From positions 316,234 through 380,233 of the forward strand of contig NZ_KI391971.1 in the NCBI RefSeq assembly GCF_000162475.2: a stretch of DNA of 64,000 bases, read 5' to 3'. This document shows, one piece after another, positions 1 through 64,000 of the stretch; the stretch's first letter is position 1, and the number at the start of each line of letters is the position of its first letter. The DNA comes from Granulicatella elegans ATCC 700633. GTDB lineage: Bacteria > Bacillota > Bacilli > Lactobacillales > Aerococcaceae. The notes below the pieces were generated by a model. It saw only the letters and a list, made by a program, of their open reading frames with translations, was not told where the DNA came from and made no database searches. Made by a program: the position numbers and the translations under genes.

Positions 1-30
1 CTAATGTTTCGAAAAGTTTTTTGTGTTTAT

Positions 31-58
31 TTGCATTTTTTATAGACTTTGTTACAAT
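31..58 (+). promoter_or_regulatory. sigma-A-type promoter of the ABC exporter pair
   Basis: TTGCAT at 31-36, a 16-bp spacer and TACAAT at 53-58, followed by a leader and the SD AGGAGT before the first exporter gene. Seen in the sequence only; no operator is evident. Confidence 0.55.
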
Positions 59-92
59 TTAATTATTAAATTTTTGTATTAGGAGTAAGTTT

Positions 93-1826
93 TTGAAGAC
101 ATTATGGAAATATGCTAGTTATTATAAAAAAGAAAGTTTGCTAGCACCTTTATTTAAATTATTAGAAGCTAGTTTTGAACTATTTGTGCCATTAGTGATG
201 GCTCAATTAATGGATGTTGGAATTGCTCAAAATCGCCCGTCCTATATTCTAACGATGTGCGGTTTGTTAATGATTCTTGCAATTATTGGTTTAGTTGTTT
301 CGATTACTGCGCAGTATTTTGCTGCTAAATCAGCAACTGGCTTTGCTAAGAAATTACGCTATGCTTTATTAGAAAAAATCACGGTAATGAATTTTTCAAC
401 CATTGATCAACTTGGGACGGATTCACTTATTACAAAAATGACAAGTGATATTCAACAAGTTCAAACAGGTTGGAATTTATTTTTACGCTTATTACTTCGC
501 TCACCTTTTGTAGTGTTAGGGGCAATGATAATGGCGTTTATTGTAAATGTACAAGCAGCTTGGGTATTTGTTGTGACGATTCCTGTTTTAGCGATCATTA
601 TTTATGCTATTTTATTAAAAACAATTCCTTTATTTACAAAAGTACAAGAAGGAATGGATCGTATCACTCAAAAAACAATGGAAAATTTAACAGGAGTGAG
701 AGTTCTTCGTGCGTTTAATCGAGTAGAAATCGAACAACATACCTTTCAAACTGAAACAGATACATTAGCGAATCAACAAAAATTCGTCAGTAATCTATCG
801 AGTTTAACCAATCCGATTACAATGATTATTATTAATATTGCGATTATTGTGTTATTACAGTTAGGAGCGGTACAAATTGATACAGGAATCTTAACAAAGG
901 GAGAAGTGATAGCCTTAGTAAATTATATGTCGCAAATTTTGTTAGAGCTTATTAAATTAGCGAATCTAACGATTCAAGTGACACGTTCCATTGCAAGTGC
1001 TAAGAGAATTGAAGCGATATTGACGATTGAACAACCTAATGAGTTTGCAGAAGTAATGGGTAACTTATCTTCAACAGAAGAGACAGATATTGTACTTTCA
1101 TTTGAAAATGTTTCTCTGAAATATGAAGGAGATAGTCATGAAGTATTAGAAAACTTAACGTTCTCTCTAAAAAAAGGGGAAACTTTAGGCATTATTGGTG
1201 GAACAGGAAGTGGGAAAACTTCACTGATTTCATTGATTCCTAAATTTTATCTTCCAACGAGTGGAACAATTCGTATAAATGGGCAATCCATAGAAAAGAT
1301 TCCAACAGAAGAATTAAGGCAGAAAATAGGGATTGTTCCACAAAAGGCAGTTTTATTTAGAGGAACGATTGCTGAAAATTTAAGATGGGGAAATGCAGAT
1401 GCTACAACTCAAGAATTATATGAAGCATTAGAAATTGCCCAAGCAAAAGAAATGGTTGAACAAAAACCAAATCAATTAGAGTATGTATTGGAACAAGAAG
1501 GAAGAAATCTATCCGGTGGACAAAAACAACGCTTAACGATTGCGCGAGCTATCGTTAGAAAGCCAGAGATTTTAATATTAGATGATAGTTCTTCTGCTTT
1601 AGATTATGCAACGGATTCAGCCTTAAGAAAAGCCATTTCAAAAGCGCCGTTTAAACCAACAACTATTATTGTCTCTCAAAGAGCGGCTTCAGTGATGCAA
1701 GCTCATCAAATCATTGTGATGGAAAAAGGAAAAATCGTGGGAATTGGAACTCATGAAGAGTTACTAGAAACAAATGCGATTTATCAAGAAATAACTGCCT
1801 CACAATTTCAAAAGGAGGAACAGTAG
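93..1826 (+). CDS. heterodimeric ABC exporter, subunit with degenerate Walker B (EfrA/LmrC-like)
   Basis: Half-transporter of 577 aa with an N-terminal six-helix export domain (about 1-300) and a C-terminal nucleotide-binding domain. Walker A is GGTGSGKT, the signature is LSGGQ, and Walker B reads ILILDDSSSALD, so Asp replaces the catalytic Glu. That is the hallmark of the non-hydrolysing site in heterodimeric exporters such as TM287/288, LmrCD and EfrAB. The start is TTG at 93, placed by the SD AGGAGT about 7 bases upstream. The gene is followed after 1 base by its partner, so they are translationally coupled. Drug or lipid efflux is inferred from the family; the substrate is unknown. Confidence 0.88.
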   Translation: MKTLWKYASYYKKESLLAPLFKLLEASFELFVPLVMAQLMDVGIAQNRPSYILTMCGLLMILAIIGLVVSITAQYFAAKSATGFAKKLRYALLEKITVMNFSTIDQLGTDSLITKMTSDIQQVQTGWNLFLRLLLRSPFVVLGAMIMAFIVNVQAAWVFVVTIPVLAIIIYAILLKTIPLFTKVQEGMDRITQKTMENLTGVRVLRAFNRVEIEQHTFQTETDTLANQQKFVSNLSSLTNPITMIIINIAIIVLLQLGAVQIDTGILTKGEVIALVNYMSQILLELIKLANLTIQVTRSIASAKRIEAILTIEQPNEFAEVMGNLSSTEETDIVLSFENVSLKYEGDSHEVLENLTFSLKKGETLGIIGGTGSGKTSLISLIPKFYLPTSGTIRINGQSIEKIPTEELRQKIGIVPQKAVLFRGTIAENLRWGNADATTQELYEALEIAQAKEMVEQKPNQLEYVLEQEGRNLSGGQKQRLTIARAIVRKPEILILDDSSSALDYATDSALRKAISKAPFKPTTIIVSQRAASVMQAHQIIVMEKGKIVGIGTHEELLETNAIYQEITASQFQKEEQ

Positions 1827-1827
1827 T

Positions 1828-3573
1828 ATGAAGCATGAAAAAATGGAAGTGTATAAAAAATTATTTCCTTATTTAAAACCATATGGTTTTCTTTTACTAT
1901 TTTCTCTATTTTTAGCAATCGTTAGTGTGTTATCTAGTGTATGGATTCCAAAAGTAATCGGTCAAACCATCGATGCTATGATAGGAGTTGGAGAAGTACA
2001 ATTTTCGATTGTGACAAATGGCTTATTATGGATTTTTGTGCTAGCACTAATCAGTATGGTGAGTCAATATGTGATGAGTTTATGTCATAATCATATTGCT
2101 TATGGCATGGTGAAATCATTGAGAGATGATGTCTTTATTCATTTATCTAAAATGCCTCTGAGTTATTTAGATATAAAAGCACACGGTTCTCTTCAAAGTA
2201 TTGTAATCTCTGATACAGAACAAATGGCAGATGGATTGTTATTAGGATTTTCTCAATTATTTACAGGAATCTTAACGATTATCAGTACATTATTTTGGAT
2301 GTTTAGTATTCAACTAACAATGACAATCGTTGTCCTTCTTTTAACGCCTATTTCATTTGTTGTTGCCTCCTTTATTGCTAAAAAAACATATCATTTATTT
2401 CATGACCAATCAACATTAAGAGCTGAACAAACAGCCTTTACTCATGAAACGATTACTGGAATAAAAGTAGTTCAAGCGTATAGTCAAGAAAAAAATGTAT
2501 TAGAAACTTTTGATAAAATGAACGAAAAGTTAGCAGACCGTTCCTTAAAAGCTATTTTCTATTCTTCGATTACGAATCCAGCAACTCGTTTTGTGAATAG
2601 CTTAGTATATACCGTAGTAGGGTTAGTGGGAGCATTTTTTGTATTGAAATCTCAATTAAGTATTGGACAATTGGCAGCATTTTTAACGTATGCGAATCAG
2701 TATACAAAACCTTTTAATGAAATTTCAGGTGTGATGACTGAGTTTCAAAATTCAATGGCTTGTGCAAGTCGTGTATTTGAATTGATGGAAGAGCCTATGG
2801 AGTCTGAAGAAGGAAAAGAAATCAATTTACCAGAAATGATTAAAGGAGAAGTTTTATTTGAACAGGTGTCATTTTCTTACCAAAAAGACCAATCACTGAT
2901 CGAGGATTTTTCTTTAGAAGTAAAACCTGGGGAAAAAATTGCGATTGTAGGGCCAACTGGAAGTGGTAAGAGTACACTCATTAACTTATTAATGCGATTT
3001 TATGAAGTCGATAAAGGATCTATTACCATTGATGGCATATCCATAAAAGATATGACTAGACAGCAACTTAGACAATTATTTGGAATGGTGTTACAAGAAA
3101 CTTGGTTGCAATCGGGGACTATTCGAGAAAATTTATTATTAGGAAATCCCAATGCAACCGATGAAGAAATTCAACAAGTATTAATGAAATGTCAATTAGA
3201 TAAAATGATTGAAAAGCTACCACAAGGATTAGAAACACCTCTTCAACGACAAGGAGAAGACTTCTCACAAGGTCAGAGACAACTCTTGTCCATTGCTAGA
3301 GTCATGCTAAGTAAACCATCGATGCTCATTCTTGATGAAGCAACTTCTTCCATTGATACAAGAACAGAGTTGAAAATTCAACAAGCTTTCCAAACATTAA
3401 TGGAAGGGAAAACAAGTTTCATTGTGGCTCATAGACTTTCAACGATTCAAAATGTAGATAAAATATTAGTGTTGAAAGATGGACAAGTGATAGAACAAGG
3501 AACACATGAAGAACTGATTGCAAGGCAAGGGTTTTACCAACATCTTTATCAAAGCCAATGGATGAATGAGTAA
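1828..3573 (+). CDS. heterodimeric ABC exporter, partner subunit (EfrB/LmrD-like)
   Basis: 581-aa half-transporter: membrane domain (about 1-320) plus NBD with Walker A GPTGSGKST and Walker B LILDEATSSID carrying the catalytic Glu. The ABC signature is degenerate (FSQGQRQ instead of LSGGQ). This complements the upstream subunit: its dead Walker B faces this dead signature, giving one degenerate and one active ATP site. SD AAGGAGG lies inside the end of the upstream gene. Together the two form one plasma-membrane exporter, probably a multidrug pump. The operon ends at a strong hairpin. Confidence 0.88.
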   Translation: MKHEKMEVYKKLFPYLKPYGFLLLFSLFLAIVSVLSSVWIPKVIGQTIDAMIGVGEVQFSIVTNGLLWIFVLALISMVSQYVMSLCHNHIAYGMVKSLRDDVFIHLSKMPLSYLDIKAHGSLQSIVISDTEQMADGLLLGFSQLFTGILTIISTLFWMFSIQLTMTIVVLLLTPISFVVASFIAKKTYHLFHDQSTLRAEQTAFTHETITGIKVVQAYSQEKNVLETFDKMNEKLADRSLKAIFYSSITNPATRFVNSLVYTVVGLVGAFFVLKSQLSIGQLAAFLTYANQYTKPFNEISGVMTEFQNSMACASRVFELMEEPMESEEGKEINLPEMIKGEVLFEQVSFSYQKDQSLIEDFSLEVKPGEKIAIVGPTGSGKSTLINLLMRFYEVDKGSITIDGISIKDMTRQQLRQLFGMVLQETWLQSGTIRENLLLGNPNATDEEIQQVLMKCQLDKMIEKLPQGLETPLQRQGEDFSQGQRQLLSIARVMLSKPSMLILDEATSSIDTRTELKIQQAFQTLMEGKTSFIVAHRLSTIQNVDKILVLKDGQVIEQGTHEELIARQGFYQHLYQSQWMNE

Positions 3574-3580
3574 GAATTCA

Positions 3581-3640
3581 AAAAGACTTTTCTTCAGTAG
3601 CAGAACATATCGTAAGCTACGAGGAAAAGTCTTTTGTTTT
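3581..3640. terminator. bidirectional terminator between convergent genes
   Basis: A 12-bp stem (3581-3592 with 3624-3635) plus inner GTAGC/GCTAC pairing, with A-runs on one side and T-runs on the other. It can serve both the exporter operon and the ABC-F gene. Confidence 0.8.
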
Positions 3641-3656
3641 TTGTTTGAGAGACGTA

Positions 3657-5600
3657 TTAAGCTTGGAATTCTTCCAAAGCTAAGCTAGCTTCTTCCCATT
3701 CCATCATTACTTCTTCTAATGATTCATTTAAGGTTTGTAAAGTTTGTTGAAGTTCACTAGAACGAGTAGGATTCATATAAACTTCTTCTAACGTTAATTC
3801 TTCGTGAACGGAAGAAATTTCTTGTTCGATTTGATGCAGTTTTTCTTCTAGTTGTTCTACTTGTCTTGTTAGAGTACGAAGTTGTTTTTGTTCTTCTTTT
3901 GAACTTAAGTAATTTTTCTTAGTATCGGTTAAAGCTACTTCTACTTGAACGACAGGAGTGGCTTCTTCTTGTTTTAAGGCTTCAAGCTCTTGTTTCTTTT
4001 CAATATAGTAATCGTAATCTCCTAAATACAAGGTACTTCCTTCAGGAGTGATTTCTAAAATAGAAGTTGCCACTTGATTAATGAAATAACGGTCGTGTGA
4101 AACAAAGCAAATTGTTCCATCATATTCAATGAGCGCTTGTTCAAGAACTTCCTTACTATCGATATCTAAGTGGTTCGTTGGTTCGTCGAGTAATAAGAAA
4201 TTATCATGTTCTAATGAAAGTTTTGCTAAAGCAAGTCTTGCTTTTTCTCCCCCACTTAATTGAGCCGTAGACTTTTCAACATCTTTTCCTGAAAATAAGA
4301 AACTTCCTAAAATCGTACGAATATCTTTTTCAGGCATCGTCGTATGTCGGCTCCAAAGTTCTTCTAAAACAGTTGTTTTAGAGTTTAATCCACTTAAATT
4401 TTGATCATAGTAACCGACTTGAACATTAGCTCCAAATGAACTTTCTCCTGCAATCCATGGAATTTCTTGTGTTAGAGATTTTAATAATGTTGATTTTCCG
4501 ATTCCGTTTGGACCAACAATCGCAATCGCTTCTTGTTTGCGTATATTTAAATTGATGGGGCCTGCTAGTGGTTGTCCGTCATATCCAATATAAGCATCTT
4601 GCACATTTAACACTTGATTCCCAGATTCTTTTTGAACAGAAAATGAAAAACGAGCGGATCGTGAATCTGACTGTGGTTTTTCGATGCGTTCCATTTTTTC
4701 TAATTGTTTTCTACGGGATTGTGCTCGTTTCGTAGTAGAAGCACGAACAATATTTTTCGCAACAAATTCTTCTAATTTTTGAATTTTCTCTTGTTGTTTT
4801 TCATAAGCTTTTTGTTGTAGTAAGAAGCGGTTTTCGCGTTCAGTAACATAGTATGAATAATTGCCCTTATAATATTCGCAAGTGTGATGATGAATTTCAT
4901 ATACTTCTTGACAGACTTTATCTAAAAAGTATTGGTCATGGCTGACAATCAGTAGTGATACAGGTGAAGATTTTAAGTAATCTTCTAACCATGTTAATGT
5001 TTCAATATCTAAGTGGTTCGTAGGTTCGTCTAAAATTAAGACATCATGTTTTTCTAATAAAATTTTAGCTAAGGCTAAACGAGTTCTTTGTCCACCGGAT
5101 AATTGTTGAATAGGCTTATCATAATCTTCAGGATAAAATTGGAATCCATGTAAGACAGAGCGGATTTCACCTTCATAGCCATAGGCGTTCATTTTATTTA
5201 ATTGTTCTTGTAAATCATCGTAACGAGTTAATGTTTGTTGGTAGAGTGATTCATTGGCTAATACATCTGGATTTCCTAATTTATCAGCTATGAAAAGAGC
5301 TTCTTTTTTTAGAGTTTCGACACCTTTAAATAATTCAATCATTTCTTCCCAAATTGTATTTTCAGAATCGACTGAAGCATATTGATCTAAGTAACCGATG
5401 GAAAGGTCTTTTTTCTTACTGACCATTCCTAAACTAGGTTCTTCAATTCCGGCTAAAATTTTTAATAATGTTGATTTTCCTGTTCCGTTTCTTCCCACTA
5501 ATGCAATACGAGAACGTTCTTGGACTTCAAGGGAAATATTTTCAAATAGTACATCTGGGCCAAAATGTCTAGCTAGCCCTTGACCTTGTAATAAAATCAT
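3657..5600 (-). CDS. ABC-F family ATP-binding protein (YdiF-like)
   Basis: 647 aa with two NBDs in one chain and no membrane domain. Walker A motifs are GRNGTGKST (near 37) and GPNGIGKST (near 355); signatures are LSGGQRTRLALAK and LSGGEKARLALAK; both Walker B motifs end in DEPTNHLD. The inter-domain linker is basic and helical, and the C-terminal 100 residues look like a coiled coil. ABC-F proteins bind the ribosomal E site as translation factors or ribosome-protection proteins. The layout resembles the housekeeping YdiF subgroup rather than antibiotic-specific VmlR/MsrA types, but which antibiotic, if any, cannot be told. The ATG at 5600 has SD AGAGGA. Confidence 0.9.
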   Translation of the reverse strand: MILLQGQGLARHFGPDVLFENISLEVQERSRIALVGRNGTGKSTLLKILAGIEEPSLGMVSKKKDLSIGYLDQYASVDSENTIWEEMIELFKGVETLKKEALFIADKLGNPDVLANESLYQQTLTRYDDLQEQLNKMNAYGYEGEIRSVLHGFQFYPEDYDKPIQQLSGGQRTRLALAKILLEKHDVLILDEPTNHLDIETLTWLEDYLKSSPVSLLIVSHDQYFLDKVCQEVYEIHHHTCEYYKGNYSYYVTERENRFLLQQKAYEKQQEKIQKLEEFVAKNIVRASTTKRAQSRRKQLEKMERIEKPQSDSRSARFSFSVQKESGNQVLNVQDAYIGYDGQPLAGPINLNIRKQEAIAIVGPNGIGKSTLLKSLTQEIPWIAGESSFGANVQVGYYDQNLSGLNSKTTVLEELWSRHTTMPEKDIRTILGSFLFSGKDVEKSTAQLSGGEKARLALAKLSLEHDNFLLLDEPTNHLDIDSKEVLEQALIEYDGTICFVSHDRYFINQVATSILEITPEGSTLYLGDYDYYIEKKQELEALKQEEATPVVQVEVALTDTKKNYLSSKEEQKQLRTLTRQVEQLEEKLHQIEQEISSVHEELTLEEVYMNPTRSSELQQTLQTLNESLEEVMMEWEEASLALEEFQA

Positions 5601-5713
5601 GTCATAATCCTCTTTCTATGCAGTTTCAAATTTATTCTATCACACATATGGTAAGTACAAAAGTTTTTAATGTTCTATCTCTAAATGTAAGATTGAGAAA
5701 AAATCACAATATA

Positions 5714-5735
5714 CTTAAAATGTGAACATTTTAAG
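5714..5735. promoter_or_regulatory. perfect 9-bp inverted repeat upstream of rex
   Basis: CTTAAAATG / CATTTTAAG with a 4-base centre and no T-run, so it looks more like an operator than a terminator. It lies between the divergent ABC-F and rex genes. The binding protein is unknown. Confidence 0.35.
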
Positions 5736-5780
5736 AAATATGTAGAATAAAATGTACAAATCTAATAAATTTATGTAAAA

Positions 5781-5823
5781 ACAAGCATATTGCTTGTGAA
5801 AAATATGAAACTTATGCTAAAAT
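5781..5823 (+). promoter_or_regulatory. rex promoter with overlapping palindrome
   Basis: TTGTGA (5794-5799), 18-bp spacer, TAAAAT (5818-5823). A perfect 7-bp inverted repeat ACAAGCA-TAT-TGCTTGT (5781-5797) overlaps the -35 box. It contains only half of a Rex-type TTGTGA site, so autoregulation is possible but not shown. Confidence 0.45.
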
Positions 5824-5855
5824 ACTTATGAAATTTGATATAAAGGAGACTAAAA

Positions 5856-6491
5856 ATGAAAAAAATTGAAATTCCAAAAGCTACCGCAAAGCGCTTAGCA
5901 ATTTATCATCGTTATTTAAGATTTTTACATGATGCAGGAAAACGCCGTATTTCATCAACAGAATTAAGTGATGCAGTTAAAGTAGATAGTGCGACAATCC
6001 GTCGTGACTTCTCATATTTTGGAGCGTTAGGAAAACGTGGTTATGGTTATGATGTGGAGTATTTATTAGACTTCTTCAGTCAACAATTAAATCATGATCG
6101 TTTAACAAATGTTGCTTTAGTGGGAGTGGGAAATTTAGGACAAGCTTTATTAAACTATAATTTCCACCAAAGTAATCATGTAAGAATTAGTGCTGCGTTT
6201 GAAGTTGACGAAAGTATGGTAGGAAAAATTGTGAGTGGAGTTCCAGTTTACTCTATGAATGATTTAGTAGAACAACTTCGTGTACAACAAATTCAAGTGG
6301 CAATTTTAACGGTTCCTCAAGAGGTTGCTCAAGAAACTGCTAATTTATTAGTGGAAGCAAATGTTCGTGGTATTTTAAACTTTACACCGCTTCGTTTAAC
6401 TGCACCGGATCATATTCGTGTTCAAAACGTTGACTTAACAAATGAATTGCAAACTTTGATTTATTTCTTAGATAACAACAATAATAACTAA
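5856..6491 (+). CDS. rex: redox-sensing transcriptional repressor Rex
   Basis: 211 aa, the usual length. An N-terminal winged helix (about 1-80, with the [14 protein letters not shown] recognition region) is followed by a Rossmann domain with [10 protein letters not shown] near 93 and a C-terminal domain-swap helix ending in a poly-Asn tail. Rex senses the NADH/NAD+ ratio and represses fermentation and respiration genes when NADH is low. ATG with SD AAAGGAG. The gene stands alone between its own promoter and terminator. The poly-Asn end is odd but does not touch the conserved core. Confidence 0.95.
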
Positions 6492-6497
6492 TTGTAG

Positions 6498-6543
6498 AAA
6501 CATCTTGTAAATGCGGAGAGCATTTATGAGATGTTTTTTTTTG
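6498..6543 (+). terminator. rex terminator
   Basis: Stem AACATCTTGTAAATGC / GCATTTATGAGATGTT, then a run of eight T. Confidence 0.85.
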
Positions 6544-6687
6544 CGTAAATGACTTTGTCTATAGTGGCAGTATGGACGGCAGCAAACCTTCGGTTTCATG
6601 CCTAAACTTTGAGCCTAGGGTCTCAAAGTTTCCAGTAATAGAAGTCGGAGCGACTTCTATTACTACTGCTACTATGAAAAGTCATTA
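6544..6687 (+). repeat. modular cloverleaf-like repeat, copy A (full)
   Basis: About 140 bp. An outer stem AATGACTTT...TATAGTGGCAGT pairs with ACTGCTACTAT...AAAGTCATT (6665-6686). Inside are three hairpins: H1 AAACC-TTC-GGTTT, H2 AAACTTTGAG/CTCAAAGTTT (6604-6631), and H3 with a perfect 13-bp stem (6635-6647/6651-6663, loop GAG). It begins with GCGTAAATGAC, as do the other copies in the 6.5-11.7 kb cluster. It lies directly after the rex terminator and before the peptide promoter. No coding content; function unknown. Confidence 0.85.
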
Positions 6688-6747
6688 CTTGTTTTATGGA
6701 AGGGAATAACGGTTTGATGGGGAGTACGTGAAGCGTAAATGATTCTG

Positions 6748-6801
6748 TTGACAGATAGTTGATTTAGAATTACAATCAAGTTAGTTAATTAACTAATTTG
6801 A
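6748..6801 (+). promoter_or_regulatory. strong promoter with 26-bp palindromic operator for the peptide gene
   Basis: TTGACA (6748-6753), 17-bp spacer, TACAAT (6771-6776). A near-perfect 26-bp palindrome (6776-6801, core TTAGTTAATTAACTAA) starts at the last base of the -10 box and covers the transcription start, an ideal position for a repressor. No regulator gene is nearby. Confidence 0.75.
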
Positions 6802-6822
6802 TTATGAAAGGGGAGATGGCAT

Positions 6823-7014
6823 ATGTTTAATATAAAATGGAATGGTAATCAAGTAATAAAAGAAACAACATCAGGATTGTTTAAAAAAGAAATTGGGTAC
6901 AATGAGCAAGTAATGAAAGAACAAGAAAAATTAAAAGTTATGAATGCGCATACAGGTGGAGGGACTTCTTCATCTACACCATCTTCTTCAGAACCTAGTA
7001 TTGTGATGTTTTAA
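6823..7014 (+). CDS. small Ser/Thr-rich peptide, candidate RiPP precursor
   Basis: 63 aa, not recognised as a known family. The N-terminal two thirds are charged and helix-like (leader-like). The last 20 residues begin TGGG and are very rich in Ser, Thr and Pro, ending in IVMF; there is no Cys at all. It has a strong promoter-operator, SD AAAGGGGAG, and its own terminator, so it would be expressed abundantly. A LanC-like fragment and an ABC exporter follow on the same strand, which suggests a modified, exported peptide. Lack of Cys excludes ordinary lanthionine rings. It could instead be a degenerate bacteriocin or a signalling peptide. Confidence 0.6.
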   Translation: MFNIKWNGNQVIKETTSGLFKKEIGYNEQVMKEQEKLKVMNAHTGGGTSSSTPSSSEPSIVMF

Positions 7015-7041
7015 TTTTGTTACTATTTTAACAGTACATTT

Positions 7042-7083
7042 AAGCTGTAACATAGATTACCGAAGCTATGTTACAGCTTTTTA
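7042..7083 (+). terminator. terminator/attenuator after the peptide gene
   Basis: A perfect 14-bp stem (7042-7055 with 7066-7079) and a T-run. Peptide precursor genes often have such hairpins so that the peptide is made in excess over downstream genes; that role is inferred here. Confidence 0.8.
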
Positions 7084-7372
7084 TGTTTATGAAATGTGGA
7101 GGTTTTTATGAATTGTTATATTGACAAAAGGTGGTAACTAGAATATCCAATTATGGCTATAATGAAATACTTACATATATTTAATTGATGAGAAAAGCAG
7201 ATAATATACAAAGTAAAAAAAGCATATTACAAGAACTATCGAAAAATATAAAGATTTTAAGTTCATTAGCTATTGCTAGTATAGATACTTACGATGCACT
7301 AAATAATATTAATATATTAGGAAATAATAAAGTTGAATCATTATAGATAATGGGAAAAATATTATTCATAGA

Positions 7373-7804
7373 GTGGCATGTTTAGATAAGAAAATGGATA
7401 TTATGGAATCTGATTCGTGTGATTTTTCTTGGTGTTATGGTTTGGTTGGGATAAGCATATATATGAAAGATTTAGAAGAAGCTAAAGATTTACTTAAGGA
7501 AATGCAACATTATATGACCAATTCGCTTGCCAAGTTGATAACTATGGATTTTCTTCCTATAAATAATCATCAAGTTTGTTTGTGCCATGGCATAGCAGGG
7601 CTTATATATTATCTCTGGCGTGAGGGTTATTTAGAGTGTAGTCATAATATTTTAAGATTATTGAATCGATATTATGAGCGCCTATTTATCGAACTAAACC
7701 AAGATTTTCGAATTCTAGAGGGGTATGGTGGTATGTTATTGGTTATGTTAGCATTACACATGAATAAACAATTCAAAGGGGATATTCTATTAGGATATAG
7801 TTAG
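7373..7804 (+). pseudogene. truncated LanC-like lanthionine cyclase (C-terminal part)
   Basis: The open frame of about 143 codons (GTG at 7373; the frame is open from 7337) carries two classic LanC zinc-site motifs: SWCYGLVG near residue 19 and CLCHGIAGL near residue 63. In NisC-type cyclases the Cys of WCYG and the Cys-His of CHG bind zinc. Full LanC proteins are about 400 aa, so the first 250 or so residues are missing. The 7085-7336 stretch has short frames broken by stops, consistent with decay by deletion and frameshift. No SD precedes 7373. It ends 9 bases before the ABC exporter. Probably non-functional, though the zinc half-domain is intact. Confidence 0.8.
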
Positions 7805-7813
7805 GAGATTAAT

Positions 7814-9424
7814 ATGAAAAGTTTAATGAAATATATAAAAAGAGAATGGAAAAAGAATAGTTATGTGTTATTGACAATTATTGTAGGGCAAGCTTGTTTA
7901 GTATTGTGGGGAGTTAGTATAGCTAATTTAGTGACGGCTTTAGCCAAGTTGGAAATTGAAACAGCAAAGTTATTAAGTGTTCAATTGCTTGTTATCTTCA
8001 TGGTATGGATGTTTCAACTATTTTTTGAGAGAAAATTACTAACAGATGCAGTTCAAAGTATGGATTGCAGAATACGAGAGGATATTGCGCAAGAATTAGT
8101 GACAACAGATTACCTTTCTTTTAATGAAAATGAACAGGGTGTTTATTTGTCTTGGTTGACGAATGACATCATGACGATTAATCAACACGGTTTTAACAAC
8201 TTAGAGATGATGATTAATCAGGCTGTGGGGATTGCTTTGAGTGTATCGGCTATAGTTTATTTTCATTATTCAATTATTGTCGTAATAGTGTTATTATTTA
8301 TAGCAATGGTGTTAGTTCCAAAAAAATTTAGCACCAAAATGACAAGTAGTATGGAAATTATGACCAAAGTCAGTGATGAGGTGACGAGTACTTTTACAGA
8401 TGTACTGCATGGATTTAATGATTTATCAAGTATGAATTTAGGAGATTATTTTAAGGATAAAATCTTATTTGGATCGTACAGATTAAAAAAAGTAAAGGTA
8501 CAATACGCTGTTGATTCTGGGAAAATGATATCTGCCACAAATGGATTAAGTTTATTTAGTCAAATTATCTTATTGGTATTTACAGGGTATTTATATGTAG
8601 AAGGGTATGTCCCTATAGGAGCTATAGGTGGAGTGCAGTTTTTCGCTGCAACAATTTTCTCGAGCCTAACAGGGTTTAATGCTAATTATGCGGAACTGAA
8701 AACCGTTCAACCTGTGTTTGAGAAATATAGTAAGAAATTAAAAAGTAATTGTGAAAGAAATGATGGGAAAGTCGTCAATGAGCTAACAAATAGTATCCGG
8801 TTGCAAAATATTCATTTTAGTTATCCTAATACTGAACGTGTTGTTTTAGAAAATATGAACATGGAAATTAAAAAGGGAGATAAGGTAGTGATTACTGCTG
8901 AATCAGGAAAAGGGAAATCAACACTGTTAAATATTATGAATCGTCGTCTAGAACCAACTAAAGGTAATATCTACTGGGATAATATTTCTTATAAAGACTT
9001 AGACATTACTAGTTTACATAATTCTATAATCTACATTGATCAAAATCCACATTTATTTAATGCAACGATACGTGAAAATATTATTTTAAATGAATCGATA
9101 GAGGAAGATAGATTAGAAAATATTTTAAAACAGGTTGGTCTTAGCGACTGGATTGATTCTTTGGAACTAGGGTTAGAAACAATTATTGATTATCAAGCAA
9201 AAAATATTTCTGGCGGACAGAAACAAAAAATAATATTAGCAAGAGGTTTGTTGAGAAATAAAAAAGTCGTGTTATTAGATGAAATTACTTCATCGCTAGA
9301 TAATCAATCTGCACTAGAAATAGAAAAATTGTTGTTCGATAATGACACGCTTACTGTAGTAATGGTAACTCATCATCTGTCAGAGTATGTGATTCAAAGA
9401 TTAACTAAACAATATGTTTTGTAA
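7814..9424 (+). CDS. ABC half-exporter of the RiPP-like locus (536 aa)
   Basis: Export-type half transporter: about five to six membrane helices in residues 15-290, then an NBD with a deviant Walker A (TAESGKGKST), signature ISGGQKQ and Walker B VVLLDEITSSLD. There is no N-terminal C39 peptidase domain, so it would not itself cleave a double-Gly leader. SD AGGAG precedes the ATG. It lies directly behind the LanC remnant and probably shares its transcript from the peptide promoter. Export of the peptide or self-immunity is inferred; pairing with one of the three half exporters downstream is possible. Confidence 0.8.
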   Translation: MKSLMKYIKREWKKNSYVLLTIIVGQACLVLWGVSIANLVTALAKLEIETAKLLSVQLLVIFMVWMFQLFFERKLLTDAVQSMDCRIREDIAQELVTTDYLSFNENEQGVYLSWLTNDIMTINQHGFNNLEMMINQAVGIALSVSAIVYFHYSIIVVIVLLFIAMVLVPKKFSTKMTSSMEIMTKVSDEVTSTFTDVLHGFNDLSSMNLGDYFKDKILFGSYRLKKVKVQYAVDSGKMISATNGLSLFSQIILLVFTGYLYVEGYVPIGAIGGVQFFAATIFSSLTGFNANYAELKTVQPVFEKYSKKLKSNCERNDGKVVNELTNSIRLQNIHFSYPNTERVVLENMNMEIKKGDKVVITAESGKGKSTLLNIMNRRLEPTKGNIYWDNISYKDLDITSLHNSIIYIDQNPHLFNATIRENIILNESIEEDRLENILKQVGLSDWIDSLELGLETIIDYQAKNISGGQKQKIILARGLLRNKKVVLLDEITSSLDNQSALEIEKLLFDNDTLTVVMVTHHLSEYVIQRLTKQYVL

Positions 9425-9512
9425 CTGAATAACTTTCTTTTATTACGAAATATTACACTGAGACTTAATGTGTAGAACAAATAGTGGAGTATTTCATATC
9501 AGCATGTTTTCT

Positions 9513-9556
9513 GTAGTGACCCCAAAAAGTTTAACTTTTTGGGGTCACTACATTTT
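9513..9556 (+). terminator. perfect 19-bp palindrome resembling two IS ends, followed by T-run
   Basis: GTAGTGACCCCAAAAAGTT (9513-9531), one base, then its exact complement (9533-9551), then TTTTT. The arm matches the terminal repeat of the IS3-family element at 55.4-56.9 kb (GTGACCCCAAAAAGTTAGAC). It can terminate the upstream exporter; its origin may be two IS ends joined head to head. Confidence 0.7.
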
Positions 9557-9558
9557 TG

Positions 9559-9640
9559 CGTAAATGACTTTGTCTATAGTAGCAAAGGACGGCAGCAAAC
9601 CTTCGGTTTCATTGCTACTCCTACAATGAAAAGTCATTGT
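9559..9640 (+). repeat. modular cloverleaf-like repeat, copy B (short form)
   Basis: 76-bp core 9563-9638: outer AATGACTTT/AAAGTCATT, inner TAGCAA/TTGCTA and hairpin H1 (AAACC-TTC-GGTTT). Modules H2 and H3 seen in copy A are absent. Confidence 0.8.
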
Positions 9641-9695
9641 TCAGTGTCAAAATGTGTTTCGTGTAGGATTTTTATCGAGAAGTTTTCTAATCGTA

Positions 9696-9724
9696 TTGTT
9701 TTTGTTTTTTAATTAAACTATAAT
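9696..9724 (+). promoter_or_regulatory. promoter of leader ORF and second half-exporter
   Basis: TTGTTT (9696-9701), 17-bp spacer, TATAAT (9719-9724), followed by a 53-base leader and the 10-codon ORF. Confidence 0.65.
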
Positions 9725-9777
9725 CTGAATAGGAAGTTGTTTAATCTTCTAAAATTTAATGTGAAGGAGGTAACATC

Positions 9778-9810
9778 ATGTTTTTTAATCGAGTAATATT
9801 TGTATTTTAG
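9778..9810 (+). CDS. 10-codon leader ORF upstream of ABC exporter
   Basis: ATG TTT TTT AAT CGA GTA ATA TTT GTA TTT TAG encodes MFFNRVIFVF. It has a textbook SD (AAGGAGGT, 6 bases before the ATG), better than that of the exporter itself, and lies between a good promoter and the exporter start 21 bases after its stop. Hydrophobic leader peptides of this kind can sense antibiotics or translation status by ribosome stalling; that role is inferred. It could also merely deliver ribosomes for re-initiation. Confidence 0.6.
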   Translation: MFFNRVIFVF

Positions 9811-9830
9811 ATTTTTATGGAGGAAATTTA

Positions 9831-11450
9831 ATGTATCGTTATATTCGTAAAAGTATGAAACCATTTATTGCCTTTTCTTTCGTTAGTATGCTTGGGGCAG
9901 TATCTGTTGTTTTTATGGCTTATATTATTAATTTATTAGTAGAAACTATCACCGAAGGTAAAATTGAAAATTTTATATGGATTGCAGTTTTATCCTTTGT
10001 TTATGTATTGATTGATTCATATTTAGATTATGCAGTAGATGTTGTAAATGAAAGACTTACTCAGGAATTAATGTATCACATTCGAGAAGATTTACTCGAA
10101 TCAATTGAAAGTCAATCCATTATGGAGTTTGAAAAATTAGGTAGAGATTACTACTTAAATATGTACACAAAAGATTTAGAAACTATTGAAAGTGATTATA
10201 TTAAAGAATTGTTAAGTATGTACAATGATGTATGGGTATTTATTTTAGGATTCGTATCTGCCATAGTCATTAGTCCTTTGTTTGCTATTTTAATGATTGG
10301 ATTAAGTTCGTTACCATTTGCGTTGCCATATTTTTCAAGAAAAATTTTAGGAAATGCAAAATTAAATTTATCTCAAATCAATGAAAAGTATTTATCGTTA
10401 TTAACAGAGATATTCGATTCTTTTACAACTTTAAAAGTATATGATGTTTTTCCGTTATTTAATAAACGTTTAAGAAGTAAAAGTCGTGATTTAGTAGAAG
10501 CAAAGGTATACGTAACTCATACTAATAAATTTGTTTATGCAATTTCTTATGGATTGAGAATGTTTGTAAATGTATTCTCTTGGGTATTAGGAGGCTATTT
10601 TGTATTAAACCATTCGGTTACTTTAGCAGTATTTTTTACAATTAAACAATTAACACAATATGTAGCATATCCTATTCAAGGATTTGGAGCGAGTTATACG
10701 GAAGTAGTCGCTGCTAAAAGTGTGAAAGATAAAGTGTTTGAAATCATTGATCAAAGAAAAGTTAACGTCGTAAAAGAAGAATCTAATATCCAGAAAATTA
10801 TTTTTGAAGATTTTTCGGTAAATTTTGATGAAAAACTAATATTTCAACATTTGAATCTTCAATTAGAAAAAGGGAAGAAGTATCTTTTGATTGGTGAAAG
10901 TGGTAGTGGAAAATCAACCTTTTTAAAATCGCTGATTGGGTCAATTCCTGTTGAAAATCATTCATTGAAATTTCAATTAGAAAATGGGAAATCGTTGTAT
11001 AGTTCTGAATTAGAAAAGATTTCTCATCAAATTTCTTATATTGGACAAGAAACTTCACTCTTTCAATTATCATTAAAAGAGAATATTAGCTTACAAAATT
11101 CTATTACAGATGGGCAGTTTCAAGAGTTATGTAAGCAAGTTGGATTAGAAAAATGGGCGGATCAGTCAACGGAGTTGGATAGTATTCTTTCGACTGCATC
11201 GGGTGGTGAAAAGAGAAGAATTGATTTGGCGAGATTATTATTCTTTGATAGAGAAATTCTATTATTTGATGAACCGACTGCTGGGTTGGATTCTCAGAAT
11301 CGCTTGAAAGTAGAAGAAGTAGTGAAACAGTTAGAAAATAAATTAATCGTTTATAGTACACACCAATATGATGAAGAATTTATGCAACAATTTGATTATT
11401 GTTTAGAAATACAAGATGGAAGCATTGTGATGAGGGAAAGAAAAGCGTAA
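9831..11450 (+). CDS. ABC half-exporter (539 aa) behind a leader ORF
   Basis: Six predicted membrane helices in residues 10-290 and an NBD: Walker [10 protein letters not shown], degenerate signature ASGGEKRR, Walker B ILLFDEPTAGLD. No peptidase domain. ATG with SD GGAGG. Its TAA stop is the TAA of a repeat copy (C) that starts GCGTAAATGAC, so the last codons AAA GCG come from or abut the repeat. Probably expressed from the promoter at 9696 with control by the 10-codon leader. Substrate unknown. Confidence 0.8.
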   Translation: MYRYIRKSMKPFIAFSFVSMLGAVSVVFMAYIINLLVETITEGKIENFIWIAVLSFVYVLIDSYLDYAVDVVNERLTQELMYHIREDLLESIESQSIMEFEKLGRDYYLNMYTKDLETIESDYIKELLSMYNDVWVFILGFVSAIVISPLFAILMIGLSSLPFALPYFSRKILGNAKLNLSQINEKYLSLLTEIFDSFTTLKVYDVFPLFNKRLRSKSRDLVEAKVYVTHTNKFVYAISYGLRMFVNVFSWVLGGYFVLNHSVTLAVFFTIKQLTQYVAYPIQGFGASYTEVVAAKSVKDKVFEIIDQRKVNVVKEESNIQKIIFEDFSVNFDEKLIFQHLNLQLEKGKKYLLIGESGSGKSTFLKSLIGSIPVENHSLKFQLENGKSLYSSELEKISHQISYIGQETSLFQLSLKENISLQNSITDGQFQELCKQVGLEKWADQSTELDSILSTASGGEKRRIDLARLLFFDREILLFDEPTAGLDSQNRLKVEEVVKQLENKLIVYSTHQYDEEFMQQFDYCLEIQDGSIVMRERKA

Positions 11451-11596
11451 ATGACTTTGTTTATAGTGGCAGTAAGGACGCAAGCAGCCTCGCAAAGCGA
11501 GTCTCATTGCTAAACTTTGAGCCTAGGGTCTCAAAGTTTCCTGTAATAGAAGTCGGAGCGACTTCTAATACTACTGCTACTATGAAAAGTCATTAC
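11445..11596 (+). repeat. modular cloverleaf-like repeat, copy C (full)
   Basis: Outer stem 11450-11458/11586-11594. H1 here is CTCGC-AAA-GCGAG, quite different in sequence from copy A but equally paired. H2 and H3 are nearly identical to copy A. It overlaps the stop codon of the upstream exporter. Confidence 0.85.
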
Positions 11597-11640
11597 TTGT
11601 TGTATCTAAGGGGATAGCGCTTAGAAGTAGAATACGTAAA

Positions 11641-11699
11641 GCGTAAATGACTTTGGCTATAGTAGCAGAGAGGACGGCAGCAAACCTTTGGTTTCCTGT
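11641..11699 (+). repeat. modular cloverleaf-like repeat, copy D (left part only)
   Basis: Starts GCGTAAATGACTTTGGCTAT and runs through H1 (AAACC-TTT-GGTTT), then stops; no right outer arm. Spacing and the flanking ACGTAAA context mirror what follows copy A (near 6726-6744). Confidence 0.65.
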
Positions 11700-11709
11700 C
11701 AGAATACTA

Positions 11710-11738
11710 TTTACTAAAACACTACTTTGCGATATAGT
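11710..11738 (+). promoter_or_regulatory. promoter of the third/fourth half-exporters
   Basis: TTTACT (11710-11715), 17-bp spacer, TATAGT (11733-11738). The spacer holds CACTAC facing ATAGTG, a small imperfect inverted repeat. Confidence 0.5.
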
Positions 11739-11770
11739 GAACAATAATGCTGAAAAAAGGAGGGAGCTTG

Positions 11771-13336
11771 ATGAAAAAATATTTTTCCTTAACAGTTGTC
11801 TGTGTGATGGGTGTTTCGTTTCTATCAGTCTTGTTAAATTATCAAATAAAGGACGTTATTGATGCTGTTTCGAATCAAGATACCTATACTTTCTTTTCTC
11901 AAATTGCTTATTTGCTTGGTATTATTTTACTTTTATTAGTCGTAGAATATGGTAGAAAAGTTTTTAATATATTGTATTTGAATAAAGTAGGGAGTTATTT
12001 TCATTCCAAATCCTTAAACTATTCAGTTGCAAAAGGTATTTCACTTCAAGAAGAAGAACAATTATCTGTTGGTGAAAAAGTATCAGAAATAACAAATGAT
12101 ATTGAAATGGTTAAAGAGCTTCATTATGATACAAAAATTTCTATGATACAAGGAGTGACTTCTTTTATATTTTCTACGATTGCTTTGTATTATCTGAATA
12201 TTTGGGTTGCTACCGCAATTTTATTGACAATGTTACTTCCAATTTTGATTCCTTTACTGTTTAAAAATTCTTTGAAAAGAAAGCAAGAATCGATTTCATT
12301 GGCAAAGAAAAAATATATAACCTATTTATCGGATTTATTAAGAAATAAATTATTAGTTAAAAATAGTCATTCTTATAGAACAATTATGGGAGTAGCTGTT
12401 CATAAGTATGAGAAAATAAATACAGATACTTTAACAAAAGAACGTCAAGTAGCATTAGTGGATATATTAGTGGGATTTGGTTTTTATATGACTTTAATCG
12501 CTATTCTTTTAGTAGGTGGAATACAGGTGTTACATGAGAAAATGACAATTGGAGTGTTGATTTCAATGTTTTCCATTTCTCAAGAGTTAACATTGCCTGC
12601 TAATTTAATTGCTAGTTCAATTAGTCAAATCCAATCGGTACAATCCATTTTTGAAAATTTAATGAAGCAATCGAACAAAGATAACCCTAAAGAAATATCA
12701 TTAGAAAATTTAGAGAATATTCGGATTGAAGAAGTTTCAATTCCGTTTCAAAATTTCATGATTGCTCATTCTAAAAGAATGATTTTTGAAAAAGGAAATA
12801 AATATTTAATTACAGGTAAAAGTGGTGGGGGAAAATCGATCTTAACACTTATTTTAACGGGAAATTTAACAGCATTTAATGGCGAAGTGTATTTAAATGA
12901 TAAAAAACTTCAAGATATTTCGTATGAGAGTCTTCAAAAGGAAATAAGTTATATCCCTCAAAATGTATCACTTTTCCATGATACAATACGGAATAATATA
13001 ACTTCTTACCAAGAAATAGATGATGAAAGATTGTTAGAGTTGATTTATCGTTTTCAATTACAAGATAGATTTCCAACGATAGAATCTTTAGAACAAGTAT
13101 ATACTGAAGATTCAAGTCTTTCAGGTGGGCAAATTCAAAGAATTATTTTAATAAAAGTTTTGTTAGAAAATAAAAAATGGATTATTCTTGATGAAGCTAT
13201 TTCTGCATTAGATAGAGACTTGTATCGAAAAATTGAACATGAGTTATTGCAACTAGAGGATAGAACTGTGATTCATATTTCTCATAGGGAAGAATCATTA
13301 GTTAATGATTTATATGATGAAGTGATTCAGTTGTAG
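11771..13336 (+). CDS. ABC half-exporter (521 aa), first of a pair
   Basis: The start at 11771 is chosen because SD AAGGAGGG sits 6 bases upstream; an earlier in-frame ATG at 11747 lies before that SD. The membrane domain (about 1-280) is followed by an NBD with Walker A TGKSGGGKS, signature LSGGQIQRI and Walker B WIILDEAISALD. No peptidase domain. 29 bases separate it from the next half-exporter, so the two likely form a heterodimer from one operon. Substrate unknown; the locus context suggests peptide export or immunity. Confidence 0.82.
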   Translation: MKKYFSLTVVCVMGVSFLSVLLNYQIKDVIDAVSNQDTYTFFSQIAYLLGIILLLLVVEYGRKVFNILYLNKVGSYFHSKSLNYSVAKGISLQEEEQLSVGEKVSEITNDIEMVKELHYDTKISMIQGVTSFIFSTIALYYLNIWVATAILLTMLLPILIPLLFKNSLKRKQESISLAKKKYITYLSDLLRNKLLVKNSHSYRTIMGVAVHKYEKINTDTLTKERQVALVDILVGFGFYMTLIAILLVGGIQVLHEKMTIGVLISMFSISQELTLPANLIASSISQIQSVQSIFENLMKQSNKDNPKEISLENLENIRIEEVSIPFQNFMIAHSKRMIFEKGNKYLITGKSGGGKSILTLILTGNLTAFNGEVYLNDKKLQDISYESLQKEISYIPQNVSLFHDTIRNNITSYQEIDDERLLELIYRFQLQDRFPTIESLEQVYTEDSSLSGGQIQRIILIKVLLENKKWIILDEAISALDRDLYRKIEHELLQLEDRTVIHISHREESLVNDLYDEVIQL

Positions 13337-13365
13337 AAAATACTTAAAAAAAGGAGAAATGAAAT

Positions 13366-14973
13366 ATGCTGAGTTTATTAAAATTATTCCAATCGATTCC
13401 AAAGAAAATTCTTTTGCTCATTGTTATTGGAATGGGTATTACGGCATTGGATGGGATTGTAATTCCTTATTTTATTTCCAATTTAATCGAAGTGGGAACT
13501 TCTAAAAATGTTTCAGATTTAGTACTTATTTCGATTGTTGGGATATTAGGGTATGGTTTTGTTCGTTTTGGAGTGTTTATTTGGGATGAATTTCAACAAC
13601 GACTATTAAAATTATTGTCGATACAAACGAAAGAAAAACTAATTACGAATTATTATGCAGGTGACTTTGAACCAACTGAAGTGGAATCCATTTTATTAAC
13701 GGAATGGAATGTGATTCAACAACAAGGAATTGTTTCGTTTATTAGTTTTGTCTATTGTCTGACTTTTTCTTTTTTTACCTTTATTTATATCGCTGTTTTA
13801 GATCTGAAAATGACAATTATATTCTTAGCGTTTGCAATTTTACCTTTACTCATTCCGCATTTGTTTACGAAGAAGATTAAAGTTAAGGCACAAGAGTGGT
13901 CACAGAATAATCAACAATATATTGCAAGGCAACATGAATTTATTGATTATAAACGTGTGATTAAAAATTTTCGAGTAGAATCGATTGCTATTTCGAATTT
14001 GGGTAGTAAAATTCGTGCTACCGAAGAAGATTATTATCAGATGAATCATTTACGTTTTCTTTCAAAAATATTAGCGAATTTAGTATCAGGAATTAGTTCT
14101 TTTCTTCCTTTAGCAATTGGTGTTTATTTTTCTATTCAGGGTGATTTGAAATTATCTGTTGTCATGGCAATTTATTTAGCAAGTGATCGTATTATTAGTC
14201 CATTATTAAATGCAATGGATTTTTATCAAAAAATGAATACAACGATTCCAATGGTTCAGCGGATGAATAAATATTTGGAGTTTGAACCGATGAAGGAAGA
14301 AGAAGTACTTGTCACAGAAGTTTTTCCTATTCAATTAACGAATATTCATTTGACATTAAAAGAACATACGATTTTAAATGAGTTACACTTTATGATGAAT
14401 AGAGGAGAACGGATTTTATTAATGGGGCCATCAGGAAGTGGGAAAACAACTTTATTAGATTGTATTTATGGAGATATCCATCCACAATCTGGTCAAATAA
14501 GTTTTGCAGGAGTCGAGGCATCTGAGACGAATAATGCTTTTCAAAAAGCTAAGATTGGTTATTTTATGCAAGAATCTACTATTTTCATGAATTCATTAGC
14601 GTTTAATCTAACCCTTGGTGAAGAGTATTCTATAGAACAGATGGAAAATATTTTAAAAGAAGTGCATTTGTCTTATTTATTGGAACGATATGATTTATTG
14701 GATGAAACTGTAAACTTAGTTGACAATTTATCTGGAGGAGAAAAAGCCCGATTATGTTTAGCTCGATTATTGCTTCGTTCTTATGAAGTATTATTAATAG
14801 ATGAATTTTCTTCTGCAGTTGATGAAGAAACAACTACTTTTATTCGAGAACTATTAAAAGACAGACAAATTAGTTTCATTGAAATTTCTCACCGTATACC
14901 GAAACATCCAGAGGACTATCACAAGATTTATGTGTTGGAAGATGGAAAGTTAAAAGTAACTGAAAAAATTTAA
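13366..14973 (+). CDS. ABC half-exporter (535 aa), second of a pair
   Basis: Five to six helices in residues 15-270 and an NBD with Walker A GPSGSGKTT, signature LSGGEKARL and Walker B VLLIDEFSSAVD. ATG with SD AAAGGAGA. It is the last gene of the accessory exporter group and is followed by a terminator. Both NBDs of this pair keep the Walker B Glu, unlike the degenerate pair at the start of the window. Confidence 0.82.
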   Translation: MLSLLKLFQSIPKKILLLIVIGMGITALDGIVIPYFISNLIEVGTSKNVSDLVLISIVGILGYGFVRFGVFIWDEFQQRLLKLLSIQTKEKLITNYYAGDFEPTEVESILLTEWNVIQQQGIVSFISFVYCLTFSFFTFIYIAVLDLKMTIIFLAFAILPLLIPHLFTKKIKVKAQEWSQNNQQYIARQHEFIDYKRVIKNFRVESIAISNLGSKIRATEEDYYQMNHLRFLSKILANLVSGISSFLPLAIGVYFSIQGDLKLSVVMAIYLASDRIISPLLNAMDFYQKMNTTIPMVQRMNKYLEFEPMKEEEVLVTEVFPIQLTNIHLTLKEHTILNELHFMMNRGERILLMGPSGSGKTTLLDCIYGDIHPQSGQISFAGVEASETNNAFQKAKIGYFMQESTIFMNSLAFNLTLGEEYSIEQMENILKEVHLSYLLERYDLLDETVNLVDNLSGGEKARLCLARLLLRSYEVLLIDEFSSAVDEETTTFIRELLKDRQISFIEISHRIPKHPEDYHKIYVLEDGKLKVTEKI

Positions 14974-14996
14974 ATGGAATGAAAATATATTTATTG

Positions 14997-15023
14997 AAAA
15001 GGACACTTTATGTGTCTTTTTTT
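14997..15023 (+). terminator. terminator of exporter pair
   Basis: GGACAC-TTTAT-GTGTCT then seven T. Confidence 0.75.
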
Positions 15024-15064
15024 GTTAAGAACATTAGATTTTTAAACTTTTTCAAACAAAATAA

Positions 15065-15094
15065 TTGAATTATAAAAGCTAAAAATAGTATGAT
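15065..15094 (+). promoter_or_regulatory. opp operon promoter
   Basis: TTGAAT (15065-15070), 18-bp spacer, TATGAT (15089-15094). Confidence 0.5.
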
Positions 15095-15145
15095 AGATAA
15101 AACATTCTTTATTAAAAAGTGAAGAGTATTTTCAGGAGGAAGTAC

Positions 15146-16090
15146 ATGAATCAATATACGAAATATATTTTAAAACGGATTTTCTACATGATTGTTACAT
15201 TGTTTTTAATTGCGACAATCACGTTTTTCTTAATGAAATTATTACCGGGTTCGCCATATGCGAATGAAGAAAATTTAACAGATGCTCAATTACAAATTAT
15301 GAATGCAAAATATGGGTTGGATAAACCAGTTTGGATGCAATATTTCATTTATCTAGGTGGTTTAGTTCGATTAGATTTAGGAATGTCTTTCCAATATAAT
15401 TCAACGGTTTTAAATTTATTATCTAGCCGTGTAGGCCCGTCGTTCCAAATTGGGCTACAAGCATTGATTTTCGGTATGGGAATGGGGACATTGCTTGGAT
15501 TAGTGGCAGCCATGAAACAAAATACGATTGTGGATACTGGAGCAACTTTTTTTGCGATTATTGGACGTTCAGTGCCAAGTTTTGTATTTGCAGTTGTTTT
15601 ACAATTAGTATTCGGCGTTATTTTTCCGATTTTACCAATTGCATTATGGAATCAAGGGTTTATTTCTTCGATTCTACCAACTTTAGCCTTATCCATTTCT
15701 CCAGTAGCGGATTCTGCTCGTTTTATTCGTACAGAAATGGTTGAAGTGTTACAGTCTGATTATATGGAATTAGCACGTGCAAAAGGTTTGAGCCGTATGG
15801 AAGTGGTCATGAAACATGGGGTACGTAATGCGTTGATTCCTTTAGTGACCATTGCTGGTCCAATGTTAGTTGGTTTAATGACAGGTTCAATGGTTATTGA
15901 AAATATATTTGCCATTCCTGGTATTGGGGAGCAATTTGTTAAATCCATTTTAACAAATGATTATCCAACGATTATGGGTGTGACAATGATGTATTCATTT
16001 TTACTTGTTGTGACCATTTTAATTGTAGATTTATTGTATGGATTTATTGATCCTAGAATTCGTTTAACACAAGGAGGAGAAGCTTCATAA
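15146..16090 (+). CDS. oppB: oligopeptide ABC transporter permease OppB
   Basis: 314 aa from the ATG at 15146, chosen for SD AGGAGGA 6 bases upstream over an in-frame GTG 27 bases earlier. Six membrane helices. The inner-membrane EAA loop reads MELARAKGLSRMEVVMKH. The N-terminal helix and following loop (FFLMKLLPGSPY) are typical of OppB/DppB. It forms the translocation channel with OppC. Its stop overlaps the oppC start by one base (TAATG). Confidence 0.92.
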   Translation: MNQYTKYILKRIFYMIVTLFLIATITFFLMKLLPGSPYANEENLTDAQLQIMNAKYGLDKPVWMQYFIYLGGLVRLDLGMSFQYNSTVLNLLSSRVGPSFQIGLQALIFGMGMGTLLGLVAAMKQNTIVDTGATFFAIIGRSVPSFVFAVVLQLVFGVIFPILPIALWNQGFISSILPTLALSISPVADSARFIRTEMVEVLQSDYMELARAKGLSRMEVVMKHGVRNALIPLVTIAGPMLVGLMTGSMVIENIFAIPGIGEQFVKSILTNDYPTIMGVTMMYSFLLVVTILIVDLLYGFIDPRIRLTQGGEAS

Positions 16091-17070
16091 TGACAGAAAA
16101 AGTAGCATTTAAACGTGTAGCATCGTCTTTTGAACAAGTGGAAAATATTTCACTTCCTCCTCAAAGTTTTTTACAAGATGCTTGGAGACGATTGAAAAAA
16201 AATAAGGGAGCTGTTGTATCGTTAGGAATTGTAGTTCTCTTTATCATTCTTGCTTTATTAGCCCCTTTTATTAGTCCGCATGATCCATTGGAACAAAATG
16301 TTCAATTTGCGAATTTACCAGCTAAAATTCCTGGTATTTTTAAAGGGATGAGAGCGGGAGTAGATGCATATGCTCAAGCAGGAGTTCCTGAAGGGACTTA
16401 TTACTATTTAGGAACAGATGGTTTAGGGAGAGATTTATTATCTCGAATTTTATATGGAACAAGATTATCATTATTAATTGCCTTTGCTGCAGCACTTTTT
16501 GATTTAACAGTAGGAGTATTATATGGCTTGATTTCTGGTTGGTTTGGTGGTCGTGTAGACACAGTGATGCAACGTATTTTAGAAATTATGACAGCTATTC
16601 CAAACTTAGTTATCTTAGTGTTAATGTTGTTATTTTTACAACCAGGTGTCGGTACGATTATTTTAGCCATTGGGGTTACGAGTTGGTTAACAATGGCTCG
16701 TGTAGTTCGTGCACAAACATTAAAATTAAAAAATTTAGAATATGTCCTAGCGTCTAAATCATTAGGACAAAGTTTTTGGAAAATTGCATTGAAACACCTA
16801 TTACCCAATATTGCTGGAATTATTATTATTCAAACGATGTTTTCAATTCCTTCAGCAATTTTCTTTGAAGCATTTTTAAGTTTCTTAGGAATTGGGGTTC
16901 CAGTACCAAATGCTTCATTAGGTTCGCTTATTAATGATGGGTATAAAACATTTAGATTTTTACCACACTTAATGTGGTTCCCGGCAATTGTATTATGTAT
17001 TTTAATGATTAGTTTTAATTTATTAGCAGATGGATTAAGAGATGCCTTTGATCCAAAAATGAAAGAATAG
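16090..17070 (+). CDS. oppC: oligopeptide ABC transporter permease OppC
   Basis: 326 aa with an N-terminal cytoplasmic stretch, six helices and the EAA loop (VLASKSLGQSFWKIALKH). The conserved OppC N-terminal loop (PHDPLEQN, LGTDGLGRDLLSR) is present. SD AAGGAGGAG lies in the end of oppB. Partner of OppB; energised by OppD/OppF. Confidence 0.92.
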   Translation: MTEKVAFKRVASSFEQVENISLPPQSFLQDAWRRLKKNKGAVVSLGIVVLFIILALLAPFISPHDPLEQNVQFANLPAKIPGIFKGMRAGVDAYAQAGVPEGTYYYLGTDGLGRDLLSRILYGTRLSLLIAFAAALFDLTVGVLYGLISGWFGGRVDTVMQRILEIMTAIPNLVILVLMLLFLQPGVGTIILAIGVTSWLTMARVVRAQTLKLKNLEYVLASKSLGQSFWKIALKHLLPNIAGIIIIQTMFSIPSAIFFEAFLSFLGIGVPVPNASLGSLINDGYKTFRFLPHLMWFPAIVLCILMISFNLLADGLRDAFDPKMKE

Positions 17071-17079
17071 GAGAAATGT

Positions 17080-18123
17080 ATGAGTGAAACAATTTTAAGT
17101 GTAAAAAATTTACAAGTATCCTTTCAAACATTTGATGGAAAAGTTCAAGCGGTTCGAGGGATAGATTTTGACTTGAAAAAAGGAGAAACTTTAGCGATTG
17201 TTGGTGAGTCTGGTTCAGGTAAATCTGTTACGACTAGATCCATTATGCAATTATTATCTGCCAATGCTTTAGTTGAAAATGGAGAAATTATTTTCGAACA
17301 AGAAAATATTTTAGAAAAATCAGAAACTGAAATGCAACAAATTCGTGGGAAGAAAATTGCGATGATTTTCCAAGATCCAATGACGTCATTAGACCCAACG
17401 ATGAAAGTTGGTATGCAAGTGGCGGAATCAATGATCAAGCATTTAAAATTATCGAAAAAAGAAGCCTTGCAACAAGCCGTTCAATTATTAGAACAAGTCG
17501 GAATTCCAAATGCAGAAAAAAGAGTGAATGATTATCCGCATCAATTTTCTGGTGGACAAAGACAAAGAATCGTTATTGCGATTGCATTAGCATGTAATCC
17601 AGATATTTTAATTGCGGACGAACCAACGACTGCATTGGATGTAACGATTCAAGCACAAATTTTAGAATTATTAAAAGAAATTCAACAAAAGCAGGGCACT
17701 TCTATTATTTTTATTACGCATGATTTAGGTGTTGTAGCTAATGTTGCAGATAGAGTGGCTGTAATGTATGCTGGGAAGATTGTGGAATATGGACTAGTCG
17801 ATGAAATTTTTTACAATCCAAGACATCCATATTCATGGGGATTATTATGCTCAATGCCTTCTTTAGAAGAAGAAGGATCCTTATATACGATTCCTGGAAC
17901 ACCACCAGATTTATTAAATCCTCCAAAAGGAGATGCATTTGCTCTAAGAAGCGATTATGCATTAGATATTGATTTTGAAGAAATGCCACCAATGTTTGCT
18001 GTATCGAATACACATGCTGCAGCAACATGGTTATTAGATGAACGTGCTCCAAAAGTAGAGCCACCGGAAGAAATTCAAAAACGCTGGGCACAATTTGAAA
18101 GTAGGAGAGTGACAAATGAGTAA
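17080..18123 (+). CDS. oppD: oligopeptide ABC transporter ATPase OppD
   Basis: 347 aa. Walker A GESGSGKS near 43, signature FSGGQRQR, Walker [14 protein letters not shown]-loop THD. The C-terminal oligopeptide/dipeptide extension has the usual [10 protein letters not shown] and IPGTPPD motifs, although the Cys cluster seen in some OppD proteins is absent. It ends 8 bases inside oppF. Confidence 0.93.
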
Positions 18124-19033
18124 ACGTAAATTAGTCGAAGTTAAAGGCTTAAAGTGTTACTTTGGTTCTTCTTCGAAACAAGTTGTAAAAGCAGTCGATG
18201 ATATTAGTTTTGAAATTTTTGAAGGTGAGACTTTCGGTCTTGTTGGAGAATCAGGTTCCGGAAAGTCTACAACAGGTCGTTCGATTTTGCGATTGAATGA
18301 TGCAACAGATGGACAAATTTTATTTGATGGAAAAGAAATTCCAACAAAAACAAAAGACTTGAAAGATTTTAGAAAACAGGCACAAATGATTTTCCAAGAT
18401 CCATATGCTTCTTTAAATGGAAGAATGAAAGTTAGAGATATTATTGCTGAAGGAATGGATATCCACGGTATCGTTAAAACTCGTGCAGAAAGAGATGTAA
18501 AAGTAAACGAATTGTTGAAAATGGTAGGATTGAATCCAGAACATGCCAATCGTTACCCACATGAGTTTTCTGGTGGTCAACGTCAAAGAATCGGGATTGC
18601 AAGAGCCCTAGCAGTAAATCCTCGTTTTATTGTCTGTGATGAGCCAATTTCAGCATTAGATGTATCGATTCAAGCACAAATCGTTAATTTATTAAAAAAA
18701 TTGCAAAAAGAGCAACAATTAACGTATTTATTTATTGCGCATGATTTATCGATGGTAAAATACATCAGTGATCGTATTGCAGTGATGTACCAAGGAAAAA
18801 TCGTAGAATTGGGAACTGCTGATGCTGTTTATCATCAACCATTCCATCCGTATACGAAGAGTTTATTATCAGCAATTCCTTTACCAGATCCTCAATATGA
18901 AAGAAATCGTAAAAGAGTGATTTATCAGCCAACCGTTCAAAATGAACCAGAAGAAATGTTAGAAATTACTCCAGGACATTTTGTACTAACTACAAAAGAA
19001 CAAGCTGAAATCTGGAAAAACAGTTTATCATAG
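18116..19033 (+). CDS. oppF: oligopeptide ABC transporter ATPase OppF
   Basis: 305 aa. Walker [10 protein letters not shown], signature FSGGQRQR, Walker [13 protein letters not shown], and a C-terminal [12 protein letters not shown] extension. It overlaps oppD by 8 bases, showing translational coupling. Together with OppB, OppC, OppD and the OppA lipoprotein it imports oligopeptides. Confidence 0.93.
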
Positions 19034-19068
19034 TACTATATAAATTAAAGTGCTTTCAAAAGAAATGA

Positions 19069-19097
19069 TAGACAATAAAGCCAAATTTGAGTAAAAT
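19069..19097 (+). promoter_or_regulatory. acpP promoter
   Basis: TAGACA (19069-19074), 17-bp spacer, TAAAAT (19092-19097). Confidence 0.5.
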
Positions 19098-19153
19098 AAG
19101 AGTATATCCATTAGGAGTGTAGGGAGAAATCGCTTAGACAAGGAGGAATACAA

Positions 19154-19396
19154 ATGTCAGAGCAAGAAGTATTAGACAAGGTAATTCAATTAATTTCGGA
19201 ACGTTTTAGTGTCGATGTATTAAAAATTACAAAAGATACAACATTCCAAGAAGACTTAGGTGCTGATTCATTAGATGTTGTTGAATTAGTCATGGAATTA
19301 GAAGATGCATTCGGAATTCAGATTTCTGATGAAGATGCGGAACAAATTGTTACAATTGGAGATGCTGTGAACTATATTGTTAGTCAACAAGCATAA
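19154..19396 (+). CDS. acpP: acyl carrier protein
   Basis: 80-aa acidic four-helix protein. The [14 protein letters not shown] motif holds the Ser (about residue 37) that receives 4'-phosphopantetheine, a job for the AcpS encoded at 47.5 kb. SD AAGGAGG. It sits between oppF and oppA with its own promoter and terminator, not in a fab operon, so it could be a second ACP used outside bulk fatty-acid synthesis; I cannot tell which. Confidence 0.93.
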
Positions 19397-19401
19397 GAAA
19401 A

Positions 19402-19428
19402 AAACGAGCTCAGGCTCGTTTTTTTTTA
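19402..19428 (+). terminator. acpP terminator
   Basis: AAACGAGC-TCAG-GCTCGTTT followed by T7. Confidence 0.85.
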
Positions 19429-19528
19429 TAAAAATTTTCTATAACTATAAAAGGTTATAATTATAACATATAGATATAGAAAGTTCATTAAAAGTAGATG
19501 AAAAAAATGTTAGAAAATGAAATAAATA

Positions 19529-19557
19529 TTGAAATACATCGTAAACAGTGTTAGTAT
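19529..19557 (+). promoter_or_regulatory. oppA promoter
   Basis: TTGAAA (19529-19534), 17-bp spacer, TAGTAT (19552-19557). Confidence 0.5.
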
Positions 19558-19596
19558 CGAAACATTCATTAGTTTTTTAACTTAGGAGGGGATAAT

Positions 19597-21384
19597 ATGA
19601 ATAATAAGAAATTATATACAGGATTTCTTAGTATTACTGCTGCATTAGCATTAGCTGCGTGTGGTAACAAACAACAATCTTCTTCATCAGTACAAGCACC
19701 TGTTGAAGATGGATTTAAAACAGAGGTGGTAAACGAAGGTACACCAATTAGTGGTGGAACACTAAATGTGGCACAAGTATCTAACTCACCATTTAAGGGA
19801 TTATTTAACCCTGTTTTATATATCGACTCTGGTGACGGTGCAGTTGTAGATATGGCATATTCAAGCTTATTTGAATATGATGCAAACCAAAAAATCGATA
19901 ATAGTAGAGGGATGGCTGATTACAAATTAGACATCGAAAATAAAACATTTACAGTGCATTTGAAAAAAAGTGACTATAAATGGTCAGACGGACAACCTTT
20001 AAACATTGATGACTATATTTTCACTTATGAAGTGATTAGTCGTAAAGATTATGAAGGGGTTCGTTTCTCTGAAGATTTTTTAAATGTTGAAGGAGTAGAA
20101 GAATTCCACGAAGGAAAAGCATCATCTATTTCAGGTTTAGAAAAAATCGATGATCAAACTGTAAAAATCCATTTAAAAGAAGTTTATCCAGCACTTGAAC
20201 TTGGGGGACAAGCGATTAATGCTCTAGTAATTCCAAAACATATCTTTAAAGATATGAGCTATCAAGATATGATTACATCAGATTACTCTCGTACAACAGT
20301 TGTTGGTAGCGGTCCATTCGTAATCAAAAATATTGTACCAGGTGAATCAGTAAGCTTTGAGAAAAACCCATACTACTATAAAGGTCAACCAAAAATTGAT
20401 GTAAAATTAGACGTTGTAAGTAGTGAACAAATTGTTTCAGAATTAAAAGCTGGTCACTATGATTACGTTAGTGGAATGCCTTCTGATCAATATGAAACAT
20501 TTAAAGATCTTGACAATATTTCATTATTAGGATTAATGACAAACTCAATTAGTTATACTGGTTTCAATGTTGGACATTTTGATGCTGCTAAAGGGGAACA
20601 CGTAATTGATCCTTCAAAGAAAATGAATGATGTTGCATTACGTAAGGCAGTTGCTTATGCAATCGATAATGATACTATCGGTAAAGATACTTACCATGGT
20701 TTATCAGTTCGTGCTAATACATTATTATCACCATTCTTTAAAGGCGTATATGTAGGAAAAGACGTTGTACCTGGATTTGAATACAACCCTGAAAAAGCAA
20801 AAGAAATCTTAAAAGAAGCTGGCTATAAAGATGTTGATGGCGATGGACTTGTAGAAGATAAAGAAGGAAAACCATTAGTGATTAACTTCTTAGCTGCTAA
20901 AGGTAGTGAAACTGCTGAAGCAGTATTACAACAATACATGACATGGTGGAAAGAAGTTGGATTAAATGTACAATTATTAAATGGTCGTACATTAGACTTC
21001 CAAACTTATGCTGAAAAACTACAAAAATATGCTGATGATTTCGATATGTGGACAGGTGGATTTACAATCGGTTATAACCCATCTCCAGATGGATTATATG
21101 GACCTAAAGCTGCCTTCAACTTTGGTCACTTTGTAGAACCTAAACATACAGCATTATTAGAACGTATCTCTTCAAATGAAACATTCGATGAAAATGTTAA
21201 AAAACAATTATTCTTAGAATGGCAACAATACGTTCAAGAAAACCCATTTGCAATTCCTCGTTTCAATACATTTGAATTAACAGCCGTTAATAAACGTGTT
21301 AAGAAAGTTAATATCACTCCAGATAAAGGAACTGGATGGGAAGAAATTGAGTTAGTAGCTGATAAAGGTGTCGCTTCTAAATAA
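19597..21384 (+). CDS. oppA: oligopeptide-binding lipoprotein OppA
   Basis: 595 aa, an SBP family 5 protein. Lipoprotein signal with lipobox LAAC (Cys22), then a Ser-rich linker and the peptide-binding fold (start SGGTLNVAQVSNSPFKGLFNP; a Ca-binding-like DVDGDGLVED near 412). It delivers peptides to OppBCDF. It is unusual only in being separated from oppBCDF by acpP and in having its own promoter, which allows higher expression than the membrane parts. SD GGAGGGG. Confidence 0.92.
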   Translation: MNNKKLYTGFLSITAALALAACGNKQQSSSSVQAPVEDGFKTEVVNEGTPISGGTLNVAQVSNSPFKGLFNPVLYIDSGDGAVVDMAYSSLFEYDANQKIDNSRGMADYKLDIENKTFTVHLKKSDYKWSDGQPLNIDDYIFTYEVISRKDYEGVRFSEDFLNVEGVEEFHEGKASSISGLEKIDDQTVKIHLKEVYPALELGGQAINALVIPKHIFKDMSYQDMITSDYSRTTVVGSGPFVIKNIVPGESVSFEKNPYYYKGQPKIDVKLDVVSSEQIVSELKAGHYDYVSGMPSDQYETFKDLDNISLLGLMTNSISYTGFNVGHFDAAKGEHVIDPSKKMNDVALRKAVAYAIDNDTIGKDTYHGLSVRANTLLSPFFKGVYVGKDVVPGFEYNPEKAKEILKEAGYKDVDGDGLVEDKEGKPLVINFLAAKGSETAEAVLQQYMTWWKEVGLNVQLLNGRTLDFQTYAEKLQKYADDFDMWTGGFTIGYNPSPDGLYGPKAAFNFGHFVEPKHTALLERISSNETFDENVKKQLFLEWQQYVQENPFAIPRFNTFELTAVNKRVKKVNITPDKGTGWEEIELVADKGVASK

Positions 21385-21418
21385 TCTTCATCTTGAATGA
21401 ATTTAATCGTATATAAAG

Positions 21419-21449
21419 CAAACATCCCAAATGGGATGTTTGTTTTTTT
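21419..21449 (+). terminator. oppA terminator
   Basis: CAAACATCCC-AAAT-GGGATGTTTG with T7. Confidence 0.9.
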
Positions 21450-21466
21450 ATATACTTTTATCGTAG

Positions 21467-21491
21467 CAGCGAATTTTTTCGCTGTTTTTTT
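21467..21491 (+). terminator. second hairpin just before comFA
   Basis: CAGCGAA-TTTT-TTCGCTG then T7. The T-run merges directly into the CGTATATA motif that may be the comFA promoter. Confidence 0.65.
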
Positions 21492-21502
21492 CGTATATAA
21501 AG
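21485..21502 (+). promoter_or_regulatory. candidate competence-sigma-factor box of comFA
   Basis: T-tract followed by CGTATATAAAG (21492-21502), 16 bases before the comFA ATG. No TTGACA-like -35 box exists. A near-identical T-tract plus CGTATATATAAG precedes radC (40408-40426). Streptococcal late competence genes use a T-rich stretch plus TACGAATA; equivalence is inferred. Confidence 0.45.
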
Positions 21503-21517
21503 ATTGGAGGGGTGGTT

Positions 21518-22858
21518 ATGGAAGAACAGGGTAGAATTCAAGTTAGATTTCAGTCACAAAGAGATTATAGACTGGAAAAGATGGGAGAAGTATTGCCGGG
21601 ATTCAATACAGAAAAAGGGAACTTTGTTTGCAATCGTTGTGGTAATAAAAATATGGAAGACTTTGCAGTAGGGCCATGTATTATATGCAATAAAAAGTGT
21701 CATTATTGTTTAAAATGCTTGAATATGGGGAAAGTTAAAGAATGTTGTGTGCTAGTTGCTGTTGAGGAGAAAACTCCGGCATTTTCACCACATTCTGTTC
21801 AGATATATTATAAGCATACAATGTCTAAAGAACAGGAAAAACTTTCGCAAGAATTAGTTGAAGTAACAGATAAGGAGCATTTAGTATGGGCTGTAACTGG
21901 AGCAGGGAAAACGGAAATGATTTTTGAATTAATACGAACTGTATTAGAAAAGGGAGGAAGAGTTGGTTTAGCAGCTCCAAGAATTGATGTTTGTAACGAA
22001 TTAGCTCCCAGAATTAAAGAAGCCTTTCCTTTAGAAGAAGTAATTGTTTTACATGGATTAACGGATGTGGCGTATAAAAGAACACCGATTACCATTGCAA
22101 CGACTCATCAAATGTTACGATTTTATCATGCATTTGATGTACTAATTGTAGATGAAGTAGATGCCTTTCCTTATTCCAATAGTGACATGTTACAATTTGC
22201 CGTCCATCGTGCAGTTAAATCCATGGGAAGGCTGGTCTTTATGACAGCTACACCTTCGAAGTTGGAATTGTACCAAATTCAACATCATCAACTATCGTAT
22301 TCTTTATTACCAGCAAGATTCCATCGGCAACCTCTTGTTGTACCTCTGTTTAAGGAATTACGAAATTGGAATAGAGCTTTAGAAAAGAAAAAAATTCCGC
22401 AAGAGTTGTATTTCTGGATGAAGAAGCGAATTGATGAAAAAACTCCGTTTTTAGTATTTGTGTCAACGATTCAAGAAATTTCTGCAGTGGAAGAAATGAT
22501 GGGTCTAGCTTTTCCGAATGCAAGTTTTTCCAGTGTTTCCTCTCAAGAGGAACAGCGACAAGAAAGAATACAACAGATGAGAGAAGGAAAGTTAGATTTT
22601 TTAATTACAACAACGATTCTTGAAAGAGGCGTTACTTTTTATGGTATTGATGTAGCGGTAATAGAAGCTCAAGAAGAGATTTTTACAAGGGAAGTTTTAG
22701 TGCAAATTGCTGGGAGAGCAGGCAGAAGTGTGGATCATCCAGGAGGAGAAGTTGTCTATTTTTATGAAGGAATGAGTCGAGCAATGAAACAAGCTAAGAA
22801 AGAAATCGAATCATTGAATGAAGAAGCTAGAAAAAGAGGATTAATTGAAGGTGACTAA
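21518..22858 (+). CDS. comFA: competence helicase ComFA
   Basis: 446 aa from the ATG at 21518 (SD GGAGGGG; an earlier GTG overlaps the SD). The N-terminal four-Cys zinc motif (CNRCG, CIIC, CHYC, CLKC, residues 40-78) is specific to ComFA. A superfamily-2 helicase core follows: Walker A TGAGKTE, DEVD box, MTATPS, and motif VI QIAGRAGRS. ComFA powers inward movement of single-stranded DNA during natural transformation. Translationally coupled to comFC. Confidence 0.95.
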   Translation: MEEQGRIQVRFQSQRDYRLEKMGEVLPGFNTEKGNFVCNRCGNKNMEDFAVGPCIICNKKCHYCLKCLNMGKVKECCVLVAVEEKTPAFSPHSVQIYYKHTMSKEQEKLSQELVEVTDKEHLVWAVTGAGKTEMIFELIRTVLEKGGRVGLAAPRIDVCNELAPRIKEAFPLEEVIVLHGLTDVAYKRTPITIATTHQMLRFYHAFDVLIVDEVDAFPYSNSDMLQFAVHRAVKSMGRLVFMTATPSKLELYQIQHHQLSYSLLPARFHRQPLVVPLFKELRNWNRALEKKKIPQELYFWMKKRIDEKTPFLVFVSTIQEISAVEEMMGLAFPNASFSSVSSQEEQRQERIQQMREGKLDFLITTTILERGVTFYGIDVAVIEAQEEIFTREVLVQIAGRAGRSVDHPGGEVVYFYEGMSRAMKQAKKEIESLNEEARKRGLIEGD

Positions 22859-22859
22859 A

Positions 22860-23534
22860 ATGCGTTGTGTATGGTGTGGAAATGATGTAACAGCAGATTC
22901 AGGAATTAGTTCTTTATTTCTATGGAATTCAAGACCGATTTGTAGGGAGTGTCAACAGTTATTTCACTCATTAGAAAAGGAACCAATTTGTCCGGGATGT
23001 GGGCGCTTAATGGAGGATGCGGCATTCTGTTATGACTGTATTCGTTGGAAAGAGATAGATTCTTATTTCCCCATGAATCAAGCATTATATGTTTATGAAG
23101 AACAGGCAAAAGAATTTATGGAACGATATAAATTTATAGGAGATTGTGCTGTAGCCTTTTTAATACAAGAAGATTTAAAAAAGAGATTGAAGAGATATTT
23201 AAAGCAAGGGTATACGATTTGTCCACTCCCAACGTCTAAACAAAGTTTAGAAAAAAGAGAATTTGAATCGGTTGAATATCTTTTAGAACTCTCAAAAATT
23301 CCATATCAGCAACTCTTTCAACATATTGGAAAAGGAAAAAAACAATCTGAAAAGACAAGAGAAGAGAGAATGAAACTCCAACAACCTTTTGTATTGAAAG
23401 AAGAGATACCGTTACCCAATAAAATTTTATTGTTTGATGATATTTATACGACTGGGAAAACCATTCGACTAGCTGCTAAGTTATTACAGGATAAAGGGAT
23501 AGAAGACGTTAAATTGTTTACGGTGTTTCGATAA
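22860..23534 (+). CDS. comFC: competence protein ComFC (phosphoribosyltransferase fold)
   Basis: 224 aa from the ATG at 22860, which directly follows the comFA stop and has SD GAAGGTGA inside comFA. Zinc-finger Cys pairs lie near the N-terminus (CVWC, CREC, CPGC, CYDC), and a PRT-type motif (LLFDDIYTTGKT) near 195. It works with ComFA in DNA uptake. Two-gene operon closed by a terminator. Confidence 0.93.
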   Translation: MRCVWCGNDVTADSGISSLFLWNSRPICRECQQLFHSLEKEPICPGCGRLMEDAAFCYDCIRWKEIDSYFPMNQALYVYEEQAKEFMERYKFIGDCAVAFLIQEDLKKRLKRYLKQGYTICPLPTSKQSLEKREFESVEYLLELSKIPYQQLFQHIGKGKKQSEKTREERMKLQQPFVLKEEIPLPNKILLFDDIYTTGKTIRLAAKLLQDKGIEDVKLFTVFR

Positions 23535-23547
23535 TATGATGAAATAA

Positions 23548-23590
23548 AAAAGGAATTAAGTCATTAAAGCTACTTAATTCCTTTTAAACT
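23548..23590. terminator. bidirectional terminator
   Basis: 14-bp stem (23548-23561/23572-23585) between the convergent comFC and the membrane-protein gene, with A/T runs on both sides. Confidence 0.8.
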
Positions 23591-23606
23591 TTAATATAGA
23601 TATTGT

Positions 23607-23987
23607 TTAAAATTTTGATAAAACAGTTAAAGAAATAACTACCCCGAAAACAAAAGCAAATGAAAAAAGGGATGTAATTAATTGGGTAAGAATAAAAAAT
23701 TGTAAGCTCTTTGGGATTCCAATAATCAAAACAAGAAGGAGAAATCCTATAAAAAGATAGATTCCAACTGTTATCATACGAGATTTCAGTATATTAGTTT
23801 TGATTGATAGAGTAATGACTAAAATTGTTAATACAATATTTAAGATAAATAGAATGAATATTCCTAAAAAAGCAGTATGATTATTTCTTGAAAAGTTAGG
23901 ATAAAATATATTCATCATTTGGATATTGAAAAAAGGTAGTAATAGATATAATAACAAACTAGTAGAAGCAATAATTTTTTTTAACAT
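23607..23987 (-). CDS. small membrane protein of unknown function
   Basis: 126 aa with four hydrophobic segments (about 7-27, 42-62, 70-92, 97-122) and no motif I recognise. ATG with a strong SD (GGAGGG, 5 bases upstream). Read on the minus strand, convergent with comFC, with its end at the shared terminator. The clear SD and terminator make it a credible gene. No function is assigned. Confidence 0.65.
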   Translation of the reverse strand: MLKKIIASTSLLLYLLLPFFNIQMMNIFYPNFSRNNHTAFLGIFILFILNIVLTILVITLSIKTNILKSRMITVGIYLFIGFLLLVLIIGIPKSLQFFILTQLITSLFSFAFVFGVVISLTVLSKF

Positions 23988-24179
23988 AATAACCCTCCGT
24001 TCAATTTTAATGATTCAAATGAATTTAGATGAATTTTTTACCTATATTATACTGTGTTTAATGAAGTATTTATATAGGGGTTATGAATTATTTAGGAAAT
24101 ATACAAAAAATTCAGCAGAAGCAGTTATCTGCTTGAGCTGATTGGTATTATTTTTTGAATAAAATGTATTCTTTAAAAA

Positions 24180-25274
24180 TTAAAATCGAGTTGTCACGTA
24201 ATGATCAAGAGCGATTAGAGCATTGGCTACATCTTCAGCAGTATATTGAACAACCATTTGATGGATTGTTTCGCCATCTTGTGTAGCTAAACGACCGATT
24301 TTTAGTAAATCTTCATATGGTACAGTATCTAATTTTACTTCTTTTAATGTAGTTGGTAAGCCTAATTCTTTGTAGAATGTAATATATTTATCTAATTCTT
24401 CTTTAGGACGATTTTCTAATAAAAGTTGTGTTAATGTACCATAAGCTACTTTTTCACCATGAGTTAGAGTATGGATATCTCCATGTAATGCTGTAAATCC
24501 ATTATGGATGGCGTGAGCAGCAGCTAAACCAGCAGATTCAAAACCAATACCACTTAATAATGTGTTTGCTTCAACAACAGCTTCTAAAGCAGGAGTTACT
24601 ACTTTTGCATTTGCTGAAGCTAATGCTTGAAGACCATTTTCAAATAAAGTAGATTCGCAAGCACGAGCAATAGCTTCTGAAGCGATTGTTGGAGTATCTC
24701 CTACCATTGTTTTTCCTTGAGCTTCGATCACTGCACGAGCTTCAACCCAAGTAGCAAGAGCATCTGCAATTCCTGAAACAAGTAAACGAACAGGAGAATG
24801 AGCGATAACATTTGTATCAATTAAAACTAATTCTGGATTTTTTGTATAGAAACGATAACGTTCAAATACTCCTTCTGGAGAATAAATAACAGATAAAGCA
24901 GAAGTTGGAGCATCTGTAGAAGCAACTGTTGGTAAAATAGCTACAGGACATTGACAGTCATCTGCGATTGCTTTAGCAGTATCAATTGTTTTACCGCCGC
25001 CTAAACCAACAACCACTGTTAATTCATGTTCTTTAACAATGTCAGCTACACGACTAACTTCTTTGTTCGAAGCTTCACCATTGAAGCTTTCATGATAAAC
25101 AGTTGCTCCAGCAGCAACAAAATTTTCTTCTAATTCTTTTCCGACTAAATCATAAACGATTGGGTCACATAGAAGAAGTAGTCGATTTCCTAAAGCTAAA
25201 ACATGGGAAAGACCTGTTTTAAACACATCTTTTCCTTGAACATAACGAGAAGGACTTGCAAAAACTTTTTCCAT
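24180..25274 (-). CDS. gldA: glycerol dehydrogenase
   Basis: 364 aa from the ATG at 25274 (SD AAAGGAG); a longer frame upstream lacks an SD and crosses the promoter. Iron/zinc-type alcohol dehydrogenase fold: NAD-binding [18 protein letters not shown] near 92, [14 protein letters not shown], and metal-binding His in AAHAIHNGF and THGEKVAYG. It oxidises glycerol to dihydroxyacetone with NAD+. Single gene. Its promoter overlaps a cre-like site, fitting glucose repression by CcpA. Confidence 0.92.
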
Positions 25275-25308
25275 AAAACAACACTCCTTTGTGTTATAAG
25301 ATATCTTC

Positions 25309-25337
25309 AATGTAATACTGAGAACGGTTTCTGTCAA
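25309..25337 (-). promoter_or_regulatory. gldA promoter overlapped by a cre-like site
   Basis: On the minus strand: TTGACA (25337-25332), 17-bp spacer, TACATT (25314-25309). A cre-like sequence TGAGAACGGTTTCT (25319-25332) matches TGNNARCGNWWWCA at 13 of 14 positions and covers the spacer and one base of the -35 box, an expected place for CcpA repression. Confidence 0.65.
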
Positions 25338-25513
25338 TAGAAGTAATCAGTTTATTTCTTGTTTTACAATGAATTTATTCGAGCATTGAGAAAAAGTTAA
25401 CAAAATAAATCATGTATTTTTTTAAAAACTAAATGTTATTTCGACTAATTTTTCTATATTTTAAAAAATGTTCAAATAAATGTTTATGATTCTTTAAAGA
25501 AATTTGAAAACGG

Positions 25514-25620
25514 TTGTAAAAAAATAGAAAAAGGTTTATAATTTAAGCATAGAAAGAAATCAAAAGAAGGGATTCTTAAGAGTGGTCCTTAAGAGATTTC
25601 TTCAGTCTGGCAAAGCCAGA
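25514..25620 (+). promoter_or_regulatory. hpf promoter and hairpin-containing 5' leader
   Basis: TTGTAA (25514-25519), 17-bp spacer, TATAAT (25537-25542). The transcript leader then carries two hairpins: TCTTAAG/CTTAAGA (25574-25594) and TCTGGC-AAA-GCCAGA (25606-25620), the second ending just before the SD. They may affect translation or stability; not shown. Confidence 0.6.
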
Positions 25621-25637
25621 TGAAAGGGGAGATTATT

Positions 25638-26186
25638 ATGTTCAAATATAATATTCGCGGAGAAAACATTGAAGTTACAGAAGCAATTCGTAACTATGCG
25701 GAAAAGAAACTTTCAAAATTAGAAAAATACTTCGGGGATGTTGCAAATGCAACCGTACATGTTAACTTGAAAGTATATACCGAAAAAACAGCAAAAGTTG
25801 AAGTAACAATTCCTCTTCCATACTTAGTCTTACGTGCAGAAGAAACTTCTGGAGACCTATACGGTAGTATCGACTTAGTAATTGATAAATTAGAAAGACA
25901 AGTTCGTAAATATAAAACAAAAATTAATCGTAAATCTCGTGAAAAAGGATTTGATATTCCTGTTGCACCAGTTGTACCAGAACCGGTTGACGAAGATGAA
26001 TCAGTATTAGAAATTGTACGTACAAAACGAGTAGATTTAAAACCAATGGATAGTGAAGAAGCAGTTTTACAAATGAATATGTTAGGACATAATTTCTTTA
26101 TCTATCAAGATGCTGAAACAAATGAAACTCATATTGTATATCGTCGTAAAGATGGAAAATATGGCTTAATTGAAACAAATGCATAA
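25638..26186 (+). CDS. hpf: long-form ribosome hibernation promoting factor HPF
   Basis: 182 aa from the ATG at 25638 (SD AAAGGGGAG). The N-terminal S30AE domain (1-105) binds the 30S decoding region; the C-terminal domain (about 125-182, IVRTKRVDLKPMDSEEAVLQ) dimerises to link two ribosomes into 100S particles. Long-form HPF is the usual Bacillota version. It has its own promoter and terminator and lies upstream of secA-prfB, a common order. Confidence 0.94.
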   Translation: MFKYNIRGENIEVTEAIRNYAEKKLSKLEKYFGDVANATVHVNLKVYTEKTAKVEVTIPLPYLVLRAEETSGDLYGSIDLVIDKLERQVRKYKTKINRKSREKGFDIPVAPVVPEPVDEDESVLEIVRTKRVDLKPMDSEEAVLQMNMLGHNFFIYQDAETNETHIVYRRKDGKYGLIETNA

Positions 26187-26202
26187 AAAATACCTTCTTT
26201 TT

Positions 26203-26243
26203 AAGGCAGAGTTGGAAAATTTTTTCCAACTCTGCCTTTTTTT
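26203..26243 (+). terminator. hpf terminator
   Basis: Perfect 17-bp stem AAGGCAGAGTTGGAAAA / TTTTCCAACTCTGCCTT with a T-run. Confidence 0.92.
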
Positions 26244-26345
26244 CTTTTCTATTTTGAATAATGATGGTAAAATGAATAAGATGCAATTGGTATACTCATT
26301 TGCAAGATAGATGATTAGGAAAGAATAAAATAAAGGAGTCATAGA

Positions 26346-28787
26346 ATGGCAAATTTTTTAAAGCAATTAGTTGAAAATAACAAACGCGAAGTTCGTAAAC
26401 TTGAAAAATTAGCGGATAAAGTAATTAGTTTGGAAAGTAAAATGGAAGCATTAAGTGATGCAGACTTTCCAGTAAAAACAGAAGAGTTTAAAGCAAGATA
26501 TGCTTCAGGAGAATCATTAGATAAATTATTACCAGAAGCGTTCGCTTTAGTACGTGAGGGTGCTAAACGTGTACTAGGTTTATTCCCTTATAAAGTTCAA
26601 ATTATGGGAGGAATTACTCTACATAATGGGAATATTGCGGAGATGCGTACAGGGGAAGGTAAAACTTTAACAGCAACAATGCCAGTATATTTAAATGCAC
26701 TTTCAGGGGATGGTGTACACGTAGTAACAGTTAATGAATACTTATCTACACGTGACGCGAAAGAAATGGGAGAATTATATAATTTCCTAGGATTAAGTGT
26801 AGGGGTAAACTTAACTGGACAATCACCAGAAGAAAAACGCGCAGCTTATTACGCAGATATCACATATAGTACAAACAGTGAATTAGGATTTGACTACTTA
26901 CGTGATAACATGGTGGTGTATAAATCACAAATGGTACAACGTCCATTAAACTATGCGGTAGTTGACGAAACAGACTCAATTTTAATTGACGAAGCTCGTA
27001 CACCATTGATTATTTCAGGTCAAGCTGAAAAATCTACAGTTTTATACCAACGTGCAGATTTCTTTGTTAAAGCATTGAAAGAAGATGAAGACTACACTAT
27101 TGATCTAACTTCTAAATCTATTTCATTAACAGATGAAGGGATTAATAAAGCGGAACAAACTTTCCGTTTACCAAACTTATATGATATAGATAATTCAGCG
27201 TTAGTTCACCACATTGACCAAGCATTACGTGCAAACTACATTATGATTCGAGATATTGATTATGTAGTAGATGAAGGGCAAGTAAAAATCGTAGATGGAT
27301 TTACAGGTCGTATTATGGAAGGTCGTCGTTATTCAGATGGTTTACACCAAGCGATTGAAGCTAAAGAAGGTGTAGAAGTTGAAAATGAATCTAAAACAAT
27401 GGCGACAATTACTTACCAAAACTTCTTCCGTATGTATCGTAAATTATCTGGTATGACAGGGACAGCTAAAACAGAAGAAGAAGAATTCCGTGAAATTTAT
27501 AATATGAATGTTATTAGTATTCCAACGAACCGTCCAATTCAACGTATCGATGCTCATGATGTAATTTATCCATCATTGAAGAGTAAATTTAAAGCAGTCG
27601 TTCGTGATATTAAAGAACGTCATGAAAAAGGACAACCAATTCTTGTTGGTACAGTAGCAGTTGAAACAAGTGAGTTAATCTCACAAATGTTACATCAAGA
27701 AGGAATTCCTCACGAAGTATTAAATGCTAAAAACCACTTTAAAGAAGCAGAAATCGTTATGATGGCTGGACAACGTGGTGCCGTTACAATTGCAACAAAC
27801 ATGGCAGGTCGTGGTACAGACATTAAGTTAGGTAAAGGTGTTAAAGAATTAGGTGGTTTATGTGTTATCGGAACAGAACGTCATGAAAGTCGTCGTATCG
27901 ATAATCAGTTACGTGGACGTTCTGGACGTCAAGGAGATCCAGGTGCGACTCAATTCTACTTATCATTAGAAGATGACTTAATGAAACGTTTCGGTGGAGA
28001 AAGAATGCAAGCAATCTGGGAAAGATTAAATATTGACGAAAATGGAGACGACAATTTCATCCAAAGTAAAATGTTATCACGTCAAGTTGAATCTTCTCAA
28101 AAACGTGTTGAAGGAAATAACTATGATACACGTAAAAACGTATTACAATATGACGAAGTCATGCGTGAACAACGTGAAATCATTTATTCACAAAGATTAC
28201 AAATTATTAATGAAGAAAATTCATTAGAAAAAGTAACAAAATCAATGATTCGTAGAACAATTCACCGTATGGTAGAAAATCATACATTAGGTGAAAAGAA
28301 AACTTGGGATTTAGAAAGCTTAGTAGATTTCGCAGCTAATGCAATTTGTCATCCAGACGATATTTCATTATCTGACTTAAAAGGAAAAACTCCTTCAGAA
28401 ATCGAAGGTCTATTGAATGAGAAAGCAATGGAAATTTACAAAGAAAAACAAGAGCAATTAAATGGGGATTCTCAAATGCTTGAGTTTGAAAAAGTTGTTA
28501 TTTTACGAGTAGTTGACCGTAAATGGACGGATCATATCGATGATATGGATCAATTACGTGAGGGTGTAGGTTTACGTGGATATGCACAAATCGACCCATT
28601 AACAGAATATCAAACAGAAGGTTTCAATCGTTTCCAACAAATGATTGCGGCTATTGATTATGATGTGACTCGTATCTTGATGAAATCTCAAATTCGTCAA
28701 AACTTACAACGTGAACAAGTACAAGGTGCTAGAAGTGTGATTGCTCAAGGGCATGATCGTCCAACTGAGGAACCAGAACAAGCATAA
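26346..28787 (+). CDS. secA: preprotein translocase ATPase SecA
   Basis: 813 aa. DEAD motor with Walker A MRTGEGKT near 104 and DEVDE-type box [14 protein letters not shown], preprotein crosslinking domain, second motor half with [13 protein letters not shown] and [13 protein letters not shown], then helical scaffold and wing domains. It drives secretion through SecYEG. The protein stops after a short acidic tail and lacks the C-terminal zinc-binding Cys motif found in many SecA proteins, so the chain is slightly short. ATG with SD AAAGGAG. Confidence 0.96.
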
Positions 28788-28793
28788 TAAGAA

Positions 28794-28824
28794 GTAGGCT
28801 GGGCAAAAGTCCAGCCTACCTTTT
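28794..28824 (+). terminator. hairpin between secA and prfB
   Basis: GTAGGCTGG / CCAGCCTAC stem followed by CTTTTT. It may partly terminate secA transcription before prfB. Confidence 0.75.
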
Positions 28825-28846
28825 TACAATGAGATAGGAGAATGGT

Positions 28847-29960
28847 ATGGAAATTAGTGAAATCAGAAATGCATTAGAAAAAATGAGTACGCAAATGACA
28901 AGTTATAGGGGGTCTCTTTGACTTAGATCATTTAGAAGAAGACATTGCTTCTTATGAGCAACAAATGTCTGAACCTGGATTTTGGGATGATAATGAAAAA
29001 GCACAAATGGTCATTCAAAAAAGTAATGAATTAAAAGCTGTATATGATACCTTTCATCAATTAGAATTGCAAGTAGAAGAAGTGGAACTATTATTTGAAA
29101 TGTATAAGGAAGATCCCGAAGAAGAAATTCATGATGAATTAGTGGAACGTGTTCATAGTGTAGAAAAAGAACTAGAAAAATATGAATTGAGTATGTTACT
29201 AAGTGGGCCTCATGATAAATGTAGTGCGATTTTAGAAATTCATCCAGGAGCTGGTGGGACAGAATCGCAAGACTGGGGAAGTATGTTGTTAAGAATGTAT
29301 ACACGATGGGCTGAACAACATGGATACCGCATCGAAACAGTCGATTATCAAGATGGAGAAGAAGCGGGTATTAAGTCTGTTACTTTATCTATTGAAGGAT
29401 TAAATGCTTATGGTTATTTAAAGAGCGAAAAAGGGGTGCATCGTTTAGTGAGAATTTCTCCATTTGATGCTGCCGGAAAACGCCATACTTCGTTTTGTTC
29501 CATTGATATTATGCCTCAATTAGAAGGCGATATTGATATTGAAATTAATCCAGATGATTTGAAAATTGATGTATATCGTGCGAGTGGTGCTGGTGGGCAA
29601 CATATTAATAAAACTTCATCAGCTGTTCGTATTACACATATTCCGACTGGGATTGTAACTCAAAGTCAGGCGCAGCGTTCGCAATTTAAAAATAAGGATC
29701 AAGCGATGGCGATGTTAAAAACAAAATTATATCAATTAGAAGAAGAGAAGAAAGCAGCTGAATTAGCTGAAATTCGTGGCGAACAAAAAGATATTGCTTG
29801 GGGTTCTCAAATTCGGAATTATGTTTTCCATCCGTATTCATTAGTGAAGGATTTGCGTTCTGGTCATGAGACAGGAAATATTGGTGCTGTCATGGATGGA
29901 GATTTAGATCCATTTATGGATGCGTACTTAAAATGGACACTATCCGGCGAAACGGAATAA
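28847..29960 (+). CDS. prfB: peptide chain release factor 2 with programmed +1 frameshift
   Basis: The ATG at 28847 opens a 24-codon frame ending at the in-frame TGA 28919-28921. The site AGGGGG-TCT-CTT-TGA-C matches the classical RF2 autoregulatory frameshift: an internal SD-like AGGGGG, slippery CTT and poor-context UGA. After a +1 shift, reading resumes at GAC 28920 and runs to 29960, giving about 370 aa. RF2 hallmarks: anticodon tripeptide SPF (ISPFDAAGKR) and GGQ (SGAGGQHINKT). RF2 terminates at UGA and UAA, and scarce RF2 promotes the shift. SD ATAGGAG. Confidence 0.95.
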
Positions 29961-30110
29961 AAATTGACTTTTTAAATAGTAGAAAGAAGACGCCAGCAGC
30001 TTCGCTTTGCGAATCTCATGGCTAAACTTTGAGCCTAAGGTCTCAAAGTTTCCTGTGATAGAAACCACATCTCGTGGTTTCTATCACTAATACTACTATA
30101 AAAAGTCATT
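29961..30110 (+). repeat. modular cloverleaf-like repeat, copy E (full)
   Basis: Directly after the prfB stop. Outer stem TTGACTTTTT...ATAGTAG with TACTACTATAAAAAGTCA (30091-30108). H1 TTCGC-TTT-GCGAA, H2 AAACTTTGAG/CTCAAAGTTT, H3 a perfect 14-bp stem GTGATAGAAACCAC/GTGGTTTCTATCAC (30055-30068/30074-30087). H1 and H3 differ in sequence from copy A while keeping pairing. Confidence 0.85.
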
Positions 30111-30149
30111 TTTATTTGAACGGAAATCGAATGAGGGTACGTATAAAAC

Positions 30150-30292
30150 AGTGACTTTTTAATATAGTAGTAGGAGGACGCCAGCTGCTTCGCTAGGCGA
30201 ATTTCATGGCTAAACTTTGAGCCTGGGTCTCAAAGTTTCTAGAGGACGCCAGTAGCTTCGTAGGTGAATCTCATGGCTAATGCTACTAAGAA
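30150..30292 (+). repeat. modular cloverleaf-like repeat, copy F (rearranged)
   Basis: Begins CAGTGACTTTTTAATATAGTAG about 40 bp after copy E. It has H1 TTCGC-TAG-GCGAA and H2, but H3 is replaced by a second H1-type module (GACGCCAGTAGCTTCG to CTCATGGCTAA), showing module swapping. Right outer arm TGCTACTA...AATGATT. Confidence 0.75.
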
Positions 30293-30300
30293 TAATGATT

Positions 30301-30346
30301 AAAATAAAGTTGTTTGGGGTCATATCTAAACAACTTTATTTTTTCG
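30301..30346 (+). terminator. terminator after the repeat pair
   Basis: 15-bp stem AAAATAAAGTTGTTT / AAACAACTTTATTTT (30301-30315/30328-30342) with T-run; ends prfB-repeat transcripts. Confidence 0.85.
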
Positions 30347-30376
30347 GAAAAAAGTACGAAAAAATAGAAAAAATAA

Positions 30377-30405
30377 TTGTTTTAAAAGGATGGAAGCAGT
30401 AAAAT
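30377..30405 (+). promoter_or_regulatory. promoter of the M32-like gene
   Basis: TTGTTT (30377-30382), 17-bp spacer, TAAAAT (30400-30405), about 32 bases before the ATG. Confidence 0.55.
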
Positions 30406-30436
30406 AAAAATAAGATAAAAAAGGGGGTTTTTGGGA

Positions 30437-31876
30437 ATGCAATATGCAGTTAGTGAACTTCGTGGATTATTGGATACAATGGATATGATTGAAGAATTAA
30501 TTCAATCGTATGAGAGCTTGGATAAATATCAAAGGAATCATGATATTCATATTATTCGATTTGAGTTTATGGATAAGTATATGAGATCTCAAAGTTCATT
30601 GATGATTTATCAGTATTTTATGAATCATTTAGACGAGTTAACTCCTAATGAACAAAGGAAGATTCAAAAAATTTCCGATTATTATTTAAAAGATAAATAT
30701 GCTGAGAAATTTTTCGGGAAAAGTTATAACGTAGTACAAGATGAATTAAAAGACAAATGGCAGGAGTCTTTAAACTCAAATCAATTCGAGGAATCGTTCG
30801 AGCAAGATTTAGATCGTCTCAGATTGTTTTATTCCAATTATTTTGTAGAAAAATTTCAACTTCAATCTCCTAAATATAAAGATTTTTTAACGAATATGTA
30901 TGGCGAGGAATTTGTATACTCGTGTTGTGGACAATTAAAAAAATATCGTGAAAAAATCATCCGTTTTTATCAATCCTATCTTTTATCTCAAACAATTCCA
31001 ACAAATGCAAGTGTCTCTGATTTGAGAATTACAGAGCAACAAGCGTTCTATTTCTTTAATTTCTTTTTAAATCAATTTAGTAGTTTAATCCATTCTTGTA
31101 ACGTTAAAGTAGAATTTACTCAAAAAGCAAAGATTATCAAAATCAATCAAAAATTCCTTATTAATTTATCCCCATATCACTCTTTTTCAGTTTCTTTATT
31201 TGAATTTTTAACCTTATTAGGTGAAGTTTATTCTAAAATTTTAGAAAAACCATTAAAAAATGAACAAACAGAAGAATCTAAAAGTTACGAAAAACAAGCT
31301 TTTAGTTGTTATGCTACTCTCATACCTATTATTTCTATTGATTTTTCTAAGATGATTGAAAAATTTTTTGTGGGAATAGGGAGTGCTGAAGAAATTTATA
31401 ATATTTTATTAAAAAATTATTTAGCAATTAGAAGAAATCCTATCTCATTATCCAATATTAATGTCTTTCAATTGTTTTTAATTGATATGATAGGGTATGA
31501 ATTGGAGGAAAAGTGGATTGATGGAGAAATTACTTCAAGAGAATTATTAATCAAATGGCAGGAATTAATAGTTGAATATTTTGGTAAGACTTCTTTTAAT
31601 GAGTTTGAAATTACATTGAGAATATTTCAACACCTGTTAGAAGGGGTAGGGATTCCATTAGTAAGAATTGGAATTATATTAACTGCTTTTGAACGTGGGA
31701 TGTTAAATGATCATTATGATCATCCTTTTAAACCATTATTACATCATTTTAGAAATCAAACTTTATCTTCGTTTTGTGTGGATGAAAAGTTTTTATCTCC
31801 TCATCTAATAAAAGAGGAGAACTTGCAATATTTATTATTATATCTGACACAACTTTATCATCAAGTTTCACTATAG
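30437..31876 (+). CDS. putative catalytically inactive M32-carboxypeptidase-like protein
   Basis: 479 aa from ATG 30437 (SD AAGGGGG). Not a standard family member. Its layout resembles the M32 metallocarboxypeptidases (about 500 aa): a helical N-terminus, a VVQDELKDKWQESLNSNQF stretch like the ELV...W..A..ND.F region, and a C-terminal IGYELEEKWIDGEITSREL like RYEIEKALFEGDLSVDEL. Where M32 enzymes have SLF.V.HEAGHALYEQ, this protein has SLFEFLTLLGEVYSK, so both zinc His and the catalytic Glu of HEXXH are missing. If the relation holds it is a pseudoenzyme. The match is from memory of family motifs, not an alignment. Single gene inserted in the usual prfB-ftsEX interval. Confidence 0.45.
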   Translation: MQYAVSELRGLLDTMDMIEELIQSYESLDKYQRNHDIHIIRFEFMDKYMRSQSSLMIYQYFMNHLDELTPNEQRKIQKISDYYLKDKYAEKFFGKSYNVVQDELKDKWQESLNSNQFEESFEQDLDRLRLFYSNYFVEKFQLQSPKYKDFLTNMYGEEFVYSCCGQLKKYREKIIRFYQSYLLSQTIPTNASVSDLRITEQQAFYFFNFFLNQFSSLIHSCNVKVEFTQKAKIIKINQKFLINLSPYHSFSVSLFEFLTLLGEVYSKILEKPLKNEQTEESKSYEKQAFSCYATLIPIISIDFSKMIEKFFVGIGSAEEIYNILLKNYLAIRRNPISLSNINVFQLFLIDMIGYELEEKWIDGEITSRELLIKWQELIVEYFGKTSFNEFEITLRIFQHLLEGVGIPLVRIGIILTAFERGMLNDHYDHPFKPLLHHFRNQTLSSFCVDEKFLSPHLIKEENLQYLLLYLTQLYHQVSL

Positions 31877-31946
31877 TAGAATAACCTCGCAGTGTTAAAT
31901 TGACATATTTTTGTAATATGCTGTCAATAGAATGTCATCTGAAAAA

Positions 31947-31955
31947 TGGTATAAT
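31947..31955 (+). promoter_or_regulatory. extended -10 promoter of ftsEX
   Basis: TGGTATAAT (TGn plus TATAAT) 42 bases before the ftsE start. A 7-bp inverted repeat ATTGACA/TGTCAAT lies just upstream. Confidence 0.5.
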
Positions 31956-31996
31956 GGATAAGACATATACTATGATTAGAGAAAGCTGGTGAGCAA

Positions 31997-32683
31997 ATGA
32001 TTGAAATGATGAATGTTTCAAAGAAATATGGAAAAGGTATTTTAGCCGTTAATAATTTATCTGTAAGAATTCAAGACGGAGAATTTGTATATGTTGTAGG
32101 CCCATCAGGTGCAGGAAAATCTACATTTATTAAAATGATGTATCGTCAAGAAAAAGCTACCAAAGGAAGAATTACCGTTGGAAAATATGATTTAACGAAA
32201 ATGAGAGAACGTGAAATTCCTCATTTAAGACGTTATGTAGGCGTAGTTTTCCAAGATTTTAAATTATTACCACGTTTAACCGTATATGAAAATGTTGCAT
32301 ATGCGATGGAAGTAATTGAAAAAGCACCAAAAGAGATTCAACGTCGAGTTGAAGAAGTATTAGCATTAGTAAACTTAAAACACCGTATGACTATGTTCCC
32401 GGATCAGTTATCAGGGGGAGAACAACAACGTGTTGCAATTGCAAGAGCGATTGTAAATACTCCAGCTGTATTAATTGCTGATGAGCCAACAGGTAACTTA
32501 GATCCAGAAACTTCTATGGAAATTATGGATATTTTAGAAAGAATTAATCAACAAGGGACAACCATTGTAATGGCAACTCATAATAGCCAAATTGTAAATG
32601 AAAAGAAACATCGAGTTTTGGCAATTGAAATGGGACGCATTGTCCGTGACCAAGAGGAAGGGGAGTACGGATATGAAGATTAG
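31997..32683 (+). CDS. ftsE: cell-division ATPase FtsE
   Basis: 228-aa ABC ATPase: Walker A GPSGAGKST near 36, signature LSGGEQQR, Walker B VLIADEPTGNLD. FtsEX couples the divisome to peptidoglycan hydrolases such as PcsB rather than transporting a solute. ATG with SD GGTGAG. It overlaps ftsX by 11 bases. Downstream of prfB, its usual neighbour. Confidence 0.95.
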   Translation: MIEMMNVSKKYGKGILAVNNLSVRIQDGEFVYVVGPSGAGKSTFIKMMYRQEKATKGRITVGKYDLTKMREREIPHLRRYVGVVFQDFKLLPRLTVYENVAYAMEVIEKAPKEIQRRVEEVLALVNLKHRMTMFPDQLSGGEQQRVAIARAIVNTPAVLIADEPTGNLDPETSMEIMDILERINQQGTTIVMATHNSQIVNEKKHRVLAIEMGRIVRDQEEGEYGYED

Positions 32684-33560
32684 AACTATGTTGCGTCATA
32701 TTCGTGATGCGGTTAAAAGCTTATTCAGAAATGGTTGGTCAACTTTTGGAGCGATTTCTGCAGTATCAATGGTATTATTATTAGTAGGAGTTTTTGTTTC
32801 GTTATTATTTAATATGAATAAAATTGCGACAGATATTGAGCAAGACGTGAATGTACGAGTTTATATTGATTTAGCAGCAGATGAAACAAAAACTGAAGAA
32901 TTAAGAGCTGCAATTGAAGCATTAGAAGCAGTTTCTACAGTAAAATTCCGTTCAAAAGATGAGGAGTTAGAGGATATTACAAAGAGTGTTGCTCAAGAAT
33001 TTGAGTTGTTTAAAAATGATAGTAATCCTTTAAGAAATGCATTTGATGTAAGTACAAAAAATCCAAAGCAAACAAAAGAAGTTGCCACTACGATTGAAAA
33101 AATGGAATACGTAGCTCGTGTAAACTATGGTGGAGCTCGTGCGGATACGTTATTTAAAGTTATTGCAACAGCTCGAAATGTAGGAATAGGAGTTATTGCT
33201 GTATTAATTATTATTGCTCTTTTCTTAATTTCTAATACAATTCGTGCAACGATTCATGCTCGTAGAACAGAAATTGAAATTATGCAATTAGTAGGAGCGA
33301 CAAAAGCTTATATTCGTTGGCCTTTCTTCTTAGAAGGTGGATTAATTGGGTTAATTGGCTCAATTGTACCAATTGCTTTATTATGGGCTTTATATGTATG
33401 GATTTATAAAGGTGGAAGTGATTTCTTTGCGGGATCAACTTTTAGCTTATTAGCACCAAATCCTTTCTTATATCGCTTATCTTGGGCGATGGCTGGAGTA
33501 GGGATTTTAATTGGATCATTTGGTTCTATTTTCTCAATGCGTCGTTTCTTGAAAAAATAA
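32673..33560 (+). CDS. ftsX: cell-division membrane protein FtsX
   Basis: 295 aa from ATG 32673 (SD GAAGGGGAG inside ftsE). N-terminal cytoplasmic stretch, TM1 (about 22-45), a large extracellular domain (about 46-165), then three more helices; motif RTEIEIMQLVGATKAYIRWPF is typical. The extracellular domain contacts hydrolases. Pairs with FtsE. Confidence 0.95.
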   Translation: MKIRTMLRHIRDAVKSLFRNGWSTFGAISAVSMVLLLVGVFVSLLFNMNKIATDIEQDVNVRVYIDLAADETKTEELRAAIEALEAVSTVKFRSKDEELEDITKSVAQEFELFKNDSNPLRNAFDVSTKNPKQTKEVATTIEKMEYVARVNYGGARADTLFKVIATARNVGIGVIAVLIIIALFLISNTIRATIHARRTEIEIMQLVGATKAYIRWPFFLEGGLIGLIGSIVPIALLWALYVWIYKGGSDFFAGSTFSLLAPNPFLYRLSWAMAGVGILIGSFGSIFSMRRFLKK

Positions 33561-33585
33561 GTGTGATAAATGGAAGGAAAATCAT

Positions 33586-33614
33586 TTGCAAGTATTCTTA
33601 AACAATGGTAGACT
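33586..33614 (+). promoter_or_regulatory. valS promoter
   Basis: TTGCAA (33586-33591), 17-bp spacer, TAGACT (33609-33614), upstream of the T-box leader. Confidence 0.6.
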
Positions 33615-33654
33615 ATATTCCATAGAATAAAAGCATTGCACAAGAGGAGTAATA

Positions 33655-33863
33655 CGAATTTTAGTTGATAGAGAGAGAAGGGTTGGTGAAACTTCTTAAC
33701 AAATTTGTATGAAGGTAGCTTGTAAGTTGGCTAGGGGAATCATAGTAACTTAGCTCGGAGTAGACTTCGTTAACAACGTTAAAGGCATCAGTTATGATGC
33801 GAATATTAGGTGGTACCACGAAAATAATCGTCCTATGAAGTGAATTCTTCATAGGATTTTTTT
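33655..33863 (+). promoter_or_regulatory. T-box riboswitch leader of valS
   Basis: The leader contains the T-box sequence TTAGGTGGTACCACG (33806-33820), which pairs with uncharged tRNA acceptor ends, and a terminator TCCTATGAAG-TGAATT-CTTCATAGGA with T7 (33831-33863) competing with the antiterminator. The upstream 130 bases form stem I; I did not assign the specifier codon with certainty, but the downstream gene implies tRNA-Val. Transcription of valS would rise when charged tRNA-Val is scarce. Confidence 0.9.
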
Positions 33864-33899
33864 ATTGTATCAAAATCATTTCATTAAGGAGGAAAAAGA

Positions 33900-36545
33900 A
33901 TGGCAAAAGAAATGTCACCAAAGTTTCAACCACAAGAAGTTGAAGCAGGAAAATATCAATGGTGGGTTGAATCAGGAGTCTTCCATCCAAACGAAGATCC
34001 AAATGCAGAACCTTATTCAATCGTTATCCCACCACCAAATGTAACAGGTAAATTACATTTAGGACATGCGTGGGACGTTACATTACAAGATATGATTATT
34101 CGTCAAAAACGTATGCAAGGGTACGATACATTATGGTTACCAGGTATGGACCATGCCGGAATTGCGACTCAAGCAAAAGTAGAAGAAAAATTACGTGGAG
34201 AAGGTTTATCTCGTTATGACCTTGGACGTGAAAAATTCTTAGAACAAACATGGGAATGGAAAGAAGAATATGCAAGCCATATCCGTGAACAATGGGCAAA
34301 AATGGGAATCTCTGTAGACTATCGTCGTGAACGTTTCACATTAGACCAAGGCTTATCAGATGCTGTTAAAAAAGTATTCGTAACATTATATGAAAAAGGC
34401 TTGATTTACCGTGGAGAATACATTATTAACTGGGATCCAAAAGCAAAAACTTCATTATCAGATATCGAAGTTATTCATAAAGATGTAGAAGGTGCTTTCT
34501 ACCATATGAATTATCCATTAGCAGATGGAAGTGGAGTATTAGAAGTTGCAACGACTCGTCCTGAAACGCTACTTGGAGATACTGCTGTTGCAGTTCACCC
34601 TGAAGATGAACGTTATCAAGCATTGATTGGAAAAACAGTTATCTTACCATTAGTTGGAAAAGAAATTCCAATTATTGCTGATGAGTATGTTGAACAAGAT
34701 TTTGGAACAGGGGTTGTAAAAATTACACCTGCTCATGATCCAAATGACTTTGAGGTAGGTAATCGTCATAATTTACCACGTGTAAATGTGATGAATGATG
34801 ATGCAACGATGAATGAATTAGCTGGAAAATACGAAGGTATGAATCGTTTTGCAGCTCGTAAAGCTATTGTTAAAGATTTAGAAGAAGCAGGTCTTCTTGT
34901 AAAAATCGAAAAACATGTTCACAGTGTGGGACATTCTGAACGTACAGATGTTGTTGTAGAACCTCGTTTATCAAAACAATGGTTTGTTAAAATGGGACCT
35001 TTAGCAGAACAAGCAATTCAAGCACAACGTGCAGAAGAAGACAATACGGTTAATTTCTATCCACCACGTTTTAATGATGCTTACTTACGTTGGATGGAAA
35101 ATATTCATGACTGGGTAATTTCTCGTCAATTATGGTGGGGACATCAAATTCCAGCATGGTATCATAATGAAACAGGTGAAGTATACGTTGGAATGGAAGC
35201 TCCAGCAGATGCAGAAAACTGGACACAAGATGTGGATGTATTAGATACATGGTTCTCATCTGCATTATGGCCATTTTCAACAATGGGTTGGCCAGATGTT
35301 GAAGCTAGCGACTATAAACGTTACTATCCAACAAGTACACTTGTAACAGGTTATGATATTTTAACATTCTGGGTAAGTCGTATGATGTTCCAAGGATTAG
35401 AATTTACTGGCAAACGTCCATTTAAAAATGTATTAATTCACGGATTAATTCGTGATAGCCAAGGACGTAAAATGAGTAAATCTCTTGGTAATGGTGTAGA
35501 TCCAATGGAAGTTATCGAACAATACGGAGCAGATGCATTACGTTGGTTCTTAGCAAATGGTTCAGCACCTGGACAAGACGTTCGTTATTCAACTGATAAA
35601 ATGGATGCTGCATGGAACTTTATCAATAAAATTTGGAATGCTAGTCGTTATGCATTAATGAATATTGGTGATTTAACAGTGGATCAATTAGATATCACTG
35701 GTGAAAAAACATTAGCAGACAAATGGATTTTAACTCGCTTAAATCAAGTCATTGCTAAAGTAACAGAATTATTCGAAAAATTTGAATTTGGTGAAGCGGG
35801 TCGTCTATTATATCGTTTCATTTGGGATGATTTCTGCGACTGGTATATTGAAATGTCTAAAGAAACATTAGCAGGAAATGATGAAGCTGCTAAATTAACA
35901 ACTCGTAGTATTTTAGTGTATGTATTAGATCAAACATTACGTTTATTACATCCAATTATGCCATTCGTAACAGAAGAAATTTGGCAATCAGTTCCTCATA
36001 TTGGAGATTCATTAGTAGTTGCTTCATATCCAGTTGTACAAGAAAGTCAAATGGATGAAGTAGCAGCAGAAAAAATGGAATTCTTAATGGACTTTATTCG
36101 TTCCGTTCGTACAAGCAGAAATGAAATGAATACACCATTATCTAAACCAATTGCAATTGTTGCCAAAACTTCAAGCGCAGATATTCAAGCTATTTTATCA
36201 GAAAATGAAAGCTATATTGCTCGTTTCTGTAATCCTGAATCATTTGAATATGGTTTAGAAGTAGAAGCACCAAGCCACGCTGTAACAAGTGTGATTAGTG
36301 GAGCTGAAATTTATTTACCATTAGCAGGATTAATTAATATTGATGATGAAATTGCTCGTTTAGAAAAAGAAGCGGCTAAATTACAAGATGAAGTGAATCG
36401 TGTAGAGAAAAAATTATCAAATGAAAAATTCGTTGCGAAAGCACCAGAAGCTGTTGTAGAAGCAGAACGTGCCAAAGGTAAAGAATACGCTGATCAACGT
36501 CAAGCAGTTCTAGAACGTATTGCAACATTAAAAACATTAGCATAA
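33900..36545 (+). CDS. valS: valyl-tRNA synthetase
   Basis: 881 aa, class I synthetase. HIGH motif as [15 protein letters not shown] near 46, KMSKS near 525 ([11 protein letters not shown]), editing domain with [13 protein letters not shown], and a C-terminal coiled coil (about 815-880) typical of ValRS. ATG with SD AAGGAGG. Controlled by the T-box just upstream. In many Bacillota folC follows directly; here mobile elements separate them. Confidence 0.97.
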
Positions 36546-36565
36546 AAGAATACTGAGATAAATCA

Positions 36566-36616
36566 GGTGTTCGATAAATCCTGTTGGTGAGAAATCACTA
36601 GCAGGATTTTTTATTA
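36566..36616 (+). terminator. valS terminator that matches an ISL3 end
   Basis: AAATCCTG-TTGGTGA...TCACTAGCAGGATTTTTT forms the terminator. The 50 bases from 36566 are nearly the reverse complement of the ISL3 end at 39008-39058 (shared TTCG, AAATCCTGTTGGTGAGAAAT, CAGGATTTTTTAT). Thus either the terminator comes from an old ISL3 end or an end of the same type was left here. Confidence 0.7.
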
Positions 36617-36617
36617 T

Positions 36618-37372
36618 GTGACTTTCAGTCCGTCACGCTCCGTAGGTGCGTGACAAATAAACCACCCGCTATGCGGGTGCGCATCAAAGGTTATACCAAA
36701 AAAAACTCCAATCGCGATACAATAAAGGTGTTCAAGCCTATCATATAGCGAGAGGAGAAAAAATATGGCTGAAAAAGCTAATAGTTTATCACATACAAAA
36801 TGGATGTGTAAATACCACATTGTTTTTACACCTAAGTATAGACGGAAAGTTATCTATAATCAATATAGGAAAAGTTTGGGAGAAATATTTCGTCGATTGT
36901 GTAGTTATAAAGGGGTAGAGATTATAGAAGGACATCTTATGCCGGATCATGTTCATATGTTGGTAAGTATTCCACCAAGGATAAGTATTTCAAGTTTTAT
37001 GGGGTATTTAAAAGGAAAAAGCGCACTAATGATGTTTGATAAACACGCAAATTTAAAATATAAATTTGGGAACCGTCATTTTTGGGCAGAAGGTTATTAT
37101 GTAAGTACAGTAGGACTCAATGAAGCTACCATAAGAAAGTATATACAAGAACAAGAAAAACATGATATAGCAATCGATAAATTAAGTGTAAAAGAGTATG
37201 AGGATCCCTTCAGGGATGATGGTAAGTAATACAAACGCCTCTTTAAGAGGCAAGTGACGAGTCAAAAGCAATAAGGCTTGAACAAAGTGAAAGCCAGCGT
37301 CTTGAGGCGCTGGCTTGTAATCTGGGCTTATAGCCCCGGTTCAAACCACCCGTTAGACGGGTGGTCATGATT
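36618..37372 (+). mobile_element. IS200-type insertion sequence
   Basis: About 0.75 kb with one transposase gene. Ends carry hairpins instead of inverted repeats: left GTCACGC/GCGTGAC (36632-36654) and CACCCGC-TAT-GCGGGTG (36663-36679), right ACCACCCGT-TAG-ACGGGTGGT (37345-37365). Exact cleavage sites cannot be set from one copy. Confidence 0.75.
36765..37229 (+). CDS. tnpA: IS200-family Y1 transposase TnpA
   Basis: 154-aa HUH single-strand transposase. HUH motif in MPDHVHMLVS (near 65) and the catalytic Tyr in TIRKYIQEQEKH (near 128). The start GCTGAAAAAGCTAATAGT region is typical; ATG with SD GAGAGGAG. It moves as single-stranded DNA between the terminal hairpins. Full length and apparently intact. 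No TnpB accompanies it, so IS200 rather than IS605 type. Confidence 0.93.
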   Translation: MAEKANSLSHTKWMCKYHIVFTPKYRRKVIYNQYRKSLGEIFRRLCSYKGVEIIEGHLMPDHVHMLVSIPPRISISSFMGYLKGKSALMMFDKHANLKYKFGNRHFWAEGYYVSTVGLNEATIRKYIQEQEKHDIAIDKLSVKEYEDPFRDDGK

Positions 37373-37374
37373 TG

Positions 37375-39058
37375 GGCTCATCGACAAATTCTGTTGGTGG
37401 ATCAAATTTAACACCAAATTAAGTCTTTAATTTTTAATAATAAGGTGAGAGAAACTGAAATATTTAGTCTATTGATGAATCCACCACAAACATAACTATG
37501 AATGAAATCTAGTTTTAACTTTATAATGAGCAGGGGCATGTTATCCGCGATTAGCGGTTTGGGGGCTGTGAAATTTGATATTATTTTTCGCTTCCCCCAA
37601 TTCAACATGCCCATGGAGGCTCATTGTCAAGTTAAAACGACTCTATACAACCTCTCTTAAATCATAATGATTTTCTATTGACCGGGGTAAAGAAACACCC
37701 TTTGATAATCTTAATTCTTAATTTCATATTCTCAAAATTTCGATATCCATATGCCACACGTTTAATCACTTTAATGAAATTATTCGTTCCTTCAATAGCT
37801 CCATTGGAATATCCTGTCATAAATACTTGATAAATCCCATCCTTAAAGCGTTTGAATACTTCAAACTTCTTCTTAAATTCATAAGGTAATTGTTTTGGAA
37901 TCTGTTTTATACATGTCATAAATACCTCATAATCTTTCTTCTTGTAGGCTTTTCTAAGTTCTTGAATGAAATCATATGCGTCTGATAACACTTCATCAAA
38001 ACTCAATAGTTTTTCCACTAATTGTGCTTGGGTGAGATGCGTTTTAAAGTGATAGTTATAGCGTAGCTTTTCTTCATCCAATTCTTCACTTGGTTTTAAC
38101 AGTAGTTTCCAGTAACGTTTTAATGTCTTCTGTTGTGTTGATTTAGCAGAGAATTGCTTCATAATTACAACTCGAAGTTGATTAAAATTACGATTCATAT
38201 GTTGGACAATATGGAATCGATCTACTACGATAACAGCGTTTGGAAATACTGCTTTAATAAGGTTTTGATAAGAAGCATTCATATCCATCACTAAATATTT
38301 TACTTTTAAACGTTGTTTACGGGAGAACTTCATAAAGAAAGAAATCAATTCATGAAGTGTTCTACCAGGTAAAATATCAATTAATTGGTGATTTTCTCCA
38401 TCTAAACAAATGAAATTCATTTTCCCTTCTTGCGTTTTAACGCCTCTAAATTCATCTAAACAAAGCACTTTAGGTAAATAGTTATATCGTTGCATTGTTT
38501 TTATTTTAAACTTTTTCATCACTCTTTCGACTGTCTTGTCAGAAATTGAAAGAAGTTTGGCAATTGTTTTTCTAGAAAAGTTTTCTTTTAAGTACAACAT
38601 AATTTGGCACGCTAAATCATAAGAAATATTACTATTTTTGGGAACAAGAGGGCAATCTGTAACCCAAGTTTTACGACAATCTTTACAGATAAATCGTTGT
38701 ACTTTTAATTCTAAAAGAGTTTTATTCCCGTATAGATGTGGAATTCTAATTTTATGTTCCATTGGAGAATGTTTAATGACATTTTTACTAGAACAATATG
38801 GACAAGAAGTACAAGTATTTGTCCAAGTTCCTTTAACTTTATGAACAATTTCGTGGTTTTCTGTCACCGTTTCTAACCAATTTTCATCCGCAATAAAATT
38901 TTTTTCTGTTAATCCTAGTAATTTTCGTATACAATAGTCCATGAGAGAAATCCTCCTTTGATTGGTTTTGGTCGACTTAATCATAACCTGGATTTCTCTT
39001 TTTTTCATATAAAAAATCCTGTCGGTGATTTCTCACCAACAGGATTTGTCGAACAACC
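37375..39058 (-). mobile_element. ISL3-family insertion sequence
   Basis: Terminal inverted repeats GGCTCATCGACAAATTCTGT.. (37375-37399) and the complement of GGTTGTTCGACAAATCCTGT.. (39034-39058) agree at 21 of 25 positions. Contains one transposase gene on the minus strand. It abuts the IS200 element on the left and folC on the right. Confidence 0.8.
37662..38942 (-). CDS. ISL3-family DDE transposase
   Basis: 426 aa from the ATG at 38942 (SD AAGGAGGA; the longer frame starts inside the IS end). N-terminal zinc finger (CTSCPYC ... CKDC, residues 43-92), HTH (SISDKTVERVMKKF), and the DDE core with LCLDEFRGVK, VMDMNASY, VVDRFHIVQHMN and the final NGAIEGTNNFIKVIKR. Looks intact. Confidence 0.92.
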   Translation of the reverse strand: MDYCIRKLLGLTEKNFIADENWLETVTENHEIVHKVKGTWTNTCTSCPYCSSKNVIKHSPMEHKIRIPHLYGNKTLLELKVQRFICKDCRKTWVTDCPLVPKNSNISYDLACQIMLYLKENFSRKTIAKLLSISDKTVERVMKKFKIKTMQRYNYLPKVLCLDEFRGVKTQEGKMNFICLDGENHQLIDILPGRTLHELISFFMKFSRKQRLKVKYLVMDMNASYQNLIKAVFPNAVIVVDRFHIVQHMNRNFNQLRVVIMKQFSAKSTQQKTLKRYWKLLLKPSEELDEEKLRYNYHFKTHLTQAQLVEKLLSFDEVLSDAYDFIQELRKAYKKKDYEVFMTCIKQIPKQLPYEFKKKFEVFKRFKDGIYQVFMTGYSNGAIEGTNNFIKVIKRVAYGYRNFENMKLRIKIIKGCFFTPVNRKSL

Positions 39059-39107
39059 TTTATTTGTTCAAGATTATTATGTCTTGCAAGTTGAAGAGGG
39101 AATTTGT

Positions 39108-40394
39108 ATGATGAAAAATGAAAGAAGGGGAATCATGCAAACAGTTAGAGAGTGGATCTTAGATCGAATGAAATATAAACGAAAATACGGATTAGACAGA
39201 ATGAGAGTATTAATGTCGCTTCTTGGAAATCCTCAGGAAGATTATCCGATTATTCATGTAACAGGAACAAATGGAAAAGGTTCAACAATTGCGATGTTAT
39301 CGTCCTTATTTGTTCATCATGGGCAAAAGGTAGGAGCATTTGTTTCCCCTCATTTAATCGATTATACGGATCGGTTTTTAATCAATGGTAACGTAATGCC
39401 CGAAGAAGATTTTGAAATCGTTGGAAATCTCGTTCAACAAGCAGAAGTAAAATTGATAGATGAGTATGAACCATTAAGTTTCTTTGAAATCATGACGGCT
39501 ATGGCGTTAGTCTATTTTTCTAGAAAAAAAGTAGAAGTTGCTTTATTAGAAGTAGGGATTGGTGGATTATTAGATACAACTAATATTGTCCATTCAACGA
39601 TGAGCGTGATTACATCGATTGGGATGGATCATGAAGAAATGTTAGGAAATACGCTTGAAGAAATTGCGATTCAAAAAACGGGAATTTTTAAACCAAATCA
39701 AGAAGTCGTATTAGGAAAATTACCAACAGAAGCACTACAAGTAGCTGAAGTAGTCGGAAAAGCTTATAACTGTGACTTACATACGTTCGAACGAGAGTTT
39801 AACATCGAACCGTTTGAAGATGGGTTTATTTTTACAAATTCAGATACTCGAATTCACATTTCTTATCTGAATTTGAAAGGAAATTATCAATTAGAAAATG
39901 CTGCAGTAGCGTTAGAATGCTTTTTACAATTTGAAAAGAATTTCCAACTGCCAATTGAACTATCTGCCATTCAAGAAAGTTTCCAAACGGTTACTTGGCC
40001 AGGAAGAATGGAAGTAGTGCATCAAAGTCCTACAGTAATATTAGATGGAGCTCATAATATTCATGCATTAAAACGATTTGTTGAAACGGTGAAACAACAT
40101 GGAGAACTGGAAGCTCAACATACGATTTTATTTTCTGCACTAAAGAGAAAACACTATATAGAAATGGTCGATTATTTACGAAAAGAGTTACCTGAAGCTC
40201 GTTTAGTAGTAACAACATTTGAGTATGCAGGTGCAATTGAAAAAACGGACTACCCTTCTAGTGAGATTGAATTTGTAGAGAATGCTCAACAATTTATCGA
40301 GAATTACATTAACAAAACGTCAGACCAAGAAATACTTTGGATTACAGGTTCACTTTATTTTATTTCTTTTGTGAGAAAAATTTTTATAAAATAA
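39108..40394 (+). CDS. folC: folylpolyglutamate synthase / dihydrofolate synthase
   Basis: Mur-ligase fold with P-loop VTGTNGKGST near 55, and motif VTWPGRMEVV...ILDGAHN. It adds glutamates to folates. The start is uncertain: ATG 39108 (SD GAAGAGGG, 7-base spacing) is preferred; ATG 39135 with SD GAAGGGG is possible. The frame is open further upstream into the ISL3 end, so the native leader and any link to valS have been replaced by the IS insertion. Its transcription now depends on readthrough or an IS-provided promoter. Confidence 0.9.
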   Translation: MMKNERRGIMQTVREWILDRMKYKRKYGLDRMRVLMSLLGNPQEDYPIIHVTGTNGKGSTIAMLSSLFVHHGQKVGAFVSPHLIDYTDRFLINGNVMPEEDFEIVGNLVQQAEVKLIDEYEPLSFFEIMTAMALVYFSRKKVEVALLEVGIGGLLDTTNIVHSTMSVITSIGMDHEEMLGNTLEEIAIQKTGIFKPNQEVVLGKLPTEALQVAEVVGKAYNCDLHTFEREFNIEPFEDGFIFTNSDTRIHISYLNLKGNYQLENAAVALECFLQFEKNFQLPIELSAIQESFQTVTWPGRMEVVHQSPTVILDGAHNIHALKRFVETVKQHGELEAQHTILFSALKRKHYIEMVDYLRKELPEARLVVTTFEYAGAIEKTDYPSSEIEFVENAQQFIENYINKTSDQEILWITGSLYFISFVRKIFIK

Positions 40395-40407
40395 ATATTT
40401 TTAAGCC

Positions 40408-40426
40408 TTTTTTGCGTATATATAAG
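40408..40426 (+). promoter_or_regulatory. candidate competence-sigma-factor box of radC
   Basis: TTTTTTGCGTATATATAAG with no TTGACA-like -35, 33 bases before radC. It matches the motif ahead of comFA (T-tract plus CGTATATAAAG). radC is a late competence gene in streptococci, which makes the match meaningful, but the link is inferred. Confidence 0.45.
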
Positions 40427-40458
40427 TTGAAAGAACTATAGCAAAAGGGGGAAATAAA

Positions 40459-41145
40459 ATGGAAATGGATCAACAATTATTAGAATTGCCATTAGAATCT
40501 ATGCCAAGGGAGAGATTAGAAAAATTAGGAGCTAAAAGTTTAGAAACTTATGAATTATTAGCAATTTTGCTTCGGACAGGATCCAGAGAATTAAATGTAT
40601 TGCAATTATCGAAAGTTGTGTTGAATACGTTTGAAGATTTATTTACATTAAAAATGGCAACAGTAGAAGAATTAATGGCGATTCATGGAATTGGACGAAC
40701 AAAAGCTATTGAATTAAAAGCTGCAATGGAATTGGGAATTCGATTAGGAACAGCGAAGCAAACAAAATTAGGACATATTACAAGCTCGCAAAAAGCAGGA
40801 GAATGTATTATGGAAGAATTGAAAGATTTATACCAAGAACATTTAATTGCATTATTTTTAAATTCAAAAAATGAAGTTATTAAGAAAAAAATTATTTTTC
40901 GAGGAGGACTGAATCAAGCAGTCGTTCATCCAAGAGAAATTTTTAGAGAAGCGGTTCGTTTTTCTGCAGCAAGAATCATTATCGGACATAATCATCCAAG
41001 TGGAAATGTTACTCCGTCTCAAGCTGATATTGATTTTACAAGACGATTATCAGAATGTGGAGAAATGATGGGAATTGAATTGTTAGATCATTTTATTGTG
41101 GGGGATCATACCTATTGCTCTTTAAAGGAAGAGGGGTATTTCTAA
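40459..41145 (+). CDS. radC: RadC family protein (JAMM/MPN domain)
   Basis: 228 aa. N-terminal HhH-like region (MAIHGIGRTKAIELKAA) and a C-terminal JAMM metal site with HNHPSGNVTPSQADIDFT. Despite its name a DNA-repair role is doubtful in the literature; in streptococci it is competence-induced. ATG with SD AAGGGGG. Confidence 0.93.
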   Translation: MEMDQQLLELPLESMPRERLEKLGAKSLETYELLAILLRTGSRELNVLQLSKVVLNTFEDLFTLKMATVEELMAIHGIGRTKAIELKAAMELGIRLGTAKQTKLGHITSSQKAGECIMEELKDLYQEHLIALFLNSKNEVIKKKIIFRGGLNQAVVHPREIFREAVRFSAARIIIGHNHPSGNVTPSQADIDFTRRLSECGEMMGIELLDHFIVGDHTYCSLKEEGYF

Positions 41146-41327
41146 AGAGGGATATTTAATTTGAAATTCTTAGATTTAAAAGGTTAAAGTTTTATCAAAA
41201 AAGTCAAATTAAAATTTACTACTTACATAAGATAGATTTCATTTATTTTTACTATTGTGATAATTTCTATAATACTTCCCACAATAGTTAACAAGTTTTG
41301 CTACACTTTATGTGGGAGGATTGGATA

Positions 41328-41696
41328 ATGAAAGTTGAGAGGTATATTAAAGAATTATTAGGTATAGTTAGTGAAGTCCAGAATATTAAGTATTCAAAAA
41401 CTAATCTTGAAAAACATTTAATTAAAAGAAACCATATAGATGTTTTAAAATATTTTGATAAGATAGAAGAAATTATAAATAATCCAGATTATGTAGGAAT
41501 GAATCCAAATGAAAAATCTGAGAGTATAGAGTATGTAAAGATTTTTGAAGATAATGTTTTAGTAGCATTAAAAATTCATGGTTCTAAGGATTTTTATTAT
41601 ATACCTAGTATGTATACAATAACAGATTATAAATTGCAATCCCGATTATTTAGTGGGAGACTGAAAAAAGTTGACAATAAAAATAATAAGCCGTAA
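41328..41696 (+). CDS. small protein resembling PBECR-type nuclease-fold domains
   Basis: 122 aa from ATG 41328 (SD GGGAGGAT); the longer frame lacks an SD. The pattern YFDKIEEIINNPDYVG...EYVKIFEDNVLVALKIH...FYYIPSMYTI resembles phage-associated barnase/EndoU/colicin/RelE-like (PBECR) domains in its hydrophobic spacing and the NPD turn. This is a pattern impression, not an alignment. It may be a toxin-like RNase or a phage remnant. The end of the gene overlaps the promoter of the downstream ncRNA. No partner gene seen. Confidence 0.5.
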   Translation: MKVERYIKELLGIVSEVQNIKYSKTNLEKHLIKRNHIDVLKYFDKIEEIINNPDYVGMNPNEKSESIEYVKIFEDNVLVALKIHGSKDFYYIPSMYTITDYKLQSRLFSGRLKKVDNKNNKP

Positions 41697-41699
41697 AAT
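41671..41699 (+). promoter_or_regulatory. promoter of the structured ncRNA
   Basis: TTGACA (41671-41676), exactly 17 bases, TAAAAT (41694-41699), lying in the last codons of the upstream gene. Predicted start near 41706. Confidence 0.7.
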
Positions 41700-41705
41700 A
41701 CAGAT

Positions 41706-41838
41706 AACAAGTATTATTCTTTGAGGGCAGAAAGGGTTCCTGCCGCACCTTATTGAGGTACCTGAGATGCTGGATACACCGACCAGCCAAGGAATAATCG
41801 TAAATCTGTTGAAGAGTCAAGTTCGCTTGGCTCTTTTT
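41706..41838 (+). ncRNA. free-standing structured ncRNA of unknown family
   Basis: About 133 nt between a near-consensus promoter and an intrinsic terminator (AGAGTCAAG-TTCG-CTTGGCTCT, T5; 41813-41838). The 5' part folds as a multibranch: closing stem ATTATTCTTTG/CAAGGAATAAT, then arms GGCAG/CTGCC, ACCT/AGGT and GCTGG/CCAGC. It does not match T-box, TPP, SAM, FMN, purine, glycine, SRP, tmRNA or 6S signatures I know. ddl has its own promoter after the terminator, so this is probably a separate RNA rather than a ddl leader. Confidence 0.65.
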
Positions 41839-41875
41839 ATATTTTCTGAAGGTGTTTTTGCAAAATGTGAGTACC

Positions 41876-41904
41876 TTGTCAGTTTATAGTGCATTTGATA
41901 TACT
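41876..41904 (+). promoter_or_regulatory. ddl promoter
   Basis: TTGTCA (41876-41881), 17-bp spacer, TATACT (41899-41904), 58 bases before the ATG. Confidence 0.65.
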
Positions 41905-41962
41905 AGTGTATGAACTATGAAAGAAGTATCTAGATAAGATAGTTCTAGTTGGAGGATTGTTT

Positions 41963-43036
41963 ATGAAAATTATAGTCGTTTATGGAGGCAAAAGTGCTGA
42001 ACATGATATTTCAATTTTAACGGCTTTTTCAATTATTAAAGAAATCTATTTTGATTATTATGAAGTTCAACCAGTCTATATTAATCGAAAAGGAGAATGG
42101 CTGAAAGGTGAACCATTAACAGGTCCTGTAGCTTTTTCTGAAGCATTAAGATTAGAAGTAAGTCAAGAAGCTCACTTTGCAACAAGTGAAGGAGAAGTTT
42201 CGACAGGTGTACTTGTAACTCCTTATGATTTAAAAGAAGAGGAATGTGTGGTTTTCCCAGTATTACATGGACCTAATGGGGAAGATGGAACCATTCAAGG
42301 ATTGTTTGAAATGATGGATGTTCCTTACGTTGGATGTGGCGTATTGGCAAGCGCTTGTGGAATGGATAAAATTACAAGCAAACAATTATTCCAACAAGCA
42401 GGATTACCACAATTACCATATGTACCATTTAATAAAACTCAATGGAAACAAAATCCTGAAAGTATTTTTAATAAAATTGAAGGTACATTAATTTACCCAG
42501 TATTTGTTAAACCAGCTAATATGGGATCAAGTGTAGGAATTTCAAAAGCAGAAAATCGTGAAGAACTAACCACTGCAATTGTTGAGGCTTTGAAATATGA
42601 TCGTAGAATTGTAGTAGAACAAGGAATTGAAGCAAGAGAAATTGAATGTGCGGTTCTAGGAAATGATGAAGCGAATACTTCTGTTGTAGGTGAAATTGTA
42701 AAAACAAGTGGATTTTATGACTACAATGAAAAATATATTAATAATACTGTCACCTTAGAAATTCCAGCGCAAATTTCAGATGAAGTTTCTGCCAAAGTAA
42801 GAGAATATTCTGCAAAAGCATTCCGTGCCATTGATGGTAGTGGGTTAACAAGATGTGATTTCTTCTTAACGGAAACAAATGATATTTACATTAATGAAGT
42901 AAATACTTTACCAGGATTTACTCAATTTAGTATGTATCCACTTCTATGGGAAAAAACAGGAATTTCTTATAAAGATTTAGTTGAAGAATTAATTCAATTA
43001 GCTTTAAAACGTTATAAAGATCGACAAAATGGATAA
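41963..43036 (+). CDS. ddl: D-alanine--D-alanine ligase
   Basis: 357 aa from ATG 41963 (SD GGAGGA). ATP-grasp fold: N-terminal VVYGGKSAEHDIS, VLHGPNGEDGTIQG, GLTRCDFFLTETNDIYINEVNTLPGFT at the C-terminus. Makes the D-Ala-D-Ala dipeptide for cell-wall precursors, which MurF (next gene) attaches. The FYDYNEKY loop carries Tyr at the position usually linked to D-Ala rather than D-Lac use, so vancomycin-type precursors are expected; this is inferred. Confidence 0.95.
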   Translation: MKIIVVYGGKSAEHDISILTAFSIIKEIYFDYYEVQPVYINRKGEWLKGEPLTGPVAFSEALRLEVSQEAHFATSEGEVSTGVLVTPYDLKEEECVVFPVLHGPNGEDGTIQGLFEMMDVPYVGCGVLASACGMDKITSKQLFQQAGLPQLPYVPFNKTQWKQNPESIFNKIEGTLIYPVFVKPANMGSSVGISKAENREELTTAIVEALKYDRRIVVEQGIEAREIECAVLGNDEANTSVVGEIVKTSGFYDYNEKYINNTVTLEIPAQISDEVSAKVREYSAKAFRAIDGSGLTRCDFFLTETNDIYINEVNTLPGFTQFSMYPLLWEKTGISYKDLVEELIQLALKRYKDRQNG

Positions 43037-43040
43037 GAAA

Positions 43041-43067
43041 GGCGCCTCACAGAGGCGCTTTTTGTGA
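43041..43067 (+). terminator. hairpin between ddl and murF
   Basis: GGCGCCT-CACAG-AGGCGC then TTTTT. It may attenuate transcription from ddl into murF. Confidence 0.7.
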
Positions 43068-43083
43068 GAGAGGAAGTAAAAAT

Positions 43084-44472
43084 ATGGCAATCGGAACAGT
43101 TGCACAAATTGTAAAAGCTGTTAAAGCAATTGATTATCAAACAGATTATCGTTTTGATATGATTGAGTCAGTTTCATTTGATACAAGAAAATTATCTCAA
43201 AATAGTCTATTTATTCCTTTAAAAGGACAAACAGATGGACATGATTATATTCAACAAGCAATAGATCAGGGCGCAAAAGCTGTATTTTGGGGAAGACAAG
43301 ACCAAACTCCACCAGAAGGAATTTGTGCGATATGGGTGGATGATCCACTAGAAGCTTTCCAAGAATTAGCAAAATGGTATTTGGAAAAAATTCAACCAAA
43401 TGTTATTGGAATTACAGGAAGTTCTGGGAAAACAACGACAAAAGATATGACAGCTGCAGTACTTGCTAGTCGTTATCGTGTCTATAAAACGCAAGGAAAT
43501 TTTAATAATGATATTGGATTACCTCAAACGATTTTAGATATGCCAGAAGATACCGAACAATTAGTATTAGAAATGGGCATGAGTGATTTTGGTGAAATTG
43601 AATTTTTAAGCAAACTAGCAAAACCTTCTGTAGCAGCGATTACTCTAATTGGTGAATCCCATATGGAAAATTTAGGAAGTCGTGCAGGAATTGCAAAGGC
43701 TAAATTAGAAATCTTAAAAGGATTGCGTGAAAAAGGAAGTATCATTTTCCCAGCAAATGAACCTTTATTAGAACAACAACTAGAAGAAATGCAGGCAGAA
43801 GAACACTTTAAGGTGTTACCGTTCGGAGAAGGTAGTAGCAGTGTGATTCAGGCTGAAAATATTCAATTATTTGAAGACCATACTATTTTTGATTTAGTGA
43901 AACCTTCTAAACAGTCTGTTCAACTTCCTGTATTAGGAGCTTACAATGTCAATAATGCGCTAGCTGCCCTTCAAGTAGGATTAGAATGTGGTGTGCCATT
44001 AGAACAAGCAATTGAAGCAATTCAACAGTTTGAATTAACAAAAAATCGTACGCAATGGGTAGATGGCATTCATGGTTCTAAAATTTTAAATGATGCCTAT
44101 AATGCAAGTCCAATTGCGATGAAATCTGTGATCCAATCCTTTACATCTGTAGCAACTAAAGGACGTAAAATTGTCGTGTTAGGAGATATTCGTGAATTAG
44201 GAGAACAATCAAAAGCATTACATGCTAGTATTTCTGAAGTGATGTTCCCAGAGGACATTCAAGAAGTGTATTTATATGGGGAAGAAATGAGTGCTTTATT
44301 TGAAGCATTAAAAACTCGTTTTGAAGCATCTCACTTACATTATGTTGAAAATGATAAACAGGCATTAATCCGACTGTTGGAAGAGGAATTGCGACAAAAT
44401 GATCAAGTATTAGTGAAATCTAGTAATGGTACTGGATTGTTATCAGTCGTAGAGGCCTTAAAAGAAGGTTAA
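43084..44472 (+). CDS. murF: UDP-MurNAc-tripeptide--D-Ala-D-Ala ligase MurF
   Basis: 462 aa. ATP-binding GITGSSGKTTTKD near 110, GNFNNDIGLPQT, and NDAYNASPIAMKS near 340. Adds D-Ala-D-Ala to the cytoplasmic muropeptide. ATG with SD AGAGGAAG. ddl-murF order is common in Bacillota. Confidence 0.96.
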   Translation: MAIGTVAQIVKAVKAIDYQTDYRFDMIESVSFDTRKLSQNSLFIPLKGQTDGHDYIQQAIDQGAKAVFWGRQDQTPPEGICAIWVDDPLEAFQELAKWYLEKIQPNVIGITGSSGKTTTKDMTAAVLASRYRVYKTQGNFNNDIGLPQTILDMPEDTEQLVLEMGMSDFGEIEFLSKLAKPSVAAITLIGESHMENLGSRAGIAKAKLEILKGLREKGSIIFPANEPLLEQQLEEMQAEEHFKVLPFGEGSSSVIQAENIQLFEDHTIFDLVKPSKQSVQLPVLGAYNVNNALAALQVGLECGVPLEQAIEAIQQFELTKNRTQWVDGIHGSKILNDAYNASPIAMKSVIQSFTSVATKGRKIVVLGDIRELGEQSKALHASISEVMFPEDIQEVYLYGEEMSALFEALKTRFEASHLHYVENDKQALIRLLEEELRQNDQVLVKSSNGTGLLSVVEALKEG

Positions 44473-44615
44473 TTTCTATTTGTTCAGTATTTCATTTGTG
44501 AAATTTAAGGCCTTTTCTTTGCAATCTAGCTTTGAACATGCTATAGTACTTGAAGAGTTGAGAAGTTTACACAAATGTAATGATATATATGATGAAGATT
44601 GAACAAGTAATATTG

Positions 44616-44668
44616 TATAATCTCATAATGTTCAGAAGTCTGGAGCTCAAGATGTTCCAGACTTTTAT
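44616..44668 (+). promoter_or_regulatory. cshA leader with terminator-like hairpin
   Basis: TATAAT at 44616-44621 (weak -35) is followed within 15 bases by the hairpin AAGTCTGGA/TCCAGACTT (44636-44664) and TTTATT. This would cut most transcripts short before cshA, so attenuation is plausible. Confidence 0.45.
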
Positions 44669-44721
44669 TGTGAAGGTAAAATACCTCGTGTGCTTCTCTT
44701 CAGTAGTACAAGGAGGAAAAT

Positions 44722-46251
44722 ATGAAATTTAATGAATTAGGCTTAGATTCAGCCTTATTAGAATCAATTGAAAAAATGGGATTTGAGGAAGCTACACCTA
44801 TCCAATCACAAACGATTCCATTAGCCTTAGCAGGCAAAGACGTCATTGGTCAAGCGCAAACAGGTACAGGGAAAACAGCTTCTTTTGGATTGCCAATGCT
44901 TCAAAAAATTAATCTTCGTAATCGTAAAGTACAAGGATTAGTCATTGCTCCAACACGTGAGTTAGCGATTCAAACTCAAGAAGAATTATATCGCTTAGGA
45001 AAAGATAAAAAAATTCATGTACAAGCAGTTTATGGTGGTGCAGATATTGGTCGTCAAATTCGCCAATTAAAAGATCAACCACATATCGTAGTAGGAACAC
45101 CTGGACGTTTATTGGACCATATTTCTAGAAAAACACTTCGTTTAGACAATATTGAAACATTAGTATTAGATGAAGCAGATGAAATGTTAAACATGGGATT
45201 TTTAGAAGATATCGAATCGATTATTAAATTAGTTCCAGAAAACCGTCAAACTTTATTATTCTCTGCCACAATGCCAGATGATATTAAACGAATTGGAGTT
45301 CAGTTTATGAAAGAACCTGAACATGTTCGTATTAAATCAAGTGAAATGACAGCGACATTAATTGATCAATATTTTGTAAAATGTAAAGATTTCGAAAAAT
45401 TTGATATTATGACTCGTTTATTAGATGTTCAAACACCAGAATTAACGATTGTATTCGGCCGTACAAAACGTCGTGTGGATGAATTAGCACGTGGACTTGA
45501 AATGCGTGGTTTTCGTGCAGAAGGAATTCATGGAGATTTAAGTCAACAAAAACGTATGAGCGTTTTACGTGATTTTAAGAATAATCATTTAGATATTTTA
45601 GTAGCAACAGACGTAGCAGCACGTGGATTAGATATTTCAGGTGTAACGCATGTTTATAACTACGATATTCCACAAGATCCAGAAAGTTATGTTCACCGTA
45701 TTGGACGTACAGGACGTGCGGGACAAGAAGGAATGTCTGTTACTTTTGTAACACCAAATGAAATGGATTATTTAAGAGTCATTGAAGATTTAACTCGTAA
45801 GAGAATGACTGCATTACGTCCACCAACTCAAATGGAAGCAATAGAAGGACAAATGAAATCTGCCATTGAGCAAATTGATGAAAAGATGAAGTCAGTAGAC
45901 ACACGTCGTTTCAAAGAAGCTATTTCTTATTTATTAGATGAATATGAAGCAGATGAATTAGCAGCATTATTAGTGAGTGGAATGATTAAAGACCCAACAG
46001 AAATTCCTGTTAAAATCACTCCAGAACGTCCGTTACCAAGCCGTAAACGTAGTAATAACCGTGGAAACTACAACCGTAGCGATCGTAAAGATAATCGTGG
46101 ACGTAATGGTAAAGGAAGCTTCAAACGTAAAGAAGACCGCCGTGGTCGTGGGTTAGACGAAGAATATACTCGTGGATATAAGAGTAAAGATTCTCGTCGT
46201 AGAAATCATAAAAAGAAATCTGACAAAGGATTTACAATCCGTCAAAAATAA
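44722..46251 (+). CDS. cshA: DEAD-box RNA helicase CshA
   Basis: 509 aa. Q motif ([13 protein letters not shown]), [33 protein letters not shown], then a basic C-terminal tail rich in Arg, Gly, Asn and Lys (about 430-509) that binds RNA. CshA helps mRNA decay and ribosome assembly and acts with RNases including PNPase, encoded at the end of this window. ATG with SD AAGGAGG. Confidence 0.94.
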
Positions 46252-46259
46252 TCAGTGAT

Positions 46260-46284
46260 AAGACGACTTCGGTCGTCTTTTTTT
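46260..46284 (+). terminator. cshA terminator
   Basis: AAGACGAC-TTCG-GTCGTCTT with T-run; UUCG tetraloop. Confidence 0.92.
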
Positions 46285-46334
46285 GTATTTAAATTCTATC
46301 AAGATAAAATCACTAAAGCTTTTTGTTAAATACA

Positions 46335-46359
46335 TGTTATAATAATGAAAACGTTATCT
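46335..46359 (+). promoter_or_regulatory. lipoprotein-gene promoter with cre-like site
   Basis: Extended -10 TGTTATAAT (46335-46343) followed by TGAAAACGTTATCT (46346-46359), 13 of 14 matches to TGNNARCGNWWWCA, covering the transcription start. CcpA repression is inferred. Confidence 0.5.
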
Positions 46360-46464
46360 TGGATAGATAATGTTTCTTTATTAAAAAAGGTAGTTTTTTT
46401 GAAATTGTATAGTGATAACTTAAAAAAGTAAGTTTTAAAAATTTTTTTGATAAGGGAGAAACAA

Positions 46465-47349
46465 ATGAAACAATATAGTAAATTAGTAAAATTTAGTTTT
46501 TGCACAGCTTTTGTACTGAGTTTGGCTGCTTGTAGCCCAAATTCGAAACATAATGGAAGTACAAAAGAAGAAATAGAAACAACTCAACTTCAAAAAGAGC
46601 CTGTTTCGTGGAATGCATCTTATTCGAATTTAAATAATCAAGTAAGTGCAGAAGAAGTAGAGTCATTATTATATGCTTATTTAGATAAAAATAGTGTAGA
46701 TGAATTCTTTAACTCCGTAAATGATTATAATCATACAGTTGGAGAAACAGAATTAACAGGAGATTTTAAAACATTTACAACTACAGAATATGATGTTGAA
46801 AAGATTAGTTCGCTTTGGGGTAAGAAAAAGGGAGACTTTGTAGGAACAAATTGTAGAATTACAACTTATACTTTATTGAAAAATACCGTTAAAATTCCTT
46901 CAATTGAGAAAAATGATGAATTATTATTTTTAGATAATGAGGCGATTGATAAAGGTAATTTAATGAATGATAAGGATAAGCAAGAGTTTGATATTTTATT
47001 TTCACGTGTGAAAACAGAAGCTACGACCGATATGAAAGTTCACGCAGAAAAAATGGAAAAATTCTTTAAGCAATTTGAATTTAATGAACATGCAAGAATG
47101 CTTTCTGTTGTTTTACATGATAACTTAGATGGAGAATATTTATTTGTAGGACATGTAGGAGTTTTAGTGCCAGCAGAAGATGGATTTTTATTTGTAGAAA
47201 AATTAACATTTGAAGAACCATATCAAGCCATTAAATTTGCGAGTAAAGAAGATAGTTATAAATATTTAGCAACAAAATATGAACATTATACAGGAGATGG
47301 CTTGGCAAAACCATTTATTATGGATAATGATCAATGGGTAAAAGAGTAA
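46465..47349 (+). CDS. lipoprotein of unknown function
   Basis: 294 aa from ATG 46465 (SD AAGGGAG). Signal peptide with lipobox LAAC (Cys23), so anchored on the outer face of the membrane. The rest is charged and Glu/Lys-rich without a family I recognise. Single gene between its own promoter (cre-like site) and a terminator. Possibly sugar-regulated. No function assigned. Confidence 0.75.
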   Translation: MKQYSKLVKFSFCTAFVLSLAACSPNSKHNGSTKEEIETTQLQKEPVSWNASYSNLNNQVSAEEVESLLYAYLDKNSVDEFFNSVNDYNHTVGETELTGDFKTFTTTEYDVEKISSLWGKKKGDFVGTNCRITTYTLLKNTVKIPSIEKNDELLFLDNEAIDKGNLMNDKDKQEFDILFSRVKTEATTDMKVHAEKMEKFFKQFEFNEHARMLSVVLHDNLDGEYLFVGHVGVLVPAEDGFLFVEKLTFEEPYQAIKFASKEDSYKYLATKYEHYTGDGLAKPFIMDNDQWVKE

Positions 47350-47382
47350 GGTAGAGTAAAATTTTATAAAACCAAATGGATT

Positions 47383-47406
47383 AAGACGGCTCCGGTCGTC
47401 TTTTTT
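47383..47406 (+). terminator. lipoprotein-gene terminator
   Basis: AAGACG-GCTCCGGT-CGTCTT with six T; similar to the cshA terminator. Confidence 0.85.
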
Positions 47407-47517
47407 CGTTCCTATAATTGAAACAAAATTTACTAAAGATTATTAAATTTTTCTGACAAATAGTATTTCATTTGATACAATAAGAAGTAACATTATGTTT
47501 TTAAAGGGAGAATTGAA

Positions 47518-47883
47518 ATGGCGATTATTGGTGTCGGAATGGATGCTATTGAATTATCACGAATTGAAAAAATTGTAGTACAAGATTCATCTTTCATTCA
47601 ACGAGTATTAACTCCAATGGAATATTCTGTGTATGAAACTTTAGGGATGAAAAGAAAAGTTGAATACTTAGCTGGAAGATTCGCAGCAAAAGAAGCGTAT
47701 TCTAAAGCGTTAGGCACTGGAATAGGGAAAGCTGTGTCTTTTCAAGAGATTGAAATTCTAAATGCTGAGACTGGACAACCAGTATTAACTGCTCCGCACC
47801 ATTATCAAAAACATGTCAGTATCACGCATACAAACCATGATGCGTATGCTGTCGTTATATTAGAAGAGACTCCCCAAATATAG
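47518..47883 (+). CDS. acpS: holo-acyl carrier protein synthase AcpS
   Basis: 121 aa. Conserved GVGMDAIELSRIEKI at the N-terminus and FAAKEAYSKALGTGIG, with Asp8 and the Glu of KEA as magnesium ligands. Transfers 4'-phosphopantetheine from CoA to the Ser of ACP (acpP at 19.2 kb). First gene of acpS-alr-mazF, as in other Bacillota. ATG with SD AAGGGAG. Confidence 0.95.
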   Translation: MAIIGVGMDAIELSRIEKIVVQDSSFIQRVLTPMEYSVYETLGMKRKVEYLAGRFAAKEAYSKALGTGIGKAVSFQEIEILNAETGQPVLTAPHHYQKHVSITHTNHDAYAVVILEETPQI

Positions 47884-47901
47884 AAGAAGGAAAGTGAAGA
47901 T

Positions 47902-49017
47902 ATGTTTCCTGCAATTCATAGGAATACACGTGTAATCGTTCATTTAAATGCAATTAAACAAAATATTAAAGCTGTTAAAGATCATTATCCCAATACAGAT
48001 ATTTTTGCCGTAGTAAAGGCAAATGCTTATGGACATGGAATGATGGAAGTGGCTAAAGCGGCTCATGAAGAAGGAGTTGCGGGGTTTTGTATCGCATTAT
48101 TAGATGAAGCGATTCAATTAAGACAAGAAGGATTCCAAGAACCGATTCTGATATTAGGAATTAGCCGATTAGAAGATGTACCAATTCTCTGTGACTATCG
48201 TATATCTACTACAGTGAGTTCTTTGGATTGGTTAGAAAAAGCACAGACTCTAATTCCAGATGGAAAGCAACTGATTGTGCATCTAGCGATTGATACAGGG
48301 ATGGGAAGAATTGGCGTTCGAACACCAGAGCAAGTTCAAGAGATCGAACAATTTTTAAGAGAACATGATTCGCAATTTGTTTTTGAAGGAATCTTTACTC
48401 ATTTTGCGACTGCTGATGAAGCAGATACGAGTCAGTTTGAACAGCAGTTGAAATCATTTAACGAGTGTGTTGAAGCTTTAGAACAACGTCCTACTTATGT
48501 TCATTGTTCAAATTCAGCTGCGGCTATTTGGCATGAAGGATTAACAACAAATGTTATTCGCTGGGGTATTGGCTTGTATGGATTAAATCCTTCTAATGGA
48601 GGATTAAGACTTCCTGATACATTACCATTAGAAAAAGCATTAACTTGGGAAACGGAGATTGTTTTTGTAAAACAATTACATGCAGGGGACACAATTAGTT
48701 ATGGTGCTACCTATACTTGTAGTGATGATGAATGGATTGCCACATTACCAGTAGGATATGCTGATGGCTATCTTCGTGCGTATGCTCCTGGTGAAGTCAT
48801 TGTTTCTGGAGTAAGATGTCCGATTGTTGGACGAGTATGTATGGATCAATGTATGATTCGTCTTCCTTATGAAATTCCTGTTGGTACAAAGGTAACTCTA
48901 TTAGGAAAAAATGGTAATGAGCGCATTACAGCAGAAGAATTGTCTCATAGAAGCCACACAATTTCATATGAATCACTTTGTTTAATTAGTGATCGTGTGC
49001 CAAGAAGTTATAAATGA
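47902..49017 (+). CDS. alr: alanine racemase
   Basis: 371 aa, fold-type III PLP enzyme. PLP lysine in AVVKANAYGHG (Lys39) and catalytic Tyr in ISYGATYTC near 262. Supplies D-Ala for Ddl. ATG with SD AGAAGGAAAG. Lies 18 bases after acpS and 18 before mazF. Confidence 0.96.
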   Translation: MFPAIHRNTRVIVHLNAIKQNIKAVKDHYPNTDIFAVVKANAYGHGMMEVAKAAHEEGVAGFCIALLDEAIQLRQEGFQEPILILGISRLEDVPILCDYRISTTVSSLDWLEKAQTLIPDGKQLIVHLAIDTGMGRIGVRTPEQVQEIEQFLREHDSQFVFEGIFTHFATADEADTSQFEQQLKSFNECVEALEQRPTYVHCSNSAAAIWHEGLTTNVIRWGIGLYGLNPSNGGLRLPDTLPLEKALTWETEIVFVKQLHAGDTISYGATYTCSDDEWIATLPVGYADGYLRAYAPGEVIVSGVRCPIVGRVCMDQCMIRLPYEIPVGTKVTLLGKNGNERITAEELSHRSHTISYESLCLISDRVPRSYK

Positions 49018-49035
49018 TGATTAGGAGAAAGATAA

Positions 49036-49374
49036 ATGGTAAAACGAGGAGAAGTATATTTAGCGGACTTATCTCCTGTAGTAGGAAGTGAACAGGGAGG
49101 AAAACGTCCCGTTCTAATTGTTCAAAATGATGTTGGAAATCATTTTAGTACGACGGTCATTGTCGCTGCTATTACGGCAAAACACGAAAAAGCAAATTTA
49201 CCAACACATATTGAAATTCAAAAAGATCAATTTCAATTTAGCAGGGAATCTACTGTATTATTAGAACAAGTTCGTACAATTGATAAAGTTCGATTAATTG
49301 AAAAAATAACAGAAGTTGATGATGCCTTTATGGAAAAAGTAAATGAAGGACTCAGAATTAGTTTTGGAATTTAA
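49036..49374 (+). CDS. mazF: MazF/NdoA-type endoribonuclease toxin
   Basis: 112 aa. Start KRGEVYLADLSPVVGSEQGG, then RPVLIVQNDVGN and ESTVLLEQVRTIDKVRL are typical of MazF (NdoA, PemK). It cleaves mRNA at short motifs. In Bacillus subtilis the antitoxin gene ndoAI lies between alr and ndoA; here only 18 bases separate alr from the toxin, so there is no linked antitoxin. ATG with SD AGGAGA. Operon terminator follows. Confidence 0.92.
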   Translation: MVKRGEVYLADLSPVVGSEQGGKRPVLIVQNDVGNHFSTTVIVAAITAKHEKANLPTHIEIQKDQFQFSRESTVLLEQVRTIDKVRLIEKITEVDDAFMEKVNEGLRISFGI

Positions 49375-49377
49375 AGG

Positions 49378-49413
49378 AATAACCCGTTGTTCAATCAACG
49401 GGTTATTTTTTTA
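49378..49413 (+). terminator. acpS-alr-mazF terminator
   Basis: AATAACCCGTTG / CAACGGGTTATT stem with T-run. Confidence 0.92.
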
Positions 49414-49418
49414 GTCAA

Positions 49419-49451
49419 TGTCATATTCAGGTCATATTTCTCTTTTATAGT
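49419..49451 (+). promoter_or_regulatory. HssR-box-like direct repeat and promoter of hrtBA-hssRS
   Basis: GTCATATT-CAG-GTCATATT (49420-49438), an 11-base-spaced direct repeat in the -35 position, and TATAGT (49446-49451) as -10. It closely resembles the direct repeat bound by HssR upstream of Staphylococcus aureus hrtAB (GTTCATATT repeated). Activator control by the downstream HssR is expected. Confidence 0.7.
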
Positions 49452-49485
49452 AGACATATACATTGAGAACAAAGGAGAATTTTAT

Positions 49486-50580
49486 ATGAAAATTGCATGG
49501 AATGAAATTAAATATCAACCTAAAAAATTTATTTTAATCGAGGTACTAATCGTCATAATGATGTTTATGGTTATCTTTTTATCTGGATTATCAAATGGTT
49601 TAGGAAGAATTATTACCGCACAAATTGAAAATTTTGGAGAAGTACATTATATTCTTTCGAAAGATTCGCAAGGGGTTATCCCTTTTTCTAATTTAACAAA
49701 TCAAAATGTAACAGAAATTGAAGCCTTAAAATTAGAAGATTCTTTTGGGTTAGTCATTCAACGTTCATCTCTTTCTAAAGAAGATGAAGATAATAATCAA
49801 GATGTAACGTTTTTTGCAATCGATCAATTAAATTTAGTATCAAGTAAAGTAGAAACGATGGATTATTCATTAGAAAAATTAGGAAATCAAGAAGTGGTAT
49901 TAGATGAATCGTATAAAGAAAAAGGAATTGCAGTAGGAGATACGATTCAAGATAAAACTTCAAAAGAGAATTTAACAGTAGTAGCTTTTGCAAAAAATGC
50001 TAAATATGGACATAGTTCGATTGCGTTTGTAACAACAGAAACATATGAAGCGATGCGTAAAAAAATTGATCCAAATTACACTTGGAAGCCACAAACAATT
50101 ATAACGAATCAAACAATCAATTCAGAAGATTTATCAAGTCAATTGGTTGTCTACAATTCAAAAGAATTAATTAAAAAAATTCCAGGGTATACTGCTACAA
50201 ATCTAACTCTAACAATGATTACATGGGTATTATTAGTAGCGTCCTCAGCAGTTTTAGGAGTATTCTTCTATATTTTAACACTACAAAAATTACAACAATT
50301 TGGGGTGTTAAAAGCAATTGGAATGTCTATGAAACAAATTACCATGATTCAATTATCTCAAATTAGTATTTTATCTATTATCGGAGTAAGTATTGGATTA
50401 GGGTGTGCTTTAGGTTTAGTTTTTGTTCTCCCAAGTTCAATGCCTTTTTATATGACATTACAAGGAAATGTAACAATTGCATTAAGTTTTATTATGATTT
50501 CTATATTATGTGGAATATTATCCATCTTAAAAATTAAACAAGTAGACCCAATTGAAGTCATTGGTGGAAAGGGTGAATAA
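49486..50580 (+). CDS. hrtB: haem efflux permease HrtB
   Basis: 364 aa from ATG 49486 (SD AAAGGAG); the longer frame crosses the promoter. TM1 (about 17-40, ending LSGLSNGLGR), a long extracellular domain, then three C-terminal helices with FFYILTLQKLQQFGVLKAIGM and a final VDPIEVIGG, all matching HrtB of staphylococci. MacB/FtsX-type topology. With HrtA it expels toxic haem from the membrane. Confidence 0.85.
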   Translation: MKIAWNEIKYQPKKFILIEVLIVIMMFMVIFLSGLSNGLGRIITAQIENFGEVHYILSKDSQGVIPFSNLTNQNVTEIEALKLEDSFGLVIQRSSLSKEDEDNNQDVTFFAIDQLNLVSSKVETMDYSLEKLGNQEVVLDESYKEKGIAVGDTIQDKTSKENLTVVAFAKNAKYGHSSIAFVTTETYEAMRKKIDPNYTWKPQTIITNQTINSEDLSSQLVVYNSKELIKKIPGYTATNLTLTMITWVLLVASSAVLGVFFYILTLQKLQQFGVLKAIGMSMKQITMIQLSQISILSIIGVSIGLGCALGLVFVLPSSMPFYMTLQGNVTIALSFIMISILCGILSILKIKQVDPIEVIGGKGE

Positions 50581-50581
50581 A

Positions 50582-51259
50582 ATGTCAGTTATTGAATTAA
50601 AAAATATTACAAAATCATTTATGGATGGAATGCAAAAAAGAGAAATTCTTCATGATTTGAATTTGACAGTGAATAAAGGGGAATTTGTTGCGATTGTAGG
50701 GCCTTCAGGTTCAGGAAAATCAACGTTTTTATCGATTGCTGGATTATTATTATCTTCTGATTCAGGAGAAATTCATATAGCAAATCAAAATTTAACAAAT
50801 GTAACGCAAAGTGAATGGACTAAGAAGCGTTTAGAATTATTAGGATTTATTTTCCAAGATCATCAATTATTGTCTTATATGACAGTCGGAGACCAATTAG
50901 AAGAGGTTTCTAAATTAAAAGGACAAAAAGATGCTGCTAAACGTAAAGAAGAAGTTCAAACATTATTAAAAGAATTAGGAGTAGAGGGATGTTATTATTT
51001 ATACCCAAATCAAATTTCTGGTGGGCAAAAACAAAGAGTTGCCATTGCAAGAGCATTTATCGGAAATCCGCAATTAATTTTAGCAGATGAACCAACGGCG
51101 AGTTTGGATCCGGAAAAAGCACAGGAAATTGCACAATTAATTCAAAGAGAAGTAAAAGAAAAACAAAAGAGTGCTATTATGGTTACTCATGACCGTTCTG
51201 TATTAGAATATGTGGACACTGTCTATGAATTAAAAAAAGGAAGTTTAGTTCGCCTATAA
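50582..51259 (+). CDS. hrtA: haem efflux ATPase HrtA
   Basis: 225 aa. Walker A GPSGSGKST near 40, signature ISGGQKQR, Walker B LILADEPTASLD. Starts one base after the hrtB stop (SD AAAGGGTG). Energises HrtB. Confidence 0.85.
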   Translation: MSVIELKNITKSFMDGMQKREILHDLNLTVNKGEFVAIVGPSGSGKSTFLSIAGLLLSSDSGEIHIANQNLTNVTQSEWTKKRLELLGFIFQDHQLLSYMTVGDQLEEVSKLKGQKDAAKRKEEVQTLLKELGVEGCYYLYPNQISGGQKQRVAIARAFIGNPQLILADEPTASLDPEKAQEIAQLIQREVKEKQKSAIMVTHDRSVLEYVDTVYELKKGSLVRL

Positions 51260-51294
51260 GAAATATGCTATAATGTTCCTAATAAGGAGGAACT

Positions 51295-51978
51295 ATGTTT
51301 AGTATATTAGTTTGTGAAGATGATTTTGCGATTAAAACAATGATTTCAACAAAATTAAAGCAAGAAAATTACTCAGTCTATACCGTACAAAATGGACAAG
51401 AAGCTTTAAATTTGATGGAAAAACAGCAGATTGACTTAGTCATTTCAGATATTATGATGCCTGAAATGGATGGCTATGAATTCGTTCAAACATTGCGAGA
51501 AACGAAGCATACATTGCCTATTTTAATGATAACAGCAAAATCTCAATTAGAATCGCTAGAAGCAGCTTTTAAATTAGGGGTGGATGATTATATGGTGAAG
51601 CCTCTACGGTTAGAAGAGCTCGTTTTAAGAGTGAAAGCATTACTGAGAAGATCTCAACTTGAAGCAGAAAAAGTGCTGACTTTTACTCACACTCGATTAG
51701 ATTACAATACCTTAACAATGACGGAGTTAACAACAGGAGAACAAGTACAAATTCCCCCAAAAGAATTTTTCTTGTTATATAAATTATTAAGTTATCCAGA
51801 AAAAATCTTTACACGATTAGATTTGTTAGATGATATATGGGGAATGGAAGAAGATTATGATGAACGTTTAATCGATGCTTGTATTAAAAGACTTCGTCAA
51901 AAATTGAAAGGAAATGAAGACTTTGATATTGTAACCGTTAGAGGATTAGGCTATAAAGGAACAATGAAACATGGATAA
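51295..51978 (+). CDS. hssR: response regulator HssR (OmpR family)
   Basis: 227 aa. Receiver domain with phospho-acceptor Asp in LVISDIMMPEMDG (about 52) and KPLRLEEL, then a winged-helix DNA-binding domain (about 130-225). Probably binds the direct repeat upstream of hrtB. It overlaps the kinase gene by 8 bases. ATG with SD AAGGAGGA. Confidence 0.85.
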   Translation: MFSILVCEDDFAIKTMISTKLKQENYSVYTVQNGQEALNLMEKQQIDLVISDIMMPEMDGYEFVQTLRETKHTLPILMITAKSQLESLEAAFKLGVDDYMVKPLRLEELVLRVKALLRRSQLEAEKVLTFTHTRLDYNTLTMTELTTGEQVQIPPKEFFLLYKLLSYPEKIFTRLDLLDDIWGMEEDYDERLIDACIKRLRQKLKGNEDFDIVTVRGLGYKGTMKHG

Positions 51979-53035
51979 ACAAAAAGAAATTCAATTTTCA
52001 CTTCGGAAATATTTTCTCCGCTTATTTTTTAGGATATTGATAGCGACAAGTTTGATTGGAGTAGCAGTCATATTTTTCCTAAAAAATCTTTTAAAAATTG
52101 AAACAAGTTTAACAATTTGGTTATTGATTTTTAGTGGCACGATTATTGTGATTGGAAGTTTAGTGATGTGGTGGGGATCCGTTCATTTAACACGTCCCAT
52201 TTCTGATTTGAATGAATCAGTTAAAGCAATTTCTAAGGGGAATTATAATCATAAAATCCATCGTAGAAAATATCCAAAAGATACTGCAAAATATCATAAT
52301 GAAATTGACCAATTAGCTCAAAATGTCAATCAAATGGCTGAAGATTTAAAGAAGAGTAGCCAACACCGTGCTGATTTTATAGCCAATTTCTCCCATGAAT
52401 TAAAAACTCCCATTGCAGCATTAGTCGGAGTGAGTGATTTATTAGCAGATGAAAAATTGGATGAAGCTACAAGGAGGGACTTAACGCATATTTTACAATC
52501 GGAAAGTATGCGATTGAGCCGTTTATGTGATGATATTGTAACACTTACCAAAATGGAAAAAGACTTTTTGCCACAGAAAACAAGAGTACAATTGGATGAA
52601 CAAATTCGACATGCAGTTATTTTGATGACAGAAAAATGGAAAGAGAAAGACATTCACCTAACTTTTTCAAGCAAGCCTGTCTATTGTCAAACGGATGCAG
52701 ACTTGATGATGCAAGTTTGGACAAATTTAATTGATAATGCTATTAAATATTCTGGAGATACGGTAGAATTAATTATTACGATTCTTGAAGAAAATGAGCA
52801 CATAAAGGTTCAGATAGAAGACAAGGGAATTGGACTCTCTCCTGAAGCACAACGACATATCTTTGAACAATTTTACCAAGCAGAACACTCTCATGTTCAA
52901 GAAGGAAATGGATTAGGGCTTGCAATTGTTCAATCAATTGTGCATCGTCTACAAGGAGAAATCTCAGTAGAAAGTGAACTAGGAAAAGGAAGCATATTTG
53001 AAATTTTATTACCGATAGGAGATGAATCATTGTAA
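51971..53035 (+). CDS. hssS: histidine kinase HssS, short-sensor form
   Basis: 354 aa. TM1 (about 18-38) and TM2 (about 47-68) are joined by only about eight residues, then HAMP, the H-box FIANFSHELKTPIAA (His near 143), and ATPase boxes (NLIDNAIKYS, DKGIGLSPEAQ, GNGLGLAIV). S. aureus HssS is near 457 aa with a large extracellular domain; here that domain is missing, implying sensing within the membrane. Assignment as HssS rests on linkage with hrtBA and the HssR box. Confidence 0.78.
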   Translation: MDKQKEIQFSLRKYFLRLFFRILIATSLIGVAVIFFLKNLLKIETSLTIWLLIFSGTIIVIGSLVMWWGSVHLTRPISDLNESVKAISKGNYNHKIHRRKYPKDTAKYHNEIDQLAQNVNQMAEDLKKSSQHRADFIANFSHELKTPIAALVGVSDLLADEKLDEATRRDLTHILQSESMRLSRLCDDIVTLTKMEKDFLPQKTRVQLDEQIRHAVILMTEKWKEKDIHLTFSSKPVYCQTDADLMMQVWTNLIDNAIKYSGDTVELIITILEENEHIKVQIEDKGIGLSPEAQRHIFEQFYQAEHSHVQEGNGLGLAIVQSIVHRLQGEISVESELGKGSIFEILLPIGDESL

Positions 53036-53040
53036 AATTT

Positions 53041-53085
53041 AAACTCAACGAGTTCCTGTAGAGCGGGGTTCGTTGAGTTTTTGTT
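53041..53085 (+). terminator. hrtBA-hssRS terminator
   Basis: AAACTCAACGA / TCGTTGAGTTT stem (53041-53051/53070-53080) and T-run. Confidence 0.9.
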
Positions 53086-53140
53086 TGTTTGAGATAGACT
53101 CGACAAGCAGAATAAAGGATTTTGATTGCTGGAAATAGGT

Positions 53141-53153
53141 ATTTCGTATATAG
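53141..53153 (+). promoter_or_regulatory. third CGTATATA-type motif
   Basis: ATTTCGTATATAG, resembling the comFA and radC motifs, 41 bases before the next gene. It could also be read as an ordinary -10 (TATATA), so its status is open. Confidence 0.3.
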
Positions 53154-53193
53154 TTTGAAGTGTAAGAGAATATAAGAAAAAGAGGGATTTAAT

Positions 53194-53532
53194 ATGAGTC
53201 AGTTATATGTACATCGTAATCAAGTAAAACAAGGAAATGAATCATTAGAAGTAGCACTACCAATGGAGAAGGATTATTACTATTTTGACTCTTACAAAGC
53301 ATTAGCACATTTTATTTCAGAACATTGCTTCTCAGAAGAAGATGAATGGAAGAGCACATTACCATTTGAAAGAGAATTTGAAATTTGGAAAGAAAGCTTT
53401 GAAGCTGATCACTTGAATTTAGACTATGACTTATTTATCGCAAGCTTATCTGAATACGATTATCAAACGATTTGTGAAGAGTATAAGGACGAATTGCATG
53501 TTGAGTATCGTGAAAGTGAAGACGACTTGTAA
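53194..53532 (+). CDS. acidic protein of unknown function
   Basis: 112 aa, strongly acidic and aromatic (many Glu, Asp, Tyr), no signal peptide or membrane helix. Not recognised. SD AGAGGGAT. Preceded by the third CGTATATA-type motif. No neighbour explains it. Confidence 0.65.
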   Translation: MSQLYVHRNQVKQGNESLEVALPMEKDYYYFDSYKALAHFISEHCFSEEDEWKSTLPFEREFEIWKESFEADHLNLDYDLFIASLSEYDYQTICEEYKDELHVEYRESEDDL

Positions 53533-53587
53533 GATTAGAAAATATGGGTGGAAACTATAGACTCAGTGGAAGCGAGGGATAGACAGA

Positions 53588-53809
53588 ATGATAGTATCGA
53601 TACATCTGAGTGAAGAAGAGGAACAACTCTTCAAAAATTACGCTGAATTTACAGGAGTAGATTTGTCCACTTTATTTAAACGAGCTTTATTGGAAAAGAT
53701 TGAATTAGAGCATGAGTTAAACATAATTGCTGAATATGAAAAAGAAAAAATAAATGGTACGCTAGAGTTGTTTGATGTGGAAGAAGTTGTGGCTGAAATA
53801 GGTGTATAG
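53588..53809 (+). CDS. orphan RelB/DinJ-type antitoxin
   Basis: 73 aa. The N-terminus (IVSIHLSEEEEQLFKNYAEFTGVDLSTLFKRALLEKI) is a ribbon-helix-helix domain with the spacing of RelB/DinJ antitoxins, followed by an acidic tail. The usual RelE-type toxin gene is missing: the next 300 bases hold no such frame. Start ATG with weak SD. It may be a remnant or a trans-acting antitoxin. Confidence 0.7.
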   Translation: MIVSIHLSEEEEQLFKNYAEFTGVDLSTLFKRALLEKIELEHELNIIAEYEKEKINGTLELFDVEEVVAEIGV

Positions 53810-53870
53810 GGGTATTTTTTATCTCTTGCTCTAATGGTAGAAGTGGACTTCGTAGACGGTTGTTTTCTAA

Positions 53871-53899
53871 TTGCATTTCATTTTTTTCTTTGATATAAT
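53871..53899 (+). promoter_or_regulatory. promoter of a very short transcript
   Basis: TTGCAT (53871-53876), 17-bp spacer, TATAAT (53894-53899), only about 20 bases ahead of a strong terminator. Confidence 0.6.
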
Positions 53900-53905
53900 T
53901 ATGGC

Positions 53906-53966
53906 GTAAAACTAATTCAGCTTTTTGATTGGTTCGATTTTTTCAAACCAATCAAAAAGTTTTTTC
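53906..53966 (+). ncRNA. predicted short RNA (promoter plus immediate terminator)
   Basis: About 60 nt. Consists largely of the 14-bp stem CTTTTTGATTGGTT/AACCAATCAAAAAG (53921-53959) with a T6 tail. No frame. Either a small RNA or the truncated remains of a regulated leader whose gene has gone; the next 200 bases hold no gene until the acetyltransferase. Confidence 0.45.
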
Positions 53967-54162
53967 ATTAACTGCACATAATTTACCATCATGTTCAGCT
54001 ATCTAACTGCTGGTCATGATTGTTTTTTAGATTGAGTTAAAGTCTATATCCAAAACAGCGACATAACTAAAGCAAGTTTGTATAGAATAGCCTTTATAAA
54101 ACACAGTATTGAATTTAAGTGATATAATAACTTTATACGAAGGTATTGGAGGAATTACTAGT

Positions 54163-54567
54163 ATGGAATTTATTCATAAAGTACCAAGTGTTGAAGCTTA
54201 TAACAAATTGAGAGTTAACTCAGGGATGAATAGTACTAAACCAAATTCTGAAGTTAAAAAGGCACTTGAGGGGACACTTTTCGCTGTTTCTGTATATGAG
54301 GATAATGAACTTATTGGACTAGGAAGAGTCGTAGGTGATGGAGGAATTACCTTTGTCGTGTCTGATATTATGGTGGATAAAAAGTTTCAGAGACGTGGAA
54401 TTGCTAATAAAATTATGGGAATCATTGATCAATGGTTTGATGAAAATACACATGAGAGTAGTTTTATTACTTTAGTAGCTAAAATCCCGGCTGATAAATT
54501 ATATCTTAAACATCATTTTTGTTATCTTCCAGAAAATAGAGTTGGGATGATTAGAGATAAAGATTAA
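54163..54567 (+). CDS. GNAT family N-acetyltransferase
   Basis: 134 aa from ATG 54163 (SD GGAGG); a longer TTG-initiated frame lacks an SD. GNAT core: beta strands with FVVSDIMVDKKFQRRGIANKIM, where RRGIANK is the acetyl-CoA pyrophosphate loop. Substrate unknown. Confidence 0.85.
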   Translation: MEFIHKVPSVEAYNKLRVNSGMNSTKPNSEVKKALEGTLFAVSVYEDNELIGLGRVVGDGGITFVVSDIMVDKKFQRRGIANKIMGIIDQWFDENTHESSFITLVAKIPADKLYLKHHFCYLPENRVGMIRDKD

Positions 54568-54616
54568 TGAATTAAGAATATAACTCTAATTTTAAAAAGG
54601 AAGGAGATAAGGAACA

Positions 54617-54850
54617 ATGAAAAAACTATCAATGATTGAAAAATGTAAATTAATAGCTACAGTTTTAAAAAGTGATTTAACTCCAGAAGAAAAAGCTGAG
54701 AAATTATCTATACTAAAAGACGATTATGAATTTGAGACTTTTGCAAAAATGACTTTTCATGATTTGTACATAGCTATATTAGACCATTTAGGCATTGAAG
54801 AATATAAAGGGGATAACGTACGAATCAAACACATAGCTCGTGTATTTTAA
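54617..54850 (+). CDS. small protein of unknown function
   Basis: 77 aa, mixed charge, helix-rich by eye, no membrane segment. SD AAGGAGAT gives a credible start. 49 bases after the acetyltransferase, so possibly cotranscribed; a terminator follows. Not recognised. Confidence 0.6.
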   Translation: MKKLSMIEKCKLIATVLKSDLTPEEKAEKLSILKDDYEFETFAKMTFHDLYIAILDHLGIEEYKGDNVRIKHIARVF

Positions 54851-54869
54851 TACTAAATTTCATCCAAGT

Positions 54870-54896
54870 ACTTAACACTTGTTAAGTGCTTTTTTG
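54870..54896 (+). terminator. terminator
   Basis: ACTTAAC-ACTT-GTTAAGT with T6. A second stem GCATCTAGT/ACTAGATGC (54906-54927) has its T-run on the minus strand and would end leftward transcripts. Confidence 0.7.
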
Positions 54897-54927
54897 CATA
54901 AAAAAAGCATCTAGTAAAAACTAGATG

Positions 54928-55360
54928 CCAAAATAAGCAGGACTGTCGGGTCTCCTATATTTCTGGCACATCTCCTATGAGATGTCGCATTGGATTCTGA
55001 TACTTCTCAACCTCTAAGTTCAAAAATAAAAAACACCTCACTTCAAAAAGCAAGGTGCATTTTTTCATCTTAACCATAGGGGTGTTATTTTCTTTTCTTA
55101 ATATTGTTATCAAAAATCTCTTTAGACTTTTCTTTAGACACCCATTTACTCAAGTAATTTAAAAATAATTTAAAAATCAAAACTTCCCACATTATAAAAT
55201 ATTGATTTTAAAAGTATTTATTTCGTATCTATTCCATGTTCCAAAAATGTTCCGTGTTCCGTAAATGTTCCGTGAAATCGGCGAAACAAAAAATAGAAAA
55301 CGTTGATTTAACAACGTTTTACAATCCCAGGAAACACTAGAAAATACAAAAAATGCCCCC
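54928..55360. other. non-coding stretch, probably remains of an excised or decayed element
   Basis: No credible gene. It contains small hairpins (CATCTCCTATGAGATG; CACCTC..AAGGTG with T-run on the minus strand), an imperfect tandem of TGTTCC(GTG/AAA) units near 55228-55274, and GAAAACGTTGATTTAACAACGTTTT (hairpin). Minus-strand terminators without genes suggest that leftward-reading genes were lost here. Confidence 0.4.
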
Positions 55361-55518
55361 TACATGAAGTGACCCCAAAAAGTTAGACTTTTTTTGAGAC
55401 GACTTTAGTCGTCTCTTTTTGATTGATAAAATGTATGAATAACCCCCTAGGGGGTTCGCGCCAAAAATTTTGGCGCGTTTTTTTGATATATCTTTAAACG
55501 TTCAAATAGATTTTCTAG

Positions 55519-56352
55519 TTAAGCAATACTAGCAGAGTTTGAATGATACATCCTGTATTTTACAGGACTTAGTCCATCCAGTTTAATTTTTATACGTTTA
55601 TTGTTGTAGTAATCAATATAATTGATAATAGCTTTCTCTAATTCATCAAGAGACTTAAATTCCTTTTCAAATCCATAAAACATTTCTGATTTCAAAATAC
55701 CAAAGAAAGATTCCATCATACCATTATCTGCACTGTTTCCTTTACGTGACATAGACGGTAGTATACCTTTATTCTCTAAAAATTGATGATAAGAATCATG
55801 CTGGTATTGCCACCCTTGGTCACTATGGAGAATTGTGTTCTCGTACTTTTCACCTGTAAATGCCTCATTCAACATTGTCTTTACTTGTTGTAAGTTAGGT
55901 GAGCGTGAAAGATTGTACGCAATAATTTCACTGTTAAATCCATCTAAAACTGGTGATAAATATAGTTTCTGTTCGCTACTCGGAATGGCAAACTCAGTTA
56001 CATCTGTGTAACATTTTTCCATTGGTTTAGTCCCTTCAAAATCACGTTGAATCAGATTATCTGATCTCTTACCAACATCTCCTTTATGCGAATAATACTT
56101 GAGTTTACGACGAATACGAGCCATTAAACCAAGAACTTTCATTAAGTGTTGTACCTTCTTATGATTCACTTTAAAACCACGATTTCTCAATTCTAAATGA
56201 ATTCGACGGTAACCATAGTTTCCCTTATGTTCGGTAAAAATTTCTTGTATTTCATCTTTAATCTGTTGATTCTTATCTGGTTGGTTCATTTGTTTTAAAT
56301 GGTAATAGTACGTTGAACGAGCTAATTTAATTACTTTAAGAAGAATATCCAA
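55519..56352 (-). CDS. IS3-family transposase OrfB (DDE integrase)
   Basis: 277 aa from the first ATG; the frame extends upstream ([13 protein letters not shown]) into the end of orfA, so the active product is most likely an OrfAB fusion by -1 frameshifting. HTH_21 region (STYYYHLKQM...GYRRIHLELRNRG) and the rve core with DDE in YTDVTEF, LHSDQGWQY and MMESFFGILKSE. Intact. Confidence 0.93.
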   Translation of the reverse strand: MDILLKVIKLARSTYYYHLKQMNQPDKNQQIKDEIQEIFTEHKGNYGYRRIHLELRNRGFKVNHKKVQHLMKVLGLMARIRRKLKYYSHKGDVGKRSDNLIQRDFEGTKPMEKCYTDVTEFAIPSSEQKLYLSPVLDGFNSEIIAYNLSRSPNLQQVKTMLNEAFTGEKYENTILHSDQGWQYQHDSYHQFLENKGILPSMSRKGNSADNGMMESFFGILKSEMFYGFEKEFKSLDELEKAIINYIDYYNNKRIKIKLDGLSPVKYRMYHSNSASIA

Positions 56353-56366
56353 TGGAAATTCATTGA

Positions 56367-56882
56367 TTAATTCTTGAACAATTTCAGTCTTTCTTCTTTC
56401 TCTTTTTCCTCCTTCAATCGGAGTTCTCTCAACTTTTTTAGAATGGCATTCTCCGCTCTTAAGTATTCATTCTCTAGTTGAAGACGTTCTAAATCTGTCA
56501 TTTCTTCTATTGTTTTCTTTGGTTTACGTCCCATTATTCTTGGTCTCCCTTTTGTTTTCTCAACAATAGTATACCCATTTTTCTTATAGTGTGCTAGCCA
56601 ATTCGAAAGTAAACCCCAATTTGGAAGTGCATAATCAATAGATACACTTGATTGTGAACGACCTTCTAAAAGAACTTTATCCATTATTTCCTGCTTTAGC
56701 TCTGGTGAATAGTAACGATTTTTTTCTTTTTTAACAATTTCTATCCCATATCGATCAATCAATCGAACTAAGTATTTAATATTAGAAACGGCGATATCGT
56801 ATTTCTGTGAAAGATTCTTTAAGCTTTCACCTTGTTTTCTTAGTTGATAAATTTCTATTTTATCTTCATAAGTTAATTTCAT
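56367..56882 (-). CDS. IS3-family transposase OrfA (HTH)
   Basis: 171 aa from ATG 56882. Two helix-turn-helix segments (about 15-50 and 70-100) and a C-terminal leucine-zipper coiled coil ([20 protein letters not shown]). It binds the IS ends. Overlaps the upstream extension of orfB. Confidence 0.9.
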
Positions 56883-57049
56883 AAAAAAACACCCCAAAAG
56901 TTAGATTTTTATGTCTAACTTTTGGGGTGCAGTACATACAGGGATTTGGAAAGGACTTTCATATTGAGAGCAATTAAAAATATTGAAATATAAGTGATTT
57001 TAGGTATTTTCAATGTCATGATTTAAAAATGGGACAAAAGTGGGGCAAA

Positions 57050-57086
57050 AACCATACAGATTCTAAACTGTATGGTTCTTTTTTTA
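57050..57086 (+). terminator. isolated terminator
   Basis: AACCATACAG / CTGTATGGTT with T7. No intact gene precedes it; TGGGACAAAAGTGGGGCAAA just upstream (57029-57048) resembles sequence often seen beside integrase genes, so it may mark an old element boundary. Confidence 0.7.
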
Positions 57087-57499
57087 TCTAACCAAGAAAG
57101 GTTAAAACTTATTAAAACAAATGCAATCAACTGTTGAAAACTTTTTAGTCCGTGTAATATAAAAACAAGTAAAAAGTTGAACTATAGGGAATATTGTGTC
57201 ATAATAGGTAATAGATGAATAATTAATAGATTGGAAATAATGCTTTCTTACCTTAACAAGTTGAATTGGTTATACATTTTTTCGTCGCAATTGTGTCTAT
57301 CTCTCGAGTTTAGCTAGTTTTTATAAGCTCTGGTTTCTAATCAATATAACAAATTTTAGAAGTGCATAAGACAAGATGGTGACATTACTACAGTCATTTC
57401 TAGTCACCATATGTTGCTGGCACAGGCTGTTTGTAGTGTTGGCTATTTACTAGTCAGTTTAATCGGAGTGTTTAATTTTTATTGTTGAAAGGTTTTTAT
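57087..57499. other. non-coding stretch at the left edge of the streptococcal-like block
   Basis: No gene seen. Composition shifts here from very AT-rich to the more balanced base use of the genes that follow. A 10-bp inverted pair GGTGACATTA...TCTAGTCACC (near 57378-57405) is present. Confidence 0.4.
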
Positions 57500-58789
57500 A
57501 TGGAGAAAATTCTATCTTTAGGTCTGACAGGTAAGAAATTACTTGCTCAGGGGTTCTTGTTTGTTCTGCTAGGTCTCATCTTGATGGTCACGGGGACTTG
57601 GTTGCCAGTAACAGTTATTCGCCTGGTTCTGTTTTTAGCTTGGATAGCAACGGTCGTAGATTTGCTATTAAGAGTTTTCAAAAAAAGCCAGTCAACGGAT
57701 ACCTTGGGAGTTGCACTGGTTAAATTGTTAGTGCTGGGATATTTGCTAGGTTCTAATCTTGCGACTGATATACCGATTTATGTTCTGGCTCTTGTGATTG
57801 GAGTTTATCAGATTTTTAGGGCCACGATTAATCTTGTCACCTATGTTCTCTACCGTAAAAATAATATTCGACCTCGTTTTCGTCTCTTACTAGATGGTAT
57901 TCTACTAGTTTTTCTTGGTGGAGCTAGTCTTTTGTCCTCTACGGGAAATTCTGTCTTTCAACTCTTTGTTTTAGGGGCTTATTTTTTCCTTTATGGTCTG
58001 TCCAATATCCGTGACGGTTTCTTATTTGAAGGGGAAATTGGGAAAAACCATCTCAAACGTCGCATTAGAATTAGCTTACCTATTGTCCTAGCCGCTCTCA
58101 TCCCTGCAAGAACTTTAGCAAAAATCAACAAATTCATGCAGGAAAATGCTGATGAGAGAGAGGATATCCATCTTGGAATGGTGAAGTCTGGTAAGACAGC
58201 GGAGCTTGAAATTTTTGTTCATACAGCTGAGACCTCTCTGTTTTCGGCAATTGGTCATGTGGATATCTGCTATCAAGGCCGTGTTATTTCTTATGGCAAC
58301 TATGATCCGTCTTCTGAGACCTTATTTGGCATGGTAGGAGATGGTGTCTTATATTTCTGTGATCGTGACAAGTACATTGACCTATGTAAACGTGAGAGTC
58401 AAAAAACGCTTTTTGGTTATGGGATAGATTTGACGCCTGAAATGGAAAAAGCAGTTCAGAAAAAGTTGGCTGAATTGAAACAACTGACGATTCCATGGGA
58501 GCCAAGTGCAGATAAAATCATGACAGGTGATGGTAAGGAAGACTACACCTACGCTTATAAAATCAGACATGAGACAGATGGGGAACTTTATAAATTTATC
58601 AAATCTAAGTTTAAATCCTACTTTGTCTTATCTACAAACTGTGTGCTCTTGGCTGATACCATAGTCGGTCAGGCTGGCACCGATATCCTCTCACCCAAAG
58701 GATTTATCGCTCCAGGAACTTACCAAGCCTACCTTAATCGAGAGTTTGAAAAACCAAATAGTATAGTCGTATCTAAACATGTTTATTAA
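57500..58789 (+). CDS. DUF308-type membrane protein, streptococcal-like
   Basis: 429 aa from ATG 57500. The N-terminal 190 residues hold six hydrophobic segments with HdeD/DUF308 character; the C-terminal 230 residues are soluble, with a conserved-looking SKFKSYFVLSTNCVLLAD...GTYQAYLNREF (a Cys-protease-like or DUF4105-like feel, not proven). Codons such as CTC, CTG, GTC and GCC are far commoner than in the core genes of the window. Forms an operon with the AI-2E-type gene. Probably acquired from Streptococcus. Confidence 0.7.
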   Translation: MEKILSLGLTGKKLLAQGFLFVLLGLILMVTGTWLPVTVIRLVLFLAWIATVVDLLLRVFKKSQSTDTLGVALVKLLVLGYLLGSNLATDIPIYVLALVIGVYQIFRATINLVTYVLYRKNNIRPRFRLLLDGILLVFLGGASLLSSTGNSVFQLFVLGAYFFLYGLSNIRDGFLFEGEIGKNHLKRRIRISLPIVLAALIPARTLAKINKFMQENADEREDIHLGMVKSGKTAELEIFVHTAETSLFSAIGHVDICYQGRVISYGNYDPSSETLFGMVGDGVLYFCDRDKYIDLCKRESQKTLFGYGIDLTPEMEKAVQKKLAELKQLTIPWEPSADKIMTGDGKEDYTYAYKIRHETDGELYKFIKSKFKSYFVLSTNCVLLADTIVGQAGTDILSPKGFIAPGTYQAYLNREFEKPNSIVVSKHVY

Positions 58790-58798
58790 GGAGAATTT

Positions 58799-59887
58799 AT
58801 GAACTTAGTAAAAAAATACACCCCGTTAATACTTTTTATAGGGCTGGTTGCTCTTGTAATTCTGAATGCATCGAGCTTTATATCAGGAGCAATCTCTCTC
58901 TTTGATGTAATATCAACCTTGATTTATGGTGCTGTTATTGCTTTTGTGCTTAATGTTCCTATGAAAAAAATTGAACAGTACTTAGTTAAATTGAAGGTAA
59001 AGGCAGAGTTGCGTCGTCCGATTGCCATGGTACTTGTTTTCCTAGCTCTTATCTTAATCGTGATTGCTCTTTTGGTTTTGGTGCTGCCAACCCTAGCCCA
59101 GACTATTAGTCAGCTGGGAACAGTCCTTTCAACAGTCCTTACTCAACTTGGGAAATTGCTAGGCAGCTCGGAATTTGTAACCAAAGACATGTTGTCAACT
59201 ATCGTATCAGGCATACAGGGACAATCTAGTTCTATTAGCCAAGCTTTGATAGGTTTTTTATCAGGTCTGACTAGTAATATCGGCAATATTTTTTCAAGTT
59301 TGATGAATGCCTTTTTGATTATAGTCTTCACCTTTTTATTTTTATCCAGTAAGGAACATTTGGCAGCGATGACGAGTCGACTTCTAAAAGTTTTTCTTCC
59401 AGAGAAGGTGGTGATAAAGTTGACTTACATTGGACAAGTAGCACTAGAGACTTATGACCAATTTTTGATGAGTCAGCTGATTGAAGCAGTTATCATAGGA
59501 GTTATGATAGCGGTTGGTTACAGCGTGTTTGGGATACCCTATGGAGTAATGACAGGTATCTTTGCAGGAGTGCTATCGTTCATTCCTTATGTAGGGCCTA
59601 TGATTGCTTGTGTTGTGGGAGCGATTTTTATCTTCACAGTGAGTCCTACTCAAGCCTTACTTTCTCTTCTTCTATATCAAGTTATACAGCTGATTGAAGG
59701 AAACCTTATTTATCCTAGAGTTGTAGGTCAGTCTATTGGCTTACCAGCCCTTTTCACGCTTGCGGCTGCTAGTATCGGAGGGAATCTTTTCGGACTACTT
59801 GGAATGATATTCTTTACCCCCGTATTTGCTGTTATCTATCGACTGGTTAAAGAATTTGTCGTTGCAAAGGAAAATCAGGTAGATTAA
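58799..59887 (+). CDS. AI-2E family transporter (YdiK/PerM-like)
   Basis: 362 aa with seven or eight membrane helices and the family motifs IPYGVMTGIFAGVLSFIPYVGPM and EGNLIYPRVVGQSIGLP. The family name comes from TqsA; most members have other or unknown substrates. ATG with SD AAGGAGA, 9 bases after the previous gene. Streptococcal-like codon use. Confidence 0.88.
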   Translation: MNLVKKYTPLILFIGLVALVILNASSFISGAISLFDVISTLIYGAVIAFVLNVPMKKIEQYLVKLKVKAELRRPIAMVLVFLALILIVIALLVLVLPTLAQTISQLGTVLSTVLTQLGKLLGSSEFVTKDMLSTIVSGIQGQSSSISQALIGFLSGLTSNIGNIFSSLMNAFLIIVFTFLFLSSKEHLAAMTSRLLKVFLPEKVVIKLTYIGQVALETYDQFLMSQLIEAVIIGVMIAVGYSVFGIPYGVMTGIFAGVLSFIPYVGPMIACVVGAIFIFTVSPTQALLSLLLYQVIQLIEGNLIYPRVVGQSIGLPALFTLAAASIGGNLFGLLGMIFFTPVFAVIYRLVKEFVVAKENQVD

Positions 59888-59914
59888 GAAAAACTAAATT
59901 TAATAAGATATACT

Positions 59915-59950
59915 GAGAAGAGAGTGAGAGATTCTCTTCTCTTTTATTTT
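59915..59950 (+). terminator. AI-2E operon terminator
   Basis: GAGAAGAGA / TCTCTTCTC with TTTTATTTTT. Confidence 0.85.
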
Positions 59951-59983
59951 TAAATACTTTTCTACAAAAAGCTATTAGACGTT

Positions 59984-60008
59984 AAAAAAAGCCTTGGTTT
60001 CAAGGCTT
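59984..60008 (-). terminator. tRNA-Lys (first copy) terminator
   Basis: On the minus strand AAGCCTTG-AAAC-CAAGGCTT then T7. Confidence 0.8.
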
Positions 60009-60027
60009 ATTTCTGTTGATTTAGATG

Positions 60028-60100
60028 TGCCCCCTGCAGGGCTCGAACCTGCGCCCCATAGCTTAAGAGTCTACTGCTCTACCAACTGAGCTAAGGAGGC
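60028..60100 (-). tRNA. tRNA-Lys (CTT), copy 1, with an anticodon-stem mismatch
   Basis: 73 nt with acceptor GCCTCCT/AGGGGGC, D-arm GCTCAGTTGGTAGAGC, anticodon loop CTCTTAA (CTT) and T-arm GCAGG-TTCGAGC-CCTGC. At 31-39 the pair is A-G, a mismatch not present in copy 2. CCA is not encoded. It may have arrived with the streptococcal-like genes. Confidence 0.92.
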
Positions 60101-60162
60101 AACAGAAAAAGCTGAGAATGTAACTTCCCAGCTATTTTAATATGCCCAAAATGGCAGCTAGA

Positions 60163-60678
60163 TTATTTACGAAAGGCATCAAGGATATAGGTAAAACCTT
60201 CAATTAAAAATGAAAAGGCAACGACATAAACGACAAAGATACTTGTAGCTACTGGATTGAACAAAATCACTAGACCTAGTAAAAATGCAAGCAACGCTAC
60301 CCACATGATATGCTTGCCAATAATAGGGAAAATCAATCCCAGACGATTGCCTTTAAAGAAAGCTATAATGGCTTCTACAATTAACCAAATTCCTAAAATA
60401 GTTGGAATGACAACCGGCAGTTTCACAAAGCCATAGGCAACGAGGTAAAGAGCTAAGAGAAAATTAACAATCCCTTGGAAAAGATAAGCTGGTGAGCGAA
60501 GCTCTTTTGGTACAGAGAAATAGCCTAAAATAGCTGCTATAGAAGCAACCAGTAAACCAAATGCAATCCACCAGCTGTAAGCAACAAGATTAGCTACTGG
60601 GTCTGTAAATAGAAAGAATGCTAAAAGGACAAAAATAACTCCTGTAAGGAATAGCAATAAACGATTAGAAAATTTCAT
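60163..60678 (-). CDS. HdeD/DUF308 family membrane protein
   Basis: 171 aa with six hydrophobic segments arranged as three repeated pairs, characteristic of HdeD-type acid-resistance proteins (the exact role in Gram-positives is unknown). SD GGAGGG before the ATG. Codon use resembles the streptococcal-like genes on the other side of the tRNA. Confidence 0.8.
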   Translation of the reverse strand: MKFSNRLLLFLTGVIFVLLAFFLFTDPVANLVAYSWWIAFGLLVASIAAILGYFSVPKELRSPAYLFQGIVNFLLALYLVAYGFVKLPVVIPTILGIWLIVEAIIAFFKGNRLGLIFPIIGKHIMWVALLAFLLGLVILFNPVATSIFVVYVVAFSFLIEGFTYILDAFRK

Positions 60679-60754
60679 TTCAATACCCTCCTGTTATATA
60701 GTATAGTTTGATACTAGAACTATTCTACACCTTTGTTATAGGAAATGTCAATAA

Positions 60755-60786
60755 ACTAAATGGAAAATTTGGAAGTTTCAGTCTAA
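60755..60786. repeat. 32-bp direct repeat, left copy
   Basis: ACTAAATGGAAAATTTGGAA...CAGTCTAA, identical to 61963-61994; the two flank the IS and read as a long target-site duplication. Confidence 0.85.
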
Positions 60787-61962
60787 GAAACACAAACATT
60801 TGTGACACGAACCAGTGTCAATACAACTTGTGGGACAATTGGCTTGTACACAAAACAGTTTAACGCCTGAATTTGTCAAGGGCTTTAGAGCGAAGCGTCC
60901 CTTGACAAAGGAAAAAGGCGTTGAACTACAATACATTAAGCCGATTGTAACAAGTGCTGCTGTACTATTTGATTTGGTGATTTAAAATTTAATACACACC
61001 TAGCTACATTATTTCCTCTACTAATATATCTTTTATGAGCTTTCACTAAACTATCTAAACTCTTAAAGACTCTATTATAAAATTTTCTTCCATCTTCTCT
61101 ATGACTACGTTCTACTTTTCCATTTTGCCATGGAGAGTAGGGTCTAGTTTTTATATGTTTAATGCCTTTTTCTTCTAATTTTTGTTCGAAAATTGTTTTT
61201 TTACTGGTTACTTCTGGATCATTGGTAAATTCACGTCCATTATCTGTTTGAATGGCTTTAATACTAAATCCAAACTCTTCTTCTACATCCCCTAAAAATT
61301 CTGCTGTATGTATAACGCTTTTCTCATCTACAATTTTACATACTCGTTTTCTACTAAATTCATCAATAGCGGTTATTTGATAATATTTAATCCCCTTACT
61401 GTCCCATCCTATACAGTACTGTGGAACATATTTAATGTCGATTTGTACTTTTTCTCCTGGATAAGTAGTTGGTATTGGAGTCCATTTACTTTTAGGATAA
61501 GTTCTTTTTTCCTTTTTCTCAGTTAATTGAAGTTTCTTTATCATTTTTTTCATCGCTCCATATGAACGTTTATATCCTCTTCTTTGACATTGTACATAAA
61601 TCTCTGCTAATCCGTCTCTGCTATAACGTTTGTACATTTTACGTATAAGTTCTAGTTCGTGGCTTTTATGTTCATTAGGATGATGTAACGGTCTTCGATT
61701 TTTTGGGAGCAATGATTGTGCAGTACCATCATATCGACTTCTCCATCGAGCAATTTGTTGTCTAGTTGTATGGTATTTTCTTGCTGCCTTAGCATTATTA
61801 TCATTTTTTATCGCATATTCTACCGCACGCTGTCTTAATTTGATTTCTTCTGTTATAATAGATTTCATAAGAGAACCTCTTTCCTGATTTTTGAGCAACT
61901 TCAGTATAACATTGGTTCTCTTTTTTTTATTCTTTTTTGTCACAAATGTATGATACCCTAAC
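60787..61962 (-). mobile_element. insertion sequence with 32-bp flanking direct repeats (IS481/IS1202-like)
   Basis: 1176 bp. Ends share CA(A/T)ACATTTGTGACA in inverted orientation (60792-60806 and the complement near 61938-61952). One transposase on the minus strand. Behind the transposase gene is a nested inverted repeat (AACGCC..TTGTCAAGGG/CCCTTGACAA..GGCGTT, 60861-60923). Confidence 0.8.
60936..61868 (-). CDS. DDE transposase, IS481/IS1202-like
   Basis: 310 aa from ATG 61868 (SD AGAGG); the longer frame begins in the IS end. N-terminal HTH (AAKYHTTRQQIARWRSRYDG-like region), linker, and rve core with D in VQIDIKYV, D in IQTDNGREF and E in GKVERSHREDGRKFY. Looks intact. Family assignment within the IS481/IS1202 group is by motif order only. 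Confidence 0.85.
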   Translation of the reverse strand: MKSIITEEIKLRQRAVEYAIKNDNNAKAARKYHTTRQQIARWRSRYDGTAQSLLPKNRRPLHHPNEHKSHELELIRKMYKRYSRDGLAEIYVQCQRRGYKRSYGAMKKMIKKLQLTEKKEKRTYPKSKWTPIPTTYPGEKVQIDIKYVPQYCIGWDSKGIKYYQITAIDEFSRKRVCKIVDEKSVIHTAEFLGDVEEEFGFSIKAIQTDNGREFTNDPEVTSKKTIFEQKLEEKGIKHIKTRPYSPWQNGKVERSHREDGRKFYNRVFKSLDSLVKAHKRYISRGNNVARCVLNFKSPNQIVQQHLLQSA

Positions 61963-61994
61963 ACTAAATGGAAAATTTGGAAGTTTCAGTCTAA
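61963..61994. repeat. 32-bp direct repeat, right copy
   Basis: Exact copy of 60755-60786. Confidence 0.85.
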
Positions 61995-62188
61995 TTCATG
62001 AAAAGAAAATCAGTTTTTATCATTTTGAAAATAAAAAGAGAAGATAAAATTTGTCTTCTCTACATGAAAATATTGTATGGCATCAAAGCAAAAGTAAATG
62101 GGTTTACACTATTTGTTAAGATGTAATTTGATTAAAAAAGAAAATCTAGATTTAAAAGTGGGGTAAATCAGTTATAAACAAGCAAAAA

Positions 62189-62208
62189 AGCCCTGTAAAT
62201 CAAGGCTT
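62189..62208 (-). terminator. tRNA-Lys (second copy) terminator
   Basis: On the minus strand AAGCCTTG...CAGGGCTT then T6; homologous to the terminator of the first copy. Confidence 0.7.
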
Positions 62209-62225
62209 CTTCCTGTTGATTTAGA

Positions 62226-62298
62226 TGCCCCCTACAGGGCTCGAACCTGTGACCCATAGATTAAGAGTCTACTGCTCTACCAACTGAGCTAAGGAGGC
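62226..62298 (-). tRNA. tRNA-Lys (CTT), copy 2
   Basis: 73 nt, fully paired cloverleaf, anticodon CTT (62263-62265 on the plus strand), acceptor GCCTCCT/AGGGGGC. Same strand as copy 1; the two share the 3' flank TTGATTTAGATG and terminator, forming direct repeats about 2.2 kb apart. Confidence 0.95.
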
Positions 62299-62437
62299 AT
62301 TGATTACGTTTTTAGTATAGCACTTTGAAGTTAAAATGCAATTGTTTTTAGGATTTTTTTCAAAAAATGCTAAAGTTTACTCAAAAAAATAGTTATTCAG
62401 TATCGTTTATGGTAGAATTATTGCGTATGACAATCAA

Positions 62438-62530
62438 GGAGTATTCTTTTTAGCGTGCTTACTTTAGAAATATAAGAAGGTGAGTTTTTCGTCTGTTTAT
62501 ATTTCTAAAAGTAGGTTTAAAAGATACTCT
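62438..62530 (+). promoter_or_regulatory. long stem-loop in the pnp 5' leader
   Basis: Outer pairing GAGTAT..CTTTTTA with TAAAAG..ATACTC and inner 13-bp perfect stem TTTAGAAATATAA/TTATATTTCTAAA (62463-62475/62497-62509), just before the pnp SD. In Escherichia coli a double-stranded pnp leader is cut by RNase III and then used for PNPase autoregulation; a similar role is inferred here. Confidence 0.6.
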
Positions 62531-62555
62531 TAAAAAGAAGAAAAGGAGAATCGAT

Positions 62556-64000
62556 ATGTCAGAAAAAAAAGTATATAGCTATGAATGGGGCGGAAGACTG
62601 TTACAAGTTGAAATCGGCCAATTAGCAAAACAAGCAAATGGTGCTGTCTTAGTTCGTTATGGAGATACAGTGGTATTAACAGCAGCCGTTGGTACAAAAC
62701 AAGCAAAGGATACAGATTTCTTCCCATTAACAGTGAACTATGAAGAAAAAATGTATGCAGCAGGTAAAATTCCTGGAGGATTTATTAAACGTGAAGGACG
62801 TCCAAGTGAACATGCGACATTAACAGCTCGTTTAATTGACCGTCCAATTCGTCCAATGTTTGCAGAAGGTTTCCGTAATGAAGTTCAAATTACAAATACT
62901 GTAATGTCTGTAGATCCAAACTGTCCACCAGAAATGGCAGCAATGTTTGGTTCAAGTTTAGCATTATGTATTTCAGATATTCCATTTGATGGTCCAATTG
63001 CTGGGGTAGATGTTGGTCGTGTAAACGGAGAATACGTGATTAACCCTACAACTGAACAAGCTGAATTATCAGATATCGAATTATCTGTAGCAGGTACTGC
63101 AACTGCGATTAACATGGTAGAAAGCTCTGCTAAAGAAGTGAGCGAAGAAGATATGTTAGGAGCATTATTATTCGGTCACGAAGAAATTAAAAAATTAGTA
63201 GCTTTCCAACAACAAATCGTTCAAGAAATTGGAAAAGAAAAAATGGAAGTAACATTGCTATCATTTGATCCAGAAATCGAAAAACAAGTGAAAGACTTAT
63301 TCAGTCAAGCAATGATTAATGCAATCCAAACAGAAGAAAAATTAGCTCGTGAAGAAAATATTGAAAAAGTTAAAGAAACTGCCTTAGAACATTTTGAAGC
63401 TGTTTTAGAAGACAATGATGAAAAAGCAGGCTTATTAAAACAAGTTTCTCAATTAGTGGATAATCTTGAAAAAGACGAAGTACGTCGTTTAATTACTGAA
63501 GAAAAAGTACGTCCTGATGGTCGTAAAATTGATGAAATTCGTCCATTGTCTTCAGAAATTGACTTATTACCACGTGTTCACGGTTCAGGTTTATTTACTC
63601 GTGGACAAACTCAAGCATTAACTTCAGCTACATTAGCACCTTTAGGAGAATATCAAGTCATTGATGGTTTAGGAATTGAAGAAGGTAAACGATTCATCCA
63701 CCACTACAATTTTCCACAATTCTCTGTAGGTTCAGTAGGTCGTGCTGGAAGCCCAGGTCGTCGTGAAATTGGTCACGGTGCTTTAGGGGAACGTGCATTG
63801 AAACAAGTCATCCCAACTCCAGAAGATTTCCCTTATACAATTCGTCTTGTATCAGAAGTATTAGAATCAAATGGTTCATCTTCTCAAGCAAGTATTTGTG
63901 CGGGAACACTAGCCTTAATGGCAGCAGGTGTACCAATTAAAGCACCTGTAGCGGGTATTGCGATGGGATTAATTTCTGATGGTACAAACTATACAGTATT
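62556..64000 (+). CDS. pnp: polynucleotide phosphorylase (N-terminal 481 codons; runs off the window)
   Basis: ATG 62556 with SD AAAAGGAGA. First RNase PH domain (about 1-230, [19 protein letters not shown]), alpha linker domain (about 240-330), and second RNase PH domain with [18 protein letters not shown] and [23 protein letters not shown]. Phosphorolytic 3'-5' exoribonuclease, partner of CshA in the degradosome. KH and S1 domains would lie beyond the window. The gene has a structured leader. Confidence 0.97.

Follow-up and report, generated by a model that had tools for sequence, protein, structure and literature searches.

The skipping-rope RNA motif was reportedly discovered by Weinberg in 2017. 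In Rfam the family (RF02924) is classed merely as an sRNA gene, and it has a known loop-loop pseudoknot according to the legend of figure 3 of the Rfam 14 paper. Searchable papers, a set outside which most subscription papers lie, gave no function for it.

The closest described systems are those in which a toxin is held in check by an RNA. These include the type III modules ToxIN, CptIN and TenpIN (PMC5086642) and the prophage toxin AbiF, whose RNA neutralizes it by direct binding (PMC12373285); for both, the description here follows the accessible part of the source. On the protein side, the accessible parts of two further papers describe PBECR domains as predicted phage RNases that occur solo or fused to MuF and have a His and Thr/Ser active site (PMC5512222, PMC5576092). 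For MuF toxins, phage delivery and the need for an immunity protein have been proposed in the available text of the latter (PMC5576092).

Here we analyze a locus of Granulicatella elegans ATCC 700633 that lies in a 64,000-nucleotide stretch of DNA, hereafter the window. It carries a skipping-rope RNA just downstream of a solo PBECR3 gene, and those related RNAs elsewhere that have a partner stand either behind such solo genes (the solo type) or behind phage head-protein genes that end in PBECR2 (the head-protein type). The reading that we prefer, with a probability of about 0.72, is that PBECR3 and the skipping-rope RNA form a toxin/RNA-antitoxin module that probably came from phages.

The RNA gene and its promoter and terminator

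A preliminary description of the window had proposed a free-standing RNA gene of about 133 nt, and the promoter, the four-helix RNA and the terminator are indeed all present. The promoter (TTGACA-17-TAAAAT; 41671-41699, forward strand) scores 11/12, the highest of the 21 promoter-like sites in 40500-43000, where shuffled sequences have a mean of 12.7. The intrinsic terminator (41811-41836, forward strand) is the sole site returned by the terminator search in the same interval, against a shuffle mean of 0.6. Since shuffles also yield such sites, a promoter or a terminator taken alone is weak evidence. The promoter arrangement is, in addition, common to many relatives: a promoter-like pair scoring at least 10/12 is found within 60 bases upstream at 58% of the 97 RNA places whose upstream sequence is long enough, near-duplicates being numerous among these, versus 1.9% of base shuffles. 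The -35 box in the window lies inside the last codons of ORF 41328-41696, a feature absent from the preliminary description. At other solo loci it often falls within the toxin's last codons as well, and at head-protein loci it appears as TTTACA near the gene end.

The RNA had been thought to match no family that could be named, and this is refuted by the Rfam search, which gave a confident match to a known family. The core of the RNA (41716-41795, forward strand) is a skipping-rope RNA, RF02924, with 73.3 bits against a gathering score of 36.7, and the covariance model is matched over its full length (model positions 1-80). A search of its own genome found a single copy of the RNA.

The gene ddl, which lies beyond the RNA, has a separate promoter candidate at 41876-41904 (forward strand; promoter search, 10/12 with TG), as had been proposed; it is a neighbor outside the module. 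The RNA had also been suggested to be a small regulatory or ligand-sensing one near cell-wall genes, and it does stand upstream of ddl in the window and in one congener. However, the RNA ends in its own terminator, among six congeners with ddl it is near that gene in G001 only, so that five have ddl without the RNA, and elsewhere the RNA sits in prophages. No evidence of ligand sensing was found. Riboswitch control of ddl was therefore rejected, and we leave a sensing or regulatory tie to ddl and cell-wall synthesis practically no chance.

Further upstream in the window, a T-box leader (33627-33838, 130.5 bits) lies just ahead of an 881-aa ORF (33900-36545), presumably a valyl-tRNA synthetase gene by resemblance. 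The ORFs at 36765-37229 and 37662-39008 are taken by us to resemble IS200/IS605 and ISL3-type transposases; with such ORFs nearby, this stretch of the chromosome appears to take up mobile elements.

The structure of the RNA

The multibranched fold with four helices that had been claimed was recovered: with an energy of -39.9 kcal/mol (z = -2.76; 3/200 shuffles are as stable), the 133-nt strand folds into a closing helix, three hairpins and the terminator hairpin. The structure also holds among relatives. In a MAFFT alignment of 23 RNAs, 91.7% of cells are paired versus 72.9% in shuffles, none of 500 of which reaches that level; 18 of the 26 pairs show double changes, that is, on both sides; and pairing falls to 30-44% when one side of a helix is slid by 1-3 columns. 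The skipping-rope structure is thus under selection.

All of its elements lie on the forward strand. The 5' side of the closing helix P1 (41716-41723) pairs with 41788-41795, double changes being present among relatives in 8/8 pairs; the 3' side is placed by the Rfam model match and covariation. Both also place hairpin 2 (41746-41764), in which C41746-G41764 closes an asymmetric bulge. Hairpin 1 (41726-41744) and hairpin 3 (41769-41787) are placed by covariation and a loop test: the loop GGU of the former (41735-41737) can kiss the loop ACC of the latter (41778-41780), and this complementarity corresponds to the pseudoknot of the family. Over 47 RNAs, the mean loop-loop complementarity score is 12.6 versus 8.7 with loops swapped between RNAs, and 0/1000 swaps score as high. 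The solo type forms 3-5 pairs in this contact, and the head-protein type mostly 5-7, with compensatory changes (CGUGGC/GCCACG, CGUACC/GGUACG, CGCCCC/GGGGCG); the exception in the latter type is the second RNA of L174, with 3 pairs.

The PBECR3 protein

The ORF at 41328-41696 (forward strand, 122 aa) ends 19 bases upstream of the RNA core, and its ATG is preceded by GGGAGG, which resembles a ribosome site. Its product belongs to PF18812, PBECR3 (E 3.5e-14; 53.1 bits, cut-off 30), and PBECR2 also scores above its cut-off (32.2 bits versus 27.1). The predicted active-site residues His30 and Ser94 are present. Among 43 relatives (22 solo and 21 head-protein), His30 is kept in 40, with tyrosine in the other 3, and Ser/Thr94 in all; the basic positions K/R71 and K/R82 are likewise each found in 43/43.

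An AlphaFold (AF2) model of the protein has a mean pLDDT of 89.6 and a pTM of 0.84. In VIA-align, most of its best fold matches are to toxins from toxin-antitoxin systems (BrnT, RelE, YoeB and ParE types), and one is to a CdiA toxin; examples are 7vd7_A (Z 6.7, 4.0 Å over 88), BrnT 3u97 (Z 6.5, 3.5 Å over 75) and RelE 2kc8 (Z 5.0, 5.5 Å over 79). These Z values are middling (4 to 7, all below 8), so that they support the fold solely in combination with the family match. Foldseek returned no match to the model at E < 0.001, and PADLOC none for PBECR3. From family and fold model together, the protein is predicted to be a BECR-fold ribonuclease toxin.

Solo PBECR3 genes are paired with the RNA

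In a sample of 395 genomes of the order, PF18812 occurs at 16 places, 15 of which are closely followed on the same strand by a full RNA. The sixteenth (G373) lies at a contig end that cuts the RNA off after its first 40-odd bases. A sample of 398 genomes of the phylum has PF18812 at 25 places, window included, the 25th row being a second piece of G703. Leaving the window aside, 13 of these are solo genes (ORFs of up to 200 aa) above cut-off, and 12 adjoin the RNA, 10 on the same strand and 2 in convergent orientation, both in G671. Broken or partial genes among the 12 are those of G703 (frameshifted) and G487 (93 aa) and the second one of G671 (85 aa). No RNA stands beside the solo PBECR3 gene of G710 (191 aa), which is above cut-off. 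The RNA is present at a 509-aa head-protein ORF of G617 and at 0/5 ORFs of more than 600 aa (G600, G641, G503, G537, G710). At the four places below cut-off, it lies beside the gene in G426 and G617 C8, 1.9 kb away in G766, and was not found in G732. With both samples pooled, the RNA accompanies 28/29 solo genes, one of them with a partial RNA at a contig end, versus 0/5 large ORFs (Fisher p 2e-5), as counted in many-genome searches whose stricter filters lose weak matches.

Other collections gave a similar picture. In the set genome_contigs, which covers partly the same genomes as the samples, 13/14 loci have the full RNA and one is a cut contig. In viral_contigs, the RNA is seen at 6/10 PBECR3 loci, the other four contigs ending at the toxin stop codon; among streptococcal phage records it is seen in 5/6, and the remaining one also ends at the stop codon. 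Because many loci are near-duplicates, independent cases are fewer than all of these counts. In streptococcal prophages, the pair of PBECR3 and RNA follows the lysin gene, near the attachment site. The steady partner of the skipping-rope RNA is the upstream PBECR3 nuclease gene and not ddl.

Both PBECR3 genes of G671 (L107/L133 and L128/L157) converge on an RNA of the opposite strand, the promoter of which consequently lies outside the toxin gene.

Sequence distances between toxins are correlated with those between their RNAs, both for 22 solo pairs (rho 0.37; 0/2000 permutations as high) and for all 43 pairs (rho 0.60; 0/1000), and shared descent could explain this. Since the RNA is encoded beside the toxin, it might instead pair with the toxin mRNA, in type I-like antisense or in cis control. 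Predicted duplexes in 20 loci speak against this, as those with the RNA's own toxin mRNA are no better than those with the mRNAs of other loci, at the 5' end of the mRNA (own -22.2 versus other -22.9 kcal/mol) or over the whole ORF (-36.2 versus -36.5 kcal/mol). With no preference for the own mRNA in these 20 loci, type I antisense was rejected, and we regard pairing with the toxin mRNA as highly improbable.

The head-protein form

Thirty viral loci encode a related PBECR domain, which at 25 of them lies within open frames of 413-876 aa. All 20 ORFs compared with Pfam (19 of these 25 and the ORF of G617) have Phage_Mu_F or the minor capsid protein domain Phage_min_cap2 in front and PBECR2 (PF18810) above cut-off at the end. 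PBECR3 is a weaker match than PBECR2 in 19 of the 20, and PBECR2 fits best. The RNA follows directly downstream in 28/30 viral loci, as detected by the model built here in 26 and by Rfam in L162 and L170. The gene of L169 is interrupted, with the RNA behind its detached 3' end, and in L189 the sequence ends inside the head-protein gene. Several loci are near-duplicates, so that there are fewer than 30 independent cases.

The gap between gene and RNA is 29-33 bases in 16 of the 21 loci examined and 5-43 overall. Two RNAs in a row are present in L174, L176 and L184. For the 21 head-protein pairs, toxin and RNA distances are uncorrelated (rho 0.11; 454/2000 permutations as high). In these loci the RNA occupies the place expected for the MuF immunity protein. 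In some of them, though inconsistently, a small ORF comes after the RNA at a distance of up to about 100 bases (L165 and L170, 122 aa; L166, 113 aa), and in the three loci named it may encode a protein partner.

RNAs without an adjacent toxin

The order sample contains 47 RNA places. PBECR3 stands directly upstream at 15 of them, and at 30 neither PBECR3 nor a head-protein gene was found. L064 has a Phage_Mu_F gene upstream, whose end matches no Pfam PBECR model and gives weak matches (21 and 24 bits) to PBECR profiles built here. L030, truncated by the end of its contig, is counted among the 31/47 places without an adjacent partner. The phylum sample has 32 RNA places, 30 of which were fetched and read: a PBECR3 or head-protein partner is present at 16 and none was seen at 16. 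These counts may miss some PBECR2 partners. With so many RNA places lacking an adjacent partner, the RNA may have other uses.

How such loci may arise is suggested by alignment with intact relatives. In the streptococcal loci L026, L031, L037 and L038, homology to the intact locus L033 is lost ahead of the toxin start and returns 45-53 bases short of the ORF end, and the RNA promoter and the RNA are kept. L010 shows the same pattern against the window, homology resuming about 30 bases before the ORF end. In L040 and L060, the match begins about 48 bases before the ORF end. These loci are read, from the alignments, as toxin deletions that spared the RNA promoter; a later insertion of the toxin is less likely.

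Orphan RNAs are also carried by S. mitis phages (L100, L101), by streptococcal satellite phages (L102, L104) and by Enterocloster phages of about 100 kb from sewage (L103, L105), which are probably virulent. The gene upstream of the RNA in the satellite phages has nothing above the NCBIfam cut-off and nothing in PADLOC, and plasmids gave no blastn match to the RNA. Solo toxins lacking the RNA are thus rare and RNAs lacking the toxin frequent, which is the pattern expected of an antidote: a toxin is hard to keep in its absence, while it can persist when the toxin is gone. This pattern also bears on the proposal that the RNA is a guide, sensor or activator of the nuclease: steady pairing with a structured RNA would look identical under that proposal, but an activator is not expected to outlive its enzyme so often, and the compared loci without the toxin keep the RNA. 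We consider such a role distinctly unlikely.

Several further arrangements were noted. In the satellite phage Javan99 (L104), the sRNA SpF41 (RF02435; 3851-3953) lies directly upstream of the skipping-rope RNA. In three genomes (L055, L056, L065), a second skipping-rope copy, of another subtype and on the other strand, lies 1.5-2 kb from the first, and L066 has two skipping-rope-like matches in tandem (1903-2083; 25.4 and 48.4 bits), possibly a tandem copy outside the head-protein group. An ORF in L136 (1159-1479), labeled nucleotidyltransferase-like by sight, ends 21 bases before the RNA, and a 101-aa ORF in L143 (1190-1495) ends 5 bases before it. These two ORFs and a GNAT gene at L043 are possibly other partners or chance neighbors.

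Unrelated toxins and a second RNA pairing

The RNA could also be an independent mobile-element RNA, for instance an anti-defense or phage-regulatory one, that shares a lysogenic-conversion slot with changing toxins. The orphans of the satellite and Enterocloster phages favor this, as do near-identical RNAs that follow unrelated toxins, TenpN-like at L028 and L042 and PBECR4 at L035 and L044. However, an independent RNA does not predict the near-constant presence of the RNA at both solo PBECR3 and head-protein PBECR2 in unrelated sites, among them the head-gene module and the chromosomal site studied here, nor its absence at the five large PBECR3 ORFs. On balance this explanation seems unlikely, and the toxin/RNA-antitoxin module remains the reading that we prefer.

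The four loci with unrelated toxins were the reason for considering TenpN-like proteins and PBECR4 as partners; the TenpIN match of L028 scores 75.2 bits, below the cut-off of 90. Both were rejected as specific partners, since the model built here found no skipping-rope RNA at 4 TenpN-like loci (L194-L197) or at 12 PBECR4 loci (L190-L193, L198-L205), one of which, L193, ends 3 bases after the PBECR4 match. TenpN-like genes are preceded by a conserved and apparently structured region (about 780-985, reverse strand, in L028; about 1330-1500 in L194) with promoter-like and terminator-like ends by eye; no tandem repeats (TRF) and no Rfam match were found in these regions.

For PBECR4, an Rfam scan of 13 loci revealed another RNA, Bacilli-1 (RF02931), upstream of the gene in 10 (L035, L044, L190-L192, L198-L202). 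The other three are Listeria phage A500 with rli62, a staphylococcal phage with no RNA match, and a locus with one borderline S808 match further off. In phage A500 (L203), the sRNA rli62 (RF01486; 1264-1394) precedes the PBECR4-like gp26. Among 79 genomes of the family of G304, 3/4 Bacilli-1 places are directly upstream of a solo PBECR4; Bacilli-1 lies beside none of the eight PBECR4 ORFs of more than 1000 aa in these genomes, and it is also absent at four shorter PBECR4 ORFs, of which G797 has two and G833 and G798 have one each. A Bacilli-1-PBECR4 module standing upstream of an orphan skipping-rope RNA would explain L035 and L044.

The pairing of Bacilli-1 with PBECR4 suggests a wider class, in which each BECR-fold nuclease of phages and prophages would be matched to a structured RNA family: skipping-rope to PBECR3 and head-protein PBECR2, Bacilli-1 to PBECR4 and possibly rli62 to the Listeria PBECR4. 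For head proteins, this would mean a nuclease that travels in the virion and an immunity factor that is an RNA and not a protein; satellite and large phages would have captured their toxin-free copies as antitoxin RNAs that let them escape such modules. We propose this class tentatively, at somewhat less than even odds.

Discussion

In the mechanism that we envisage, the toxin half would be PBECR3, a BECR-fold ribonuclease. The RNA would be made from its own strong promoter, usually within the 3' end of the toxin gene, and its closed body of three hairpins would be locked by the kissing contact of loops 1 and 3. As with type III RNA antitoxins, neutralization would most likely come about through binding of the RNA to the nuclease, whose RNA site it would block. 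In the head-protein form, a MuF or minor capsid protein has the nuclease as its tail, and the RNA would protect the producing cell; toxin-free copies in hosts, satellites and large phages may be retained or captured antidotes. The analysis itself establishes what the RNA is and how it is structured, the predicted fold and active-site residues of the protein, the constancy of the pairing and the one-sided loss, whereas the toxicity of the protein, an excess of the RNA, binding, neutralization and the direction of selection are inferred.

If true, a widespread RNA family for which the papers found give no function would gain one, and the range of RNA antitoxins would grow to include a toxin fold and a gene order unlike those of type III. 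It would also suggest that some toxins borne in phage heads are restrained by an RNA rather than by an immunity protein, and account for the retention of toxin-free RNAs by phages, satellites and hosts. The literature searched, outside which most subscription papers lie and some of which was available only in part, gave no link between skipping-rope and PBECR; papers on RNA antitoxins in the same literature likewise gave none, and no paper on "Bacilli-1 RNA" was found there.

As for known systems, the RNA of the window shares sequence, helices and the loop-loop pseudoknot with RF02924 and is a member of that family. The protein half is that of the PBECR domains, for which the accessible part of PMC5512222 suggests mRNA or CRISPR RNA targets and describes no RNA partner; for MuF polymorphic toxins, immunity proteins are expected and no RNA partner is described in the available part of PMC5576092. 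The AbiF system is alike in that a structured RNA motif, the abiF-motif RNA RCd22, turned out to act as an antitoxin against a prophage toxin, but its toxin and RNA are unrelated to those described here, and RCd22 lies upstream of the toxin and has two motifs (PMC12373285, accessible part).

Type III modules likewise have a small RNase-like toxin beside a pseudoknotted RNA, and the pseudo-ToxI of escape phages resembles the orphan phage RNAs (PMC5086642, accessible part). The kissing loops make the RNA described here a pseudoknotted one too, and by analogy it may bind and inhibit its toxin in the same manner. In contrast to type III, the toxin is PBECR3 and not ToxN; neither Pfam nor NCBIfam matched this protein to a ToxN family at E values of up to 1. 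Furthermore, the type III RNA stands upstream as an array of short repeats, with one promoter and a terminator between RNA and toxin, whereas here it stands downstream with its own promoter and usually in one copy, as in the window (two in L174, L176 and L184, and possibly in L066). The module would thus work like type III, but by the features tested it is no member, having another toxin fold and gene order. The skipping-rope RNA belongs to a known RNA family, the newly assigned function of which is most likely that of an RNA antitoxin of BECR-fold phage nucleases.
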